A stretch of 64,000 bases of DNA from Lacisediminihabitans profunda. Its GTDB lineage: Bacteria; Actinomycetota; Actinomycetes; Actinomycetales; Microbacteriaceae. Below, one piece after another: positions 1 to 64,000 of the stretch (the first letter of the stretch is position 1; the number at the start of each line of letters is the position of its first letter). The stretch is taken from contig NZ_VRMG01000003.1 of assembly GCF_008040105.1 (NCBI RefSeq), positions 124,001 to 188,000 on the forward strand, in the 5' to 3' direction. The translations under genes were made by a program, and so were the position numbers. Below the pieces are notes generated by a model. That model did not search any database. It was not told where the DNA came from and saw nothing but the letters and a program-made list of their open reading frames with translations.

Positions 1-983
1 GCGTCGATCACGCGACGCATGGTCGGACCGCTCCACGGCGTCTCGAGGTAGGAGAAGTTGAAGGCCTGGTGCATCTCGTCCGGCCGCACCCAGCGGGCGA
101 GCTTGGCGAGCGGCTCCACCCAGGCCTCGGCGCAGAGCACGCGGTCGCCCTCGTACTCCTCGAGCACGGTGTGCCAGTCCCGGTAGATCTCGTGCACCCG
201 GTCCTGCGCCCAGTAGGGCGGCGTGGGCGGGTCGTAGTCCGCGTGGGCGAGAATCTCCGGTTCGAGACCCACCGCGCCGCCGCCCATGCTGCCACCGGAT
301 TCCGGGGCCGTGTAGTCGGGGAGGCCGGACTCCTTGATCAGGCCGTGGGCGACATCCACCCGGAAGCCATCCACTCCTCGGTCGAGCCAGAAGCGAAGGA
401 TGTCGCGGAACTGGTCGCGAACCCACGGGTTCTCCCAGTTGAGATCGGGCTGGGAGGTGTCGAAGATGTGCAGGTACCACTGGCCGGGAGTGCCGTCGGC
501 ACGGGTGAGCCTGGTCCAGGCCGGCCCGCCGAAGACGGATTCCCAGTTGTTCGGCGGCAACTCGCCGTGCTCGCCCTTGCCCTCGCGGAAGAGGTAGCGG
601 TCGCGTTCGGGGCTGCCCTCCTCGGCGGCCAGAGCCTCGACGAACCAGATGTGCTGGTCGGAGGTGTGGTTGGGTACGAGGTCCACGATCACCTTGAGAC
701 CGAGCTCGTGGGCGCGGCGTTCCATCGCCTCGAAGTCCGCGATGGTGCCGAAGAGGGGGTCGACGTCGCAGTAGTCCGCGACGTCGTAGCCGCCGTCCTT
801 CTGGGGCGACGTGAAGAAGGGCGACAACCAGATCGCGTCGACCCCGAGGTCGACGAGGGCGGGCAGGCGCTCGGCGATGCCGATGAGATCGCCGACGCCG
901 TCATCCCCCTGCCCGTCGGCAAAGGAGCGCGGGTAGATCTGGTAGATGACGGCGGAACGCCACCATTCGTTGCCCATAGTCAT
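1..983 (-). CDS. aglA: Alpha-glucosidase, GH13 family (3' end cut by window edge)
   Basis: Cytoplasmic glycoside hydrolase predicted to release glucose from maltose, maltodextrins or isomaltose-type sugars. The visible 327 residues hold GH13 motifs: DLVPNHT at 101-107, the GFRVDVAHG nucleophile region with Asp210, and the general acid Glu286 in CAEAW. The protein opens with WWRSAVIYQIYPRSF, typical of the oligo-1,6-glucosidase/alpha-glucosidase branch. I chose the ATG at 983 because an AGGG lies 7 bases upstream; an ATG two codons later is possible. The C-terminal part lies beyond base 1. It is divergent from the malE-like gene and shares its operator-rich intergenic region, so both are probably induced by maltodextrins. 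Confidence 0.93.
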   Translation of the reverse strand, partial: MTMGNEWWRSAVIYQIYPRSFADGQGDDGVGDLIGIAERLPALVDLGVDAIWLSPFFTSPQKDGGYDVADYCDVDPLFGTIADFEAMERRAHELGLKVIVDLVPNHTSDQHIWFVEALAAEEGSPERDRYLFREGKGEHGELPPNNWESVFGGPAWTRLTRADGTPGQWYLHIFDTSQPDLNWENPWVRDQFRDILRFWLDRGVDGFRVDVAHGLIKESGLPDYTAPESGGSMGGGAVGLEPEILAHADYDPPTPPYWAQDRVHEIYRDWHTVLEEYEGDRVLCAEAWVEPLAKLARWVRPDEMHQAFNFSYLETPWSGPTMRRVID

Positions 984-1015
984 GCGAAAACCCTAGGGCA
1001 TCCGGGCGGCAGCTA

Positions 1016-1030
1016 TGTAAGCGGTTGCAG
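1016..1030. promoter_or_regulatory. LacI-type operator 1 (mal)
   Basis: The site reads tgtaagcggttgcag. It has the LacI-family half-sites around a central CG (AAGCGGTTGCA) and matches the two other sites in this gap in 10 or more core positions. It lies 33 bases upstream of the minus-strand alpha-glucosidase start, a position that suits repression of that gene. The cognate LacI protein is not adjacent. Confidence 0.65.
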
Positions 1031-1077
1031 CCGATCTCCGCGGCAGGCAGGCAATCGTCCGACGACGGCGTCGGCTG

Positions 1078-1091
1078 TGAAAGCGTTTGCA
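1078..1091. promoter_or_regulatory. LacI-type operator 2 (mal)
   Basis: The site reads tgaaagcgtttgca and is the second copy of the AnCGnTTGCA core. It lies between the two divergent promoters, so it could support looping between operators 1 and 3. Confidence 0.65.
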
Positions 1092-1235
1092 GCGATGTCG
1101 AGGAGGATTCGAAAAACCCCGGACTTCGTGGGAAATCTTCCGATTCTGACCTCGCGCCCACCGCAGGAGGGCATTGTTTACGGTCGTGCATCGATGCGGC
1201 CGTCCTGTTGCGAATGCCCCGTCGGCTTGCTATAC

Positions 1236-1252
1236 ATGTAAACGCTTGCACA
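1236..1252. promoter_or_regulatory. LacI-type operator 3 (mal)
   Basis: The site reads atgtaaacgcttgcaca and directly follows the -10 hexamer TATACA (1231-1236), so it covers the expected transcription start of the transporter operon. A bound LacI-type repressor would block initiation here. Confidence 0.7.
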
Positions 1253-1328
1253 AAGCCTCCGGGAGAACGCCCTCTCGCCACTGCGCGGAGGGGTTCATTT
1301 CCCACTCTCACAGAAGAAAGGCACACCA

Positions 1329-2594
1329 ATGAAGGTGACCAAACGATCCTGGCTGGGTATCGCCACGCTGACGATCGCGGCTCTCGCAGCCACGACGCTC
1401 GCGGGCTGCTCGTCCTCCTCGACCACGGGGAGCGATCTCTCCAAGAGCGGCGCGAGCACACTGACCCTGTGGGTCGACACCCAGCGGGCCCCGGCCCTCA
1501 AGGCCGTCGCGGCGCAGTTCAAGAAGGACACCGGCGTCACGGTGAAGCTCGTCGTGAAGGACTTCGCCACCGTCGACCAGGACTTCATCAGCCAGGTCCC
1601 CACCGGCAAGGGTCCGGACATGATCGTCAGCCCGCACGACAAGCTCGGCGCCTACGTCAAGAACGGTGTCGTCGCCCCGCTCGAACTCGGCGACAAGGCC
1701 GGGGACTTCGCCAAGGTCGCCATTCAGGCGGTCACCTACGACGGGACCGTCTACGGCCTGCCGTATTCGATCGAGAACGTGGCCCTGCTGCGCAACACCG
1801 CGCTCGCTCCCACCGCTGCGAAGACCTTCGACGAGGTCATCGCCAACGGCAAGGCGGCTATGGCCGCCAACGCGTCCACGGTGAAATACCCGTTCCTGCT
1901 CGGGCTCGACCCGAAGCAGGGCGACCCGTACCACATGTACCCGTTCCAGACCTCGTTCGGGTCGTCGGTCTTCGCCCAGAACGCCGATGGCACGTATGAC
2001 GCGTCCAAGCTCACGCTCGGCGACGCGGCCGGCCTCAAGTTCGCCACGGCCGTGAAGCAGTGGGGTGCCGCCGGCATCCTCAACCCGAACATCACGGGCG
2101 ACATCGCGATCGACGCGTTCAAGAAGGGCGAGTCGGCGTACTACCTGACCGGACCGTGGAACGTGCCGGCCATCAAGGAGGCCGGAATCAAGTATGCGAT
2201 CGACGCGCTTCCCTCGGCCGGCGGCCAGACCGCCAAGCCGTTCCTCGGGGTGAACGCCTTCTTCATCAGCTCCAAGAGCAAGAACAAGATCGCGGCGACC
2301 AAGTTCCTGGTCGACTACCTCGGCTCGAACGCCGTGCAGGAGGAGCTCTACAAGGTGGGCGGGCGTCCGCCGGCTCTCACGAGCGCCTACGAAGCGGTCT
2401 CGAAGACGGATGCCGACGTCAAGTCGTTCGGCAGCATCGGCCTCGACGGCGTTCCCATGCCGGCCATCCCCGAGATGGCATCGGTCTGGGCGGACTGGGG
2501 AGCGGCCGAACTGCAGCTCACCAAGGGTGACGGCGACCCGGCAACGGTGTGGACCACCGCGGCCACGAACGTCGCAGCGAAGATCAAGGGCTAG
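1329..2594 (+). CDS. malE: Maltodextrin-type ABC transporter substrate-binding lipoprotein
   Basis: Extracellular sugar-binding lipoprotein of the CUT1 family that would deliver maltose or maltodextrins to the permeases encoded next. A lysine-rich N-terminus and hydrophobic stretch lead to the lipobox LAGC with Cys27 as the lipidation site. The mature part shows the family features LTLWVDTQRAPALKAV near the start, YGLPYSIENVALLRN in the middle and WADWGAAELQ near the end. The length of 421 residues is usual. The RBS is an AGAAAGG about 8 bases before ATG. It is the first gene of the transporter operon and is followed by a strong hairpin, which may keep its mRNA more abundant than the permease part. 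Maltodextrin as substrate is inferred from the flanking GH13 enzymes. Confidence 0.92.
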   Translation: MKVTKRSWLGIATLTIAALAATTLAGCSSSSTTGSDLSKSGASTLTLWVDTQRAPALKAVAAQFKKDTGVTVKLVVKDFATVDQDFISQVPTGKGPDMIVSPHDKLGAYVKNGVVAPLELGDKAGDFAKVAIQAVTYDGTVYGLPYSIENVALLRNTALAPTAAKTFDEVIANGKAAMAANASTVKYPFLLGLDPKQGDPYHMYPFQTSFGSSVFAQNADGTYDASKLTLGDAAGLKFATAVKQWGAAGILNPNITGDIAIDAFKKGESAYYLTGPWNVPAIKEAGIKYAIDALPSAGGQTAKPFLGVNAFFISSKSKNKIAATKFLVDYLGSNAVQEELYKVGGRPPALTSAYEAVSKTDADVKSFGSIGLDGVPMPAIPEMASVWADWGAAELQLTKGDGDPATVWTTAATNVAAKIKG

Positions 2595-2622
2595 ACGCGA
2601 GTCATCGCGACAGTTCCCCCTC

Positions 2623-2660
2623 GTCGCGATTGTGCCCGGTCGAACGGGCACAATCGCGAC
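2623..2660. repeat. Perfect 16-bp inverted repeat between malE and malF
   Basis: The arms gtcgcgattgtgcccg (2623-2638) and cgggcacaatcgcgac (2645-2660) are perfectly complementary around the loop gtcgaa. No T-tract follows, so this looks more like a REP-type mRNA-stabilising or processing hairpin than a terminator. A related sequence sharing tcgaacgggcac lies at 56431-56514 after metB, which suggests a dispersed repeat family. Confidence 0.75.
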
Positions 2661-2815
2661 ACCGGGGCCCAGGCGCCCAGCGCAGCCGGTCGCGGCGCGC
2701 CTCGATTCACAGGCACCCCCGTCACACGAACCCCCGTCTCACGAGCCGCATCGGCTCGCCGGTCCCGCAGCACTCGCGCGGCCGGCTATCGCAGCACCGA
2801 GGAGCACCCCACACC

Positions 2816-4438
<1,623 letters not shown>

Positions 4439-4439
4439 G

Positions 4440-5375
4440 ATGGTTGTCATCGACCCCAGCATCACCGCACCGGAACTCGTGACGCCGTCCCCGGCCGCCG
4501 CGTACCGCGTCAAGCGCCCCGTCACCTTCGGCCGTTGGTTCCGCGCCACGGGCTGGCGGCACCTCGTGGCCGTGGTCATGGTGATCTTCGCCGTGTTCCC
4601 GCTGCTCTACGTGCTGAGCGCCTCCTTCAACCCCGGCGGCTCGCTGGTCGGTTCGAACGCGCTCTTCACCAGGATCGACCTGCAGAACTACGTGAAGCTG
4701 TTCACCAACCCCGACCAGCCGTTCGCCCTCTGGTTTCTCAACACCATCCTGATCGGCACGGTCACCTCCGTCTGCACGGTGTTCCTGGGGGCGCTGGCGG
4801 CATATGCCTTCTCGAGAATGCGTTTCCGGGGGCGTCGCGCCGGGCTGCTCTCCCTCATGCTGATTCAGATGTTCCCGCAGTACCTCGCCGTGGTGGCGAT
4901 CTTCCTGCTGCTCTCCGCCATCTCCGACGTGTTCCCCATCCTCGGCCTCGGTAGCCAACTCGGCCTGATCCTCGTCTACCTCGGTGGCGCCTTGGGCGTC
5001 AACACCTACCTGATGTACGGCTTCTTCAGCACCGTGCCCGTGTCGATCGACGAGGCGGCGAAACTGGATGGCGCCAGCCACGTGCAGATCTTCTTCACCA
5101 TCATCCTGCGGCTGGTCGCGCCCATCCTCGCGGTGGTCGGTCTGCTCTCCTTCATCGCCACGACCGGCGAGTACGTGATCGCGAGCATCGTGCTCACCGA
5201 CCCCAATACGCAGACTCTCGCCGTTGGCCTCTACTCGTTCGTCTCCCAGGCCTTCTCCAACAACTGGAGCATCTTCGCGGCCGGGGCAGTGCTCGCGGCG
5301 ATCCCGGTGATGGCGGTGTTCCTCGCGCTGCAGAAGTACATCGTCGGCGGGCTGACCGCCGGATCGGTGAAGTAG
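4440..5375 (+). CDS. malG: Maltodextrin-type ABC transporter permease, MalG-like
   Basis: Second inner-membrane permease of the CUT1 importer, 311 residues with about six membrane segments. The EAA loop DEAAKLDGASHVQIFF near residues 204-219 marks the ATPase contact. ATG 4440 follows the malF stop by one base and GAGGAG lies about 11 bases upstream, so it is translated together with malF. The C-terminal LQKYIVGGLTAGSVK ending is the usual MalG ending. Confidence 0.93.
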   Translation: MVVIDPSITAPELVTPSPAAAYRVKRPVTFGRWFRATGWRHLVAVVMVIFAVFPLLYVLSASFNPGGSLVGSNALFTRIDLQNYVKLFTNPDQPFALWFLNTILIGTVTSVCTVFLGALAAYAFSRMRFRGRRAGLLSLMLIQMFPQYLAVVAIFLLLSAISDVFPILGLGSQLGLILVYLGGALGVNTYLMYGFFSTVPVSIDEAAKLDGASHVQIFFTIILRLVAPILAVVGLLSFIATTGEYVIASIVLTDPNTQTLAVGLYSFVSQAFSNNWSIFAAGAVLAAIPVMAVFLALQKYIVGGLTAGSVK

Positions 5376-5399
5376 GAAACGCGGCGCGTCACTCCGCAC

Positions 5400-5411
5400 T
5401 ATCCTCGAGAA
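5400..5411 (+). promoter_or_regulatory. -10 box placed for leaderless transcription of the GH13 gene
   Basis: TATCCT at 5400-5405 ends 6 bases before the ATG at 5412, and no Shine-Dalgarno sequence is present. This is the geometry of a leaderless actinobacterial mRNA. The downstream amylase would therefore have its own promoter besides read-through from malEFG. Confidence 0.45.
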
Positions 5412-7292
5412 ATGTCGTCCCACTTCGCCCCGACGCCCCATCACGACGGATCGCCGCTGTACGTTTCCACGCCGGCGCCGGCGCTCGGCGACACCGTGCG
5501 GGTGCGGGTGCGGGTGCCGGAGGCCTTCGGGCCGGTGCTGGCCGTGCACACGAGGTCCAACCCCGACCGCGAGCCGCGGTATGCGGTGGCCACGCCCGTC
5601 GCGAACGTCGACGGGTGGGAGTGGTGGGAGGCGGAGCTCCAGGTCGAGAACCCGGTGCACGGCTACCGATTCCTGCTGAGCCTGGCCGACGGCAGCAATG
5701 TCTGGCTCAACGCGACGGGGCTGCACCGCATCGAAACCCTCGACTCCGAGGACTTCCGCATCGTCGCCTATCCGGCGGCGCCGGACTGGGCGGCCAACGC
5801 CGTGATGTACCAGATCTTCCCCGACCGGTTCGCGCGCTCGGCGGCGGCGGATGCCCGCCAGCCACCCGAGTGGGCCGTGCCAGCCGGGTGGTCGGACGAG
5901 GTCGTCAACGTGGGTCCGGACACCCCGCGCCAGTTCTATGGTGGAGACCTCGCCGGAATCGCCGAGCACCTCGACCACCTCGTGCGCCTCGGCGTGAACC
6001 TCATCTATCTCACCCCGGTGTTCCCGGCACAGTCGAATCACCGCTACGACGCGCAGTCCTTCGCCCGGGTCGACCCGCTTCTCGGCGGGGACGAGGCCCT
6101 GGCGGCGCTCGTCGCCGCCGCCCACGAGCGTGGGCTGCGAGTGATCGGCGACCTCACCTCTAACCACAGCGGCGACGCGCACGAGTGGTTCCGCGCATCC
6201 CACCGCACCCCCGGCGCCCCGGAGAGCGAGTTCTACTACTGGCTCGACGAGGCCCAGGAGCGCTACGTGTCGTGGCTCGGCGTGCCGAGCCTGCCCAAGT
6301 TCAACTGGAATTCCGACGAGCTGCGCCGCCGCTTCATCGACGGCGAGGGGTCGGTTGTCGCGAAGTGGCTGAAGCCCCCGTACAGCCTCGACGGCTGGCG
6401 CATCGACGTGTCCAACATGACGGGGCGCTACCTCGATGAGGATCTCAACGAGGTTGTGCGTCGCACCGCGCGCCGCACGATGCTGGAGGCCAATCCGGAC
6501 ACCATTCTGCTCGGCGAGTCCACGAACGATGCGGCGAGCGACTTTCCGGGCGACGCCTGGCACGGGGCGATGACCTACGCCAATTTCACCCGGCCGGTGT
6601 GGGGCTGGCTCTCCGAACCCGGCAGGCCGGCTCCTGGCGGCATCGGGATGGCGCTCGGCACCATCCCGTCGTACAGCGGCGAGGAGGTGTATGCCGCCCA
6701 CGTGCGGTTCACGGCGGCGTTCCCGTGGCGGGTACGCCTCCACAACATGAACGCGCTCGACACCCACGACACCCCGCGGTTCCTCACCCATGCCCGGCCC
6801 GGCACGGTGCCCGTGGCCTTCGGGCTCGCCGTGACGCTCCCGGGCATCCCGGTGGTCTTCGCCGGGGACGAGTTCGGGCTCACCGGTTCGGACGGTGAAC
6901 ACTCGCGAACCCCGATTCCGTGGGACTCCGTGGACGCGGCAGAGTCGACCATCGACCTGTACTCGAGGCTCATCCACCTGCGCACCGGGCACCCGGCTCT
7001 CAACTCCGGCGGCATCCGCTGGCTCCACGCCGGCACGGAGGTGCTCGTCTTCGTGCGCGAGGCTGCCGAGGAGAGCGTGCTCGTCGTCGCGGCTCGGGGA
7101 GACTTTTCGGTCACTCTCGACCCCCACGCCTTCGCGGGCAACCCGGTGACCCTGTTCGGGGAGGTGGGTGCGGTGCTATCGCCGCAGGGATGGACGCTGA
7201 GCGGCTCTGGCCCGTCCTTCGGGGCCTTCGCCCTGCCCGGCATCGCCCTCCCGCACTTCGCAGACCCGGGAGCGGTTCTCGCCCTCGAATGA
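5412..7292 (+). CDS. GH13 alpha-amylase-type glycosidase (neopullulanase/cyclomaltodextrinase-like)
   Basis: Predicted cytoplasmic hydrolase of imported maltodextrins, 626 residues without a signal peptide. An N-terminal beta-sandwich domain (about 1-125) precedes the catalytic barrel, the layout of neopullulanases and cyclomaltodextrinases. Catalytic residues are visible: nucleophile Asp332 in GWRIDVSN, acid Glu369 in LLGEST and Asp453 in DTHDTPRF. The barrel begins at AVMYQIFPDRFARS. It is the last gene of the maltodextrin cluster and ends about 80 bases before the tRNA genes. Exact substrate preference cannot be read from sequence. Confidence 0.88.
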   Translation: MSSHFAPTPHHDGSPLYVSTPAPALGDTVRVRVRVPEAFGPVLAVHTRSNPDREPRYAVATPVANVDGWEWWEAELQVENPVHGYRFLLSLADGSNVWLNATGLHRIETLDSEDFRIVAYPAAPDWAANAVMYQIFPDRFARSAAADARQPPEWAVPAGWSDEVVNVGPDTPRQFYGGDLAGIAEHLDHLVRLGVNLIYLTPVFPAQSNHRYDAQSFARVDPLLGGDEALAALVAAAHERGLRVIGDLTSNHSGDAHEWFRASHRTPGAPESEFYYWLDEAQERYVSWLGVPSLPKFNWNSDELRRRFIDGEGSVVAKWLKPPYSLDGWRIDVSNMTGRYLDEDLNEVVRRTARRTMLEANPDTILLGESTNDAASDFPGDAWHGAMTYANFTRPVWGWLSEPGRPAPGGIGMALGTIPSYSGEEVYAAHVRFTAAFPWRVRLHNMNALDTHDTPRFLTHARPGTVPVAFGLAVTLPGIPVVFAGDEFGLTGSDGEHSRTPIPWDSVDAAESTIDLYSRLIHLRTGHPALNSGGIRWLHAGTEVLVFVREAAEESVLVVAARGDFSVTLDPHAFAGNPVTLFGEVGAVLSPQGWTLSGSGPSFGAFALPGIALPHFADPGAVLALE

Positions 7293-7372
7293 CCGCGTGC
7301 GGGCGGCACCCTCGCGGGTGCTATTCTCGAACGGTGCCAAAACGGCTTCGGGGTGACTCGGCTGCCAGTTTT

Positions 7373-7444
<72 letters not shown>

Positions 7445-7472
7445 CTCGCAGCCCGTCATCGGGAGGCGTCCC

Positions 7473-7546
7473 GGCGGGGTAGCTCAGGTGGTTAGAGCAC
7501 ACGGCTCATAATCGTGGTGTCGCGGGTTCAAGTCCCGCTCCCGCTA
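7473..7546 (+). tRNA. tRNA-Met (CAT)
   Basis: Cloverleaf with acceptor 5' strand GGCGGGG pairing to TCCCGCT (two G-T pairs), anticodon loop CTCATAA with anticodon CAT at 7507-7509, and T-arm gcgggttcaagtcccgc. The first pair and the lack of three G-C pairs in the anticodon stem favour elongator Met over initiator. CCA is not encoded. It lies 28 bases after tRNA-Thr and is probably co-transcribed. Confidence 0.93.
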
Positions 7547-7612
7547 CTTACCTTAATTTGCTTGAACAGTGGGGCTGTCGGAGTCTGCTTTCAGGCGTCG
7601 TGAGTCTCCTGG

Positions 7613-8041
7613 TCACGGTTCTCGAGCGTCGCTATCGAAGCTTCGCCGGTTGCCGACGATCGTGTGCTGGTGCTCGCTCACCCAGTCGGCGAGGGTTAGG
7701 GCCACGAGCTGGAGCGATCGGCCGAGGGCGGTGAGCTCGTACTCGACTCGCGGCGGCACCTCGGCGTAGACGGTTCTCGAGACGAGGCCGTCCCGCTCGA
7801 GGGCGCGCACGGTGACGGTGAGCATCCTGCGGGAGATGCCCGGGATGATCTCGGTGAGTTCGGTGAACCTTCGCCGCTCCTCGCCGAGCACTCCGATCAC
7901 CAGCAGCGTCCACTTGTCCCCGATGCGGGAGAGAAGTGACCGGAACATGTCGGGGTCCTCGCTCGTGCAGAGCTGGGCCATGGTGGGCATGGACTGGACG
8001 AGCCGTGCCCGCAGCGCATCGACCTGAGTCTGCTGGGTCAT
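7613..8041 (-). CDS. HxlR-family transcriptional regulator
   Basis: Small DNA-binding protein of 142 residues with the HxlR winged-helix domain: DKWTLLVIGVLGE, RRFTELTEIIPGISRRMLT and the wing VSRTVYAEVPPRVEYELT. Family members usually sense quinones, aldehydes or disulfide stress and repress a divergent oxidoreductase gene, which here is an azoreductase. ATG 8041 has GGGGAG 5 bases upstream. Palindromes in the 126-base gap are likely operators. Confidence 0.93.
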   Translation of the reverse strand: MTQQTQVDALRARLVQSMPTMAQLCTSEDPDMFRSLLSRIGDKWTLLVIGVLGEERRRFTELTEIIPGISRRMLTVTVRALERDGLVSRTVYAEVPPRVEYELTALGRSLQLVALTLADWVSEHQHTIVGNRRSFDSDAREP

Positions 8042-8054
8042 CCGCTCCCCTTCG

Positions 8055-8123
8055 GTTACTGCCGGGTAACGGGGGATCGTTTGCGGTAACGGGGACCCGA
8101 CGTGCAGAGTTACCGATCGTAAC
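8055..8123. promoter_or_regulatory. GTTAC-N5/6-GTAAC palindromes between hxlR and azoreductase genes
   Basis: Two inverted repeats with the same arms occur: gttactgccgggtaac at 8055-8070 and gttaccgatcgtaac at 8109-8123, with a lone ggtaac half-site at 8085-8090. TAACTAT beside the second could be the -10 region for the azoreductase. The arrangement suits binding of the divergent HxlR protein. Confidence 0.6.
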
Positions 8124-8167
8124 TATAGCCCCGGGTCGCCGACCCGGGAACGATCGCAAGGAGTGTC

Positions 8168-8821
8168 ATGTCACTGTTCCGCCTGGATGCCAGTATCCGC
8201 ACCGAGGGTTCCACGAGCCGCGCCCTGGGCGACATCGTCGAGGCAGAGTGGCACGCCGCCCACCCGGACGCCGCAGTCACCCGGCGGCACATCGGCGTCG
8301 CACCGCTGCCCGCCACCGCCTGGTCCGACGCCGTGGCCGCCTCGATGACGCCCGAGCCCGAGCGGACGCCCGCGCAGTCGGCCGCAGCCGCCCTGGCCGG
8401 CGAGCTGACCGACGAACTGGCTGCGGCCGACGCGCTGCTGTTTGCCGTGCCGCTCTACAACTTCGGCGTCTCGCAGCACTTCAAGTCTTACGTCGACCTT
8501 GTTCTGGCCGACCCCCGCATGAGACCCGGCGGGGTCCCGACGACCGCCGGAAAGCCCGCCGTGCTGGTGACGGTGCAGGGCGGCAACTACTCCGCCGGCA
8601 CGCCCAGGGAGGGCTGGGACCACGCCACCGCTTGGATGCGGCGCATCCTCGAGGACGTCTGGCGGCTCGACCTCGAAGTGGTGACCCGCGAGTTTACGCT
8701 CGTCGGGGTGAACCCCGCCCTCGACCAGTTCACCGAGCTGGCCGACGAACTGAAGCTATTCGCTGAAGGCCAGGCCACCCGGCACGGACGCGCCCTCGCT
8801 CGCTTGCCGCGAGCCGCCTGA
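8168..8821 (+). CDS. azoR: FMN-dependent NAD(P)H azoreductase/quinone reductase
   Basis: Flavodoxin-fold enzyme of 217 residues that would reduce quinones or azo compounds with two electrons. The N-terminal LDASIRTEGSTSRALGD phosphate-binding loop and the middle VPLYNFGVSQHFKSYVDLV segment are typical of AzoR. AAGGAG lies 5 bases before ATG. It is divergent from an HxlR regulator, and the pair looks like a quinone or electrophile stress unit. Confidence 0.9.
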   Translation: MSLFRLDASIRTEGSTSRALGDIVEAEWHAAHPDAAVTRRHIGVAPLPATAWSDAVAASMTPEPERTPAQSAAAALAGELTDELAAADALLFAVPLYNFGVSQHFKSYVDLVLADPRMRPGGVPTTAGKPAVLVTVQGGNYSAGTPREGWDHATAWMRRILEDVWRLDLEVVTREFTLVGVNPALDQFTELADELKLFAEGQATRHGRALARLPRAA

Positions 8822-8887
8822 GCACAAGCACCCGCTCGAGCGAGTCGGGCATCGGCTTGCCATCCCGGCGGTCGAGGAGGGCAGTAT

Positions 8888-8931
8888 TTGCTAAACGGAG
8901 CACTGTCCCGCATAATAGGACCACTGCTCCG
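8888..8931 (+). promoter_or_regulatory. Promoter with overlapping palindrome ahead of the oxidoreductase cluster
   Basis: TTGCTA (8888-8893), a 17-base spacer and CATAAT (8911-8916) form a near-consensus promoter. The perfect inverted repeat CGGAGCA (8896-8902) and TGCTCCG (8925-8931) brackets the -10 box, so a repressor dimer or tetramer bound there would exclude polymerase. The TetR protein encoded at 11393-11959 is the natural candidate. Confidence 0.6.
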
Positions 8932-8992
8932 GTTAGGTCAGCCTAGCCGGACGACCATGAGTTCGGTTCAAGCGATAGTAAGGAGAACACCC

Positions 8993-9613
8993 ATGAGCAG
9001 CATCAGCTTCATCGGTCTGGGGGGCATGGCCAGCGCCATTGCCGCTCGCGCGATTGCCGGCGGCAACACCGTCGAACTCGTCGGCCGTGACACGGCCAAG
9101 GCGAACGACCTGGCTGCCGCTCTCGGCAGCGGGGCGGCGACTGGCGCATTCGGCAGTGTCCCTGCCGGCGATATCGTCGTGCTCGCCGTCCCGTACTCCA
9201 GCGCCGTGGAGGTCGTGACCCGGTACGGCGACGCACTAGCCGGAAAGGTGATCATCGACATCTCAAACACCTTCGACGCCGACGCCACCGGTGTGGTCAC
9301 CCCGGAAGGCACGTCCGGTGCGCAGGAGATCGCCAACGCGGCCCCGGCGAACGCGCACGTCGTGAAGGCGTTCAACACCGTCTTCGGACACATTCTCGCC
9401 CAGGAAGGCTCAGTGGACGTGTTGTTCGCCGGAGACGATGCGCGCTCCAAAGCGAATGTGTCGGCGTTCATCGAGAGCCTCGGACTTCGCCCGCTGGATG
9501 TCGGCGGCCTGCAGATGGCCCGCTGGCTGGAAGGCGTGGGACCGCTGCTGATGGGCCTGGCCCAGAACGGCGCGGGCTTCAACATCGCCCTCGGCATCAA
9601 CACTCTCAACTGA
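8993..9613 (+). CDS. NADPH-binding Rossmann oxidoreductase (F420-dependent NADP reductase-like)
   Basis: A 206-residue protein with an N-terminal dinucleotide-binding motif (ISFIGLGGMASAIAARAI) and the NPDR/NADP-reductase-like continuation IVVLAVPYSSAVEVV, VIIDISNTFD and HVVKAFNTVFG. Such proteins use NADP(H), with F420 or an unknown partner. ATG 8993 follows AAGGAGA with a 6-base spacing; an in-frame extension back to 8888 lacks an RBS. It is the first of three oxidoreductase genes that end with a related protein at 10618-11286. The substrate is unknown. Confidence 0.85.
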   Translation: MSSISFIGLGGMASAIAARAIAGGNTVELVGRDTAKANDLAAALGSGAATGAFGSVPAGDIVVLAVPYSSAVEVVTRYGDALAGKVIIDISNTFDADATGVVTPEGTSGAQEIANAAPANAHVVKAFNTVFGHILAQEGSVDVLFAGDDARSKANVSAFIESLGLRPLDVGGLQMARWLEGVGPLLMGLAQNGAGFNIALGINTLN

Positions 9614-9664
9614 GCGCAGCCGCGCCCCTTCTTATCCACCGCATCACTCGCAAGGAGCAGCAGC

Positions 9665-10621
9665 ATGCGCGTCTTAGTCACCGGCGGGACCGGCCATTCC
9701 GGTTCGCACATCATCCCCGACCTCATCGCGGCCGGGCACGAGGTGACCGGCCTGGCCCGGTCGGACACAGCGGCGGCGGCCCTGTCCGCGCTCGGCGCGA
9801 AGGTGCGTCGCGGCGACATCCGGGACCTCGACGGACTCAAGGAGGCAGCCGCCGACTCCGACGGGGTCATCCACGTCGCGCACCGGCAGGACCTGCTTCC
9901 GTCTGGCGGGATGGACGCCGTGTCCGCCGCGGAGATTCCGGTCATGCTCGCGTACGGCGAGGCGCTGGCGGGAACCGGAAAGCCGCTGGTCGTGGCGGGG
10001 AGCATCGGTTCGCCCGGGCAACTGGGCCGGCCGGCCACCGAAGAGGATCCGCCCCTTCCCGTCCGCGACGAGCACCGGGGCACCCTCCGGGTCCGCAACG
10101 CGGTGGAGACCACGGTAATCGGCCTCGCCGAACAGGGCGTGCGGTCGTCGGTCGTGCGGATCGCCAATATCGCGCATGGCACCACCGATCGTGCCGGCTT
10201 CCTTCCGATGCTCATTGCACTCGCGAAACAGAACGGCTACGCCGGCTACCCCGGAGACGGTGCGAACATGTGGAACGCCGTGCACATCCGCGACATCGCG
10301 CCCCTGTTCCGCCTGGCGCTGGAGGAAAGCCCGGCCGGCAGCAACTGGCACGCGGTCGGGGACGGGGGCATCCCGCTGCGCGAGATAGCCGAGGCCATCG
10401 GCGGCCGCCTGGGCCTGCCCGTGGTGAGTATCCCCGCGGACGAATTGATGACGCCGGCGTACTTCGGCTTCATCGCGAACATCGTCACGCAGAGCTACCC
10501 CGCCTCCAACCTCATCACCCGTCAGGCCCTGGGCTGGGAACCCGCCCAGCCCGGCCTTCTTGCCGATTTGGACAACGGCCACTATTTCCCCTCCTCGTCG
10601 AAAGGCACGCTGAAGATATGA
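9665..10621 (+). CDS. NAD-dependent epimerase/dehydratase family protein (extended SDR)
   Basis: A 318-residue extended short-chain dehydrogenase with the nucleotide motif VTGGTGHSGSHI and an atypical active site around VVAGSIGSPG where classical YxxxK is not obvious. The C-terminal part is typical of NmrA/epimerase-like proteins of unknown substrate. AAGGAG lies 7 bases before ATG. Its stop overlaps the next start (ATGA), so the genes are translationally coupled. Confidence 0.85.
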   Translation: MRVLVTGGTGHSGSHIIPDLIAAGHEVTGLARSDTAAAALSALGAKVRRGDIRDLDGLKEAAADSDGVIHVAHRQDLLPSGGMDAVSAAEIPVMLAYGEALAGTGKPLVVAGSIGSPGQLGRPATEEDPPLPVRDEHRGTLRVRNAVETTVIGLAEQGVRSSVVRIANIAHGTTDRAGFLPMLIALAKQNGYAGYPGDGANMWNAVHIRDIAPLFRLALEESPAGSNWHAVGDGGIPLREIAEAIGGRLGLPVVSIPADELMTPAYFGFIANIVTQSYPASNLITRQALGWEPAQPGLLADLDNGHYFPSSSKGTLKI

Positions 10622-11286
10622 CCACGGTGGCATTCATCGGAAGTGGGCAGATCGGCAGTACCATTGCGCGGCTCGCCATCGCGGCCGGGCACCAGGTCGT
10701 GCTCAGCAACTCGCGCGGTCCCGAAACCCTCGCGGATGTGGTCGCTGACCTGGGGCCGCAGGCCTCCGCGGCGACGGGCGTGGAAGCCGCGGCGGCCGGT
10801 GACATCATCGTGATCACGGTGCCGGTCAGCGCCTTTCCCGACCTGCCGGCTGAGGCGCTAGTCGGGAAGACGGTCATCGACACGTGCAACTACGGCCCCG
10901 AGCGGGATGGGCACATCCCGGCACTCGACGACATGTCGCTCACCTCGAGCCAACTGCTGCAGCACTATGTCCCAGGTGCCTTGATCGTGAAGGCGTTCAA
11001 CAACATCTTCTACAAGCACCTGCTGTGGCTCGGCCGCCCGGCGGGGGCGGCCGACCGCTCATACCTGCCCATTTCCGGCGACTCCGCGCCGGCTAAGGCA
11101 GTGGTGACCGAATTCATCGACTCTATCGGGTTCAGCGTCGTGGACGCCGGACCGCTGGCCGACAGCTGGCGGCAGGCGACGGGCACGCCGGTATGGGGCG
11201 CCCCGTACGGCCCGTACTCAAACAAGAAGGGCCGACCGGCCGGCGAGAGCGGCATCCGCGGGGCACTGGCCGCCGCAACGAGATAA
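10618..11286 (+). CDS. NADPH-binding Rossmann oxidoreductase, paralogue of the 8993 gene
   Basis: A 222-residue protein starting VAFIGSGQIGSTIARLAI and resembling the protein at 8993-9613: the same VITVPVSAF, VIDTCNYG and IVKAFNNIFY segments are recognisable. It is probably an old duplicate kept in the same operon. The start overlaps the preceding stop by 4 bases (ATGA). Two F420/NADP-type reductase paralogues flanking an SDR suggest a joint redox pathway under the adjacent TetR regulator. Confidence 0.85.
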   Translation: MTTVAFIGSGQIGSTIARLAIAAGHQVVLSNSRGPETLADVVADLGPQASAATGVEAAAAGDIIVITVPVSAFPDLPAEALVGKTVIDTCNYGPERDGHIPALDDMSLTSSQLLQHYVPGALIVKAFNNIFYKHLLWLGRPAGAADRSYLPISGDSAPAKAVVTEFIDSIGFSVVDAGPLADSWRQATGTPVWGAPYGPYSNKKGRPAGESGIRGALAAATR

Positions 11287-11340
11287 CCGCAGCACGTTCC
11301 CGGTTTCCGCATCTACGACGGCCTGGCTACCCTAAGTGGA

Positions 11341-11352
11341 TCGGTGCACCGA
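11341..11352. promoter_or_regulatory. Perfect 12-bp palindrome upstream of the TetR gene
   Basis: tcggtgcaccga is a perfect palindrome 41 bases before the tetR start and just downstream of a possible -10 (taccct, 11328-11333). Its position over the transcription start suggests autorepression. It does not match the palindrome at 8896-8931. Confidence 0.5.
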
Positions 11353-11392
11353 ATATGTAGAGCACTGCCCCACCCATCAATCCGGGAGACAC

Positions 11393-11959
11393 ATGCGAGC
11401 CGACGCGAAGAAGAACTACGATCGCCTGCTCTCCGTCGCGCGCGACGTCGTCACCGAACACGGCGCCGACGCGTCGTTGCGCGACGTCGCGCGCAAGGCG
11501 GACGTCGGGCTCGGCACCCTCTACCGTCACTTCCCCACGCGAGAAGCGCTGATCGAGGCGCTGCTCCGCACTGAGGTGGACGGGCTGACTGCTCAAGCGG
11601 CCGGTCTCGAGGAGTCGAGCGAGCCCAAGGAGGCGCTGCTTACGTGGCTGCGCGGCTCCGTCGCGATCACCCATGAATACCGGGGTGTCACGGGCCTGCT
11701 GATGGCCGCGCTCGAGGACAGCGAGTCCGCGCTCCATGCCTCGTGCGTGGCGCTGCACGACACCGGCACTCGGCTGCTCGACCACGCCCAGGCCGCGGGG
11801 GTAGCGCGGACGGACATCGACGGCACCGACCTGTTCGCCCTGGTCGCGGCGCTCGCGTGGGTCTACGACCAGCCCTCGCTCGCGCTCCGCGCCGATCACC
11901 TCTTCGATGTGATATCCGGCTCGGTCTTGCCCGGCCAAGAAACAGCCAGGTCGGCGTAG
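11393..11959 (+). CDS. TetR-family transcriptional regulator
   Basis: A 188-residue repressor. The N-terminal helix-turn-helix is clear: ASLRDVARKADVGLGTLYRHFPTREALIEALL. The rest is an all-helical ligand domain. ATG 11393 follows GGGAG by 5 bases; the open frame extends upstream without an RBS. Family members of this type often lie beside NAD(P)-dependent oxidoreductases and derepress them on ligand binding, which fits the three genes upstream. Confidence 0.92.
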   Translation: MRADAKKNYDRLLSVARDVVTEHGADASLRDVARKADVGLGTLYRHFPTREALIEALLRTEVDGLTAQAAGLEESSEPKEALLTWLRGSVAITHEYRGVTGLLMAALEDSESALHASCVALHDTGTRLLDHAQAAGVARTDIDGTDLFALVAALAWVYDQPSLALRADHLFDVISGSVLPGQETARSA

Positions 11960-12197
11960 GTATATCCAGGATCTGGCCCGGTGCCCACGTCGCCAGTTCG
12001 TGTCGGCGCACGGATGGCCGCTCGGGCAGCGCGCGGGACGGGCTTCACATGGGCTGCACAGGGAAAATCGGTGTTTCGCCCAGAGTGACTTTGCATACTG
12101 GGAACTTCGCCTGCGCGGTCCCACCGGCCCGCGCATCCACAACTCGAGGCGCGGCAAGGCGTGATGATGCCTGTGGCCGTTCCGCCCTTTGGACGTA
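11960..12197. other. Intergenic region before the transglycosylase-like gene
   Basis: I see no gene and no convincing riboswitch in these 238 bases. A weak promoter-like pair (gtgttt and catact with 17 bases between, near 12071-12100) is the only candidate start site. The c-di-AMP riboswitch that often precedes actinobacterial wall hydrolases was looked for and not recognised. Confidence 0.4.
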
Positions 12198-13004
12198 ATG
12201 CAGACACACTCACCCCTCTCAACTCGAAAAGAAATCTCCGCCAGACACAAGCGCAAGCGAACCAGGCAGACGGTCGCCGCATCGGTCGCCCTCATCGGAA
12301 TACTGATGGGAGTCGGCACCCTCGTGCAATCGGCAATGGCAAATGGCTCGAACAGCCAGGCGACTGCCGAACTCTCCGTGCGCGGTGGCCTCAAGAACGA
12401 ACAACCACACGCCACCTCGACGGTCGCTCGGGCGCAGGCGGCCCGGATGGACAACGCGGCCGAAACCACCATCGGCGCGGCCAACCTCGTGATCACCGAC
12501 GTGCGCGGAAAGATCGATGCGACCCAGTTGACCCAATCCGTCATTTCGCTGGCGAACTACAAGCTCCTCGACACGGGCACCGTCGTGTCGTTGATCGACC
12601 AGACCGAGTCGGCGGAAGCCGCCGCCCAGGCGGCGGCGGCCGAAGTCGATCGTGCGGCGGCGGCGGCGGACGCGGCCCAGGCAGCCGCCGCGGCCAACAC
12701 GCCGGATGGCGCCCGAGCGACAGCACGGGCGATGGCGGCCTCGAAGTATGGCTGGGGCGACGCGCAGTTCTCCTGTCTCGCCAAGCTCTGGAGCAAGGAG
12801 TCCGGCTGGTCTTACACGGCCTACAATCCCAGCGGCGCCGCCGGCATCCCGCAGGCGCTTCCCGGGAGCAAGATGGCCTCAGCCGGAGCCGATTGGAAGA
12901 CCAACGCGACCACCCAGATCTCGTGGGGTCTCGGCTACATCAGCCGCAGTTACGGCACGCCGTGCTCGGCCTGGTCGCACTCCCAGTCGTCGAACTGGTA
13001 CTGA
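12198..13004 (+). CDS. Secreted transglycosylase-like protein (aggregation-promoting-factor C-terminal domain)
   Basis: A 268-residue exported protein. A basic N-terminus and one hydrophobic segment (about 24-46) form a signal or anchor, followed by a helical alanine-rich region (130-180) likely to be coiled coil. The C-terminal domain from about 175 has the soluble lytic transglycosylase-like pattern FSCLAKLWSKESGW with likely catalytic Glu201, then GAAGIPQALPGSKM and WGLGYI. Such proteins cleave or remodel peptidoglycan. ATG 12198 is preferred; a TTG three codons upstream is possible. No clear RBS is visible. Confidence 0.85.
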   Translation: MQTHSPLSTRKEISARHKRKRTRQTVAASVALIGILMGVGTLVQSAMANGSNSQATAELSVRGGLKNEQPHATSTVARAQAARMDNAAETTIGAANLVITDVRGKIDATQLTQSVISLANYKLLDTGTVVSLIDQTESAEAAAQAAAAEVDRAAAAADAAQAAAAANTPDGARATARAMAASKYGWGDAQFSCLAKLWSKESGWSYTAYNPSGAAGIPQALPGSKMASAGADWKTNATTQISWGLGYISRSYGTPCSAWSHSQSSNWY

Positions 13005-13062
13005 GCGGGCGACCGCGCCGCTCGGCGCGCGTCGACCAGCAACTGACGCGGCGGGTCGGCAC

Positions 13063-13716
13063 CTAATCGCTGTCCTCCCTCCACGGCGCGACGTCGACCT
13101 CGTTTCCTTCCGAGTCGGCGAGTGTCCACCAGTGGGGGGCGTGGGCGTCGGTCACAATGTGGCCGCCGGCGGCCAGTGCCGCGGCGATGCGCGCCTCGGC
13201 CTGGTCTCGCGGAACCGAGACGTCGATGTGGATTCGATTACGTTGCGGTCGTGGCTCATCCATCTGTTGGAATGTGACCCAGGGGCCGCGGCCGAGCGGA
13301 TCAACGACGTCCTCGTCTCCGAACGTGTCGTAGCCGAGCACCGCGCGCCAGAACGGAAGCACCGCCGGAATGACGAGGGCGTCGATCGAGACCTGCACGG
13401 TCTGCACCCTGGAGGGGTCGGCCGCGACGCCGATCTCACGCGCGGCGGCGGAGATTCGTTGCGCAAGCGCCACGTCGCGATCGCTGATGTCGCCCACGTC
13501 GTGAGTGAACAGGCTCACGACGACGCCGGAGTAACGCAGGTCGACATCCGGATGATGGTTCGCGGCGTCGGCGAGCCTTCCGATGATCTCGATCAACTCG
13601 ACCCCCTTGGCGAATGAGCCGGTCACGAAGTAGGTCTTCGCGCCGTCGAAGAGCACCCGCCAGTCCTCGACGCCGTCGGACGCATGGAACTGCCGGGGAG
13701 AGATGCGCGTGGTCAT
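13063..13716 (-). CDS. Pterin-4a-carbinolamine dehydratase-glyoxalase (VOC) fusion
   Basis: A 217-residue two-domain protein. Residues 1-100 resemble 4a-hydroxytetrahydrobiopterin dehydratase, with the signature NHHPDV at 53-58 and a further His in the THDVGDIS segment. Residues 105-217 form a glyoxalase/VOC-like domain (PFWRAVLGYD, RIHIDVSVP, HWWTLADSEGNEVDV). Start ATG 13716 has CAGGAG 7 bases upstream. Both domains are known, and this fusion occurs in actinobacteria, but its substrate is not established. A link with pterin or Moco chemistry is only a guess from the first domain. Confidence 0.85.
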   Translation of the reverse strand: MTTRISPRQFHASDGVEDWRVLFDGAKTYFVTGSFAKGVELIEIIGRLADAANHHPDVDLRYSGVVVSLFTHDVGDISDRDVALAQRISAAAREIGVAADPSRVQTVQVSIDALVIPAVLPFWRAVLGYDTFGDEDVVDPLGRGPWVTFQQMDEPRPQRNRIHIDVSVPRDQAEARIAAALAAGGHIVTDAHAPHWWTLADSEGNEVDVAPWREDSD

Positions 13717-13927
13717 GTCCGTCTCCTGTGGTGGAATGGGATAACTCTGCTCCGCGGCGCCGCGATGCGTCAACGGGTTCGATGGGCCGCCCGGGTCTCG
13801 AGATGGGGGTTCACTCTCGCGCGGGGGGATAATCTACCCACGCCCGCCACGGCAGGGGAATCGGATCGGCCGACTCGGGTAGATCCGGTTGCCTGCGGCA
13901 GGCCGGCCTCGTGGAGAGGACAGCGTG

Positions 13928-14272
13928 ATGAGTGAGGATGAGGCGGCGCCGGAGACGCGGGGCGTCGCGGTAGAGCTGCTGGACACTGTCGATCTGGGCC
14001 CCGAAATCCCGGGTCTGGAAGGGCGCCGGCTTCGCATGCGAATGGTGACCATCGAGCCGGGAGGAGTCTTCGGCCCCGTTCACGACCACAAGGGCAGACC
14101 GGGGATCGTCTACGTGCTGCGCGGAACGATCACCGACCACCGCGACGGGATCGCCACGGACTACGGGCCGGGCGTGGGCTGGCCCGAGGACCGAAACACC
14201 ATCCACTGGCTCGAGAACCGGGGGACGGTTGCGGCGGTTGAGATCTCGGTCGACGTCGTCAGCAGCGAGTAG
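13928..14272 (+). CDS. Cupin-domain protein
   Basis: A 114-residue single-cupin protein. The metal-binding first motif is VFGPVHDHKGRPGIVYVLRG (His x His and Glu-like spacing); the second motif ends NTIHWLENRG. The gene has GAGAGGA before ATG 13928. Cupins of this kind can be small-molecule binders or dioxygenases, and the function is not predictable here. Confidence 0.8.
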   Translation: MSEDEAAPETRGVAVELLDTVDLGPEIPGLEGRRLRMRMVTIEPGGVFGPVHDHKGRPGIVYVLRGTITDHRDGIATDYGPGVGWPEDRNTIHWLENRGTVAAVEISVDVVSSE

Positions 14273-14381
14273 GCGGCAGTCGGTGACCATCCCTGGGCCT
14301 GCCTTCGTCACGGTCGCAGATCTCCCGCCAGGCGGGCGGATGTTCCGAGGCGCCAGCGTGGCGGAGCGACCGGTCTGGTTC

Positions 14382-14387
14382 TAGAGT
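14382..14387 (+). promoter_or_regulatory. -10 box for a probably leaderless DUF2255 mRNA
   Basis: TAGAGT ends 10 bases before ATG 14398 and no RBS is present, as expected for a leaderless transcript. Confidence 0.35.
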
Positions 14388-14397
14388 GTTGGTCACT

Positions 14398-14823
14398 ATG
14401 GACTGGGACCAGCTGGTGAGCCACCTCGGAGCGACGACGATCGTCGGCATCGTGACGGAGCGAGCCGATGGCACCGCCGCGGTGGCGCCGATCTGGGCGG
14501 TCGTCGTCGACGGGCAGCCCTACGTTCGCTCCTATCTGGGACCGACCGCCCTGTGGTACCGACGCGTGCTCGCCGGCCGGCCCGTCTTCTTCACGACCGG
14601 CGACGGCGAGGTGGCCGAACGCGACACCGCCGCCGCCCTTCTGCAGCCTCGGGTGGCCGTGCGAACGGAGTACGTGGACCCGGGCGACCCGATCCAGGCC
14701 GCCATCGACGGAGCGTTCCTCGCCAAGTACCGGGAATTCCCGGAGGCGGACGAGATGACGCAGCCGGCCATGGTCGCCTGCACCCGGCGCATCCTCCCCG
14801 CTGAGGCGCGCCCGGCTCAGTGA
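14398..14823 (+). CDS. DUF2255 family protein
   Basis: A 141-residue protein with the nitroreductase/PNPOx-like split-barrel pattern of DUF2255: IWAVVVDGQPYVRSYLGP followed by WYRRVLAGRPVFFTTGDG. Relatives are thought to bind flavin or small cofactors, without known reaction. In-frame GTG at 14386 and TTG at 14389 are alternative starts. Its 3' end overlaps the convergent dioxygenase gene by 7 bases. Confidence 0.75.
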   Translation: MDWDQLVSHLGATTIVGIVTERADGTAAVAPIWAVVVDGQPYVRSYLGPTALWYRRVLAGRPVFFTTGDGEVAERDTAAALLQPRVAVRTEYVDPGDPIQAAIDGAFLAKYREFPEADEMTQPAMVACTRRILPAEARPAQ

Positions 14824-15632
14824 GCGCCGGCGGGCAGCCATCCCTCGCCGCACGCGCCACCGTCGAGGCTCTCGGTAACAGTGACCTCCTCTCCGCCGGG
14901 GGTGAGCAGCGGGGTGTAGAAGCGAGCGATCTCCGTGCTCGTCTGCGGCACGTAGTGGAAGATCAGCGAGCGGCGGAAGCGTCCCGTCGACCGGTTCGGG
15001 CCGGAGCCGTGCACCATGCTTCCGTGGAAGAAGAGCACGTCGCCCGCTCTCATCGTGGTCTGCTCTGCGGTCATCCCCTCGGGGAGTCGGATCTCATCGC
15101 GGGTGAACGATTCGGTCGCGTCCGCCTCCTGGGGGCAGATGATCTCGTAACGATGCGATCCCGGAACGACTTTGAGGCCGCCGTTCTCTCTATCGCAATC
15201 GTCGATGGCGATCCAGACGGCGATGCAGGTTTCGGGATGCGCCTGCAGAAACATGTTGTCCTGGTGCAGCGCTTGCCCCCGTGCGGCCGGCGGCTTGAAG
15301 TAGAACATCGACTGAGCGGCGAACACGGGCCCCATCAGTTCGGTGACGAGGCTCATGATGCGGGGGTCGAGCATCCATCGCCTGGCGAGCCTGCCCACCT
15401 CGAGGTCGGTGCGGCGATGCGGATGCACCAGTCGCGGGAACCGCTTCAGGGGGTCGTCGTCCGGCACGTTGTCGTCATTGCCGACGGAGACGTCTCGCGC
15501 GACCTGGTCCATGAACGCCTCCCGGATCTCTGCCACCTCGTCGATGCCGAGGAGCGAGGGGAGCTGCAGTACCCCGAGCCGGTCGAACTCCGTGGCGAGA
15601 GAAGCGTCAGTGTCGGGATTGATATTCAACAT
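14817..15632 (-). CDS. Phytanoyl-CoA dioxygenase (PhyH) family protein
   Basis: A 271-residue Fe(II)/2-oxoglutarate-dependent oxygenase. The iron ligands are visible as HQDNMF (His-x-Asp) and the distal His in HGSGPNRS, followed by the Arg that binds 2-oxoglutarate (GRFRRSLIFHYVP). The substrate is unknown. It is divergent from an AraC-type regulator, the usual arrangement for these oxygenases when they act on sugars or glycosides with that regulator. The 71-base gap leaves room for one promoter pair. Confidence 0.88.
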   Translation of the reverse strand: MLNINPDTDASLATEFDRLGVLQLPSLLGIDEVAEIREAFMDQVARDVSVGNDDNVPDDDPLKRFPRLVHPHRRTDLEVGRLARRWMLDPRIMSLVTELMGPVFAAQSMFYFKPPAARGQALHQDNMFLQAHPETCIAVWIAIDDCDRENGGLKVVPGSHRYEIICPQEADATESFTRDEIRLPEGMTAEQTTMRAGDVLFFHGSMVHGSGPNRSTGRFRRSLIFHYVPQTSTEIARFYTPLLTPGGEEVTVTESLDGGACGEGWLPAGAH

Positions 15633-15703
15633 ACGAGCGAGCCTCCCGGAACTCGCACTTTAGGACCAGCGAATTCCCTGCACTAATAGTGGAAGATTCA
15701 GCT

Positions 15704-16531
15704 ATGTCACTGAACCGCTCCCGCCCGGAGTCTCCGCAACCGGTGTTCGATCGGGTGGTCGGCGGCCACTTCGCGGAGGGGCCGGAATACGCCACCTGGC
15801 GCACCGGCGGTACGGATGACTTCCTACTGATCCACACGGTCGCGGGCGGCGGGCGCTTCGGCGCGCCGGACGGCGAGCTGCTCGTCGAGGCCGGCGATGC
15901 CGTGCTGCTGCGACCCGGGCTGCCGCACGACTACGGCACCGCGCTCGGAGCCGAACTCTGGGAGTTCGACTTCGCCCACTTTCATCCGCGCGCGGAATGG
16001 CTGCCTCTGCTGGACTGGCCGGTGCGGCTGGGCGGCCCCGGCCTGATTCACGCGGGTGGTGAGGTGCGGCGGCGGGTGGGCTCCGGGCTTCGGCGATCCG
16101 CGGGGATGCGGCTCGGCGCGCTCCCACGCGCCGAGCTGTTCGCGGTCAACGCCCTCGAGGAGGCCCTCCTCTGGCTCGACACCCAGAATCCGCTGGCCAG
16201 TCGCACCGACGAACGTGTTCTGCGCGTGATCGAGCACGTGGGCTCCCACCTCGCGGAGCCGTTGGACGTCGACACCCTCGCCGAGATCGCGCACCTCTCG
16301 CCATCGCGGCTCAGCCATCTCTTCTCCGAGCAGCTCGGGATCAGCCCCCAGCGCTACGTGGAACGCGAGCGCATGACGGTGGCGAAGCAGCTGCTCGATC
16401 TCACCAACCGACAGGTCTCTGGAATCGCCCGGGAGGTCGGCTGGGACGATCCGCAGTATTTCTCCGGGCGCTTCCGGCGCTTCGCGGGAGTGACCCCGAG
16501 CGCCTACCGGCGGCGCGGCCGAGGGGCCTAG
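15704..16531 (+). CDS. AraC-family transcriptional regulator
   Basis: A 275-residue activator with an N-terminal cupin-like sugar-binding domain (GGGRFGAPDGELLVEAGDAV, LRPGLPHDYG) and two C-terminal helix-turn-helices (LAEIAHLSPSRLSHLFSEQL; ISGIAREVGWDDPQYFSGRF-type second motif). ATG 15704 is chosen; an upstream GTG at 15689 would add 5 residues. It most likely controls the divergent PhyH gene. Confidence 0.92.
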   Translation: MSLNRSRPESPQPVFDRVVGGHFAEGPEYATWRTGGTDDFLLIHTVAGGGRFGAPDGELLVEAGDAVLLRPGLPHDYGTALGAELWEFDFAHFHPRAEWLPLLDWPVRLGGPGLIHAGGEVRRRVGSGLRRSAGMRLGALPRAELFAVNALEEALLWLDTQNPLASRTDERVLRVIEHVGSHLAEPLDVDTLAEIAHLSPSRLSHLFSEQLGISPQRYVERERMTVAKQLLDLTNRQVSGIAREVGWDDPQYFSGRFRRFAGVTPSAYRRRGRGA

Positions 16532-16552
16532 TCGCGACGGTCGAGTGTCCGG

Positions 16553-17599
16553 TCAGGGAACGAGGATGACCTTGCCTCGAACCGTGCGCGACTCGGCGAG
16601 CGTGAGCGCGGCGCTCGCCTGGGCGAGAGGGAAGCGCGCGGCGATGTTGGCCGTGAGGGTTCCGTCGCCGAGGAGCGGGAAGACTCGCCCGAGGTCCTCC
16701 ACCAGATGGGCGCGAAAGCGGGCAGGGCGAAGGCGATGCCCCGCCCAGAGGTCGTAGAAGGCGGCGGTGCGCCGGTTGGGCAGGGCGTTCCACAGGGCGA
16801 TCTGGCCGAGCGCCTTCACGAACGGCATGACCATGCCGCCAGCGTTCTTGAGCTCGGAGGCGATGGCATAGCAGACCAGCACGCCGGTGGGAGCGAGGGT
16901 ACGGTACGACCGGTACATCATGGCCCCACCGACGTTGTCGAAGGCCGCATCCACTCCTCCCGGGGCAAGCTCGAGAACCCGCTCGACGATCCGCGGATCG
17001 TTGTAGTCGACCGGCTCGACCCCCGCGGCGCGAAGGGCGTCGTGATGCCGGGGCGATGCGCTGCCGATGACCCGCACTCCGGCGAGCTGGGCGAGCTGGA
17101 TCAGGATGCCGCCCACCCCACCATTGGCGCCGTGCAGCAGGATCGTCTGGCCGGCCTTCACCCGCGCGGTGCGGTGCAGCATCTGCCACACGGTGAGTCC
17201 GTTCACCACCACGGTCTCCGCCTCGGCCGGGTCGATTCCGGGCGGCACCGGCACGCTGTCGCGGGCGGGGACGATCGCGTGGCTGGCCCAGCCTCCGGTC
17301 TTCGTGATGGTGGCCACCCGAGTGCCTGGCAGCGCCGGGTCCCCGCCCGGACCCACCTCGAGCACCGTGCCGACGAGGTCGTAGCCCGGCACGAAGGGGA
17401 ACGCCGGCTGACCGAAGTAGCGACCGCGCCGCATCGCCTGCTCGGCGAAGGAAATGCCTGTCGCTTCCACGGCGACGAGCAGCTCTCCCGCTCCGGGGTC
17501 CGGGAGTCGGCGGCTCTCGACGCGCAGTCCGTCTGGCTCCACCAGCCCCGGCAGAATGACTTCGAGGGCGGTGATCGTGGTGGGTGTCGAGCCGGTCAT
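16553..17599 (-). CDS. Medium-chain reductase, zinc-independent quinone oxidoreductase type
   Basis: A 348-residue NADPH:quinone oxidoreductase-like enzyme. The catalytic GroES-like part is followed by the nucleotide-binding motif HGANGGVGGILIQLAQ and no structural zinc cysteines are seen, as in QOR proteins. ATG 17599 follows GAAAGG by 7 bases. A palindrome 37 bases upstream matches one before the next TetR gene, so it is likely repressed by that protein and induced by electrophiles. Confidence 0.9.
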   Translation of the reverse strand: MTGSTPTTITALEVILPGLVEPDGLRVESRRLPDPGAGELLVAVEATGISFAEQAMRRGRYFGQPAFPFVPGYDLVGTVLEVGPGGDPALPGTRVATITKTGGWASHAIVPARDSVPVPPGIDPAEAETVVVNGLTVWQMLHRTARVKAGQTILLHGANGGVGGILIQLAQLAGVRVIGSASPRHHDALRAAGVEPVDYNDPRIVERVLELAPGGVDAAFDNVGGAMMYRSYRTLAPTGVLVCYAIASELKNAGGMVMPFVKALGQIALWNALPNRRTAAFYDLWAGHRLRPARFRAHLVEDLGRVFPLLGDGTLTANIAARFPLAQASAALTLAESRTVRGKVILVP

Positions 17600-17635
17600 C
17601 TGTGGGCCTTTCGTTGGGGTGAGTAGTTTTGTGAC

Positions 17636-17649
17636 TGACTGAACAGTCA
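17636..17649. promoter_or_regulatory. TetR operator upstream of the quinone reductase gene
   Basis: tgactgaacagtca has perfect 6-base arms (TGACTG/CAGTCA) around AA. The site at 18340-18353 upstream of tetR differs at one base. Both lie just upstream of the minus-strand start codons. Confidence 0.8.
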
Positions 17650-17716
17650 CTTTTGACGGCAGCGGACGGGTGAGCCCTTCCGTGCGGGATCGAGGCCGGG
17701 CCAGACCGCGGCCGGG

Positions 17717-18334
17717 TCAGTCCCTGGTCGGTCCGGGACGGCTGGGTGTCGGCGCGTCGTCCGGGTGCTGGATGCCGTCGCTGAGCGTACGCGCCCAGGT
17801 CTCGTCGATCGACGCGAGGTCCGCCTGCACGATCAGGTGACAGAGCTGGCCATAGGCGACGAATCGTTGCACGCTCGCGGAGTCGGCTCCCGAGGCATCC
17901 GTCACGGCCGTCACGAGCTCGGCGAGCCCGCGCTGTACGGCTGCTCGGATCTCGGGAACGTCACACGCGCTCTGGGCGTGCACCTGCAGCATGATGAGGT
18001 CGCGATCTCTAATGAGGTCCACATACGCGTCAGACATCGCCGCCAGGATCTCTTCGGGGGTCGAGGCGTCTGTGCCGTCCGCACTGGCGATCAGCCCCAC
18101 GCGCACGCGCTCGTAGCAGTGCTCGACGGCGGACACGAAGAGCGCGAGCTTGCCCGGGAACAGCCGGAAGACGTAGGCCGGTGAGACCCCGGCGGCCGCC
18201 GCGACTTGCGCGACCGGGGTCGCGTGATAGCCGGCGTGAGCGAACACTCGCACGGCGCGGGAGACGATCTTCGAGCGCTGGGCCTCGGCGGTCGAACGCG
18301 ACTTCGTCTCGGTGGCGGGAGCGGTAGGTGGCAT
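17717..18334 (-). CDS. TetR-family transcriptional regulator
   Basis: A 205-residue repressor with the N-terminal motif TPVAQVAAAAGVSPAYVFRLFPGKLALFV. The ligand domain is helical. ATG 18334 is the first Met in front of the domain. Palindromes TGANTGAACAGTCA before this gene and before the quinone reductase gene suggest autoregulation plus control of that enzyme, a typical detoxification pair. Confidence 0.92.
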   Translation of the reverse strand: MPPTAPATETKSRSTAEAQRSKIVSRAVRVFAHAGYHATPVAQVAAAAGVSPAYVFRLFPGKLALFVSAVEHCYERVRVGLIASADGTDASTPEEILAAMSDAYVDLIRDRDLIMLQVHAQSACDVPEIRAAVQRGLAELVTAVTDASGADSASVQRFVAYGQLCHLIVQADLASIDETWARTLSDGIQHPDDAPTPSRPGPTRD

Positions 18335-18339
18335 GTAAC

Positions 18340-18353
18340 TGATTGAACAGTCA
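18340..18353. promoter_or_regulatory. TetR operator upstream of its own gene
   Basis: tgattgaacagtca differs by one base from the site at 17636-17649. It lies 6 bases upstream of the tetR ATG on the minus strand, consistent with autorepression. Confidence 0.75.
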
Positions 18354-18501
18354 CAACTCGGAAATGTCAAGTTCGACCTGACCGTGGACCGGTCTGGCGG
18401 CTCTGCTGCCACACCAGCGCCCCCCTGCCCGGTCCCTCGGCGCCCCCTCGCCGACGGTATGATTCTCTGTGGCTCAGGCAGGTCTGGGCGACACGGAATG
18501 A

Positions 18502-19257
18502 GTGAGTTGCATGCGGGGGATTGCCCGGAGAGCGTTGATGCCGCTCATGTGGGGCTGGGTGCTCGTCCAGGCTCGAGAGGTGCAGAGCTATCCCGTCCCC
18601 ACGGATTCCCCCAGGGTGCGCCTCCCGGGAGGCGATCCGCTGCGCGTTCTCGTCTTCGGCAGCGGGCCGGCGGTAGGCCGGGGGGTGACGAGCCACACCC
18701 TGTCGTTGCCCGGGGCGCTCGCGAGGACGTTGTCCGCTCGATCCGGGCGGGCGATCGAGGTCGATCTCGTGAGCGAGGGATGGATGACCGCCGCGATCGC
18801 CTCACGACGGCTCTCGGCGATGGACCTGTCAGGCTACGACGCGATCGTCGTCTTCGTCGGCGTGGATGACGCCCTCACCCTGGTGTCGTTGCGTCGCTGG
18901 GCGCGCTCCCTCTCCGCCATGCTCTCCGCGCTGTTCAGCACGGCATCGCCCTCGGCACGGGCCTACGTCGTCGGGATTCAACCGATCCGCAGCATCCCGG
19001 TCTTCGACAGCCGGCTGGGAGCCCTCGCGGACCGGCACGCGGTCGAGCTGAACGCCCTGACCGAGGAGGAGTGCGCGCGGTGGCCGCGCGCCGACTTCGT
19101 GCGCTTTCGCGAGGCCGACCCCGCCCCCACTCTTCGCTTTCGGGACGCGCCGGCCTACCTCAGAATCGCGCAGCTGCTCGCGAGCGCCATGCGGCCCCAG
19201 CTCGCGGGAGAGTTCGCCGAGAACGTCGTCGAGAATACCGACCCTCGGGGATCCTGA
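18502..19257 (+). CDS. SGNH/GDSL hydrolase-like protein
   Basis: A 251-residue protein that resembles SGNH hydrolases: the block LRVLVFGSGPAVGRG at about 48-62 replaces the usual GDS with GSG, followed by IEVDLVSEGW, YDAIVVFVGVDDAL and a C-terminal DxxH-like part that is not clear. The nucleophile Ser is in place but the flanking block is divergent, so activity is uncertain. GTG 18502 and ATG 18511 are equally possible starts with no strong RBS. The N-terminal MRGIARRALMPLMWGWVLV could be a membrane anchor. Confidence 0.6.
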   Translation: MSCMRGIARRALMPLMWGWVLVQAREVQSYPVPTDSPRVRLPGGDPLRVLVFGSGPAVGRGVTSHTLSLPGALARTLSARSGRAIEVDLVSEGWMTAAIASRRLSAMDLSGYDAIVVFVGVDDALTLVSLRRWARSLSAMLSALFSTASPSARAYVVGIQPIRSIPVFDSRLGALADRHAVELNALTEEECARWPRADFVRFREADPAPTLRFRDAPAYLRIAQLLASAMRPQLAGEFAENVVENTDPRGS

Positions 19258-19309
19258 CGACCGGCCGGCGTCGCTGCCCGGCCGAGTGGCTTTGTGTTCT
19301 GCCCATGAG

Positions 19310-19328
19310 CGAGGTTAGGCTCGCCTAA
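19310..19328 (+). promoter_or_regulatory. DtxR/IdeR-like iron box upstream of the ZIP transporter gene
   Basis: The 19 bases cgaggttaggctcgcctaa match the actinobacterial iron-box consensus TTAGGTTAGGCTAACCTAA at 15 positions, including the TTAGGCT and CCTAA blocks. It lies 39 bases before the ZIP start codon. A DtxR-type metalloregulator (IdeR or MntR-like) is therefore a candidate repressor. Confidence 0.6.
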
Positions 19329-19367
19329 TCCAGCCGATCGGGCTGGCGTCGAAAGAGCACGCTGACC

Positions 19368-20204
19368 ATGAGCCTCGTCAACTTCCTGATTCTCGGGGCG
19401 ATCGCCGGTTTCACGATCTTCCTCGGCCTGCCCATCGGGCGGCTTCGGTCGAAGTCCCTGCGTCTCATGTCGCTGCTGAACGCGATCACCATCGGCGTGC
19501 TCGTGTTCCTGCTCTGGGACGTGTTCTCCCACGCGCTCGAGCCCATCGACGGGGCGCTCGCGGATGCCACGGCCGGCACCTCGGCATCCTGGCTGCCCTC
19601 GATCGGGCTCGTGCTGGTCTTCTTCGGGTCGGTCGCCGTCGGCCTCCTGAGCCTCGTCGCCTACGACCATTGGATGGCCCGGCGGGCCGAGGCCGGCAGC
19701 CTGGCGGCGGTCTCGGGCAGCGCCCCGGGCATCCTGCGGCTCGGTGAGGCGCCCAGCAGGCTCGCCTTCCTCATCGCCGTGGGCATCGGCCTGCACAACT
19801 TCTCCGAGGGACTCGCGATTGGCCAGTCGGCCGCGAACGGTCAGATCAGCCTCGCCGTCGTGCTGGTGATCGGATTCGGCTTGCACAACGCGACCGAAGG
19901 ATTCGGCATCACGGCGCCGCTCTCCGGTCAGGGACTCCGGCCGTCCTGGGGCCAGTTGGCCATTCTCGGCGTGATCGGGGGAGTCCCGACGGTGGTGGGC
20001 ACCCTGCTGGGAAGCGTGTTCGTGAATGATGTCGTCTCGATGGTGTTCCTTGCCCTCGCGAGCGGTTCGATCCTGTACGTGATAGTTCAGCTGCTCGGGG
20101 TGGCGAGGAGGTTCGGGCTCGGCTACAGCCTCTACGCGGGGATGCTGATCGGCCTGTTCGCCGGGTTCGCCACCGACTTCGTGGTCACCGCGGCCGGAGT
20201 CTGA
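19368..20204 (+). CDS. ZIP-family divalent metal transporter
   Basis: A 278-residue membrane protein with about eight hydrophobic segments. The metal-binding signatures HNFSEGLAIGQS and HNATEGFGIT are visible at about residues 143-154 and 173-182. Family members import zinc, iron or manganese. A DtxR-like box upstream suggests iron or manganese control. No clear RBS is seen before ATG 19368. Confidence 0.92.
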   Translation: MSLVNFLILGAIAGFTIFLGLPIGRLRSKSLRLMSLLNAITIGVLVFLLWDVFSHALEPIDGALADATAGTSASWLPSIGLVLVFFGSVAVGLLSLVAYDHWMARRAEAGSLAAVSGSAPGILRLGEAPSRLAFLIAVGIGLHNFSEGLAIGQSAANGQISLAVVLVIGFGLHNATEGFGITAPLSGQGLRPSWGQLAILGVIGGVPTVVGTLLGSVFVNDVVSMVFLALASGSILYVIVQLLGVARRFGLGYSLYAGMLIGLFAGFATDFVVTAAGV

Positions 20205-20238
20205 GCCGCGAAGCGACGTCGCCGCCTTCTGACGCGGG

Positions 20239-23200
20239 TCAGCGCGCGGCGGGGGTCAGTTCGGGGGCCTCGCCCTGATGGGCGAGGAACACGGCCTCGG
20301 TTCGGGAGGTGGCGCCGAGCTTGCGCAGGATGCTCGAGACGTGGACGCTCGCGGTCTTCGCGCTGATGAACAGTTGCAGGGCCACCTGGCGGTTGGACTG
20401 GCCCTGCTCGACGAGGTCGAGCACCTGGCGCTCGCGCTCCGTGAGCAACCGCCGGTTGTCGGGAACCAGTCCCGGAGTGGGCGTGCTCGCCGAGCCGGAT
20501 GCCGGAAGTCCGACGCGCCGTTCCAGCTCCGTGACCCTGGCCACGATCAGCCCGGCACCGATCTCGGTCGCCCGGCGGCGAGCCTCCTCCGCGTGCCCCA
20601 GCGCAGCCGGGCGGTCGCCGTCGGCCGCGAGCGCCTCCGCGAGCCTGAGACTGGAGTACGGCAAGAGTTGGGCCTGGGCGAGTGGCGAGCGGCTCGCCTG
20701 GACCGCGGTTCTCCAGAGGCCGGCATCGGTGCCGGTGTGCGCCGCGCCGCCGAGCTCGGCATCGAAGACGGCGAGGTAGGCGGCGGCGGTCGGCCAGGCG
20801 GATGACGGCTCGAGCACGGCGCGAAGACGTGCCTCGATGCGTGCCGGGTCGGTTTCGCCGTCCTCGGTGGCGATCGGCGTGCCGGAGGAGGTCGCGCCGG
20901 CAAGGGCGCGGGCGGCGACGGCCAGGAGCGGCAGGTCGTACGCGGCGACGCGGCGGTGATCGGCCGACAGCACCCCGCGCACCTCCAGCCAGGCCGCGGG
21001 CAGGTTGCCGGCGGCGAGGGCGATCTCCCCGGCCACCCGGGCGAGGCCCAGCCGCGACTGGGCGTCGATCTGCAGTTGGAGGCTGAGCGGGGCGCGCCAG
21101 CCCCGCAACAGCGCCTCGGCGGCGGCGATGTCGCCGCCCCAGAGCGTGGACCAGAGTTTCAGCCGCTGAAGGTGGGCGCTGAAGCCGATCGGGGGATCGA
21201 GCTCGAGGGCGCGCTCGAGCAGCTCGTCGGCGCGTGCCAAGTCGCCGCCGGCGAAGAGCGGCTCAATGGTGTTCGACAGCAGCAACGCCCCGGAGGTCCG
21301 CTCCACGCCGCGGCGCCGCGCCCCCTCGAACCCCTCGAGCGAGATGCGGATGGCGTCGTCGAAGCGGCCGAGCCCGTTCATCGCGTCCGACATGTTCACG
21401 AAGTACCGCAGGCGGGCGGAGTCGTCTCCCCCGGCGAGCTCTCCGGCCCGCTCGAGGTCGGCCAGCCCGCGGTCGATCTCGCCGCGGGCGACGAGGGACA
21501 TGCCCCGGATGTTGGCCGAGATCGACATCCGGGCGCGGGAATCGACCTCACGGGCCTCGTCGAAGGCCTCGTCCGCGATCTCCACGGACTCGTCGAATCG
21601 GGCGTCGAGCATGAGACGCGCCGCGAGCTCCCCCAGGACCGTGGCGCGCAGCACACTCGGCGGTTCACCCTGCAGCACGGCGAGCGCCCGGCGAAGCAGC
21701 TCCACCGACCCGGTGCGGCCGACATTGGCCAGATAGGAGGCCTTGTCCCGCAACAGCCGGGCTATCCGCTCCACGTCGTCGGGCGGTGAGTCGGCGAGCG
21801 CTTCGTCCACGAGGGAGATCGCACGGTCGCTCTCCCCTGCGTTGCGCAGGTCGTGGGCGGTCTCCGCGAGAAGAGCGACGCGGCTGCGACCGGCCACGGC
21901 CTCGGCATCGGGCACCTGGTCCCAGAGTTCGAGCGCGCGTTCCCCCATGCGGGACGCGGTGTCGTAGGCGAACGCCTGGTGGGCTTGGGCCATCGCCGTG
22001 ATCGAGGCCCCGAACGCGCACTTCATGTCGTGAGCGGCCATCCAGTGGTAGGAGATCTCGGTGGCCGGGATGCACTCGGCGCTCAGCCCGGCCTCGAGGG
22101 CGCGGGCGTACTGCGAGTGGTAACGCACGCGCTCGCCGGGCAGCAGCTCTTCGTGGATCGCGTCTCGCACGAGGGCGTGACGGAAGGCGTATGACGTCTC
22201 GTCGATCACGATCACGTTGCCCAGAACCGCCTCGCGCGCCGCGCGATCGATGTCGTCGGCGTCCCGGTCGTGCACGGCGAGGAGCAGGCTGTGCTCGACC
22301 CGGGTGCCGCCGGCGGCCATCAGCCGAAGGATCTTCTGGGTCGGCTCGCTGAGCGTGTCGTATCGGGCGAGCAGGATCTCGCGGAGCGTGTCCGGGAAGC
22401 AGTCCGCGTTCACGTAACCGTCGAAGTCGACGAGCTCCTCGATGAGGAAGGGCACACCATCCGTGCGCTCGAACACGACATCGACGTCATGGGCGAGGGG
22501 CGCTGAGCCGAGAATCTCGCCGACGAGCTGACGCACCTGCCGTTTCGTGAGGCGCGAGAGGTCGCGGCGGCTGACGCGCGGGGTGCGGTCGAGCTCCGGA
22601 AGCCAGGAGCGCAGCGGATGACCGCGGACGAGGTCGTCGCTGCGGTAGCTGAGTACGAAGAGGATGCGTCCGTGTTCGACGACCCGCACGAGGAATCGCA
22701 CCAGGCCGAGGGTGGCCTGGTCGGCCCACTGAAGATCCTCGATCACGATCACCAGGGGGTGCTCTCGCGAGACGTTCTCGAGGGCGACCGCCACGCCGTC
22801 GTAGAGGAATTCGGCGCCGCCGCGCACCGTGGTCTCGCCGACCCGGTCGGTTGCCGGGGCGGCCCGGGCGCCCAGTTCGGGCAGCAGAAGCAGGAGGGCG
22901 CCGCGCGAAGGCCCCGCTGCGTCGAGCAGCGCCTCGGCGCCGATCGTGGCGGAGAGCGCTCGAAGCGCTCCGGTTACCGGGGCGTAGGGCGGGGCATCCC
23001 GGTCCAGGTCCACGCACTGGCCCTTCACCACCACGGTTGCGGCTGGCACGGTCGCGGCGAACTCGTCGATGAGGCGCGACTTGCCGATGCCGGCCTCGCC
23101 GCCGATCACCACCGTGCGGGTGTCGCCCGCCGCGGACTCGTGCAGGGCGTTCACCAGCGCGTCGAGGTCGCCCTCCCGTCCGATGAGGGAACCGCTCGTC

Positions 23201-23283
23201 TTTCCCGACCGCATGCTCCCATCGTGCCACGAGCCCCCGACGGCGGAAACATCGCGGGCGACCGTGCTGACCGGCACGCTCAT
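20239..23283 (-). CDS. Large ATP-binding LuxR-family regulator (LAL type)
   Basis: A 1014-residue cytoplasmic regulator. An STAND-type ATPase domain begins near residue 30 with SLIGREGDLDALVNAL and Walker A GGEAGIGKSRL, then VIVIEDLQWADQATLGLVRF as Walker B. The middle is TPR-like helical repeats. The C-terminal LuxR helix-turn-helix is LTERERQVLDLVEQGQSNRQVALQLFISAKTA. Such proteins resemble MalT and activate target genes on ligand binding. The start ATG 23283 shares its A with the stop of the small ORF just upstream (TGATG); ATG 23214 is an alternative. Targets are not evident. Confidence 0.9.
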   Translation of the reverse strand: MSVPVSTVARDVSAVGGSWHDGSMRSGKTSGSLIGREGDLDALVNALHESAAGDTRTVVIGGEAGIGKSRLIDEFAATVPAATVVVKGQCVDLDRDAPPYAPVTGALRALSATIGAEALLDAAGPSRGALLLLLPELGARAAPATDRVGETTVRGGAEFLYDGVAVALENVSREHPLVIVIEDLQWADQATLGLVRFLVRVVEHGRILFVLSYRSDDLVRGHPLRSWLPELDRTPRVSRRDLSRLTKRQVRQLVGEILGSAPLAHDVDVVFERTDGVPFLIEELVDFDGYVNADCFPDTLREILLARYDTLSEPTQKILRLMAAGGTRVEHSLLLAVHDRDADDIDRAAREAVLGNVIVIDETSYAFRHALVRDAIHEELLPGERVRYHSQYARALEAGLSAECIPATEISYHWMAAHDMKCAFGASITAMAQAHQAFAYDTASRMGERALELWDQVPDAEAVAGRSRVALLAETAHDLRNAGESDRAISLVDEALADSPPDDVERIARLLRDKASYLANVGRTGSVELLRRALAVLQGEPPSVLRATVLGELAARLMLDARFDESVEIADEAFDEAREVDSRARMSISANIRGMSLVARGEIDRGLADLERAGELAGGDDSARLRYFVNMSDAMNGLGRFDDAIRISLEGFEGARRRGVERTSGALLLSNTIEPLFAGGDLARADELLERALELDPPIGFSAHLQRLKLWSTLWGGDIAAAEALLRGWRAPLSLQLQIDAQSRLGLARVAGEIALAAGNLPAAWLEVRGVLSADHRRVAAYDLPLLAVAARALAGATSSGTPIATEDGETDPARIEARLRAVLEPSSAWPTAAAYLAVFDAELGGAAHTGTDAGLWRTAVQASRSPLAQAQLLPYSSLRLAEALAADGDRPAALGHAEEARRRATEIGAGLIVARVTELERRVGLPASGSASTPTPGLVPDNRRLLTERERQVLDLVEQGQSNRQVALQLFISAKTASVHVSSILRKLGATSRTEAVFLAHQGEAPELTPAAR

Positions 23284-23504
23284 CAGGAGCGTGCGCGGTG
23301 GCCGGCCGCACCGGACCAGACCGCGCCGAGCCAGCGCGCGCCGAACCAGCCGGCGACCGACGGCCCTGGTCGATTGGGCGACGGCTCGGCGGCGCGCTCC
23401 TCGGCGAGCCGCTCCTCCCGCACCCGCACCCACTCCGTCTCCCGGACGAGCTGCCGTTCGTGGGCCAGGGCCAGGTGTTCGAAGGCGTATTCGTTCACCA
23501 ACAT
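23283..23504 (-). CDS. Small protein translationally coupled to the LAL regulator
   Basis: A 73-residue ORF that I do not recognise. GGAG lies 8 bases before ATG 23504, a better RBS than the regulator itself has. The N-terminal half is charged and helical (LVNEYAFEHLALAHERQLVR, then EREERLAEE-like repeats), and the C-terminal half is Trp/Gly/Ala-rich. Its TGA shares a base with the regulator's ATG (TGATG), so translation of the two genes is probably coupled. Confidence 0.5.
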   Translation of the reverse strand: MLVNEYAFEHLALAHERQLVRETEWVRVREERLAEERAAEPSPNRPGPSVAGWFGARWLGAVWSGAAGHRARS

Positions 23505-23691
23505 GATGTGCTCCGTTCTTTCCTGACTCCGACACTCCTCGCTAAGGGGGGTCTGCCGCATGGGGCGGATGCAGTATTTCGGGCGCGGCTGGTTCCGGTC
23601 GGCCTAAGCCGTTTGATGTAGCGCAGCACGATGCCGTACGACTCCCAGAGGCCGGTCTGGGGGCACGGCCATCGTGCGTCGAGGTGGGGAG

Positions 23692-24315
23692 TCAGACCTG
23701 CAGGCGGATGAAGAGGGGGCTGCCCCAGAGCTTCGACGCGTGCTCGACGTAGCGGCCCCAGACCGGCGAGTTGTACATGCCGCCGGCGCCGTCGTAGATG
23801 CCGATGTGCTGGCCGGGCCAGTAGACGAGGTCCCCGGCGACCGCGCTCGCCTGGTCGACCCGCACCCCGAGCCTGGCCTGGTGGTCCGCTCCGCGCGGCA
23901 GGCTGATGCCGAAACCGGCGAAGACGTACTGGGTGTACCCGTCGCAGGAGAAGCTCGTGGTCGGGCTGTTGCCCGATCCGTAGGGCACGAGCCCCACGAA
24001 CTGCGCGGCGTAGTGGATCAATGCGGCTCCGCTGTAGGCCTGGTTCGGTGGCGCGACACCCGTGTAGCGGTTGGTCTTCACCGGCGCGGACGCCGGGGCG
24101 ACCGGCGTGACCGGCCTCGGCATCGTCACGGCGTAGCCGTCCCGCGCGGGCGCCGCGACGGCGACGGTCGCATCGACCGCGAACGACTGCACGGCCGACA
24201 CCGGTTGCCGCGGCGCGCCCTGCTCGTCGAGGCTCGCATAGGCCGGGATCGCCGTCGTTGCGATGAGCGCACCGGCGACCGTGATGGCCCCGAGCTTCGC
24301 AACGATGGACGACAT
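23692..24315 (-). CDS. NlpC/P60-family cell wall hydrolase
   Basis: A 207-residue exported protein with a signal segment (1-28) ending in AYA, a linker rich in Pro/Ala/Val (50-90) and the C-terminal NlpC/P60 domain. The active-site Cys124 lies in SFSCDGYTQYVF and the catalytic His170 in WPGQHIGIYDG. These enzymes cut D-glutamyl-diaminopimelate-type bonds in stem peptides. The start ATG 24315 has only a weak RBS. The gene is convergent to nothing nearby; a possible wall hydrolase pair exists with the gene at 12198. Confidence 0.9.
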   Translation of the reverse strand: MSSIVAKLGAITVAGALIATTAIPAYASLDEQGAPRQPVSAVQSFAVDATVAVAAPARDGYAVTMPRPVTPVAPASAPVKTNRYTGVAPPNQAYSGAALIHYAAQFVGLVPYGSGNSPTTSFSCDGYTQYVFAGFGISLPRGADHQARLGVRVDQASAVAGDLVYWPGQHIGIYDGAGGMYNSPVWGRYVEHASKLWGSPLFIRLQV

Positions 24316-24479
24316 CCGGCAAGAGTAGTGGAGAGGCCGCGAAAAGTCTCGAATTGGTAACGGAAGGCCCAGAAGTGGGGGTTGAGAACGAGTGCGGATG
24401 AGCGCCGGATTCTGGGCAGGATCCGGCTAATGTCGGCGGTGGATCGTAGGCTGGAAAAAAACTTCCCGACACGCCGAAA

Positions 24480-24495
24480 ACACTAGATGTTGTGG
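24480..24495. promoter_or_regulatory. NrdR-like box upstream of the 27-codon ORF
   Basis: acactagatgttgtgg matches the published NrdR-box consensus acaCwAtATaTwGtgt at 13 of 16 positions. A weaker half-box (…atatagtg, 24513-24528) overlaps the -10 region 33 bases downstream; NrdR boxes normally lie 31-32 bases apart. Control by NrdR, the ribonucleotide reductase repressor, is therefore plausible but unproven. Confidence 0.45.
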
Positions 24496-24526
24496 AATGA
24501 CAAGAGTGTCATTCCGGTTATATAGT
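24494..24526 (+). promoter_or_regulatory. Promoter with 22-bp palindrome for the 27-codon ORF
   Basis: ATGACA (24497-24502) and TATAGT (24521-24526) with 18 bases between form a promoter; TATATA (24519-24524) with 16 is the alternative. The perfect inverted repeat ggaatgaca (24494-24502)/tgtcattcc (24507-24515) covers the -35 hexamer and spacer, so it can be an operator. Transcription should start near 24533. Confidence 0.6.
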
Positions 24527-24615
24527 GAGGACTCACGAAGGCGCCGGCTTAACAACTGGTGACCTTGGGGTGACAAACCGGGGTTACTAAACAACAGACT
24601 TAGGGAGGTCCGAAA

Positions 24616-24699
24616 ATGGACAACGACAACGATTCCATCGGCGGCTACGCAGTACCGGTCGACCCGATGGACGACCTGCAGTGTGACAGCTGCCAGTAA
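24616..24699 (+). CDS. 27-residue peptide with C-terminal CxxC-Gln (novel small protein)
   Basis: A 27-codon ORF of unknown function. It starts 7 bases after a strong RBS GGGAGG (24603-24608). The peptide is acidic at the N-terminus (MDNDNDSIGG), then YAVPVDPMDDL, ending with QCDSCQ as the last six residues. The two cysteines form CxxC, which suggests metal binding or thiol chemistry. The ending resembles the redox-active C-terminal tails of some class I ribonucleotide reductase large subunits, and an NrdR-like box sits upstream. The ORF has its own promoter and terminator and no neighbour in the same transcript. I do not recognise it as a known family. Confidence 0.65.
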   Translation: MDNDNDSIGGYAVPVDPMDDLQCDSCQ

Positions 24700-24708
24700 G
24701 AGCCACTA

Positions 24709-24750
24709 GACAAAGCCCCGGTCGCCAGTGATGGCGGTCGGGGCTTTGTC
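24709..24750 (+). terminator. 18-bp terminator hairpin after the 27-codon ORF
   Basis: The arms 24709-24726 and 24733-24750 pair over 18 bases, including two G-T pairs, around the loop agtgat. The first seven pairs match gacaaag/ctttgtc. It lies 9 bases after the stop and has only a weak U-rich tail, so it may act as terminator or as a stable mRNA 3' end. Confidence 0.8.
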
Positions 24751-24781
24751 GTTAAGCTCTTGCTGTGCAAAGGACTACAGA

Positions 24782-25228
24782 GTGTCGGTGAACCCCGAGA
24801 TCGAGGGGCGTGTCTTTCCGCCCACAGCGCCGTACCTCGTCGGTCGGGAGAAGATCCGCGAGTTTGCTCGGGCGGTTCTCGCGAGCAGCCCGGTCAACTT
24901 CGACGTCGAGGCGGCGAGGGCGGCGGGCTATGCCGACCTCGTGGCGCCCCCGACCTTCGCCGTGGTGGTCCAGGAACTCACTCTGCGTCAGCTTCTCGCC
25001 GAGCCGGATGCCGGGATCGATTTCGCCCGCGTCGTGCACGGCGAGCAGCGGTTCAGCTTCTCGCGGCCCATCGTGGCGGGCGACGAACTCACCGCGACCC
25101 TGACCATAGCCAGCGTGAAGTCGCTCGGCGGCCACTCCATGGTCACGGCGGAGTCCAGCATCGTCGACGCAGCAGGTGCCCACGTGGTCACCGCGACATC
25201 CACCCTCGTGGTGAGGGGCGACTCATGA
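24782..25228 (+). CDS. hadA: MaoC-like dehydratase, HadA-type subunit
   Basis: A 148-residue hotdog-fold protein similar to the N-terminal-type MaoC dehydratases (HadA/HadC): EGRVFPPTAPYLVGREKIREFARAV and VAPPTFAVVVQEL. It lacks the catalytic hydratase motif, which its partner supplies. GTG 24782 follows AAAGGA with a 7-base spacing. The stop overlaps the next start by 4 bases. The pair would dehydrate (3R)-hydroxyacyl-ACP during fatty acid elongation. Confidence 0.85.
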   Translation: MSVNPEIEGRVFPPTAPYLVGREKIREFARAVLASSPVNFDVEAARAAGYADLVAPPTFAVVVQELTLRQLLAEPDAGIDFARVVHGEQRFSFSRPIVAGDELTATLTIASVKSLGGHSMVTAESSIVDAAGAHVVTATSTLVVRGDS

Positions 25229-25659
25229 TCCAGGAGAGTGCACCGCTCTTTACCGAACTCGAGGTCGGCCAGATCGTGGCCGAGGCCGGATTCGCCATCA
25301 CCCGTGAGTCGCTCGTGCGCTACGCCGGCGCCTCGGGAGACTTCAACGCCATCCACTACCGCGACGACATCGCGCAGTCGGTCGGCCTCGCGGGCGTGCT
25401 CGCCCACGGGATGCTCACGATGGGCGCCGCCGTGCAGCCCGTCGTCGACTGGGCGGGTGACCCTGGTCGGATCGTCGACTACCAGGTGCGATTCACGCGT
25501 CCGGTGTTCGTCGATGCGACCGAGGGCGCAGTGGTCAACGTCGTTGCGAAGGTCGGCGCGCTGGACACGGAGAACACCGTCGCGCGCATCGACCTCACGG
25601 TGACCTGCGGCGGCGAGACTGTGCTGGGCAAGGCACAGGTGCGCGTGAGCCTGGTGTGA
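25225..25659 (+). CDS. hadB: MaoC-like dehydratase, HadB-type subunit
   Basis: A 144-residue hotdog-fold enzyme with the hydratase 2 motif, YAGASGDFNAIHYRDDIAQS, which carries the catalytic Asp and His, followed by GVLAHGMLTMG. With HadA it forms a heterodimeric 3-hydroxyacyl-ACP dehydratase. The start overlaps hadA (ATGA) and the stop overlaps murB (GTGA), so the three genes form one translationally coupled unit. Confidence 0.88.
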   Translation: MIQESAPLFTELEVGQIVAEAGFAITRESLVRYAGASGDFNAIHYRDDIAQSVGLAGVLAHGMLTMGAAVQPVVDWAGDPGRIVDYQVRFTRPVFVDATEGAVVNVVAKVGALDTENTVARIDLTVTCGGETVLGKAQVRVSLV

Positions 25660-26768
25660 CGATGCAGCTGCGGGACCTCACGACACTGCGCGTCGGCGGG
25701 CCGGCCGACGAGGTGCTCGCACCCGCCGACGAGGCCTCCCTCGTCGCGGCGACGCTCGAGGTCTGGGCCTCCGGCGAAGACTGGTTCGTGCTGGGCGGCG
25801 GCTCCAACGTCGTCGTCTCCGACGAGGGCTTCGCCGGGACCGTGATCCGCGTCGTCACCCGCGGCATCGAGGCTCTGCCGGGCAATGGCAACGCGGTTCG
25901 GCTGCGTGTGCAGGCGGGGGAGCCGTGGGATGCGCTCGTGCAGTTCGCGGTGGAGAACGGGCTGGCCGGCCTCGAGGCGCTCTCCGGAATCCCGGGCTCG
26001 AGCGGGGCGGCGCCGATTCAGAACATCGGGGCCTATGGGCAGGAGATCGCGTCGCACCTGGTCGCCGTCCACTTCCTCGACTACGTCACCGGCGAGCTCG
26101 GCCGCGTCGAGGCGTCGGCGCTCGACCTCCACTACCGGAGTTCGGCCATCAAGAACGGTCGCCGGGGAGTCGTGGTGGCGATCGAGCTCGAGCTGGCGCG
26201 GACCCCGGGCGGGCTCAGCGAGCCGATCGGCTATTCGCAGCTTGCCCTGGCTCTCGGCCGTTCGGTGGGCGACCGCGTGCCGCTGGCCGACGTGCGCTCC
26301 GCGGTGCTCGCCCTGCGCGCGAGCAAGGGCATGCTGCTGGACGACGCGGATCCCGACTCTGTGAGCGCCGGTTCCTTCTTCACCAACCCCATCGTGAGCG
26401 AGCGTTTCGCCGGGACCCTTCCCCTCGACGCACCACGCTGGCCGGTCTCCCCCGATTCCTCCACTCCGATGGTGCGGCCGCTCGACACCTTCGACCCCGC
26501 CGACGTGCCGGTCATCCGCTCCGCCGCCGACCGCCGGGTGAAGCTCAGCGCGGCCTGGCTCATCGAGCACTCGGGGGTCACCCGCGGGTTCCGCCTTCCC
26601 GGCTCGCGGGCGGCCGTCTCGGGCAAGCACACCCTCGCGATCGTCAACACGGGGGCGGCCACCGCCACCGAAATCGCGGAGCTCGCCAGGTTCATCCAGT
26701 CCCGCGTGCTCTCGACGTTCGGCGTGATCCTGGCGCCCGAGCCCGTCTTCGTCGGCGCGTTCGAGTAG
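25656..26768 (+). CDS. murB: UDP-N-acetylenolpyruvoylglucosamine reductase MurB
   Basis: Cytoplasmic flavoenzyme that reduces enolpyruvyl-UDP-GlcNAc to UDP-MurNAc, 370 residues. The FAD motifs are visible: LGGGSNVVVSDEG, GIPGSSGAAPIQNIGAYGQE and HYRSSAIKNG (active-site Arg), with Ser in VSAGSFFTNPI and the final Glu in LAPEPVF. It starts either at GTG 25656 overlapping hadB or at ATG 25662. It is the type I enzyme with the long central domain. Confidence 0.96.
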   Translation: MTMQLRDLTTLRVGGPADEVLAPADEASLVAATLEVWASGEDWFVLGGGSNVVVSDEGFAGTVIRVVTRGIEALPGNGNAVRLRVQAGEPWDALVQFAVENGLAGLEALSGIPGSSGAAPIQNIGAYGQEIASHLVAVHFLDYVTGELGRVEASALDLHYRSSAIKNGRRGVVVAIELELARTPGGLSEPIGYSQLALALGRSVGDRVPLADVRSAVLALRASKGMLLDDADPDSVSAGSFFTNPIVSERFAGTLPLDAPRWPVSPDSSTPMVRPLDTFDPADVPVIRSAADRRVKLSAAWLIEHSGVTRGFRLPGSRAAVSGKHTLAIVNTGAATATEIAELARFIQSRVLSTFGVILAPEPVFVGAFE

Positions 26769-26782
26769 CCCGCAACTCCCGG

Positions 26783-27625
26783 TCAGGAGTCCTTGCGGAT
26801 CCAGCGGAACGTGAGGCGGCAGGCGACGAGTCCCACCACGAGCCAGATCGCCGTGACGATGGCGACCCCGCTCAGATTCCAGGTGCCGCCCATCTCGAGC
26901 GTCTTGAACGAGTCGGGCAGGAACACCGAGCGCATGCCCTGGGCCAGCCACTTGAGCGGGAAGATGCTGGCGAAGTTCTGAAGCCACTCCGGCAGCTGCG
27001 AGAAGCTGAGGTACACGCCAGAGATGAACTGCAGGATCAGCGTGATCGGGATGATCACGGCCGTCGCGCTCTTTCCCGTGCGCGGAAGCGCGCTGAGCGC
27101 GATTCCGAGCACGGCGCAGGTGGAGACGCCGAGCAGGAAGACCCAGGCGAAGGTGAGCCACTTCGCCGGATCCGTGGGCAGCTCCACCCTGAAGGCGACG
27201 GCAGCGACCAGCAGCAGGAGTCCCGACTGCAGGAGGCCCGTCACGACCACCTGTCCGATCTTTCCGATGAAATAGCTCAACACGGGTAGCGGGGAGCCGC
27301 CGAGTCGTTTGAGGGTGCCGTCGCTCCTCTCGTTGGCGATGTCGATGGACATGTTCTGCAGTCCGCTGAGAAGCACGCCGGCCGCGAGCATGGCGGGGAG
27401 GTAGAACTCGGCGGCGGTCACCTTGTCGCCACTCGCGTTCGTTCCGAAGCTGGCGGCGCTGAAGGCCACGGAGAAGATCGTGAGGAAGATCAGCGGAAAC
27501 AGGAAGGTGAAGAACACAGAGTCGCCCTGGCGGAAGTAGGTCTTCACCTCGTAGGCGACCCGGCTGGCGCCGAGGGTCACGGTGCGGCCCGCTGGCAGCT
27601 TCGGGGTGGCGGTTGTCGTGGTCAC
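26783..27625 (-). CDS. ABC-2 type transporter permease
   Basis: A 280-residue membrane protein with about six hydrophobic segments (IFLTIFSVAFSA, LLSGLQNMSIDIA, VVTGLLQSGLLLL, FISGVYLSFSQLP, VVGLVACRL). It is an ABC-2 permease of the DRA/drug-export type. GTG 27625 overlaps the stop of the ATPase gene (GTGA), so the two are coupled. The substrate is unknown; actinobacterial homologues are linked to drug or antibiotic export. Confidence 0.88.
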   Translation of the reverse strand: MTTTTATPKLPAGRTVTLGASRVAYEVKTYFRQGDSVFFTFLFPLIFLTIFSVAFSAASFGTNASGDKVTAAEFYLPAMLAAGVLLSGLQNMSIDIANERSDGTLKRLGGSPLPVLSYFIGKIGQVVVTGLLQSGLLLLVAAVAFRVELPTDPAKWLTFAWVFLLGVSTCAVLGIALSALPRTGKSATAVIIPITLILQFISGVYLSFSQLPEWLQNFASIFPLKWLAQGMRSVFLPDSFKTLEMGGTWNLSGVAIVTAIWLVVGLVACRLTFRWIRKDS

Positions 27626-28512
27626 AGTGAGTGCTCCAGTTGATCCATGGTCTTGTCGTTGGTGCCGTGGGCCGCGACGAGGGCGAGGTAGACGTCCTCG
27701 AGGCTGGGGCGTCGAACCTCGAGGCCCGCCGGCTCCCCGCCGGTGGCGGCGAAGAGGCGTGCAACGAGGGAAGCGGGCTCGGTCGTCCGCTCCTCGTGCT
27801 GTCCGTTCTCGTCCCGCCAGCGCACGAGGGGAATCCGGGAGTCCGCCCCGCCGATCTCGTCGATCGTGCCGATGTCGATGAGCGTGCCCCCGGCGATCAC
27901 GCCGGCGCGGTCGCCAAGCTGGGCCGCCTCGTCGAGATAGTGGGTGGTGAGCAGGATGGTGGTCCCCTCGCGCTTGAGGGACCGGATGAGTTCCCAGAAC
28001 TCGCGCCTTGCTTCCGGGTCGAAACCCGTCGTCGGCTCGTCGAGGAAGAGCAGTTCCGGTCGTCCAACGACGCCGAGTGCGACATCCACGCGCCTCCGTT
28101 GTCCGCCGGAGAGGGACTTGATCCTGCTCTTGGCCTTGTCGGTGAGACCGACGGCGGCGATCACCTCGTCGACGTCGCGCGGGTGGGGATAGAAGCCGGC
28201 GAAGTGCGCGAGCTGTTCGCGCACCGTGACATTCCCGCTCTCGCCGCTCGACTGGAGCACAATGCCGAGTCGGGCCTTCCAGTCGAGTCCGCCGTGCTGC
28301 GGGTCGACCCCGAGCACACTCGCCTCGCCGCTCGAGCGGTCCCGGTAGCCCTCCAGAATCTCGATCGTTGTCGACTTGCCGGCGCCGTTCGGGCCGAGAA
28401 GAGCGAAGGTCTCCCCGCGTTCGATATCGAAGCTCACCCCGTCGAGGGCGACGAAATTGCCGTAGGTCTTTCGCAGGTCGCGCACTCGCACATGCGGCTC
28501 GGGAGTTGTCAT
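27622..28512 (-). CDS. ABC transporter ATP-binding protein
   Basis: A 296-residue ATPase of the drug exporter type. Walker A is GPNGAGKSTT, the signature LSGGQRRRVDVALG, and Walker B LLFLDEPTTGFD, followed by TTHYLDEAAQLGDR. It has the C-terminal extension found in DrrA-like proteins. It forms an exporter with the permease downstream on this strand. Confidence 0.93.
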   Translation of the reverse strand: MTTPEPHVRVRDLRKTYGNFVALDGVSFDIERGETFALLGPNGAGKSTTIEILEGYRDRSSGEASVLGVDPQHGGLDWKARLGIVLQSSGESGNVTVREQLAHFAGFYPHPRDVDEVIAAVGLTDKAKSRIKSLSGGQRRRVDVALGVVGRPELLFLDEPTTGFDPEARREFWELIRSLKREGTTILLTTHYLDEAAQLGDRAGVIAGGTLIDIGTIDEIGGADSRIPLVRWRDENGQHEERTTEPASLVARLFAATGGEPAGLEVRRPSLEDVYLALVAAHGTNDKTMDQLEHSL

Positions 28513-28729
28513 GGTCCCATGCTGGCGGTCCCGGCCGCTCCGAACAACTCTCCATCGGCCCCCTCCCCCTCGACAGATCGGTCGGCGCCGGGCCCGACCT
28601 CGCTTTGCGGCTGCCAGACGGGTGACCTACACTGGGTTGAGGTGGTTGAAATCAGCCATACTTTTGTGTGCCCATTTGGGGTGCGAGCATCACGTCGACG
28701 CGAGCGAGAGTGTGTGGTTTTTCCCCCGA

Positions 28730-28802
28730 AGGGCGGTGGCTCAATTGGTAGAGCAGCGGTCTCCAAAACCGCAGGTTGCAGGTTCAAGTCCTGTCCGCCC
28801 TG
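28730..28802 (+). tRNA. tRNA-Trp (CCA)
   Basis: Cloverleaf with acceptor AGGGCGG/CCGCCCT, D-arm gctcaattggtagagc, anticodon stem GCGGT/ACCGC with loop CTCCAAA and anticodon CCA at 28763-28765, and T-arm gcaggttcaagtcctgt. CCA is not encoded. It precedes secE, as in most actinobacteria. Confidence 0.97.
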
Positions 28803-28889
28803 CAGCTCGGATCGTGCAAGCACGCACGGTTCGGCAGATGGACTAGCGATCACCTCGATCGCAAGACCAGTTTCTGGAAGGTAGTAAGC

Positions 28890-29162
28890 GTGGCGAGAAA
28901 AGTGATCGACGAGCCCAGCGAGGACATCGTCGCGAACGCCCGAAAGGACCGCGGCACGATCCGTGGCCCATTCGGACGACTCGCCCTCTTCATCCGACAG
29001 GTGATCAACGAGCTGCGGAAGGTCGTCACCCCGACCCGCAAGGAGCTCGTGAGCTACACCGGAGTCGTGCTGGTCTTCGTGGTCATCATGATGGCGCTGG
29101 TGTACGGCCTCGACATCGTCTTTGCGTTCGCGGTCAACTTCGTGTTCGGAAGCAACAAGTAG
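28890..29162 (+). CDS. secE: Preprotein translocase subunit SecE
   Basis: A 90-residue subunit of the SecYEG channel. One membrane segment (about 60-80) follows the conserved RQVINELRKVVTPTRKELVSYT region. GTG 28890 follows GGAAGG with a 9-base spacing. It is followed by nusG, the usual order. Confidence 0.95.
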   Translation: MARKVIDEPSEDIVANARKDRGTIRGPFGRLALFIRQVINELRKVVTPTRKELVSYTGVVLVFVVIMMALVYGLDIVFAFAVNFVFGSNK

Positions 29163-29265
29163 CAAGCCTCGCTTGCCGGGACGCCGCTCATCAGCGGCGC
29201 GGTCCCAGAACGTGATCGGTGCACAGCGCCGGAACGCAAGTCAAGAAACGGAATGGATTATTCAA

Positions 29266-30309
29266 GTGTCTGGAACAGAGCGCGACGATATCGACCTCGC
29301 GACTGCCGCGGAGCAGTCATCCGAGGAGGACGAAGCGCAGGAGGGCAACGAGCTCGCTGCCGATGAGGACTCCGTGGAGTCCGCAGAGGAGCTGGCCCTG
29401 CACCTCGTCGACGAGAACGAGGACGACGACATCGACAGCGTAGAGCTCGACCTCAACGCCGCCCTCGATGCCGTCGAGGCCGCCGTCGACCCCGAGGCCG
29501 ACGCGATCATCGACGAGGCCCTCGACATCGACTCTCCCGACGAGGCCGAGGCCGCCGCCGAGGCCGCCGAGGACGAGGTCGGATTCGTGGAGCCGGAGGA
29601 GGCCGAGGTCGTGCCGTTCGACGCCGCCTTCGAAGCGGAGATCGAGTCCGAGCTCTCCGAGCAGGCAAGCGTCGACGAGGCCGAGCCCGCCGACGTCGAT
29701 CCGTACGAGGAGTTCCGCGCCGAGCTCAAGGCGAAGCCGGGCAAGTGGTACGTGATCCACTCCTACGCCGGGTTCGAGAAGCGCGTCAAGCAGAACATCG
29801 AGAACCGCAAGGTGTCGATGGCCATGGAGGACTACGTCTTCCAGGTCGAGGTGCCGATGGAAGACGTCGTCGAGATCAAGAACGGCCAGCGCAAGCTCGT
29901 CACGCGAGTGCGCATCCCCGGATACGTGCTCGTGCGGATGGACCTCAACGAGGACAGCTGGTCCGTTGTTCGCCACACCCCGGGCGTCACCGGGTTCGTC
30001 GGCAACTCGCACAACCCGACCCCGCTGCGCTTCGAAGAGGCGTTCTCGATGCTCAAGAGTCTGGTCCAGATCGTCGAGGCGCCGGTGAGGGCCGGGGCCA
30101 AGGGCGGCAAGGCCGTGGGCCGTTCGATCCCTCAAGAGGTCGACTTCGAGATCGGCGAGACCATCACGATCAAGGAAGGCTCGTTCGCCGGGCTTCCCGG
30201 TTCGATCAGCGAGATCAAGCCGGAGAGCGGCAAGCTCATCGTGCTCGTCTCGCTCTTCGAGCGCGAGACCCCGGTCGAGCTCAGCTTCGACCAGGTCACC
30301 AAGCTGTAG
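29266..30309 (+). CDS. nusG: Transcription termination/antitermination protein NusG
   Basis: A 347-residue transcription factor. The N-terminal 150 residues are an acidic, repetitive extension (DEDSVESAEELALHLVDENE and similar) typical of actinobacterial NusG. The NGN domain follows (KPGKWYVIHSYAGFEKRVKQNIENR), then a KOW domain starting GETITIKEGSFAGLPGSISEI. GTG 29266 is chosen. A terminator lies 26 bases after its stop, so nusG is not co-transcribed with rplK here. Confidence 0.96.
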   Translation: MSGTERDDIDLATAAEQSSEEDEAQEGNELAADEDSVESAEELALHLVDENEDDDIDSVELDLNAALDAVEAAVDPEADAIIDEALDIDSPDEAEAAAEAAEDEVGFVEPEEAEVVPFDAAFEAEIESELSEQASVDEAEPADVDPYEEFRAELKAKPGKWYVIHSYAGFEKRVKQNIENRKVSMAMEDYVFQVEVPMEDVVEIKNGQRKLVTRVRIPGYVLVRMDLNEDSWSVVRHTPGVTGFVGNSHNPTPLRFEEAFSMLKSLVQIVEAPVRAGAKGGKAVGRSIPQEVDFEIGETITIKEGSFAGLPGSISEIKPESGKLIVLVSLFERETPVELSFDQVTKL

Positions 30310-30334
30310 TCGCTGACATAACGCCAGCCACGGG

Positions 30335-30382
30335 AGCGCGGGCGCGCCGAGTCACACTCGGTGCGGCCGCGCTCTTTGTTTT
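30335..30382 (+). terminator. Intrinsic terminator after nusG
   Basis: A GC-rich stem from agcgcgg (30335) to ccgcgct (30367-30373), with inner arms cgag/ctcg, is followed by ctttgtttt. It separates secE-nusG from the inserted genes and from rplK. Confidence 0.8.
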
Positions 30383-30522
30383 CTGGCACGTAGGTCAGGC
30401 TTACGATTCCGGTGAGATGCATTTCGGACGCCCCCTGAAATTGGCTGCCGCGCAAAGTGCTGGTGATGGGAAGTGAAAGCAGATGAACACAGCCGCGTCG
30501 TCCAGTTTTGCCAGCCATTCCC

Positions 30523-31074
30523 ATGGTTGATCCAGAGGTTCGATGGGCGGATTTGGATGACGCGCGAGAGGTCGCCATCGTCCACGTCGATTCGTGGAAA
30601 GCCGCCTACTCAGGCCTGATCGATCAACGTGTTCTAGACGCCCTTGACGTTGACCAACGCGCCCGCAGCTGGTCCCGGTGGATTGCATCGTCAATTTCTG
30701 GACAGCCAACTGATGACCCGCTGAGCGAACCGCACAGGATGCTCGTCGCGGAGTCCGATGGCCAAGTCGTGGGCTGGGCTACATTCGGCCCCGGACGCGA
30801 TCAGGGGAGGTCTCAGGTTGGAGAGTTGGCCGGCCTCTATGTGCATCCCGACCATTGGTCTGCGCGGATAGGGCACGCACTCATCACTCGCGTGGAGCGC
30901 GAGCTCCGCTCCGGAGGGTGGACCGAGGCGTACCTTTGGGTTCTCCGGGGGAATGACCGAGCAATCCGCTTCTACGAACGGCACGGCTGGGCTGCCGATG
31001 GAGTTGACAAGATCGTCGAAGCCGGAGGGGCGGCCAATCTCCCGGAGACTCGCCACGTGCGACGCCTCGGCTAA
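30523..31074 (+). CDS. GNAT-family N-acetyltransferase, atypical base composition
   Basis: A 183-residue acetyltransferase with the acetyl-CoA binding block VGELAGLYVHPDHWSARIGHALITR and the C-terminal AYLWVLRGNDRAIRFYERHGW. The substrate is unknown. ATG 30523 lacks a good RBS; TTG 30508 is another option. It sits alone between nusG and rplK where most actinobacteria have no gene, and its GC content is visibly lower than that of its neighbours, which suggests recent acquisition. Confidence 0.85.
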   Translation: MVDPEVRWADLDDAREVAIVHVDSWKAAYSGLIDQRVLDALDVDQRARSWSRWIASSISGQPTDDPLSEPHRMLVAESDGQVVGWATFGPGRDQGRSQVGELAGLYVHPDHWSARIGHALITRVERELRSGGWTEAYLWVLRGNDRAIRFYERHGWAADGVDKIVEAGGAANLPETRHVRRLG

Positions 31075-31141
31075 ATGCTCGCATTGTCGTGACCGTCGGC
31101 CCGATTCGCATCTCGCTGGACTCGTGAGCCTGACCCACGTG

Positions 31142-32386
31142 CTAGAACGGCGGAGGATCGGGCGCGGCGACATACCCGGTGGGGCTGGTCCACTCGATGC
31201 GCCCGGCGGCATCCTGGGTGATGGTCCACTTCGTCTGGTGTTTGTCGCGATGATGGTTGCGGCACAGGTGCGACAGGTTCATGAGGGTGGTTTGGCCCCC
31301 GAATTGTCGATCGATTGTGTGGTCGAGGTCGCAATTCATGGCGCGTTTACCGCAGCCGGGAAAAGTGCAGGTCTGGTCGATGAGTTGCCGCATGCGCCGG
31401 AGGCCCTCGGGAATGTGCTTAGTCGGTTGATCGATGTCGAGGATGGCGCCGGTCACGGGATCCGTGAGGATTCGGTAGATCGAGGTCGCATCGCCGGCGA
31501 GGCGACGGGCGGTCTCCGCATCGATCGGGCCGTAGCCCTCGAGGGATGCAGGCGACTCGGTTTGACCCAGGAGCGTGAGCATCGGGATGAGCACGCCGAC
31601 CCGCATCGCCACGGAACCACCGCCGGCTCCGGTGATCATGTCGCCGAAGACGTCGGCCCGGAGTTGCGGCATAGTGCGCGTTTCGCCGTGCACCGCCGAC
31701 AGCCGGAGCGCTTCGGCGTCGAGGAGCGCCATCGCGGCGGTCGCGACGTCGGCCGGCAGGTAGGCCGAGATCCACGCCATGCCTTCGAGGTCGGGCTCGA
31801 AGGTGACACAGCGAAGGGACGCTTCGGCCTGGTGCCTCTCGACCGCCGTGTCTGCGACGATCTGTTCGCGGAGTTTGCGGGCGTAGGCGCGGAACCGGGC
31901 CGGGGCGAGCCGCGTCGCATGCTCGACGACAGCGGCGTCGAACGCGGCGAATGCCGCCCTATCGCCCTCCGGAAGCGACGCGGCAAGTTCGGCCACCGTG
32001 CGGGCGTTGGCGGGGGATACATCGCCCCAGCGGAACCTCTGCCACAGGATGGGGGTGCGGCTGATCATCGTGACGGCCTGGTGTTCGTGCGACCGCACGG
32101 TATTCTCCGAGAGCGCGAGCCGCACGGCGAGGTCGGCGATCGCGGCCCGCTCGGAGAATTCAACATACGCCGCGAACTCGACGTCTTCCCTCGAGAATCG
32201 TGAGGCGTGATCGCCGACGAACACCTCTGGACTGAATCGGGCTTCTTCCAGCACCGAATGGATGGCGACCAACGTGGCCGCGTGATGCGCGTTCACGGCG
32301 TGCTGTTCGTACTCCGCTGCCGCGATTGCCGTGTCGACACGCACGTCGGATCGGGCCTGATCCGAGTAGAAGCCGAGCGTCTCCAT
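31142..32386 (-). CDS. DUF222 domain HNH endonuclease
   Basis: A 414-residue protein of the DUF222/13E12-repeat family common in actinobacteria. A long helical DUF222 region precedes a C-terminal HNH nuclease with a zinc knuckle: CTFPGCGKRAMNCDLDHTID, then NLSHLCRNHHRDKH and KWTITQDAAG. ATG 32386 is preferred over TTG 32398. Members are often present in many copies and their biological role is unclear. It is inserted antiparallel between nusG and rplK. Confidence 0.9.
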   Translation of the reverse strand: METLGFYSDQARSDVRVDTAIAAAEYEQHAVNAHHAATLVAIHSVLEEARFSPEVFVGDHASRFSREDVEFAAYVEFSERAAIADLAVRLALSENTVRSHEHQAVTMISRTPILWQRFRWGDVSPANARTVAELAASLPEGDRAAFAAFDAAVVEHATRLAPARFRAYARKLREQIVADTAVERHQAEASLRCVTFEPDLEGMAWISAYLPADVATAAMALLDAEALRLSAVHGETRTMPQLRADVFGDMITGAGGGSVAMRVGVLIPMLTLLGQTESPASLEGYGPIDAETARRLAGDATSIYRILTDPVTGAILDIDQPTKHIPEGLRRMRQLIDQTCTFPGCGKRAMNCDLDHTIDRQFGGQTTLMNLSHLCRNHHRDKHQTKWTITQDAAGRIEWTSPTGYVAAPDPPPF

Positions 32387-32521
32387 ACCGGTATCCAATA
32401 GGCAACCACCGACATTTCGCGTAAGCTAAACAGGTTGTCCCTTCGGGGGCGACCGCACCGCATCCGTTCGGATGTCGGGAGAGCTGGCCAACACGGGCCA
32501 GTTCGACAGAAAAGGAAAAAA

Positions 32522-32953
32522 ATGGCACCGAAGAAGAAGGTCACCGGTCTGATTAAGCTTCAGATCCAGGCCGGCGCCGCCAACCCAGCACCGCCCATCG
32601 GGCCGGCGCTCGGACAGCACGGCGTTAACATCATGGAGTTCTGCAAGGCGTACAACGCCGCGACCGAGTCGCAGCGCGGCAACGTCATCCCGGTGGAAAT
32701 CACCGTCTACGAGGACCGCTCGTTCACCTTCGTCCTGAAGACGCCTCCCGCCGCGGAGCTCATCAAGAAGGCCGCCGGAGTCGCCAAGGGATCCGGCACC
32801 CCGCACACCACCAAGGTGGGACGCCTGTCGAAGGACCAGCTCCGCTCGATCGCCGAGCAGAAGATGGTCGACCTCAACGCCAACGACGTTCAGGCCGCAG
32901 AGAAGATCATCGCGGGCACCGCTCGCTCTATGGGAATTACGGTGGACGCATAA
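32522..32953 (+). CDS. rplK: 50S ribosomal protein L11
   Basis: A 143-residue ribosomal protein, with the N-terminal [29 protein letters not shown] and C-terminal [11 protein letters not shown] signatures. It binds the GTPase centre of 23S rRNA. AAAGGA lies about 7 bases before ATG 32522. The stop shares a base with the rplA start (TAATG). Confidence 0.97.
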
Positions 32954-33642
32954 TGGCCAAGAAGTCGAAGGCCTACCGGGCCGCCGCCGAGAAGATCGAA
33001 GACGGCAAGTTCTACACCCCCAACGAAGCGGTCAGCATTGCCCGCGAGACCGGTTCCAAGAATTTCAACTCGACCGTCGAGGTCGCGCTGAAGCTCGGAG
33101 TCGACCCGCGCAAGGCCGACCAGATGGTTCGCGGAACCGTCATCCTGCCGCACGGCACGGGTAAGACCGCCCGCGTCATCGTGTTCGCAACCGGACCCGC
33201 CGCCGAAGCCGCCATCGCGGCCGGCGCGGACGAGGTCGGTGGCGACGAGCTCATCGAGAAGGTGGCCGCCGGCTACACCTCGTTCGACTCTGCCGTCTCT
33301 ACCCCTGAGCTCATGGGCAAGGTCGGTCGTCTCGGAAAGGTGCTCGGCCCGCGTGGCCTCATGCCGAACCCGAAGACCGGAACGGTGACGCCGGACGTCG
33401 CGAAGGCCGTCAACGAGATCAAGGGCGGAAAGATCGAGTTCCGCGTGGACAAGCACTCCAACGTGCACTTCATCGTCGGCAAGGCCGCGTTCACGGCCGA
33501 GCAGCTCGAGGAGAACATCAAGTCCGCGCTCGACGAGATCGTGCGCTCCAAGCCGAGCTCCGCGAAGGGCCGCTACATCCAGAAGGGCACCGTCACGACC
33601 ACCTTCGGTCCCGGCATCCCGCTGGACGTGAACGTACTCTAG
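32953..33642 (+). CDS. rplA: 50S ribosomal protein L1
   Basis: A 229-residue L1 stalk protein. The signature [16 protein letters not shown] and the conserved [19 protein letters not shown] are present. Its ATG overlaps the rplK stop by one base, and a terminator follows immediately after the stop. Confidence 0.97.
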
Positions 33643-33651
33643 GCAGCAACG

Positions 33652-33683
33652 CGAAAGGGGTCGGCTTCTGCCGGCCCCTTTCG
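33652..33683 (+). terminator. Terminator after rplA
   Basis: The stem cgaaagggg...cccctttcg with inner cggc/gccg closes over a ttct loop, 10 bases after the rplA stop. It ends the rplKA operon. Confidence 0.85.
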
Positions 33684-33705
33684 TGCATCCGGAAGGGGGA
33701 CAACG

Positions 33706-34287
33706 ATGCCGCACTCGATTCGCCGGGCGGTCGCGGCCGACGCGGCCCAGCTTCACGAGGTCGCAGCGGCCACGTTCGCCCTCGCCTGCCCTCCCGGCAC
33801 CAGCCAGGAGGACATCGACGCGTTCGTGCGCGACGTTCTCTCGGTCGAGCGCTTCGAGTCCTACCTCGCCGACTCCGCCCGCGAGCTCCTGGTGGCCGTG
33901 CGACACGATCGCCTCGTCGGCTACACGATGCTCGTGGCCGGCGAGCCGAAGGACCCGGATGTCGCGTCGGCCATCGCCGCGCGCCCCACGATCGAATTGA
34001 GCAAGTTCTACCTGCTCGCCGGCGAGCATGGCGCGGGCGTCGCATCCGCCCTCATGGAGGCGACCCTCGAGGCGGCCGGGGCGAGCGGCGCCGCCGGGGT
34101 GTGGCTCGGCGTGAACCAGCACAACGGCCGCGCCAACCGTTTCTATGAGAAGCACGGCTTCGCGGTGGTGGGCACCAAGCGCTTTCTGGTGGGCGACGAG
34201 TGGCACGACGACTTCACTCGCGAACGGGTCTTCGGCGCCGAGGGTGCCGCCCGCCAGTGGCGGTCTCTCCAGGCACGATCTCTCTAG
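33706..34287 (+). CDS. GNAT-family N-acetyltransferase
   Basis: A 193-residue acetyltransferase with the acetyl-CoA motif IELSKFYLLAGEHGAGVASALMEA and the VWLGVNQHNGRANRFYEKHGF block. GGGGGACAACG lies before ATG. Substrate unknown. Its stop overlaps the next, convergent gene by 4 bases. Confidence 0.88.
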   Translation: MPHSIRRAVAADAAQLHEVAAATFALACPPGTSQEDIDAFVRDVLSVERFESYLADSARELLVAVRHDRLVGYTMLVAGEPKDPDVASAIAARPTIELSKFYLLAGEHGAGVASALMEATLEAAGASGAAGVWLGVNQHNGRANRFYEKHGFAVVGTKRFLVGDEWHDDFTRERVFGAEGAARQWRSLQARSL

Positions 34288-35252
34288 GCGCGATTGCCGA
34301 GGTCGAGCACGATCTTTCCACGCGCGTGGCCGGACTCGATCGCCGTGTGGGCGTCCGCGGCGGCGGTGAGCTCGAAGACGCTGTCGAGGGTGACGTGCAC
34401 ATCACCGGCCTCGAGCAACCGCCCGATCACCGCGAGGGTCGAGCCGTCCGGCGCCACCCGGTAGGTGGTGGCGCGCACACCGACGGCCGCGGCGTCCGCG
34501 GCGAGCGTCGGCCAGCTGCCGCTCGGCACGTTTACGAGCAGGCCGCCCGACCGAAGCACACGCAGTGACCGGGAGCCGGTGTCGTCGTGGACGTTGCCGA
34601 TGAGGTCGATCACCACGTCGACTCCGGAGAGCACCTCCTCGAAGCGGGTCATCGTGTAGTCGATCACCTCGGCGGCACCGAGTTCGCGCAGCCAGCCCAG
34701 GTTGCGGGGCGACCCGGTCGCGATCACATGGGCGCCGAAGTAGGCGGCGAACTGCACGGCGAAGTGGCCGACACCGCCCGCGCCGGCGTGGATGAGGATG
34801 CGCTGGCCTTCATGCGCCTTGGCCACGTCGACGACCGCGCCCCACGCTGTGAGGGCCGCGAGGGGTACACCGGCCGCCTCGAGGTGCGAGAGTCTCGTGG
34901 GCTTGCGCGCGACGCTGAGGCTGGGCACGGTCACGAATTCCGCGTAACAGCCGGCCATCCGCGGCACCGGCACCATCCCGAAGACCTCGTCGCCCGGTTT
35001 CAGAGGAAACGCCTCGTATGGCGACTCCACCACCACGCCGCTGAAGTCGCAGCCGAGAATGACCGGGAAGCTGGTGATTCCGGCGGACACGCCGGCACCG
35101 GCCCGCGTCTTGGCGTCGATGGGATTGACCCCCGCCGCCATGACCTTCACGAGAACCTCGGAGTTCAGCTTCGTGGGGAGGGGCACCTCGGCGAGGGTGA
35201 GACTGCCAGGGCCCCCGGTGGTCGCGATCACCATTGCTCGCATCGTGGTCAT
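34284..35252 (-). CDS. NADP-dependent medium-chain oxidoreductase (quinone reductase type)
   Basis: A 322-residue zinc-independent MDR enzyme with the NADP-binding motif AGAGGVGHFAVQFAA. ATG 35252 is the start before MTTMRAMVIATTGG; the second Met is 3 codons on. It is a second QOR-like protein beside the one at 16553. Substrate unknown. Confidence 0.9.
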   Translation of the reverse strand: MTTMRAMVIATTGGPGSLTLAEVPLPTKLNSEVLVKVMAAGVNPIDAKTRAGAGVSAGITSFPVILGCDFSGVVVESPYEAFPLKPGDEVFGMVPVPRMAGCYAEFVTVPSLSVARKPTRLSHLEAAGVPLAALTAWGAVVDVAKAHEGQRILIHAGAGGVGHFAVQFAAYFGAHVIATGSPRNLGWLRELGAAEVIDYTMTRFEEVLSGVDVVIDLIGNVHDDTGSRSLRVLRSGGLLVNVPSGSWPTLAADAAAVGVRATTYRVAPDGSTLAVIGRLLEAGDVHVTLDSVFELTAAADAHTAIESGHARGKIVLDLGNRA

Positions 35253-35339
35253 GACCAACAGTAAAGCCGCCCAATGATTCGCCGGTGTTACGGCGGTGTC
35301 AATTGGAAGCAAACTATGCCTCGGCTCTACGATTCACTA

Positions 35340-36053
35340 ATGAGCCTGCACCGTCGTACCCGAAGGGCCGTCGTCGAACTCGTCGGCACGCTCGTCGGCT
35401 CGTGCCTCGTCGCCGCGGCCCTCGTGATCATCTGGGTGGCCCGGCAGAGCGCCCACCGTGACCTCTACGTCAGCGAGCTGGGCGCGCGGGGGGAACCGAC
35501 GGCACACTGGTTCCAGTCTGCCCTCCTCCTGATCGTGATCGGCGGGAGCCTCATCGCCTACGCCGGACGGGGCATCCGGTCCCGATTTCCCGTCCTGCGG
35601 GCGTGGACCCCGGCGGTCTCGCTCTGGATCGGTTGCGGATTCTTCTTCGTCGCCTCGCAGGTCACCTGCACCGAGGGGTGCCCGTTGCCGGTGGGGGACA
35701 CCTTCACCTGGCAGGACCTCATCCACACCATCGTGGCGGTGCTCGCCTTCGCCTCCGCCTGCTGGGCGATGCTGCAGACCTCCTTCGCCCGCGGTCACCG
35801 GGCACTCGCCAGGCTGTCGCTGACGGCGGGCCTCGCCGTGGCGTTGATCGCCGGCACCGGCGGGATCTTCTCGCTTGCACGCTTCGAGGCCGAGTTCGGC
35901 AGCCGCCTCGAGCTCGCCGCGACGACGATCGCCCTCGGCTGGCTGGTGATCTTCGCCGCCGTGGTCGCGCGACGGCTGGCGACCGGGGCCTCCGTGGCGA
36001 GCCCGAGTGACGATCGGGCGGCGGTGGTCCCGGCCGCGCTCGAACCGGTTTAG
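35340..36053 (+). CDS. DUF998 family membrane protein
   Basis: A 237-residue polytopic membrane protein with about six hydrophobic segments, similar to DUF998 proteins: VELVGTLVGSCLVAAALV at the start, HWFQSALLLIVIGGSLIAYAG and ending IALGWLVIFAAVVARR. TACGAT (35328-35333) ends 6 bases before ATG 35340, suggesting a leaderless mRNA; ATG 35316 is the alternative. Its function is unknown. Its end overlaps the next convergent gene. Confidence 0.7.
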   Translation: MSLHRRTRRAVVELVGTLVGSCLVAAALVIIWVARQSAHRDLYVSELGARGEPTAHWFQSALLLIVIGGSLIAYAGRGIRSRFPVLRAWTPAVSLWIGCGFFFVASQVTCTEGCPLPVGDTFTWQDLIHTIVAVLAFASACWAMLQTSFARGHRALARLSLTAGLAVALIAGTGGIFSLARFEAEFGSRLELAATTIALGWLVIFAAVVARRLATGASVASPSDDRAAVVPAALEPV

Positions 36054-36679
36054 CGGGCGCGTGTGCGCTCGCGCGCCACGATGTCGAGCACTCGGTTGGC
36101 GAGCTGCACGAGCAGGTAGATCTGGTTGTCGTCGCGGTCGACCCAGCGGCACTCCGGCTCCGGGTTCGTCGGCACGAAGTCATCGTGCTGCTCCCACACC
36201 ACCAGGGTGCGGTCGGCGCCGAGCACGTACTGCTGCCACCAGACCTGGCGGAGGTAGGAGCGCGGGATGGACCGCCAGGCCGACTTCGTCGTCTTGATCT
36301 CGGCGAGTTCGAGCAGGCCGGATGCCGCGAGCCCGACGCCGTCCGGGGTCGCCAGGTGGTCGGTCTGGCCCGCGGCGTGGAACAGCGCATCGCTCGGACG
36401 AATCGCGTAGCGGTCCTGCACCCACCGGGCGATCTCCGGCTCGCGCGCCCGACCGTGATCGGTGTAGGCATTGCCGCCGAAGCTCGAGCCGTGCAGCTTG
36501 TCGAGGGCGACGGCCTGCACTGATGCCGGCCCGGAGAGCCGGGCGACGTCCGTGGCGGTGATGCCACGGCTGCGCGCCCGCAGCCACGCCACGCGGTCGG
36601 CAGAGCGGGCGACGATGCGGTCGCGGTGATCGGGCGCCGGCTCGTCCCACAGGTCGAGGGTCGGCTGGATCACGGTCAC
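36050..36679 (-). CDS. YqaJ-type nuclease/viral recombinase family protein
   Basis: A 209-residue protein with the YqaJ/lambda-exonuclease-like core: ITATDVARLSG, YTDHGRAREPEIARWVQ, and the catalytic Asp-Glu-Lys-type block LELAEIKTTKSAWRSIP, then YLRQVWWQQYVLGA. Such nucleases usually occur in phages as recombinase partners. GTG 36679 with GGGAGA upstream is chosen. No phage gene is near, so it appears to be a domesticated chromosomal copy. Confidence 0.8.
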   Translation of the reverse strand: MTVIQPTLDLWDEPAPDHRDRIVARSADRVAWLRARSRGITATDVARLSGPASVQAVALDKLHGSSFGGNAYTDHGRAREPEIARWVQDRYAIRPSDALFHAAGQTDHLATPDGVGLAASGLLELAEIKTTKSAWRSIPRSYLRQVWWQQYVLGADRTLVVWEQHDDFVPTNPEPECRWVDRDDNQIYLLVQLANRVLDIVARERTRAR

Positions 36680-36740
36680 CTGACCATTGTCTCCCACCGC
36701 GCCTGTCTCCCACCGCGCCGGGTTCGGCGGGTTGGCCGCG

Positions 36741-37295
36741 TCAGCCGTTCGTGCCGGGAGCCGCGGTCGGCGCACCGGCGCCGCCGAGTCGCCCGCCGAA
36801 CTGTCGCAGCGTGCCTTCGGCGACGGAGGTCGCGGTGACGTCCCCGTTCGATCCGGCCCGACCGACCACCGTGACCGTCTCGCCCGCCTTGAGGTCGGCG
36901 ACAGTGCCCGCGGACGTCTTGGTCACCTTGGTGCTGCCGGTGGTGGTCACGGTCTTCTCCGTGCCGTCCAGGGTCTTCACGACGATCGTGTTGCCGCTGA
37001 CCGACACTATGGTGCCGGCCGTGAATCCGCCGCCGGCGAATCCGCCGGCACCGCCAGCCGTTCCTTCGCCGGTGCCGCCCAGGCCGCGGGTGAAGCCCGC
37101 GGGCCCGCTCGCCTGCGCGGAGGCGGCGGTGGCGTGCCCGATGAGCACTCCGCCCGCGAGACCGACCGCGAGGGTCGCGACGAGGGCCAGAGTCGGCGTG
37201 AGCCACTTGCGCCCGGCAGGCGGCGGGGTGGGCTGGGGAACGGACGACTGCGGTGCCGAGGCCGGTGCCGGGGTGGTGTCGAAGGTGTCAGACAT
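36741..37295 (-). CDS. DUF5666 domain protein, membrane-anchored
   Basis: A 184-residue protein with one membrane segment (about 34-56), a Gly-rich linker and a C-terminal OB-like DUF5666 domain (FTAGTIVSVSGNTIVVKTLDGTEK, then TVADLKAGETVTVVGRAG). ATG 37295 starts after a Ser/Pro-rich cytoplasmic tail. It follows the macAB-like efflux genes on the same strand 41 bases after them, so it may be the last gene of that operon. Role unknown. Confidence 0.75.
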   Translation of the reverse strand: MSDTFDTTPAPASAPQSSVPQPTPPPAGRKWLTPTLALVATLAVGLAGGVLIGHATAASAQASGPAGFTRGLGGTGEGTAGGAGGFAGGGFTAGTIVSVSGNTIVVKTLDGTEKTVTTTGSTKVTKTSAGTVADLKAGETVTVVGRAGSNGDVTATSVAEGTLRQFGGRLGGAGAPTAAPGTNG

Positions 37296-37335
37296 GGGTT
37301 CTTCTCTTCTGTTTGTTGGTGGTGCGGGATGTTGG

Positions 37336-38553
37336 TCAGATGGCCCGGAGCGCCTGGATGGGGCGCATCGCCGCCGCGCGGGCCGCCGGGTACACGCCGA
37401 AGAACACGCCGATCGCCACCGAGACACCGAGGGCGAGCGGGATGGAGAACGGCAGGATCACGGGCAGGGTGCCCGTGATCGGGAACTGCGCGCCGATCAG
37501 AGCGACGGCGACGCCGAGCACTCCGCCGAGCAGGGTGAGGGTCGCCGCCTCGGCGAGGAACTGGCCGAGGATGGCCCCGCGGGTGGCGCCGAGGGCCTTG
37601 CGGATTCCGATCTCCCTGGTGCGCTCGGTGACCGTGACGAGCATGACGTTGGTCACCCCGATCCCGCCGACGAGCAGGCTGATCGCCGCCACCGCGCCGA
37701 GGAGCGCGGTGAAGCTCGCCGCGCTGGTGGCTGCGGTCTGCAGGAGTGACCCCTGGTTGATGATCGTGTACGGCTCGTCGGCGGTGTTGGTGATGCCGAG
37801 AAGTTGGTTGAGCATGATCTCGACCTCCCCCTGGGCCGCGGCGACCGCATCCGAGTTGGTGGCCTCGATGGTGAGCGAACTGACGGCGCCATAGCCGGTG
37901 AACGACGCCTGGATGCGGCTGATCGGGGCGATGATCACCGAGTTGGGGTCGTTGAAGCCGATGCTTCCCTGTTGGGCGAGGATGCCGACGATGGTGAGCG
38001 GGGTCCCGCCCACGGTGACCTGCTGGCCGAGCGCGGAGCCCGTGGGGAACAGCTCTGCGGCGAGGGTCTGCCCGATCACCGCGACCTTCGCGGAAGTGGT
38101 CACGTCCTCGGTGGTGAAGGACGATCCGGTGGCGACGGAGTTCGTGCCGACGGTGAAGTAGGCGGGGACCGTGCCGATGACCGAGATCGCGGTCTCCGAG
38201 GCGGTGGTGGAGGCGACGGTGAGGCTGCCGGCGACCTGGGGGATGACCGCCCGCACATGGCCGAGCTTCGCGGACTGGATCTCCCGGCCGACGGCCATCG
38301 TGATCTGCTTCGTCGATCCGGTGCTCGCGGCGGTCTGGGCTCCTCCTCCGCCTCCGGTCGGTCGCACCGTGAGGGTGTTCGTGCCCAGTTGCGAGATCGC
38401 TGAGTTCACGGTCTGGGCGGAGCCGTTGCCGACCGCGAGCAGCAGGATGACGGAGGCCACGCCGATCATGACGCCGAGGAGGGTGAGGACCGATCGGAGC
38501 TTGTTGGCATTGATGCCGCGGAGGGCGGACAGGATCATCTCGACGAAGCTCAT
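37336..38553 (-). CDS. MacB-like ABC transporter permease
   Basis: A 405-residue FtsX/MacB-type permease: an N-terminal membrane segment (LRSVLTLLGVMIGVASVILLLAVGNG), a large extracytoplasmic MacB_PCD domain (about 60-270) and three C-terminal membrane segments with TERTREIGIRKALGATRGAI. It works with the ATPase and adaptor of the same operon in export or signalling across the membrane. Start overlaps the ATPase stop by 4 bases. Confidence 0.93.
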   Translation of the reverse strand: MSFVEMILSALRGINANKLRSVLTLLGVMIGVASVILLLAVGNGSAQTVNSAISQLGTNTLTVRPTGGGGGAQTAASTGSTKQITMAVGREIQSAKLGHVRAVIPQVAGSLTVASTTASETAISVIGTVPAYFTVGTNSVATGSSFTTEDVTTSAKVAVIGQTLAAELFPTGSALGQQVTVGGTPLTIVGILAQQGSIGFNDPNSVIIAPISRIQASFTGYGAVSSLTIEATNSDAVAAAQGEVEIMLNQLLGITNTADEPYTIINQGSLLQTAATSAASFTALLGAVAAISLLVGGIGVTNVMLVTVTERTREIGIRKALGATRGAILGQFLAEAATLTLLGGVLGVAVALIGAQFPITGTLPVILPFSIPLALGVSVAIGVFFGVYPAARAAAMRPIQALRAI

Positions 38554-39287
38554 GAGCGTGAGCCAGCCATCGGAGTGTTCGCCGTGATGCGGTCGGAGAC
38601 GATGACCCCGTCGCTGAGCGTGATCACCCGGTGGGCCTGGTCGGCCACGTGCTTTTCGTGGGTGATCACCACGATCGTGCGGCCGTCGCGGGCCAGCAGA
38701 TCGAACATGGCGAGGATCTCGTCCGTGGATGCGCTGTCGAGGTTGCCGGTCGGTTCGTCGGCCAGCACGAGGGTGGGGGAGGCGACGAGGGCCCTGGCGA
38801 TCGCGACGCGCTGCTGCTGGCCGCCGGAGAGCTCCTGCGGCTGATGGTTCGCGCGGTCGGCGAGACCCACCATGTCAAGCGCGTCGAGGGCACGGGTGCG
38901 GCGCTCGGCGCGGGGGACCCTGGCGTAGACGAGGGGCAATTCGACGTTGCCGAGCGCCGACATCCTCGGCACGAGGTTGAAGGACTGGAACACGAAGCCG
39001 ACCTGCCGGTTGCGGATGCGCGCCAGCTGGTTCTCGTCGAGCGTCTTCACGTCGCTGCCGGCGAGAAGGTAGGTGCCGGAGGAGGCAACGTCGAGGCAGC
39101 CGAGGAGGTTCATCAGAGTGGACTTGCCGGAACCGGACGGGCCCATGATGGCCACGTAGTCGCCCTGCGCAATCTCGAGGGTGATGCCGCGCAGGGCGTG
39201 CACGGCGGCGTCGCCGGTTCCGTAGACCTGGTGGATGTCGGTGAGCTGCAGCACCGGAGTGTCTCCGGTCTGCTCGAGCGGGGTCAT
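38550..39287 (-). CDS. MacB/LolD-type ABC transporter ATP-binding protein
   Basis: A 245-residue ATPase with Walker A GPSGSGKSTLMN, the signature LSGGQQQRVAIARALV and Walker B LVLADEPTGNLDS, ending THEKHVADQAHRVITL. It overlaps both the adaptor gene before it and the permease gene after it by 4 bases (ATGA), forming one operon. Confidence 0.95.
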   Translation of the reverse strand: MTPLEQTGDTPVLQLTDIHQVYGTGDAAVHALRGITLEIAQGDYVAIMGPSGSGKSTLMNLLGCLDVASSGTYLLAGSDVKTLDENQLARIRNRQVGFVFQSFNLVPRMSALGNVELPLVYARVPRAERRTRALDALDMVGLADRANHQPQELSGGQQQRVAIARALVASPTLVLADEPTGNLDSASTDEILAMFDLLARDGRTIVVITHEKHVADQAHRVITLSDGVIVSDRITANTPMAGSRS

Positions 39288-40528
39288 CCGTTGTTCCTCG
39301 GGGTGAATCCGCCGGTGCCGCCGGTGCGGTTGCCGAAGCCAGCGCCTCCGAAGCCGGTGCGGCCCGTGCCGGTGCCCGTGCCCGTCGTCGTGGGGGTGAC
39401 CACTCCCAGCGATACCGTCTCTCCCGCCTTCAGCCCGGTCTTGATCTCGGTGCCGACCGTGCCGACGATTCCCAGGGTCACCGTCGTGACGGTCGTCTTG
39501 CCGTTGGCCCCGACTACCTTCACGGTCGAGACCCCGTTGGCCGTGGTGATCGCCGCGGTCGGCACGTAGAGGGCGTCGGCCGCCGAGCTCTTGGTCGTGA
39601 TCGCCACCGACGCGGTCTGGCCGAGGCGAAGCCCGGTCGGGATGCTGGCCAGGGTGATCGTCGTGGCGTAGGTGACGACCGAGTTGCTGCTGGTCGCGGT
39701 GGGCGCGATCGCCGTCACCGTGGCATCCGCCGTCTCACCGGGCACGGCGGGGAACGTCACCACCGCCTTCTGGCCGACGGTGACTGAGGCGATGTCCGCC
39801 TCCGCGATGCTCGCGCTCACGGTCATGGCCGAGACGTCGGCGATGGTCGCGAAGGCCGAACCGGAGGTCGACGCGGAAGACGACCCCGTCGTCGATCCCG
39901 AGCCCGACGACGAACTGGACGACCCGGAACCCGTGCTCTGGCCGACCACGCCGGTCAGACCGACGACGAGGCCGGCCGACGGGGCGGTGAGGGTGGTGGC
40001 CGCGAGGTTCGACTGATCCTTGGCGAGCGTCTGCGACGCCGTCGTGACCTGGTCCTGCGCCGTGGCGACCTGCTGTTTGGCGCTGTTGAGACTCGACAGG
40101 GTCTGCGCGGCCGTCGTGTTGGGACTGGCTGGTGTCGCCTCGGTGGCCGCGAGCGCCGCCTTCGCGTTCACAAGCTGGGTGCGGGCCTGGGCGAGCAGGG
40201 TCGTGTCGTTGTTCACGGTCTGCTGGAAGCTCGCAGTCTGAAGGGTGCCGAGGACCTGGCCGGCTGCGACCGTCTGCCCGAGTGCCACATTGACCGTCGC
40301 GATCGTGCCGGACACCCCGAAGGAGGCGGAGGCCTCACTCACCGGAGCGACAGTCCCGCTCGCGGTGATGGTGTTGCTCACCACCCCCTGCTGCACGGTC
40401 GTCGTGAGCTGGGTTCCCGTCGACCCGGAAGACGAGGACGGAAAGATGAGAAAGTAGGCGCCGATGATCGCGCCGATGATGACGACGGCGAGCGAAACAT
40501 TGATCACCACCGGTTTGCGAATGGTCAT
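39284..40528 (-). CDS. Efflux adaptor, HlyD/RND-MFP family, membrane-anchored
   Basis: A 414-residue periplasmic-adaptor-like protein with one N-terminal membrane segment (7-28), a barrel-sandwich domain (VVSNTITASGTVAPVSEASA), a coiled-coil hairpin (about 100-180) and beta-barrel, ending in a Gly/Thr/Phe-rich tail. In Gram-positive actinobacteria it would connect the ABC pump to the wall. The operon is divergent from a two-component system, and the repeats upstream suggest control by that response regulator. Confidence 0.9.
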   Translation of the reverse strand: MTIRKPVVINVSLAVVIIGAIIGAYFLIFPSSSSGSTGTQLTTTVQQGVVSNTITASGTVAPVSEASASFGVSGTIATVNVALGQTVAAGQVLGTLQTASFQQTVNNDTTLLAQARTQLVNAKAALAATEATPASPNTTAAQTLSSLNSAKQQVATAQDQVTTASQTLAKDQSNLAATTLTAPSAGLVVGLTGVVGQSTGSGSSSSSSGSGSTTGSSSASTSGSAFATIADVSAMTVSASIAEADIASVTVGQKAVVTFPAVPGETADATVTAIAPTATSSNSVVTYATTITLASIPTGLRLGQTASVAITTKSSAADALYVPTAAITTANGVSTVKVVGANGKTTVTTVTLGIVGTVGTEIKTGLKAGETVSLGVVTPTTTGTGTGTGRTGFGGAGFGNRTGGTGGFTPRNNG

Positions 40529-40550
40529 GATCGAAAACTGCCCGTCGTGG

Positions 40551-40568
40551 CTATGAACCCCCTATGAA
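40551..40568 (-). promoter_or_regulatory. Paired TTCATAG repeats upstream of the efflux operon
   Basis: Reading the minus strand, TTCATAG at 40568-40562 and 40557-40551 are direct repeats 11 bases apart, with the C of CATAG at 38 and 27 bases upstream of the adaptor ATG (40528). The same two distances occur in front of the response regulator gene. An 11-base direct repeat is the classic spacing of OmpR-family sites. Confidence 0.7.
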
Positions 40569-40664
40569 TGGGCTGGGGGTCAGGCCAGAGCGTCTGAGAG
40601 CTCTCGAGAGATCTCTCTCTGCCGACGAGTGCCGCCGAAGGTCTCAGGAGAGGTAGGGCTGGAA

Positions 40665-40681
40665 CATAGGTTTCTCATAGG
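40665..40681 (+). promoter_or_regulatory. Paired CATAGG repeats upstream of the response regulator gene
   Basis: CATAGG at 40665-40670 and 40676-40681 are direct repeats 11 bases apart, with their C residues 38 and 27 bases upstream of GTG 40703. This is exactly the geometry seen on the opposite strand before the efflux operon. A CATAGT at 40690-40695 could be the -10 of a leaderless transcript starting at 40703. Confidence 0.7.
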
Positions 40682-40702
40682 AAACTCGCCATAGTGGGAG
40701 GA

Positions 40703-41455
40703 GTGACCACAGACAGCGTTTCCGCCGCGCCGAGCGCCGGCCCCAGGCTTCGCCGTGCAGACGGCTCCCCCGTACGCGTCGTCGTCGTCGACGATGAACC
40801 GACGCTGAGTGACCTGCTCAGCATGGCCCTGCGCTACGAGGGCTGGGAGGTGCGCACGGCCGCCGAAGGGCGCACGGCGATCAGCGTGATCCGCGAGTTC
40901 CAGCCGGACGTCGTCGTGCTCGACGTGATGCTGCCGGACATCGACGGGCTGCAGGTGCTCAAGCGTCTCCGTGCCGACGGGCAGGACACGCCCATCCTCT
41001 TCCTCACCGCGAAGGACGCCCTCGACGACCGCATCGCCGGGCTCACCGCCGGGGGAGACGACTATGTCACCAAGCCGTTCAGCCTCGAGGAGCTCGTCGC
41101 CCGCCTGCGCGGGCTCATCCGCCGGTCGACGGTCGTCATCGCCGACTCGTCCGACCCGCTCCTTCGGGTCGGTGACCTCATCCTCGACGAGGAGAGCTAT
41201 GAGGTGCGTCGCGACGGTCGGCTGATCGAGCTCACCGCCACCGAGTTCGAGCTGCTGCGCTTCCTCATGCGCAACCCGCGCCGGGTGATGAGCAAGGCGC
41301 AGATTCTCGACCGGGTGTGGAGCTACGACTTCGGCGGACGCTCCAGCATCGTCGAGATCTACATCTCCTACCTGCGCAAGAAGATCGACGCGGGCCAGAG
41401 CCCCATGATCCACACCGTGCGTGGTGTCGGATACCTGATCAAGGCCGCAGGATGA
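40703..41455 (+). CDS. Response regulator, OmpR/PhoB family
   Basis: A 250-residue regulator. The receiver domain has VVDDEPTLSDLL, phosphoacceptor Asp74 in VVVLDVMLPDIDG and the TKPF Lys; the C-terminal winged helix reads LTATEFELLRFLMRNPRRVMSKAQI and IVEIYISYLRKKIDAGQ. GTG 40703 is chosen because it matches the start-to-repeat distance on the other strand; GTG 40694 is the alternative. It overlaps the histidine kinase gene by 4 bases. Confidence 0.93.
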   Translation: MTTDSVSAAPSAGPRLRRADGSPVRVVVVDDEPTLSDLLSMALRYEGWEVRTAAEGRTAISVIREFQPDVVVLDVMLPDIDGLQVLKRLRADGQDTPILFLTAKDALDDRIAGLTAGGDDYVTKPFSLEELVARLRGLIRRSTVVIADSSDPLLRVGDLILDEESYEVRRDGRLIELTATEFELLRFLMRNPRRVMSKAQILDRVWSYDFGGRSSIVEIYISYLRKKIDAGQSPMIHTVRGVGYLIKAAG

Positions 41456-42948
41456 CCCCGCCGACCGCCCGCCCGCGGTGGTCGCTGCGTCGGCGCCTCG
41501 TTCTCGCCGTGGTCGGCCTGCTCGCGGCGGTCGCGATCGTGATCGGCGCGGTGAGCGTGGTCGCGCTGCAGAGCTTCCTCACCGGCAGGCTCGACCAGCA
41601 GCTCAGCCAGGCGAACGGACGATCCCAGAACGGCTTCGGGCCTCCAGGAGGTCCGACCGACGACTCCACGACCCAGACCTTCTCGAACGAGCGTCTTCGC
41701 GAAACCTTCGGCCGCCAGGCGCCGGACACCGTCATCGCCATCGCGACCGGTTCCACCGCATCCGCCCTGCGCAAGGACCAGAGCGGCACTCCCCAACTGC
41801 TCACCGCCGCGCAGAGCAAGCCTCTCGCGAACGTGCCGTCCACCGGCGTCCCGACCACGGTGGATCTCGGAGGCACCCTCGGCAGCTACCGCGCGGTCGC
41901 CGTCGAATACAGCGGGGGCGTGCGGGTCGTGACCGCCCTCCCGCTCGCTGAGGTGACCGCCACCGTGCTTCAACTCGCCCTGGTCATCGTGATCGTGACC
42001 TCCCTCGGTCTGCTCGTCGCCGCCCTCCTGGGTGCCTGGATCGTGCGCGTCGCGTTGCGCCCGCTCGAGCGGGTCGTCGCCACCGCGACCCACGTCGCCG
42101 AGCTTCCGCTCGACCGCGGCGAGGTCGCGCTCGCCGTGCGGGTGCCGGAATCGGATGCCGACCCGCGCACCGAGGTCGGCCAGGTCGGCGCCGCCATCAA
42201 CCAGATGCTCGGCCATGTGGCGTCCGCGCTCACCGCCCGCCAGGCGAGCGAGAACAAGGTGCGCAAGTTCGTCGCGGACGCGAGCCATGAGCTGCGCACC
42301 CCGCTCGCCTCCATTCGCGGCTACGCCGAGCTCACCCGGCGGGGAAACCACGACCTGCCCGACGACGTCGTGCACTCGATCGGCCGGGTCGAGTCGGAGG
42401 CGACCCGCATGACATCCCTGGTCGAAGACCTCCTGCTCCTCGCCCGTCTCGACGAGGGCCGGGACCTCGAGAGCGAACCGCTCGACCTGTCCCGGCTGCT
42501 GATCGATGCCGTGAGCGACGCCCATGCCGCCGGCCCCGACCACGAGTGGTCGCTCGACCTGCCGGAGGAGCCGGTGATGGTGGACGGCGACACGGCGCGG
42601 CTGCACCAGGTCGTCACCAACCTCCTCGCGAACGCCCGCGTTCACACCCCGGCCGGCACGAGCGTCGTCGTCTCGGTCTCGGTGGAAGGGGACAGCGCGG
42701 TGCTGACCGTCGCCGATGACGGCCCCGGCATCCCGAGCGACCTGTTGCCGGTTCTCTTCGAGAGGTTCGCGCGCGGGGACAGCTCCCGTTCGCGCGCCGC
42801 GGGCAGCACCGGACTCGGTCTCGCGATCGTGAGCGCGGTGATCGAGGGCCATCGCGGCATCGTCACCGTGGAGAGCGAGCCCGGGCGCACCGTGTTCCGG
42901 GTCGAGCTGCCGCTCGCAGCACCCGACCTCGACGAGCAGGCCGTCTAA
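41452..42948 (+). CDS. Sensor histidine kinase
   Basis: A 498-residue membrane sensor. An N-terminal membrane segment (about 14-38), a periplasmic/extracytoplasmic sensor region (about 60-170), a second membrane segment (about 172-196), a HAMP region and the kinase core follow. The phosphorylated His lies in DASHELRTPLASIRG; the ATP site has NLLANARVHTP, DDGPGIPSDLL, FERFARGDSS and STGLGLAIV. ATG overlaps the regulator stop (ATGA). Confidence 0.94.
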   Translation: MTPPTARPRWSLRRRLVLAVVGLLAAVAIVIGAVSVVALQSFLTGRLDQQLSQANGRSQNGFGPPGGPTDDSTTQTFSNERLRETFGRQAPDTVIAIATGSTASALRKDQSGTPQLLTAAQSKPLANVPSTGVPTTVDLGGTLGSYRAVAVEYSGGVRVVTALPLAEVTATVLQLALVIVIVTSLGLLVAALLGAWIVRVALRPLERVVATATHVAELPLDRGEVALAVRVPESDADPRTEVGQVGAAINQMLGHVASALTARQASENKVRKFVADASHELRTPLASIRGYAELTRRGNHDLPDDVVHSIGRVESEATRMTSLVEDLLLLARLDEGRDLESEPLDLSRLLIDAVSDAHAAGPDHEWSLDLPEEPVMVDGDTARLHQVVTNLLANARVHTPAGTSVVVSVSVEGDSAVLTVADDGPGIPSDLLPVLFERFARGDSSRSRAAGSTGLGLAIVSAVIEGHRGIVTVESEPGRTVFRVELPLAAPDLDEQAV

Positions 42949-43016
42949 GCGCGCCGCTGCCCGTCGCCGGACGACGAAGATGACAGACTGGAATTCCCCC
43001 ACTGTTAGGAATCGCC

Positions 43017-43868
43017 ATGAGAATCGCCGTCACGGGAGCCACCGGAAAGCTGGGACGGGCCGTCGTCGAGCGCCTCCGCACGTCTGGACACTTCGTCATC
43101 GCCCTCGACATCGTCGGCGCTCGCGGTCCCGGATTCACGCAGGTCGACTTCACCGACTACGGCCAGACCGTGGATGCGCTGTTCGGCATCAACGACCGTC
43201 ACGACGGCCTCGATGCGGTGGTTCACCTCGCGGCGGCACCGGCCGGAGGGATCCTGCCGGACTCGCAGACCTTCCACAACAACATGTCGGCCACCTTCAA
43301 CGTCTTCCAGGCCGCGCGTCGCGCCGGCATCAAGAACATCGTCTACGCGTCGAGCGAGACCGTGCTCGGCATCCCCTTCGAGACCCCGCCGCCGTACATC
43401 CCGGTGGACGAGGAGTACGACACCCGCCCGGAGTCGATCTACTCCCTCACCAAGCACCTCGAGGAGCAGCTGGCGATCAAGCTCGTTCGCTGGGACCCTG
43501 AACTCAGCATCACCGGTCTGCGATTCTCCAACGTGATGGATGTCGCGGACTACGCGGCGTTCCCGTCCTATGACGCGGACGCCCGGCTGCGCAGCTGGAA
43601 CCTCTGGGGATACATCGACGCGCGGGACGGCGCCCAGGCCGTGGAACGCGCCCTCCTGCGCAACGTCCCGGGCTTCGAGGCGTTCATCATCGCCGCGAGC
43701 GACACGACGATGAGCCGGTCGAGCGCCTCGCTCGCCGCCGAGGTCTTCCCGACCGTGACGGTGACCAAGGAACTCGGCGAAACCGAGACCATGCTCTCGA
43801 TCGACAAGGCTCGTCGCCTGCTCGGGTTCGAACCCGAGCACTCCTGGCGCAACCATGTCCAGGCGTGA
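43017..43868 (+). CDS. NAD(P)-dependent oxidoreductase, extended SDR family
   Basis: A 283-residue epimerase/dehydrogenase with the motif VTGATGKLGRAVVE, catalytic-type YSLTKHLEEQL with Tyr and Lys, and the substrate region. It resembles uronate-type or epimerase-like SDRs, but the substrate is unknown. AGGA lies 6 bases before ATG. The end overlaps the start of the next gene by 4 bases (GTGA). Confidence 0.88.
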   Translation: MRIAVTGATGKLGRAVVERLRTSGHFVIALDIVGARGPGFTQVDFTDYGQTVDALFGINDRHDGLDAVVHLAAAPAGGILPDSQTFHNNMSATFNVFQAARRAGIKNIVYASSETVLGIPFETPPPYIPVDEEYDTRPESIYSLTKHLEEQLAIKLVRWDPELSITGLRFSNVMDVADYAAFPSYDADARLRSWNLWGYIDARDGAQAVERALLRNVPGFEAFIIAASDTTMSRSSASLAAEVFPTVTVTKELGETETMLSIDKARRLLGFEPEHSWRNHVQA

Positions 43869-44887
43869 CTGTGCATAGGCGCGCCATCGCGATCGCCCTC
43901 CTGGCCGTCGCGATGGCGGGCTTCGGCGCGCAAACCGCCCTGGCCAGCGACGAACCCCGGGTTCCGGAGGAGGTAGCGTCCTACTTCGCGACCGGTCTCG
44001 TGCCGAGGCTCGCCGACCTGTACGGGGCGAGCACCTATGACGCGACGACGAAGGTCGGAACGGTGCGCCGAGTGCTCGCGTTCACCAAGGCGTTCCGATC
44101 GGGCGCCGCCACGACCCCCACCGAACTCACCAACAACTGGGTCGCGCCGGTCTCCACCAAGGGCGACGTCGTGCTCGGCCTCGCGACGGTGTGGATCAAC
44201 CCCGGCAGCGACCAGCCGGAGCTCGCCGACTTTGCGCCGGGCAGTGCGACCGTGGCCGCTCTCGCCGCCGCTCCTGCGGGCGCCCTGCTCGTGCGGGACG
44301 ACCAGGTGAAGGCCTGGTTCGCCTCGGACGGCACAACGATCACACCCCTTGTGCCGGGCAAGTCGGGCGTCACCTCCGCCCTGCCGAACGCGGAGTTCCG
44401 CAAGAAGCTCCTCGCCGATGCGCCGACCCCGGCTGCGAGCGAACCGAGTCAGGGTCTGCTGGTGGCCGGCATCGTGCTCGGCATCGTGGTGGTGCTGCTC
44501 GCGGGATTCGTGCTGCTGCCCGACCGACGCCGACGTGCCCGCGGTGAGTCCGGGGATGCCGCGGTCGCCGATGGCGCTGACTCTGGTTCTCCTGCCGAAC
44601 CGGCCGCGCCAGCCGTAGTGGTCGAGCCCACGGTGGACGCTGCGGTCGAGGACTCCGATCCCGTCCCGGCCGCGAACCCGATCGCGGCGCCTACGGTTCA
44701 GCCGAAGCGTGCGGCTGCGAAGCCGAGGCCGAGTACAGCGGCGAAGCCGAGTACGGCCGCGATGCCGAGTACAGCGGCGAAGCCGGGTACGGCCGCGAAG
44801 ACCACGTCGCGATCTCGAACGTCGCCATCCGCGCCCGTCGCACCGGCCCCGGTCGCAGCCGGTTCTGGCAGCGACCTCGACGGCTGA
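43865..44887 (+). CDS. Secreted, membrane-anchored protein with low-complexity tail
   Basis: A 340-residue hypothetical protein. A signal sequence (1-27) ends at ALASDEP; the exported part (about 28-190) has no recognised domain; one membrane segment (about 197-218) is followed by RRRRA and a long Ala/Pro/Lys-rich cytoplasmic tail. The tail is encoded partly by four 18-base repeats. GTG 43865 overlaps the SDR stop; GTG 43871 is possible. Confidence 0.75.
   Translation: MTVHRRAIAIALLAVAMAGFGAQTALASDEPRVPEEVASYFATGLVPRLADLYGASTYDATTKVGTVRRVLAFTKAFRSGAATTPTELTNNWVAPVSTKGDVVLGLATVWINPGSDQPELADFAPGSATVAALAAAPAGALLVRDDQVKAWFASDGTTITPLVPGKSGVTSALPNAEFRKKLLADAPTPAASEPSQGLLVAGIVLGIVVVLLAGFVLLPDRRRRARGESGDAAVADGADSGSPAEPAAPAVVVEPTVDAAVEDSDPVPAANPIAAPTVQPKRAAAKPRPSTAAKPSTAAMPSTAAKPGTAAKTTSRSRTSPSAPVAPAPVAAGSGSDLDG
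44728..44799 (+). repeat. Four 18-bp tandem repeats inside the low-complexity tail
   Basis: Four contiguous copies of an 18-base unit (gccgagtacagcggcgaa and variants) fill 72 bases and encode alternating KPSTAA/MPSTAA/KPGTAA segments. Slippage would change the tail length by multiples of six residues without breaking the frame. Confidence 0.8.
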
Positions 44888-44917
44888 CGCGTCGCGATGC
44901 TCCCGCTCGCGGCCGTG

Positions 44918-45185
44918 TTGCACGGCGGCCCCTTCATCCCGTAGTGTTATCCACAGCCAAAGACCGCCGGTTATCGGCGTGCGACGATTCGAGAGAATCG
45001 CAGCCGCCGATCGAATGTTCGCGACAGCGAAGACCAGCGCAGGTGTATTGAGAATTCCTTCCATGGTTTAGCTCCATGTTGGTTTGGCTCCGTGCGCTTG
45101 CGCCGGAGCCTTTTTTGTTGTCGTGGCACGGCCCGGTGGTCCGGAACGCACAACCACGCACCACAAATCCATTACTAGGAGCCAC
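44918..45185 (+). promoter_or_regulatory. rplJ promoter and leader with L10-type hairpin
   Basis: TTGCAC (44918-44923) and TAGTGT (44942-44947) with 18 bases between are the best promoter candidates, giving a leader of about 230 nt. Within it, 44975-45009 folds as cggcg...cgattcgagagaatcg...cgccg, a plausible L10-L12 binding structure, and 45086-45116 is a terminator. The rplJ RBS is at 45178. Autoregulation by L10-L12 is inferred. Confidence 0.55.
45086..45116 (+). terminator. Terminator/attenuator in the rplJ leader
   Basis: The stem ggctccg/cggagcc with the inner tgcgcttgcgc loop is followed by six T residues and then G, about 70 bases before the rplJ start. It is either the terminator of upstream transcription or, more likely by position, an attenuator of rplJL. 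Confidence 0.8.
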
Positions 45186-45701
45186 ATGGCGAACAAGGAA
45201 GCTTCGGTTGCCGAGCTCACGGACAAGTTCCGCGACTCGACCGCCGTACTGCTCACCGAGTACCGCGGGCTCACTGTCGCTCAGCTGAAGACGCTGCGCA
45301 CCACTCTCAGTGAGAACGCCACGTACTCCGTGGTGAAGAACACGTTGACCAAGATCGCCGCGAACGCGGCTGGCATTTCGTCGTTTGATGACGACCTTGT
45401 CGGTCCGTCCGCGATCGCGTTCGTGCACGGTGACCCGGTCACCGTTGCAAAGGGTCTTCGCGACTTCGCCAAGGCAAACCCGCTGCTGGTCATCAAGGGC
45501 GGTTACTTCGACGGTAACCCCCTGACCCCGGCAGAGGTCATCAAGCTCGCGGATCTCGAGACCCGAGAGGTGCTGCTCGGCAAACTTGCCGGCGCCTTCA
45601 AGGCCTCGCTGTTCGGCGCGGCGTACATGTTCAATGCTCCGCTCGCCAAGGCCGTTCGCACGGTCGACGCGCTGCGCGAGAAGCAGGATTCCGCGTCCTA
45701 A
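45186..45701 (+). CDS. rplJ: 50S ribosomal protein L10
   Basis: A 171-residue stalk base protein that anchors L7/L12 dimers through its C-terminal helix. The N-terminal [31 protein letters not shown] and middle [13 protein letters not shown] segments are canonical. AGGAG lies 4 bases before ATG. Confidence 0.97.
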
Positions 45702-45757
45702 CTCCGCAAGGACGTTAGACACCGCGGCATACAACGAGAAAAACAAGGAGAAACATC

Positions 45758-46141
45758 ATGGCAAAGCTTTCAGGCGACGACCTCATCGAAGCATTCAAGG
45801 AGCTCACGCTCATTGAGCTCAGCGAGTTCGTCAAGAAGTTCGAAGAGGTCTTCGAGGTCACCGCTGCCGCCCCCGTTGCAGCCGCTGCTGCCGGCGGACC
45901 GGCCGCTCCGGTCGAAGAGGTCGAAGAGAAGGACTCCTTCGACGTCGTTCTCGAGTCCATCGGCGACAAGAAGATCCAGGTCATCAAGGAGGTCCGTGCC
46001 CTCACGAGCCTCGGCCTCGGCGAGGCCAAGGCCGTCGTGGACAACGCCCCCGGCGTCGTGCTCGAGGGTGTCAACAAGGAGACCGCCGAGAAGGCGAAGG
46101 CTCAGCTCGAAGAAGCTGGCGCCACCGTCACCCTCAAGTAG
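45758..46141 (+). CDS. rplL: 50S ribosomal protein L7/L12
   Basis: A 127-residue stalk protein. The N-terminal dimerisation helix ([29 protein letters not shown]), the Ala/Pro hinge and the C-terminal factor-binding domain ([25 protein letters not shown]) are complete. AAGGAG lies 7 bases before ATG. Confidence 0.98.
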
Positions 46142-46688
46142 TCGATGCCCTTCGGGGCTCAGCTTGCGGTAACTTTCGATGCAGTGAAGGCGGACCTCCG
46201 CGAGGGGTGTCCGCAGTCCGAGGGCGTCGTCCCACACGGGGCGGCGCCCTTCGGCGTTGCGGGATGCGGGTGGCGCGGGACACGCCGTAACCACTCGGCA
46301 TGTCCCGCGCCTGTGCCGTCTACGCCGCATCGTCCGGGATCAGGGACGGACGTTGCAGCGCCCTCGAGGAGCCGACCGACGACGATGTCGGCCCATGGAA
46401 CGCCGAGCAAACCGTTTCACCGATTGCTCACGCCTGAGGCTACTTGCGATTGGCATTCGTTGTCCACCATAATGAGGACGCGTCGCCGCCGGATTTCTTG
46501 AGGTGGACGGCGTGAATTCTGCGAGTTGTACCCCGATCTATGTGTGGACTAGACAGTCTTACCCTCTGGCTAGCCCGGTTCAGCGCGTTGATGGGGGCAC
46601 GGCCCGCCTGCACGACGCGGCAGCGCCGGGGCCACGGGTCCCGGCGCTGCCGCGGCGAGCGGGACAGCGGCAATCAGGACTGCGGCGA
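46142..46688. other. 547-base gap without a recognisable gene after rplL
   Basis: I see no coding region with a plausible start and codon use on either strand. It holds two strong inverted repeats: 46272-46311 (about 16 paired bases, loop taaccact) and 46616-46654 (15 perfect pairs). The second is placed as the 3' end of the minus-strand lacI gene. Neither has a T-tract, so they may stop transcription weakly or protect mRNA ends. Confidence 0.6.
46616..46654 (-). terminator. 15-bp hairpin after the lacI gene
   Basis: The arms cgcggcagcgccggg (46616-46630) and cccggcgctgccgcg (46640-46654) are perfectly complementary around a 9-base loop. It begins 35 bases past the stop of the minus-strand lacI gene. 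No T-tract follows. Confidence 0.6.
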
Positions 46689-47714
46689 TCAGCGGACGGC
46701 GACTCCGGCGGGCGCCGTCGTGCTGCGCCTCACCTTCAGGTGCACCGGCATCGTCACCCTCTCGTCCTCGAGGGGCCCCCGATCGCTCGTGAGCCGCTCC
46801 ATGATCATTTCGACCGCCTTGGCGCCCTGGTCGACCGGGTACTGCTCGAGCGTGGTCAACCCGAACATCTCCGCCAGATTGTGGCCGTCGATCCCGACGA
46901 TGGAGACCTGTTCCGGCACGGTGATGCCGAGCTGTCGGGCCGCCACGATCGCGCCGATCGCGATCTCATCGCAGCCGGCCACGATTGCCGTCGGTCGCGA
47001 GCCGGGGTCGCCGAGCACCGCGAGCGCCCCGGCATATCCGCCGGGAATCGTGTAGGGCACAGCGCGGAAGTCGTCCGGATGCTCGATCCCGGCGGCGTCG
47101 AGAGCCTCCCGCATGCCGGTGAGACGCTGGGTGTGCACCCGGAAGTCCATCTGCTCGTTGAGGTCTCCGCCCAGGTGCATGATGCGGGTGTGGCCGAGGC
47201 TCAAGAGATGTTCGGTCATGAACCGGGACGCGCGCACGTCGTCGATGCTGAGGGACGAGATGCCGTCGATGTCGCCTCCGATGCTCACGATCGGCTTGCC
47301 GAGGGACTTGAGCAGCGCGACCTCGTGTGCGGTGAGGGCCACGTCTACGGCGATGACCGCGTCCACGCGCTTGCGCACCAGGAAGTAGTCGAAGATGCGT
47401 TCGCGCAGGGCCGCATTCGGGCTGAGCCGGTAGAGGGTGAGGTCGTAGCCCGCGCCGATGAGGGCGCTCTCGATCCCCTCGAGCACCTCGGCGAAGAACC
47501 AGCGGTTGACGAAGGGGATGACCACTCCCACGTTGCGGGTTCGGCCGGTGACGAGGCTCGCTGCATTCGAGGAGACCACGTAGCCGATCGCGGCGGCGGC
47601 CCGCTCGACCTTCGTCTTCGTCTGTTCAGAGACGTAGCCTCGGCCGCTGAGCGCGCGGGATGCGGTGGATTTCGACACTCCGGCAAGGCGTGCGACATCG
47701 GCGATTGCACTCAC
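46689..47714 (-). CDS. LacI-family transcriptional regulator
   Basis: A 341-residue repressor with an N-terminal helix-turn-helix and hinge (AIADVARLAGVSKSTASRALSG) and a periplasmic-binding-type effector domain ending LKVRRSTTAP. GTG 47714 is chosen with AAGGAG 10 bases upstream; GTG 47720 is possible. It is divergent from the sugar transporter operon and likely represses it through the TGGAACCGGTTCC sites between them. Confidence 0.93.
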   Translation of the reverse strand: MSAIADVARLAGVSKSTASRALSGRGYVSEQTKTKVERAAAAIGYVVSSNAASLVTGRTRNVGVVIPFVNRWFFAEVLEGIESALIGAGYDLTLYRLSPNAALRERIFDYFLVRKRVDAVIAVDVALTAHEVALLKSLGKPIVSIGGDIDGISSLSIDDVRASRFMTEHLLSLGHTRIMHLGGDLNEQMDFRVHTQRLTGMREALDAAGIEHPDDFRAVPYTIPGGYAGALAVLGDPGSRPTAIVAGCDEIAIGAIVAARQLGITVPEQVSIVGIDGHNLAEMFGLTTLEQYPVDQGAKAVEMIMERLTSDRGPLEDERVTMPVHLKVRRSTTAPAGVAVR

Positions 47715-47776
47715 AAGCACCCATCTCCTTCGGCAGCGGCTCGGCGGAGCACAGCCTAGCCATCTTTTCCATCGAA

Positions 47777-47790
47777 TGGAACCGGTTCCA
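47777..47790. promoter_or_regulatory. LacI operator A (agl-type)
   Basis: tggaaccggttcca is a perfect 14-base palindrome between the divergent lacI and transporter genes. It is repeated at 47925-47938. Confidence 0.8.
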
Positions 47791-47881
47791 CATGGTCGCG
47801 CTCCCACGGTGGGAAGGCGGGGAACATCGACCGGGCCGATGAGACACGCGCGTGACGATAACGTTAGATAACAGGCCGCGC

Positions 47882-47893
47882 CAAGCGCTTGCA
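47882..47893. promoter_or_regulatory. Second-type LacI operator in the sugar transporter promoter region
   Basis: caagcgcttgca contains the perfect palindrome CAAGCGCTTG and shares the AGCGCTTGCA core with the mal operators at 1016-1252, not with operators A and B here. It suggests that the mal regulator also acts on this operon. Confidence 0.5.
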
Positions 47894-47916
47894 GAAACCC
47901 CTCGCGGTGTCGTAGC

Positions 47917-47944
47917 TTGTCGAGTGGAACCGGTTCCCTATTGT
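47917..47944 (+). promoter_or_regulatory. Promoter of the sugar transporter operon with operator B in the spacer
   Basis: TTGTCG (47917-47922) and TATTGT (47939-47944) with 16 bases between. The palindrome tggaaccggttccc (47925-47938) fills the spacer almost exactly, so a bound LacI protein would block polymerase. Confidence 0.6.
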
Positions 47945-48049
47945 CCGCCTGCGCGTGTAACCGGTGCACGCGAACCGGCAACACAGCACTGTCCAGTCCG
48001 CGTTCAGCCATGAACACCTTGCGGAAGAACCTCAATGAGGAGGAGTTAC

Positions 48050-49393
48050 ATGAGTTCCACCGTGCACCGCCGCATCACAGCCCCACTCGTTTTTCTTACC
48101 ATCGCGGGCCTTGCTCTCGCGGGCTGCTCGTCAGGGGGCGGCTCCACCTCGTCGAACAAGGGTCCGGGCGACGCCGGCAAGGCCGACGGAGTCGTGACCA
48201 TCTACGGCACGATCGTCGACACCGAGGCGGAGCTCCTGCAGAAATCCTGGGCTGACTGGGAGAAGAAGAACAAGATCACGATCAAGTACGAAGGCTCCAA
48301 GGAGTTCGAGACCCAGATCAGCGTTCGCGCCCAGGGCGGCAACGCACCCGACATCGCGATCTTCCCGCAGCCCGGCCTTCTGAAGGACCTGGCGTCGCGC
48401 GACTTCATTCAGCCCGAGCCGGCCGCGGCCGCGGCCAACGTGAAGAAGAACTGGTCCAAGGACTGGGCCGGTTATGCCTCGTCAGGCGGCACTCTCTACG
48501 CCTCGCCGCTCATGGCGAGCGTCAAGGGCTTCATCTGGTACTCGCCGGCGAAGTTCAAGGAGTGGGGTGTCGAGGTGCCGAAGACCTGGGATGAGCTCCT
48601 CACCCTGACCAAGACCATCCAGGAGAAGACCGGCAAGGCCCCGTGGTGTGCCGGATTCGGCTCGGATGCGGCGACAGGCTGGCCGGGAACCGACTGGGTC
48701 GAAGACCTCGTGCTTCGCCAGGCCGGAGCGGAGACCTACGACAAGTGGGTCAGCCACAAGATCCCGTTCACCGACCCGGCCATCAAGAAGGCGTTCGATA
48801 GCGTCGGCGACATCCTCAAGAACCCGGCCTACGTGAACGCCGGCCTCGGAGATGTGAAGTCGATCAACTCCACGCCGTTCGGTGACGTCGCCCGGGTGGT
48901 CGGAAACGGCTCCTGCGCGTTGACTCACCAGGCGTCCTTCTTCGATGGATTCATCCAGGACCCGAAGAACGGCAACGCGACGGTCGGACCGGACAAGCAG
49001 GTCTGGGCCTTCATCACCCCGCCGATCGACTCCAGTGCCGGCCCGGCCGTCACCGGTGGTGGCGAGATGGTTGCCGCGTTCTCGAACGACAAGGACACCC
49101 AGAAGGTTCAGGAGTACCTGTCGAGCGGCGACTGGGCGAACAGCCGCGTCAAGCTCGGTGGTGTGATCAGCGCCAACAAGGGTCTCGACCCGAAGAACGC
49201 GTCAAGCCCGATCCTGCAGCAGGCCATCAAGACGCTCCAGGACCCGAAGACGACGTTCCGCTTCGACGCGTCTGACCTGATGCCCGGCGTCGTCGGTGCG
49301 GGTTCGTTCTGGACCGGCATGGTCGACTGGATCAACGGCAAGTCGACGGATGAGGTCTTGAAGACCATCGACGCATCCTGGCCGGCCAACTAG
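48050..49393 (+). CDS. Sugar ABC transporter substrate-binding lipoprotein (CUT1)
   Basis: A 447-residue lipoprotein with lipobox LAGC (Cys26) and a CUT1 binding-protein fold: DGVVTIYGTIVDTEAELLQK at the start, GFIWYSPAKFKEWGVEVPKT in the middle and WTGMVDWINGKSTDEVLK at the end. It resembles alpha-glucoside binding proteins (AglE type). GGAGGAG lies 5 bases before ATG 48050. It heads a transporter operon with no ATPase gene. Confidence 0.9.
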   Translation: MSSTVHRRITAPLVFLTIAGLALAGCSSGGGSTSSNKGPGDAGKADGVVTIYGTIVDTEAELLQKSWADWEKKNKITIKYEGSKEFETQISVRAQGGNAPDIAIFPQPGLLKDLASRDFIQPEPAAAAANVKKNWSKDWAGYASSGGTLYASPLMASVKGFIWYSPAKFKEWGVEVPKTWDELLTLTKTIQEKTGKAPWCAGFGSDAATGWPGTDWVEDLVLRQAGAETYDKWVSHKIPFTDPAIKKAFDSVGDILKNPAYVNAGLGDVKSINSTPFGDVARVVGNGSCALTHQASFFDGFIQDPKNGNATVGPDKQVWAFITPPIDSSAGPAVTGGGEMVAAFSNDKDTQKVQEYLSSGDWANSRVKLGGVISANKGLDPKNASSPILQQAIKTLQDPKTTFRFDASDLMPGVVGAGSFWTGMVDWINGKSTDEVLKTIDASWPAN

Positions 49394-49428
49394 CGACTCC
49401 GGTCGTCTAAGTAACACCCAACGCGAGG

Positions 49429-49463
49429 GGCCGGCAGAGAGAAAATTCTTTGCCGGCCTTTCC
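49429..49463 (+). terminator. Weak hairpin between binding-protein and permease genes
   Basis: The arms ggccggca and tgccggcc close over a 14-base loop and are followed by ttt. As at 2623-2660, a hairpin lies between a sugar-binding protein gene and the first permease gene and may limit read-through so that the binding protein is made in excess. Confidence 0.65.
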
Positions 49464-49545
49464 GTACCCCATTGCTACGGTGTCTAATGCAGATGCATCC
49501 GAATCCGCAGGCTCCTGAGTCCACTGCCGTACTCGAAAGGGCACA

Positions 49546-50679
49546 ATGTCAGATTTCTTCCACTGGATAGCGACGCTCCCCGCGCTGGTCCAGATCCCCC
49601 TCGTCGTCGGAGCGTTCGTCGCCGCCGTGGCGGTCATCCTGTTCTTCGTTGAGATCGCACCGCGGTCGGGACGCAAGTACACGATCATCCGCCTCGCCGT
49701 GTGCGTGCTCGCACCACTGGTCATCTTCCTGTTCCTGGGGTCGGTCCTCTGGGCGGCTGCCGTCGCAGCGGTTCTCGGCGGCATCTTCTTCATCCTCGAT
49801 TACCGGGCCAAGCAGGGCGCCGGCTACCTCTTCCAGCTGGTCGGCTTTCTCGCGCCGGCACTGGTCCTGCTGCTGATCGGCCTCGTCTACCCGACGATTT
49901 CGACGACGATCGCGGCCTTCCAGAACAGCCGCGGCAACCGGTTCGTGGGCCTCGATAACTTCCAGTGGATCTTCACCCAGCCCACGGGCATCCGGGTGGT
50001 GCTGAACACCATCATCTGGGTGCTCATCGTGCCGGCGTTCTCGACCGCGATCGGGCTCGCCTACGCCGTCTTCATCGACAAGTCGCGGGGCGAGAAGTTC
50101 TTCAAGATCCTGGTCTTCATGCCGATGGCGATCTCGTTCGTCGGTGCCTCGATCATCTGGAGGTTCGTCTACGCTGCGCGACCGGCGGGCCAGAACCAGA
50201 TTGGTCTTCTCAATCAGCTGGTGGTGCTCTTCGGCGGCCAGCCGACCGACTTCGTCTCGATCTCCCCGTGGAACACGTTCTTCCTCATCATCGTGCTCGT
50301 CTGGATCCAGACCGGATTCGCGATGGTCGTGCTCTCGGCGGCCATCAAGGGTGTGCCGACGGAGCAGTTGGAGGCCGCGGAACTGGACGGCACGAATGCG
50401 TGGGAGCGCTTCATCAACGTGACCGTGCCGGGCATCCGCTCGTCACTCATCGTGGTGCTCACCACGATCTCGATCGCGTCGCTCAAGGTCTTCGACATCG
50501 TGCGCACGATGACGGCCGGTGCCAACGAAACGAGCGTCATCGCCAACGAGATGTACACGCAGTGGAAGGGCTTCGAGAACGGCCGTTCGGCGGCGTTCGC
50601 GGTCGTGCTCTTCGTACTGGTCTTACCCATCGTCATCTACAACGCACGGCAGATCCAGAAGCAGAGGGAGATCCGATGA
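49546..50679 (+). CDS. CUT1 sugar ABC transporter permease (MalF/AglF type)
   Basis: A 377-residue permease with about eight membrane segments. The N-terminal part has two or three extra segments; the permease domain carries the EAA loop EQLEAAELDGTNAWERFINV. The CUT1 ATPase partner is not encoded here. AAAGG lies 5 bases before ATG. It overlaps the next permease gene (ATGA). Confidence 0.92.
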   Translation: MSDFFHWIATLPALVQIPLVVGAFVAAVAVILFFVEIAPRSGRKYTIIRLAVCVLAPLVIFLFLGSVLWAAAVAAVLGGIFFILDYRAKQGAGYLFQLVGFLAPALVLLLIGLVYPTISTTIAAFQNSRGNRFVGLDNFQWIFTQPTGIRVVLNTIIWVLIVPAFSTAIGLAYAVFIDKSRGEKFFKILVFMPMAISFVGASIIWRFVYAARPAGQNQIGLLNQLVVLFGGQPTDFVSISPWNTFFLIIVLVWIQTGFAMVVLSAAIKGVPTEQLEAAELDGTNAWERFINVTVPGIRSSLIVVLTTISIASLKVFDIVRTMTAGANETSVIANEMYTQWKGFENGRSAAFAVVLFVLVLPIVIYNARQIQKQREIR

Positions 50680-51653
50680 GCGCCGTCACACCCATCGATG
50701 TACCGATCGACAACGCGACGAAGCGCCAGCTCAAGGCCGGTGAACGGGCTTCCGAGCGAACCCTCACGAAGCGCACGAAGAAGCGCCTGACCAGTCGCGG
50801 GGCGACCATTGCGTCGCTCATCATCGCCCTGGTCTGGACGGTGCCGACCTTCGGGCTGTTCATCTCCTCGATCCGTCCGGCCGCCCTGATCAACACCACG
50901 GGCTGGTGGACGATCTTCCAGAACCCCGGGCTGACCTTCGACAATTACTCGCAGGTTCTCAAGGCCGGGAACAGCCAGCTGAATCTCGGGCAGGCGTTCA
51001 TCAACTCGATCGCCATCACGTTGCCCGCGACGCTCATCCCCCTGACTCTCGCGAGCCTCGCGGCCTACGGGTTTGCGTGGATGAACTTCAAGGGTAAGAA
51101 CTGGATGTTCATCGGGGTGTTCGCACTGCAGATCGTGCCGCTGCAGATGGCTCTCGTCCCCCTGCTGAGTCTCTTCTCCCGAGGGCTCACGATCGGCGGA
51201 GTGCAGCTGTTCGCCGGGCTGAATGCGAGTGGTTCGTACACTCAGGTCTGGATCGCCCACACGATCTTCGGACTCCCGCTCGTGATCTTCTTGCTCCACA
51301 ACTTCATCTCCGAGCTTCCCGCCGAGCTGATCGAGGCGGCGCGGGTGGATGGGGCCGGACACGGGCAGATCTTCTTCAGGATCGTGCTCCCCCTCACCAT
51401 GCCGGCCATCGCGTCGATCGCGATCTTCCAGTTCCTCTGGGTGTGGAACGACCTGCTGGTCGCGCTGGTGTTCGCCGATGGTGAGGTGGCGCCGATGACG
51501 AAGCTGCTCGCCGAAATCACCGGTGGCCGTGGCCAGGACTGGCAGCTGCTCACCTCGGGCGCGTTCATCTCGATCCTCGTTCCGCTCATCGTGTTCTTCG
51601 CACTGCAGCGCTTCTTCGTCCGCGGCCTGCTGGCGGGCAGCACGAAGGGCTGA
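50676..51653 (+). CDS. CUT1 sugar ABC transporter permease (MalG/AglG type)
   Basis: A 325-residue permease. A basic cytoplasmic N-terminus (to about 45) precedes six membrane segments, with the EAA loop ELIEAARVDGAGHGQIFF. The ending FVRGLLAGSTKG is typical. Start overlaps the previous stop by 4 bases. A strong hairpin follows at 51699. Confidence 0.92.
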   Translation: MSAVTPIDVPIDNATKRQLKAGERASERTLTKRTKKRLTSRGATIASLIIALVWTVPTFGLFISSIRPAALINTTGWWTIFQNPGLTFDNYSQVLKAGNSQLNLGQAFINSIAITLPATLIPLTLASLAAYGFAWMNFKGKNWMFIGVFALQIVPLQMALVPLLSLFSRGLTIGGVQLFAGLNASGSYTQVWIAHTIFGLPLVIFLLHNFISELPAELIEAARVDGAGHGQIFFRIVLPLTMPAIASIAIFQFLWVWNDLLVALVFADGEVAPMTKLLAEITGGRGQDWQLLTSGAFISILVPLIVFFALQRFFVRGLLAGSTKG

Positions 51654-51698
51654 TCCGCGCGCGCCCGGGTCTCGGTCCCGGTGGCGGGGGATACGCGT

Positions 51699-51728
51699 TC
51701 ACGGCGGGAGTCACAACTCCCGCCGTGA
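51699..51728 (+). terminator. Terminator after the sugar transporter operon
   Basis: The arms tcacggcgggagt (51699-51711) and actcccgccgtga (51716-51728) pair perfectly over 13 bases around a 4-base loop and are followed by gacgttt. Confidence 0.8.
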
Positions 51729-51869
51729 GACGTTTAACCCGCCGCCCGGCGTCGTTTCTCCCGCCGCCGAGGAGGTCCCCCGCGGACGCGGGGCATCCGG
51801 AGCAGCCGGCGGATTCCGCCCGCCGCGAATCGCGGCCGGCCCGTCGTCTCCCCTGCGTACAGTGAAGGG

Positions 51870-53750
51870 ATGAGTGGAATGCACGGTGGCAGCCAAGTGG
51901 GCCGCATGGGAAAGCAGCGCACGCGCATCAGCGGGGGCGACGCGGATGCCCAGCGCGAGGCCAACGCGGAGGCGCCGCGCATCCCCGACCTTCTCGCACG
52001 CATAGTGCAGCTCTTCGCGCCGCACCGCCGCTCCCTCGCCATCACGGCGGTGCTCGTCGTGATCGGCGCCGCCCTCACCGTGCTGCCACCTCTTCTCACC
52101 AAGCGTGCCTTCGACTTCGGGCTCTTCCCGGCGAGTGGACGCCCCGATTTCCCCGTGCTGATCGAGATCGTCGGCCTCATGGTGCTCATCTACGTCGCCT
52201 CCGCGGCGTTGGGGGTGTGGCAGACATTCCTCACGGCCACCGTGGGCAACCGGGTCATGGGCGCGCTGCGGGTGCGGCTGTTCGGCCACCTGCAGAAGAT
52301 GGAACTCGCGTTCTTCACCCGCACCAAGACCGGCATCATCCAGTCCCGTCTGCAGAACGATGTGGGCGGCGTCGCGAGCGTTCTCACCAACACCGTCTCT
52401 AGCGTGCTCGGCAACACGGTCACCGTGATCGCCGCCTTCGTGTCGATGCTCGTGCTCTCCTGGCAGCTCACCATCGTGGCCGTGATCCTCATGCCGATCC
52501 TCGTCTTCGCCCAGCGCCGGGTGGGCCGTGTGCGCGCCAAGATCGCGACGAAGACGCAGGAGTCGCTCAGCGACATGACCGCGATCACCCAGGAGACGCT
52601 GTCGGTCTCCGGCATCCTGCTGGCCAAGAGCTTCAACCAGCAGGGCACCGAGGTCGGCCGGTACTCCAAGGAGAACGACAACCAGATCGGCCTCCAGGTG
52701 CGGGAGCAGATGAGCGGCCAGTGGTTCTTCGCCACGGTGCAGATCTTCCTCGCCATCATTCCGGCGGTGATCTACATCTGCGCGGCGTGGCTGATCCTCG
52801 GCGACGTGCCGGTGACCGCCGGCACCATAGTCGCGTTCACGACTGTTCAGGCGCGACTCATGTGGCCGCTACTCGGTCTCATGCGGGTGGCCCTCGACTT
52901 GCAGACCTCGCAGGCCCTGTTCGCGCGGATCTTCGAGTACGTCGACCTGCGTCCGGCGATCGCTGACGCCCCCAACGCCCACCCGGCGAACGCGGCGAAG
53001 CTGGGGCGGATCGAGTTCGACGACGTGGTCTTCGCCTACCCGGACGCCGGGGCAGACGCCAGGCCGACGCTCAAGGGCGTCTCGTTCGCCATCGAACCCG
53101 GCCAGTTCGCCGCCTTCGTGGGGCCGTCCGGTGCCGGCAAGACCACCGTCTCCTACCTGATTCCGCGCTTTCACGACGTGACGAGCGGACGCATCCTCTT
53201 CGCCGGAGACGACGTGCGCGAACTCGAGCAGGAGTCCCTCGTCGCCAACATCGGCATCGTGAGCCAGGAGACCTACCTCTTCCACGCGACGATCGCCGAG
53301 AACCTGCGCTACGCCAAGCCCGGCGCGAGTGACGAAGAACTGGTGTTCGCGGCCCAGGCGGCGAACATCCACGACACGATCGTGTCGTTCCCCGACGGCT
53401 ACGACACTGTCGTGGGGGAGCGTGGCTATCGACTGAGCGGCGGCGAGAAGCAGCGCATCGCGATCGCCCGGGTGCTGCTGAAAGATCCACGCGTGCTGAT
53501 CCTGGACGAGGCGACGAGCTCGCTGGACTCGATCTCCGAGCGCGTCGTTCAGGACGCCCTCGACACCGCCTCTGCCGGACGCACCACGATCGCCATCGCC
53601 CACCGGCTGTCGACGATCGTCTCGGCCGACGTCATCTTCGTCGTCGACGGCGGACGCATCGTCGAGCGCGGCTCCCACGCGGAGTTGGCCGCGGCGGGCG
53701 GGGTCTATGCGGGCCTCTATCGCGAACAGGTGTCGTCGGCCGGAGCCTGA
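51870..53750 (+). CDS. ABC exporter, fused membrane and ATPase domains (multidrug type)
   Basis: A 626-residue half-transporter. Six membrane segments occupy about residues 45-340, and the C-terminal ATPase has Walker A GPSGAGKTTVSY, Q-loop, signature LSGGEKQRIAIARVLL and Walker B VLILDEATSSLD. TACAGT (51858-51863) ends 6 bases before ATG, suggesting a leaderless mRNA. Homodimeric exporters of this type move lipids or drugs; the substrate is unknown. Confidence 0.92.
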   Translation: MSGMHGGSQVGRMGKQRTRISGGDADAQREANAEAPRIPDLLARIVQLFAPHRRSLAITAVLVVIGAALTVLPPLLTKRAFDFGLFPASGRPDFPVLIEIVGLMVLIYVASAALGVWQTFLTATVGNRVMGALRVRLFGHLQKMELAFFTRTKTGIIQSRLQNDVGGVASVLTNTVSSVLGNTVTVIAAFVSMLVLSWQLTIVAVILMPILVFAQRRVGRVRAKIATKTQESLSDMTAITQETLSVSGILLAKSFNQQGTEVGRYSKENDNQIGLQVREQMSGQWFFATVQIFLAIIPAVIYICAAWLILGDVPVTAGTIVAFTTVQARLMWPLLGLMRVALDLQTSQALFARIFEYVDLRPAIADAPNAHPANAAKLGRIEFDDVVFAYPDAGADARPTLKGVSFAIEPGQFAAFVGPSGAGKTTVSYLIPRFHDVTSGRILFAGDDVRELEQESLVANIGIVSQETYLFHATIAENLRYAKPGASDEELVFAAQAANIHDTIVSFPDGYDTVVGERGYRLSGGEKQRIAIARVLLKDPRVLILDEATSSLDSISERVVQDALDTASAGRTTIAIAHRLSTIVSADVIFVVDGGRIVERGSHAELAAAGGVYAGLYREQVSSAGA

Positions 53751-53836
53751 CCCGCGCTGCGTGTGCCGGTGTCCGCGCGGAAGCCGCCCGGCCCGACGCG
53801 TAACCGGCCGAACGCCGCTGGTAGATTGGCCGAACC

Positions 53837-55201
53837 ATGAAGTACGCAAACAGCGTCATCGACCTCGTCGGAAACACCCCCCTCGTCAAGCTCAACGTCG
53901 TCACGGCGGGGATCGCGGCGACGGTGCTGGTGAAGGTGGAATACCTCAACCCCGGCGGCTCATCCAAAGACCGCATCGCCACGCGCATCATCGACGCGGC
54001 CGAACGCGAGGGCAAGCTGAAGCCCGGCGGCACGATCGTGGAGCCGACCTCCGGTAACACGGGCATCGGGCTCGCGCTCGTCGCCCAGCAGCGCGGCTAC
54101 CGTTGCGTCTTCGTGCTGCCGGACAAGGTGGGCGAAGAGAAGCGCAACGTGCTGCTCGCCTACGGCGCCGAGGTCGTCGTCACGCCGACCGCCGTCGCGC
54201 CGGACAGCCCAGAGTCCTACTACTCGGTGTCCGATCGGCTCGCGCGGGAGATCCCCGGCGCATTCAAGCCCAACCAGTACTCGAACCTCAATGGTCCGCT
54301 CAGCCACTACGAGACCACCGGTCCGGAGATCTGGCGCGACACCGACGGCCGGGTCACCCACTTCGTCGCGGGCGTGGGAACCGGGGGCACCATCAGTGGG
54401 GTCGGGAAGTACCTCAAGGAGGTGTCGGACGGCGCCGTCACGATCATCGGAGCAGATCCGGAGGGGTCGGTCTATTCCGGCGGCACCGGGCGCCCGTACC
54501 TCGTCGAGGGCGTCGGTGAGGACTTCTGGCCCGAGGCCTACGACGCCTCCGTCGTGGACCGGATCATCGCCTCTTCCGACGCAGAATCCTTCGAGATGAC
54601 CCGTCGGCTGGCGCGCGAAGAGGGACTGCTTGTCGGCGGATCAAGCGGCATGGCGGTGGCGTCGGCGCTCAAGGCGGCGCGCGACCTTCCGGCCGAGGCG
54701 ATCATGGTCATCCTGCTTCCCGACGGAGGACGCGGCTACCTCAACAAGGTGTTCAGCGAGAAGTGGATGCAGTCGTACGGCTTCACCCAGGTCTCGGACG
54801 AGAAGACCGTCGCCGACGTGGTGAGCCACAAGACCGGTTCGCTGCCTGCGCTCGTGCACGTGCACCCGTCGGACACCGTTCGGGACGCCATCCAGATCAT
54901 GACCCAGTACGGTGTCTCTCAACTGCCGGTGCTGTCCGCGGAGCCCCCCGTCGTGATCGGTGAAGTGGTGGGCGCGATCGAGGAACGATCCCTGCTCGAG
55001 CAGGTGTTCAGCGGCGACGCGCAGATGACCGACCCGGTCGGGAAATTTATCGGTGCCCCGCTCGGTTTGATCGGTGTGCACGAATCGGTGAGCGCCGCCC
55101 GGTCGGCGTTCGGCAAGGCGGATGCCCTGCTCGTGACCGAGGACGGCAAGCCGGTGGCCGTGGTCACCCGGCACGACCTGCTCACCTTCCTCTCCGACTG
55201 A
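53837..55201 (+). CDS. cbs: Cystathionine beta-synthase
   Basis: A 454-residue PLP enzyme that joins serine and homocysteine. The catalytic domain has the Schiff-base Lys44 in GGSSKDRIATR and the PLP phosphate loop EPTSGNTGIGLA; the C-terminal 110 residues are a pair of CBS domains, which often bind adenosyl ligands. It is followed 31 bases later by the cystathionine gamma-synthase gene. Confidence 0.93.
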   Translation: MKYANSVIDLVGNTPLVKLNVVTAGIAATVLVKVEYLNPGGSSKDRIATRIIDAAEREGKLKPGGTIVEPTSGNTGIGLALVAQQRGYRCVFVLPDKVGEEKRNVLLAYGAEVVVTPTAVAPDSPESYYSVSDRLAREIPGAFKPNQYSNLNGPLSHYETTGPEIWRDTDGRVTHFVAGVGTGGTISGVGKYLKEVSDGAVTIIGADPEGSVYSGGTGRPYLVEGVGEDFWPEAYDASVVDRIIASSDAESFEMTRRLAREEGLLVGGSSGMAVASALKAARDLPAEAIMVILLPDGGRGYLNKVFSEKWMQSYGFTQVSDEKTVADVVSHKTGSLPALVHVHPSDTVRDAIQIMTQYGVSQLPVLSAEPPVVIGEVVGAIEERSLLEQVFSGDAQMTDPVGKFIGAPLGLIGVHESVSAARSAFGKADALLVTEDGKPVAVVTRHDLLTFLSD

Positions 55202-55232
55202 CCAACTCGTCCCTCCCCCAGAAAAGAACCCC

Positions 55233-56390
55233 GTGCCAGAACCGCTCGATTTCTCCACCCGCGCCATCCACGTCGGTCAGGAGTTCGACCCGACCACGGG
55301 CTCGGTGATCCCGCCGATCTATCAGACCTCCACCTTCGTGCAGGACGGCATCGGCGGCCTTCGGAACGGCTACGAGTACACCCGCGGCGGCAACCCCACG
55401 CGCACCTCGCTCGAGACGCTGATCGCGAACCTCGAGGGTGGATCCCACGGGTTCAGCTTCGCGTCGGGTCTCGCCGGGGAAGACACGCTCTTGCGTGCGC
55501 TCCTGCGCCCGGGCGACCACGTCGTGATGGGCAATGACGTCTATGGGGGCACGCACCGTCTCGTCAATCGCGTGTTCGTGCCCTGGGGTGTGCACCTCGA
55601 TTCGGTCGAGATGACCGACCTCGACGCCGTGCGTGCGGCGATGACCCCCGCGACGAAGGTGCTCTGGCTCGAGACGCCGAGCAACCCCTTGATGAAGATC
55701 AGCGACATCGCCGCCCTCGTGGAGATCGGCCATGCGGCCGGAGTGCTCGTGGTCGTCGACAACACCTTCGCGTCCCCCTACCTGCAGAATCCGCTCGCGT
55801 TCGGCGCCGACATCGTCACCCACTCGACCACGAAGTACCTCGGCGGTCACTCCGATGTGCTCGGCGGCGCCGTGGTGATCAACGACGACGAGCTGGCCGA
55901 GAAGGTGCGCTTCCTGCAGTTCGCCGTGGGGCCGGTCTCCGGGCCGATGGATGCCTGGCTCACCGTGCGCGGGATCAAGACCCTCGCGGTGCGAGTGGAG
56001 CGCCACTCCTCGAACGCCCAGGCCATCGCCGAGGCGCTGGTGGGGCATCCCGCCGTGGGACGCGTGTTCTATCCTGGCCTGCCCGACCACCCGGGACACG
56101 AGCTCGCCGCGCGCCAGATGCGTGGCTTCGGCGGGATGATCTCGCTCGCGCTCACCGGCGGTGCCGCCGTCGCGCGCACGTTCGCCGAATCCACCGAGCT
56201 GTTCCAGCTCGCGGAGTCGCTCGGCGGTGTCGAGTCGCTCATCGGGTACCCCTCGGAGATGACCCACGCGTCCGTCAAGGGCACCTCTCTCGAGGTCGCG
56301 GATAACATCGTGCGGCTGTCGGTGGGCATCGAAGGGGTCGACGATCTCGTCGGGGACGTGCTCGCCGCCCTGGACCGCGCCGCCGCCTGA
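55233..56390 (+). CDS. metB: Cystathionine gamma-synthase (transsulfuration family)
   Basis: A 385-residue PLP enzyme. The active-site Lys201 lies in HSTTKYLGGHSD, with the TRGGNPTR and FASGLAGEDTLL segments. It could be a cystathionine gamma-synthase or a gamma-lyase; next to a beta-synthase gene a lyase role (reverse transsulfuration) is also possible. GTG 55233 follows AAAAGAA. Confidence 0.88.
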   Translation: MPEPLDFSTRAIHVGQEFDPTTGSVIPPIYQTSTFVQDGIGGLRNGYEYTRGGNPTRTSLETLIANLEGGSHGFSFASGLAGEDTLLRALLRPGDHVVMGNDVYGGTHRLVNRVFVPWGVHLDSVEMTDLDAVRAAMTPATKVLWLETPSNPLMKISDIAALVEIGHAAGVLVVVDNTFASPYLQNPLAFGADIVTHSTTKYLGGHSDVLGGAVVINDDELAEKVRFLQFAVGPVSGPMDAWLTVRGIKTLAVRVERHSSNAQAIAEALVGHPAVGRVFYPGLPDHPGHELAARQMRGFGGMISLALTGGAAVARTFAESTELFQLAESLGGVESLIGYPSEMTHASVKGTSLEVADNIVRLSVGIEGVDDLVGDVLAALDRAAA

Positions 56391-56430
56391 TCCCGGCCGC
56401 CGCCACCCCGGCCGCCGTCCCGGCGACCAA

Positions 56431-56514
56431 TTGTTCCCGTTTGTCGTGTCCGGGCCGGCTCGACGCGGCACAGTGTCGACAAACGGGCACATTCGCGGGA
56501 CGGGCGCGTCGAAC
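56431..56514. repeat. Inverted-repeat element after metB, related to the malE-malF repeat
   Basis: The arms ttgttcccgtttgtcg (56431-56446) and cgacaaacgggcacat (56477-56492) pair with two mismatches, and a further tcgaacgggcac follows near 56509. The element shares cgggcac and tcgaacgggcac with the perfect hairpin at 2623-2660, suggesting the same dispersed repeat family. Confidence 0.55.
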
Positions 56515-56610
56515 GGGCACGCGCCGGCGGGGAGGCAGCGAGCTCAGGCGGTAACTGGTGGCACGCTGTCCGTTTATCGCTAGCCGCTCCGACGCTGCCG
56601 CTGCGACGAT

Positions 56611-56631
56611 TGAGTCATGGCGATTGACTCA
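56611..56631. promoter_or_regulatory. TGAGTCA-N7-TGACTCA palindrome ending at the APC permease start
   Basis: The arms tgagtca (56611-56617) and tgactca (56625-56631) are perfectly complementary; the second includes the A of ATG 56631. No Shine-Dalgarno is visible. It can be an operator or an mRNA hairpin masking the start. A five-codon ATG-TGA reading frame (56617-56634) overlaps the real start. Confidence 0.5.
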
Positions 56632-57908
56632 TGACGACAGAGGCGACCAAGCGCACCGGCGTGCCGCACGCCGGCACGGTCGGTCTCCTCCAGGGCTCCG
56701 CGCTCTACATCGCCGCAGTGCTGGGCACCGGCATCCTCGTGCTCCCGTCTCTGGCGGCGAGCACCGCCGGGCCGGCGTCCATCGTGGCGGTTCTCGCCGT
56801 GCTGCTGCTGTCGATTCCGCTCGCCGGCACCTTCGCCGCGCTCGCGGCCAGATATCCGGATGCCGGGGGCGTGGCCACCTTTGTGCGCCTCGCCCTCGGC
56901 AGGACACCGGCGCGGATGGCCGGCTACTTCTTCTTTTTCGGTGTCTGCGTCGGGTCTCCGGTCGTGGCTGTGCTCGGCGCCTCCTATGTCGTCGCGATCT
57001 TCGGTGGCCCGCGCTGGGCCGTCATCGTGGGCGCCGTCCTGATCCTGATTCCCCCGCTGGTGTCGAACGCCTACGGCCTGCGGGTGTCGGGGGCAGTGCA
57101 GCTCGTGCTCACCGGCGCCCTCGTCGCGATCGTGATCGGGGTCGTGGCGGTGTCGGCTCCCGCCTCAAGAGCTCAGAACTTCACTCCGTTCCTGCCCCAT
57201 GGCTGGCCGGGGGTGGGGGCGGCCATCAGCCTCTTCGTCTGGGCGTTCGCCGGCTGGGAGGCGGTCACCCACATCGCCGGGGAGTTCCGCAATCCTCGCC
57301 GCACCATCCCGCTCGCCACCGCCATCGCGATCGCCGCGGTGGGAGCGGCCTACCTTTCCCTGCAGGCGGTGACGGTTTCCGTGCTCGGCAGCGAGGCCGG
57401 CGCCGGCCCGGTGCCGCTGCTCGACCTCGTCGCACGGACCGCGCCCGGTGTCGGCCCCGCCTTCGTCGCCGTCGTCGCGGCCGTCGTGTCGCTCGGCGTG
57501 CTCAACACCTATCTGGGCGCCTTCGCCAAGCTCGGCGCGTCACTCGGTCGTGACGGCGACCTGCCCGGCTGGCTCGCCAGGGGAGTGGAATCCGGCGGGA
57601 TCCCCCGGCGCAGCCTCGCCGTCGTCGGTGCGCTCGCGTTCGTCTATCTCGCCGCACTCGTGGCGAGCGGTCTGTCGCTGCAGCCGTTCATCCTCATCCA
57701 CACCAGCTGCATGGTGGCGGTCTACGCCCTCGGCATGGCGGCCGCGGTGAGGCTCCTCGAGCGCTGGTCCGCCGGCTGGTGGCTTGCCGTCGTCTCCTGC
57801 GTTCTCGTGCTCGGCCTGCTCGTGCTCGCCGGCAGTCACCTGCTCATCCCGGGTATTCTCGCCGTTGCGGCCATCGTGGTCGGACTCGCCACAAGGAGAC
57901 GATCATGA
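56631..57908 (+). CDS. APC-family amino acid permease
   Basis: A 425-residue transporter with about twelve membrane segments, starting with the APC motif GLLQGSALYIAAVLGTGILVLP and containing FVWAFAGWEAVTHIAGEFRN. It would import an amino acid or related amine. It overlaps the cyclase gene by 4 bases, so substrate and enzyme are probably linked. Confidence 0.9.
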   Translation: MTTEATKRTGVPHAGTVGLLQGSALYIAAVLGTGILVLPSLAASTAGPASIVAVLAVLLLSIPLAGTFAALAARYPDAGGVATFVRLALGRTPARMAGYFFFFGVCVGSPVVAVLGASYVVAIFGGPRWAVIVGAVLILIPPLVSNAYGLRVSGAVQLVLTGALVAIVIGVVAVSAPASRAQNFTPFLPHGWPGVGAAISLFVWAFAGWEAVTHIAGEFRNPRRTIPLATAIAIAAVGAAYLSLQAVTVSVLGSEAGAGPVPLLDLVARTAPGVGPAFVAVVAAVVSLGVLNTYLGAFAKLGASLGRDGDLPGWLARGVESGGIPRRSLAVVGALAFVYLAALVASGLSLQPFILIHTSCMVAVYALGMAAAVRLLERWSAGWWLAVVSCVLVLGLLVLAGSHLLIPGILAVAAIVVGLATRRRS

Positions 57909-58804
57909 CCGAGTACCGCGCCCACTTCGACGCGCGAGTCGAGTTCGCCAACGGCGGCGGCCTCAGCGCCGAGGGCTTCAGGATCGACCTCCCGACCCCG
58001 GACGTCACCGAGGCGGATGTCGCCCGGCTCTTCGTGCGCCACCTGGGCCTCGCCCTGGTCTCGAGGGTCTCCATCTCGAACCTCGTGATCGCCGAGGAGC
58101 AGCACCGGGGAACCCGCGGAATCGAGTCGCCGCCAGCCTCTCGTGGCCGGCTCGTGGACCTGAGCCACACCATCCGCGCTGGGCTCGTCACCTATCCCGG
58201 ACTGCCGGCCCCCGTCATCACCCCGCATCTCACGCGCGAGCAGTCGATCGAAAAGTACGCGCCCGGTACCCAGTTCGCGATGGATGTCATCACCATGATC
58301 GGCAACACCGGCACCTACCTCGACAGTCCGTTCCATCGGTTCGACGGAGGAAACGACCTGGCCGATCTCGACCTCGCGACCCTCGTCGACCAGCCCGCGG
58401 AAGTATTCCATTTGCAGGATGTATCGGAGCGAGGCATTCCCGCCGAGGTGTTCCTCGACCGTGACCTCGCCGGCAAGGCGGTCCTGCTGCACACCGGCTG
58501 GAGCTCGCTCTTCGGGACGCCCGGCTATGCGACCGGCGCGCCCTTCCTCACCGCCGAGGGTGCACGCGCCCTGGCCGAGGCGGGGGTCACGCTGGTCGGC
58601 ATCGACTCGCTCAACATCGACGACACCGAGGCTGGGGGCGAGCGCCCGGCGCACACCACGCTGCTCGGTTCCGGCATCCACGTCGTCGAGCACCTCACCA
58701 ACCTCGCGGCGCTGCCGCCCTCTGGCAGCACCGTTACGGCGGTGCCACCGAAGATCGAGGGGTTCGGCACGTTCCCCGTGCGGGTCTTCGCGCACCTGCC
58801 GTAA
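57905..58804 (+). CDS. Cyclase-family hydrolase with an altered metal motif
   Basis: A 299-residue protein of the kynurenine formamidase/cyclase family. Residues 1-70 form an N-terminal extension absent in the basic family; the cyclase domain begins at RLVDLSHTIRAGLVTYPGLP. The metal motif HxGTHxDxPxH is replaced by NTGTYLDSPFH at 134-144: the first and second His are Asn134 and Tyr138, while Asp140 and His144 remain. The later HxxxH-like part (AHTTLLGSGIHVVEHL) is intact. It is coupled (ATGA) to the APC permease. The substrate is unknown; isatin or kynurenine-type amides are possible. Confidence 0.85.
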   Translation: MTEYRAHFDARVEFANGGGLSAEGFRIDLPTPDVTEADVARLFVRHLGLALVSRVSISNLVIAEEQHRGTRGIESPPASRGRLVDLSHTIRAGLVTYPGLPAPVITPHLTREQSIEKYAPGTQFAMDVITMIGNTGTYLDSPFHRFDGGNDLADLDLATLVDQPAEVFHLQDVSERGIPAEVFLDRDLAGKAVLLHTGWSSLFGTPGYATGAPFLTAEGARALAEAGVTLVGIDSLNIDDTEAGGERPAHTTLLGSGIHVVEHLTNLAALPPSGSTVTAVPPKIEGFGTFPVRVFAHLP

Positions 58805-58868
58805 CGAGGCGCTGACCCGATCTCGGCCCCGTCCCGCGTGGGCCATAATGGTCTTCGTTGTACGTGAA

Positions 58869-58884
58869 ATGTGATCGTACACAT
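58869..58884. promoter_or_regulatory. LacI operator upstream of the 58914 regulator gene
   Basis: atgtgatcgtacacat has palindromic arms ATGTG/CACAT and lies 30 bases before the lacI start. It matches the site at 61333-61348 before mmsA at 14 of 16 positions. Confidence 0.75.
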
Positions 58885-58913
58885 CACACGTCGACGAAGC
58901 CGGACGATCTCTC

Positions 58914-59927
58914 ATGGAACCAGACAAGGTTCGCGCCCCGAACATTCGGGATGTGGCACGTCTTGCCGGCGTGTCGTACCAGACCGTCTCCCGGGTTCTC
59001 AACAACTCGGAAAGCATCAAGGACACCACCAAGCAGCGCGTCCTCGAGGTGATCGCGCAGGTCGGCTATCGACCGAATCAGGCGGCTCGAGCGCTCGTGA
59101 CGAGTCGCACCCGCACGATCGGCGTGCTCACCTCGCAGACCGCGCACTACGGTCCGACCACGAGCCTGCACGCCATCGAGGAGGCCGCGCGCGAGGCCGG
59201 CTACCTGATCAGCACCACGAGCCTGGCCACGAGCGATCACGCCGCGATCGTGGACCGACTCGAACATCTCATGCGCCAGGCCGTCGAGGGGCTCGTCGTG
59301 ATCGCTCCGCAGGTTCGCGTCTTCGACGCCATCCGTCAGCTCGAGATCAGCGTGCCCCTCGTGACCCTCGACTCCACTCGGCGGGACGATCACCGCAGCC
59401 TCTCGGTGGACCAGATCGCCGGTGCGCGAATGGCCACCCGCCATCTGATCGATCTCGGGCATCGCGAGATCGTGCACCTCTCGGGTCCCCAGGACTGGAT
59501 CGAGGCCGAGGCGCGGATGACCGGCTTCCTCCGCGAGGTGGACGACGCCGACCTCACGACCCACCCCCCGATCCTCGGCGACTGGACGGCGGACTTCGGG
59601 CACCACGTCGGCCGCGAGCTCCTGCGCTATCGGGACTTCACCGCGGTGTTCGCGGCGAACGACCAGATGGCCCTCGGCCTGATCCACGCCTTCCGGGACG
59701 CCGGTCTCGACGTGCCGGGCGATGTGAGCGTCGTCGGCTTCGACGACATTCCGGAGGCGGCACACTACTGGCCGCCGCTCACGACGGTACGCCAGGATTT
59801 CGCTGAAATCGGCCGCCGATCGGTCGGGATGCTGCTGGCCGAACTCCGGGGCGAAGTGGAGTCCAGCCACGAGCAGGTCAGGCCCGAACTCATCGTTCGA
59901 AAATCGACAGCGCCGCCCCGAATTTAG
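58914..59927 (+). CDS. LacI-family transcriptional regulator
   Basis: A 337-residue repressor with the N-terminal motif NIRDVARLAGVSYQTVSRVLNN and a sugar-binding core. It probably binds the near-identical palindromes at 58869-58884 and 61333-61348, controlling itself and the downstream mmsAB transporter. Ligand unknown; the transporter type points to a pentose or hexose. Confidence 0.93.
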   Translation: MEPDKVRAPNIRDVARLAGVSYQTVSRVLNNSESIKDTTKQRVLEVIAQVGYRPNQAARALVTSRTRTIGVLTSQTAHYGPTTSLHAIEEAAREAGYLISTTSLATSDHAAIVDRLEHLMRQAVEGLVVIAPQVRVFDAIRQLEISVPLVTLDSTRRDDHRSLSVDQIAGARMATRHLIDLGHREIVHLSGPQDWIEAEARMTGFLREVDDADLTTHPPILGDWTADFGHHVGRELLRYRDFTAVFAANDQMALGLIHAFRDAGLDVPGDVSVVGFDDIPEAAHYWPPLTTVRQDFAEIGRRSVGMLLAELRGEVESSHEQVRPELIVRKSTAPPRI

Positions 59928-59962
59928 GCTCGGAACGATGTTAGCGATCACATTTTGATTTC

Positions 59963-59990
59963 GAAGTTGCGTTAACTTCTTGACGACAAG
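59963..59990. promoter_or_regulatory. Palindromes upstream of the ROK gene
   Basis: gaagttgcgttaacttc (59963-59979) has 6-base arms, and cttgacgacaag (59979-59990) has the arms CTTG/CAAG and recurs without change at 61233-61244. The second is likely the ROK operator; TTGACG in it also resembles a -35 hexamer. Confidence 0.6.
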
Positions 59991-60014
59991 GGTTTCTTGC
60001 TGCACTCTCGAGGA

Positions 60015-61205
60015 ATGCCTGCATCGCCGCATCCGGTTTCCAGGGGCGCTCGCAACCCCGGGTCCCAGACGGCTCTGCGCGAACTGAATCAGCAGCGCAT
60101 CATCGACGCCCTCCTCGGCGGTGGTCCATCGACCCAGGCCGAGCTCGCCAGGCAGACCGGCCTGTCCACGGCGACCGTGTCGAACATCATCAAGAACATG
60201 GCCCACTCCGGGATTGTGGCGACGGAGCCCACCACGAGTTCCGGGCGCCGTGCCCTCCTCGTGCGACTCATCAGCAATGGTGCAGTCGCGGTGGGGATCG
60301 ACTTCGGCCGTCGGCACCTCAGGATCGTGATCGTCACGCTGGGCCACGTCGTGGTCGACGAGGTGTACGTGGAACTGCCGCCCGGCCATCGGGCGGAGGA
60401 GGGCATCGACCGCGCCACCGAACTGCTGGCGGGAATGCTCGAGCGGCACGCGATCGCCCCCTCGTCGGTGTTGGGCGTGGGCGTGGGCATTCCCGGCCCC
60501 ATCGACCAGCGAACCAACACCGTGGTTCAAGGTGCCATCCTGCCCGAGTGGGAGGGCATCCACCTGCCGGACCTCGAGAAACGCCTGCATTTTCCGGTGG
60601 TTTTCGATAACGACGCCAATCTCGGCGCCCTCGCCGAGGTGACCTGGGGCCCGCACAACTCGGTGGAAAATCTCGCCTTCGTGAAGGTCGGGAGCGGCAT
60701 CGGTGCCGGCCTGATCCTCAACGGTCGGCCGTACTACGGCAGCATTGGCATCACCGGCGAGATCGGCCACGAGACCATTGTCGACAACGGCCTCGTCTGC
60801 CACTGCGGCAATCGGGGCTGTCTCGAGACCGTTGCGTCCACGTCCGTGATGATGCAACTGCTCAGCAGAGGCGGTGCCGCTACCGTGACGACGGCCGACA
60901 TCGTGCAGAACGCGCTCGGCGGCGACCCAGCAACACTGAGAGTGCTGGATGACTCGGGAGTCGCCATCGGTCGGGCGCTCGCGAGCATTGCCAACCTGAT
61001 CAACCCGCAGGTGATCGTCATCGGGGGGCCGCTGGCCGGTCTGGGCGAGATCCTCCTGGAACCGGTCCAGCGCGGCCTCCGCCGTCATGCCGTGCCGAGC
61101 GTCGGTGCGGCGACGACGATCGTAATGTCCGCACTCGGCGATCGCGCGGAGGTGCTCGGCGCGGCCTCACTCGTGCTCCAGCCATCCGGATTGCGCCAAA
61201 ACTGA
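60015..61205 (+). CDS. ROK-family transcriptional repressor
   Basis: A 396-residue regulator. The N-terminal winged helix (LNQQRIIDALLGGGPSTQAELARQTGLSTAT) precedes a sugar-kinase-like domain with GVGVGIPGPID, the DNDAN motif and the zinc-type CHCGNRGCLE block. NagC/XylR-type proteins of this kind repress sugar operons and release DNA on sugar binding. ATG 60015 is chosen; TTG 59997 is possible. Confidence 0.9.
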   Translation: MPASPHPVSRGARNPGSQTALRELNQQRIIDALLGGGPSTQAELARQTGLSTATVSNIIKNMAHSGIVATEPTTSSGRRALLVRLISNGAVAVGIDFGRRHLRIVIVTLGHVVVDEVYVELPPGHRAEEGIDRATELLAGMLERHAIAPSSVLGVGVGIPGPIDQRTNTVVQGAILPEWEGIHLPDLEKRLHFPVVFDNDANLGALAEVTWGPHNSVENLAFVKVGSGIGAGLILNGRPYYGSIGITGEIGHETIVDNGLVCHCGNRGCLETVASTSVMMQLLSRGGAATVTTADIVQNALGGDPATLRVLDDSGVAIGRALASIANLINPQVIVIGGPLAGLGEILLEPVQRGLRRHAVPSVGAATTIVMSALGDRAEVLGAASLVLQPSGLRQN

Positions 61206-61219
61206 GTCGTTACGGACTT

Positions 61220-61265
61220 GTTGTGTTCACAACTTGACGACAAGACCGTTCTCGGGGTTTAGTCT
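61220..61265 (+). promoter_or_regulatory. mmsA promoter with ROK-type operator at -35
   Basis: TTGACG (61234-61239) and TTTAGT (61258-61263) with 18 bases between form the likely promoter. The palindrome cttgacgacaag (61233-61244), identical to that before the ROK gene, covers the -35 box. A second palindrome gttgtgttcacaac (61220-61233) lies next to it. Confidence 0.6.
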
Positions 61266-61307
61266 GTTAGCGGGCAAAATTCAGCCCTGATGACAAGGGA
61301 GTCCTAC

Positions 61308-61388
61308 GTGAAAGCAGATGCGCTCGCCGCGCGTGTGAACGTACACATCCCGCTGCTCGATGGCGCGGAGGCCCGGCATGACAACTGA
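61308..61388 (+). CDS. Possible 26-residue leader ORF before mmsA
   Basis: A short ORF starting GTG 61308, 6 bases after a strong AAGGGAG, and ending 11 bases inside mmsA. It has no homology I recognise. Translation through it could couple to, or interfere with, mmsA initiation at 61378; the LacI operator lies inside its coding sequence. Confidence 0.35.
61333..61348. promoter_or_regulatory. LacI operator upstream of mmsA
   Basis: gtgtgaacgtacacat matches the palindrome before the 58914 lacI gene at 14 of 16 positions and lies 30 bases before mmsA, downstream of the probable transcription start. Repression here would act as a roadblock. Confidence 0.75.
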
Positions 61389-62931
61389 GCCGATCATTCT
61401 CGAGATGCGTTCGATCACCAAGGAATTCCCGGGCGTCAAGGCGCTCGACCGGGTGTCCCTCACGGTGAAGGCCGGCGAGATCCACTCGATCTGCGGAGAG
61501 AACGGGGCCGGCAAGTCCACCCTCATGAAGGTTCTGTCGGGTGTCTATCCCTATGGCACCTACGAGGGCGACATCATCTTCCAGGGTTCCGAGTGCCGCT
61601 TCAAAGACATCAAGTCGAGCGAAGCTGCCGGCATCGTGATCATCCACCAGGAGCTCGCTCTCATCCCCGAGCTCTCGATCACCGAGAACATCTTCCTTGG
61701 CAACGAGCCCCGGGGCCGCTTCGGCAACATCGACTGGGTCGTGGCCAAGAAGACCGCTATCGAACTGCTGGCGCGCGTCGGTCTGGCCGACGATCCAGAC
61801 ACCCAGATCAAGAACCTCGGAGTCGGCAAGCAGCAGCTGGTGGAGATCGCCAAGGCCCTGCACAAGTCGGTGAAGCTCCTCATTCTCGACGAGCCGACGG
61901 CAGCGCTCAACGAGGCGGACTCCCAGCACCTGCTCGACCTGATCCTCGGACTCAAGGGCCGTGGAATCGCGTCGATCATGATCTCCCACAAGCTCAACGA
62001 GATCGAGAAGATCTCCGACGAGATCACGATCATCCGCGACGGGAAGTCGATCGAGACGCTCAACATCCAGGCCGATGGGGTCAATGAAGACCGCATCATC
62101 CGAGGAATGGTGGGGCGCACCCTCGAGAATCGCTTCCCCGATCGCAACTCGAAGATCGGCGAGGTCTTCTTCGAGGTGAAGAACTGGACGGTGCAGCACC
62201 CCCTCACCGCCGAACGCATGGTGGTCAAGAATTCGAGCTTCTCCGTTCGCCGCGGCGAGGTGGTGGGATTCGCGGGCCTCATGGGCGCCGGTCGCACTGA
62301 GCTCGCGATGAGCATCTTCGGTCGCTCATACGGCACCTTCATCTCCGGCCAGGTCTTCATGAACGGCAAGGAGATCCAGCTGCGCAACGTCGCGGAGGCG
62401 ATCGAGAACGGCCTTGCCTACGTGAGCGAGGACCGCAAGGCGCTTGGACTCAACCTTCTCGACGACATCAAGGAGTCGGTGGTCTCGGCCAAGCTCTCCA
62501 AGATCTCGCGCGGCCAGGTGATCGACAAGGTGAAAGAGCACAACATCGCCGAGGAGTATCGCAAGAGCCTCCGGATCAAGACGCCGACGGTGCAGGAGGG
62601 GGTGAACAAGCTCTCGGGAGGCAACCAGCAGAAGGTGGTGCTGGCGAAGTGGATGTTCACCGATCCCGACCTGCTCATCCTCGACGAGCCGACCCGCGGC
62701 ATCGACGTCGGCGCCAAGACGGAGATCTACGGGATCATCCGCGACCTCGCGGCCCAGGGCAAGGGAGTGATCATGATCTCCTCTGAGCTGCCCGAGCTTC
62801 TCGGAGTCTCCGACCGAATCCTCACCATCTTCGAAGGCGCCATCACCAACGACATCCCGGCCTCTGAAGCCGACCCAGAAACCCTCATGAGAAGCATGAC
62901 CTCCTCGAAGAAGAAAGTTACCCAGCCATGA
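61378..62931 (+). CDS. mmsA: Multiple-monosaccharide ABC transporter ATP-binding protein
   Basis: A 517-residue double ATPase of the CUT2 family (GguA/XylG type). Two nucleotide-binding halves are visible: Walker [12 protein letters not shown] with [11 protein letters not shown] in the first, and the second half with the degenerate Walker [11 protein letters not shown], the signature [15 protein letters not shown] and [18 protein letters not shown] lies 7 bases before ATG 61378. It overlaps the permease gene by 4 bases. A binding-protein gene is absent upstream and may follow outside the window. Confidence 0.94.
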
Positions 62932-64000
62932 GCGCTACGACAGAAGCCCCGAAGAAGTCGGGCGGCATCCGTGACCTGAGCAAGATGTTCGGCAACGGGT
63001 CCAGCACCCGCCAGGTCGGCATCCTCGGTGCCCTCATCGTGATCATCATCCTGTTCCAGATCCTCACCGGTGGGCTCACGCTCGACCCCATCAACCTCAT
63101 CAACCTGGTCAATCAGAACGCGTACGTGCTCATCCTCGCCATCGGCATGGTGATGGTGATCATCGCCGGCCACATCGACCTGTCGGTCGGATCGGTCGCC
63201 GCCTTCACCGGCATCATCGTGGCGATCTCGATGCAGAGCTGGCACTTCCCACCCCTGCTGGCGATCGTCTTCGGCCTCGTCGTGGGGACGCTGATCGGCA
63301 TGTGGCAGGGATTCTGGGTGGCGTACATCGGCGTGCCGGCCTTCATCGTGACCCTCGCGGGCATGCTCATCTTCCGCGGCGGCAACCAGTTCGTCGGTAA
63401 CTCGCAGAGCATCCCGGTGCCCGACTCCTTCGCCATCATCGGCAACGGGTTCATCCCGGACTTCGGACCGCAGTTCGGCTTCAGCAACGGCACCCTCATC
63501 CTCGGCCTGCTCGTGGCGGTCGCCGTGGTGTGGCAGGAGATCCGAGAACGTCAAACCCAGCGCAAGATGGGATCCGAGAGCGCGCCCCTCTGGGTGAGCG
63601 TGGTCAAGGTCGTCATCCTGCTCGCGGTCGTGCTCTACGCGACTTACCTGTTCGCGACGGGCCGCCCGGGGACGAGCTACCCCGTCTCCGGCATCATCCT
63701 CGGCGTGCTCGTGCTGCTGTACTCCTTCATCACCCGCAACACCACCTTCGGCCGTCACATCTACGCGGTCGGTGGCAACTGGCACGCGGCGGAACTCTCG
63801 GGCGTCAACATCAGGCGCATCAACTTCCTGGTGATGATGAACATGTCGATCCTCGCGGCGTTGGCCGGGATGATCGCCGTGGGCCGTTCGGTCGCCTCCG
63901 GCCCCGGCGACGGTGTCGGCTGGGAGCTCGACGCGATCGCGGCAGTCTTCATCGGTGGCGCGGCGGTCTCCGGCGGCATCGGAACGATCGTCGGCTCGAT
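62928..64000 (+). CDS. mmsB: Multiple-monosaccharide ABC transporter permease (3' end cut by window edge)
   Basis: A CUT2 permease (GguB/XylH type) of which the first 357 residues are visible. The N-terminal membrane segment ([20 protein letters not shown]) and the conserved [21 protein letters not shown] and [10 protein letters not shown] blocks are present, with about eight hydrophobic segments so far. It is translationally coupled to mmsA (ATGA). The last helices lie past base 64000. Confidence 0.93.

Follow-up and report, generated by a model that had tools for sequence, protein, structure and literature searches.

What was already known about detached parts of ribonucleotide reductase?

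Ribonucleotide reductase (RNR) is essential, and the catalytic (alpha) chains of its class I form usually carry their own cysteine arm. The arm is a flexible C-terminus whose pair of cysteines re-reduces the active site, as set out in the part of PMC9669993 concerned with class I, and among the class I sequences counted in the relevant section of PMC9531940, 1737 of 2022 have a C-terminal CXXC while in part of the remainder the cysteines are spaced differently. The closest known system to the one that we describe here is the split class II RNR of Pseudomonas aeruginosa, NrdJa/NrdJb, in which, according to the portions of PMC4520616 that treat it, a second polypeptide gives the catalytic chain its dithiol exchange and is needed in vivo; in the same portions the authors describe the split seen in proteobacteria as unique among non-viral organisms. 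It is a B12-dependent enzyme of class II, and NrdJb, at 229 residues and with predicted folded domains, is encoded in one operon with nrdJa (PMC9669993, in its account of this pair). A class I alpha subunit made from two genes, nrdA-a and nrdA-b, and reported to be functional, is found in Aeromonas phage Aeh1, where nrdA is split by insertion of the mobE homing endonuclease and where, as far as PMC3653736 describes the arrangement, no tail-only peptide results. In the accessible text of openly licensed PMC papers, searched non-exhaustively, we found no description of a free-standing class I RNR tail.

The small gene considered here, from Lacisediminihabitans profunda (Microbacteriaceae), is very probably just such an object, that is, a C-terminal redox tail encoded apart from the catalytic subunit of its class I RNR, which we regard as the best explanation of the evidence as a whole. 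With the fused CxxC tail of class I NrdA it has the sequence motif in common, but that tail is tethered in the same chain, unlike the peptide here. It differs from NrdJb in belonging to class I, in being minimal (about 20-40 aa), in being usually duplicated and partly unlinked, and in its mobility, with copies in viral contigs and on plasmids, and it is in these respects that we rate the split as new.

How is the free-standing gene built and conserved?

The window, by which we mean the whole stretch of 64,000 nucleotides that was analysed, carries the gene at 24478-24752 (Table 1). A first-pass annotation had described a promoter, a palindrome, an NrdR-like 16-mer matching at 13 of 16 positions, a ribosome-binding site, an ORF of 27 residues and a hairpin, and every one of these elements is found where it had been placed. 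Boxes were scored against acaCwAtATaTwGtgt, which we take to be the NrdR-box consensus, and the candidate second box, which we infer from its right half, lies 33 bp from box 1.

Table 1. Features of the free-standing tail gene (positions in the window) and of the RNR genes of the same genome (positions in L040)
Feature	Position	Strand	Remarks
NrdR box 1 (ACACTAGATGTTGTGG)	24480..24495	+	13/16 against the consensus; in the scan used, sole plus-strand site of the window at >=14
Probable NrdR box 2, right half TATATAGTG only	24513..24528	+	10/16 matches; overlaps -10
Palindrome GGAATGACA-AGAG-TGTCATTCC	24494..24515	.	Arms largely kept, loop variable in free copies
-35 hexamer ATGACA	24497..24502	+	Kept in most aligned copies
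-10 hexamer TATAGT	24521..24526	+	18-bp spacer from -35; kept in most aligned copies
Shine-Dalgarno AGGGAGG	24602..24608	+	AGGAGG-like in most free copies
RNR redox-tail peptide ORF (putative), 27 aa, ends QCDSCQ	24616..24699	+	Product MDNDNDSIGGYAVPVDPMDDLQCDSCQ
Terminator-like hairpin, 18-bp stem including two wobble pairs	24709..24750	+	From sequence
nrdA	L040 5183-7651
Second (linked) tail gene	L040 7655-7756		Between nrdA and nrdB
nrdB	L040 7764-8765

Across 30 aligned free copies the promoter, CGACACGCCGAAAACACTASATSTAGTGGAATGACA-N4-TGTCATTCCGGTTATATAGTG, can be recognised by eye every time, in degenerate form in L029 and L031; hadB lies downstream in 24, and a stem of at least 7 bp follows within 75 nt on the 3' side in 26, a count that includes some weak stems and has no shuffled control. 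The palindrome, of which a scan of 36 nrdA upstream regions gave no instance, may be an operator for another regulator or a part of the promoter. A reading of the pattern GGAAT...GTT as a SigR/SigH-type promoter was considered and dropped, because the GTT is not kept in all relatives.

Scans of the peptide returned no Pfam or NCBIfam family, and an Rfam scan of the window gave three tRNAs at the gathering threshold and nothing at the tail gene. The reading frame is conserved in relatives, as the first-pass annotation had required of a real gene: of the 199 genomes searched, 69 (own included) have a match at E<=1. Synonymous change is favoured as well: over the last 19 codons of the 30 free copies, pooled, pN/pS is 0.107 (pN 0.047, pS 0.434), which shows strong purifying selection on the free copy. 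Both cysteines and the terminal glutamine never vary among these copies, and since their codons are nearly fixed too (TGC in 27/30 and 30/30, CAG in 30/30), part of the constraint may sit in the DNA. Most peptides conserve [YF]x[VI]PxDPMDxLQCxSCQ, and at the Pro, Asp-Pro and CxxCQ positions all rows of a 29-row alignment agree.

Which enzyme would the peptide serve?

The genome itself holds a single RNR alpha chain recognised by PF02867, an NrdA of 822 aa, and class III NrdD was not found in it. Comparing the tail with the C-terminus of this enzyme, as had been suggested at the outset, gives a chain that ends ...PRKGFGFGGLAPKSGE / ...ARKGFGAATATELVETAAAPAAAPRKGFGFGGLAPKSGE, with zero cysteines across the 67 residues from TYYLHM onwards, and, adjoining it, a second tail ORF, recovered in a search of the genome and ending VPVDPMDDLQCDSCQ. 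NrdA retains Cys227, Cys441 and Cys456, which we take to be the equivalents of E. coli C225, C439 and C462. It does not read as a class II (adenosylcobalamin-dependent) alpha chain: nrdA adjoins nrdB, and the best PDB matches are 5im3 for alpha and 1syy for beta, the latter being the class Ic beta of Chlamydia. A phenylalanine in place of the radical tyrosine together with a glutamate at the first metal ligand are the criteria for class Ic, and in an alignment with 1syy our NrdB has Phe at the radical-Tyr position (HCMSF against HTHTF) and Glu at the first metal-ligand position, so that by these criteria the enzyme is probably class Ic-like.

Outside the family, but within its order and class, the same CxxCQ tail is found fused to NrdA (G128, G146, G162, G177, G141 and G168), in chains that end ...GGVACPVDPMERLQCESCQ and ...CPVDPQERLQCEACQ. 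A class-level search gave matches in 25 of 394 genomes, own included; 18 of the 19 class-level loci that were read have fused tails (one of the 18 being G141 again), the nineteenth (L181) is cut by a contig end, and the fused chains are 67-75% identical to our NrdA. At the G517 locus (E 9e-6 in that search) the script found no tail ORF. It is these fused homologous tails, taken together with a tail gene between nrdA and nrdB and an NrdA end that lacks cysteine, that point to the peptide as a detached tail.

How general is the split within the family?

Among the 199 genomes searched were 120 from the window's own family, Microbacteriaceae, and 60 of these contain tail peptides, a match in G072 (E=0.046, in a 452-aa frame) having been removed from the set as due to chance. 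The NrdA ends of 57 of the 60 were read, G001, G006 and G112 falling outside this reading: 56 have no C-terminal cysteine (G076, G102 and G081 among them), one (G021) has an apparent frameshift, and a linked tail gene sits beside nrdA in 55 of the 57. At least two tail copies are present in 52 of the 60, counting hits below E=0.1 only and thus leaving out those above it in G006, G034, G066 and G095. As read from the genomes, then, the pattern in the tail-positive half of the family is an NrdA end without cysteine and a CxxCQ tail on one or more separate small genes, the usual layout being one tail between nrdA and nrdB and one free, with an NrdR-type promoter and usually a terminator-like hairpin.

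The tail-negative half, where read, has a different enzyme. PF02867 matches in 58 of these 60 genomes, and the RNR ends that were read, at 20 loci in 19 of the 60, are all NrdE ending CVSCxL; the presence of the peptide thus follows the NrdA or NrdE type, and the even split of 60 and 60 should not be counted as independent events. One genome, G053 (L046, L047), has six tail copies, four of them on two contigs and without an NrdR-like box upstream, and close to one of its copies is an ORF that, judged by eye, resembles a relaxase.

How might a detached tail work, and what else might it be?

In the mechanism that we propose, NrdA would be re-reduced in trans: the peptide would dock loosely at the active-site cleft after each turnover, reduce the Cys227/Cys456 disulfide through dithiol exchange, and itself be re-reduced by thioredoxin or a similar donor, acting bimolecularly in place of the tethered arm. 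A tethered arm has a high local concentration that a peptide in solution does not have, and the excess needed to make up for this would come from a gene of its own, strongly initiated and under NrdR control. In nearly every split NrdA chain that was read, the motif [RK][RK]GFG lies close to the C-terminus or at it (for example, L040 7600-7648); it could be guessed to be a docking element for the peptide, a role that must stay a guess since the motif is present in fused NrdA chains as well.

It is conceivable that the tail is still covalent, with readthrough or a frameshift at the nrdA stop joining the linked tail to NrdA and with the free gene as a spare or regulatory copy. The linked tail does share the nrdA frame in 11 of 51 cases (the own copy and 10 others), where readthrough of the stop could yield some tethered NrdA, but the other 40 are out of frame (frame 2 in 36, frame 1 in 4). 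Measured from where the nrdA stop ends, most candidate starts lie at -4, -1, +2 or +3, often overlapping the stop, and these frames and positions are the geometry of translational coupling, with re-initiation, and not of readthrough; some linked tail ORFs have weak ribosome sites. The strong selection on the free copy also speaks against a merely spare gene, as do two genomes without any linked tail, G065 (100% complete) and G027 (0.93 Mb, 98% complete). In each of these the profile search found one tail locus, on another contig or 33 kb from nrdA and with NrdR-like boxes visible upstream, one PF02867 match, no NrdD and no tail ORF between nrdA and nrdB, so that a tail there can act only in trans, and the cells appear to depend on this supply, if a tail is needed at all. 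An AlphaFold2 model of NrdA joined to its read-through tail (30-row alignment) has a mean pLDDT of 63 and tail blocks at 23-39, a disordered tail, and so poor a model says nothing on docking. The peptide is a separate ORF, mostly unlinked or out of the nrdA frame, and probably not a covalent member of the alpha chain, and we think a tethered tail very unlikely.

A peptide homologous to the arm could also occupy the cleft without reducing anything, as a competitor or regulator that blocks NrdA in the manner of Sml1, the RNR-blocking inhibitor of yeast, and the NrdR-type boxes common to the peptide gene and nrdA would fit this as well. However, NrdA here lacks an arm with which the peptide could compete, in the family the peptide accompanies this type of NrdA in 57 of 57 genomes read, and the Pro, Asp-Pro and CxxCQ positions of the peptide do not vary in the 29-row alignment; we hold a blocker to be slightly less probable than a covalent tail. 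That the product might be a metal-binding or otherwise unrelated small protein, like the tail by chance, is suggested by its CxxC and acidic residues and contradicted by the homologues that form the end of NrdA in fused chains and by the location between nrdA and nrdB, which leaves this the most improbable reading of all, one to which we give almost no credence. Of the three roles that the first-pass annotation had entertained, positive evidence has thus come forward for neither the inhibitor nor the metal-binding peptide, and the thiol tail acting on RNR has gained from the homology to fused NrdA ends, the second copy beside nrdA and the Cys-less NrdA in 56 of 57 genomes. The detached tail, with its C-terminal CxxC homologous to those of class I alpha chains, gives us a separate polypeptide with the redox cysteines and a catalytic chain without them, as judged from sequence.

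Is the free gene under NrdR control?

The suggestion that NrdR controls the gene, also part of the first reading of this DNA, is supported by tandem boxes 32-33 bp apart over the promoter, with box 2 half-conserved, by box pairs that are conserved and common to nrdA, and by an nrdR gene in the genome (match of 151 bits). At nrdA promoters a box like CCACTASATGTxGxGT is followed some 32 bp on by TATATAGTG, the element that they have in common with free-tail promoters, and the threshold of 13/16 is reached at 28 of 36 nrdA loci, 4 of the 8 misses being cut by contig ends. In a sample of the best 80 of 462 matches in genome_contigs, whose titles name Microbacteriaceae genera or just a higher group (and, once, Acidobacteria), 79 loci have enough flank; an NrdR-type box pair is present at 78 of these 79 and a box scoring at least 14 at 69, and the shuffled upstream sequences used as a control gave none. 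In the 4.0-Mb genome a 14-bp box pattern is matched just twice, at the tail gene and at nrdA. The pattern was built from two known sites, so its uniqueness is not strong evidence, and the backwards control (2 forward and 4 reverse matches) makes the whole-genome search weak when taken alone.

In most free-tail and nrdA promoters a GACACGCC motif stands just upstream of box 1 (the window, at 24480, and L040 included), and at most nrdA promoters it is preceded by TGTGGA, presumably a DnaA-box-like element. Tandem boxes about 31-32 bp apart are known NrdR sites in the part of PMC2892513 that describes them, and nrd-boxes of another actinobacterium occur singly or paired in the corresponding part of PMC3848588; the NrdR-controlled RNR operons are thus alike in spacing to what we see, whereas what would be controlled here is the gene for a tail peptide on its own.

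Do viruses and plasmids carry the tail?

With tblastn the peptide is found in Clavibacter phages CMP1 and CN1A, Pontimonas phage phiPsal1 and Pseudanabaena phage Pan2, at E values of 0.02 to 1 only and with complete C..CQ-stop ORFs on inspection; no annotated gene lies under the match in CMP1, CN1A or phiPsal1, and PF02867 is absent from all four phages. In Pan2 the tail is a hypothetical protein of 27 aa (L085 2002-2085), and the assignment to a cyanobacterial host may deserve a check. From IMG/VR we took the best 80 of 379 matching stretches: a tail ORF is present in 79, the fetched flanks lack an nrdA/nrdB match in 77, and an nrdB 80-84% identical to the host's is present in 3. PF02867 was found in none of the 50 records from this sample that were searched whole, many of them fragments in which absence is not proof, and the NrdR-box pair was found at none of its 79 viral copies. 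Ten neighbouring proteins on six viral contigs were scanned, of which eight matched terminase, portal, endolysin/peptidase, helicase or tail families and two had no match. The viral contigs L195, L211 and L262 have a tail gene and a host-like nrdB, with no PF02867 match in the record.

Plasmid matches come from 19 records at E<=10 (listed at E 1e-4 to 0.04), all from Clavibacter, Leifsonia or Gryllotalpicola. Two of the 19 were inspected and both have a complete tail ORF; PF02867 is absent from both plasmid records searched whole. A 33-aa tail on a Leifsonia plasmid (L353 4983-5084) has been named automatically 'ribonucleotide-diphosphate reductase subunit beta', so that public annotation already gives such an ORF an RNR name, wrongly.

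What would this mean for the family?

The viral peptide probably raises the activity of the host enzyme. A wider idea, for and against which we see about equal chances, is that in these bacteria the amount of a diffusible redox peptide, in effect an extra and mobile RNR subunit, would determine RNR activity, and that phages, and perhaps plasmids, would exploit this by carrying, instead of a whole RNR, a minimal auxiliary gene, about 25 codons long, with which the host's own NrdA is driven free of host NrdR control. This points to a phage auxiliary metabolic gene of very small size, of a kind often missed by annotation, an essential enzyme part having been reduced to a mobile microgene. A detached tail might in addition account for some of the class I sequences that have no C-terminal CXXC, and it offers a natural two-component system for measuring how the RNR arm works. 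In the family itself, half of the sampled genomes (60/120) seem to rely on an arm of some 20-40 residues that is detached from the enzyme.
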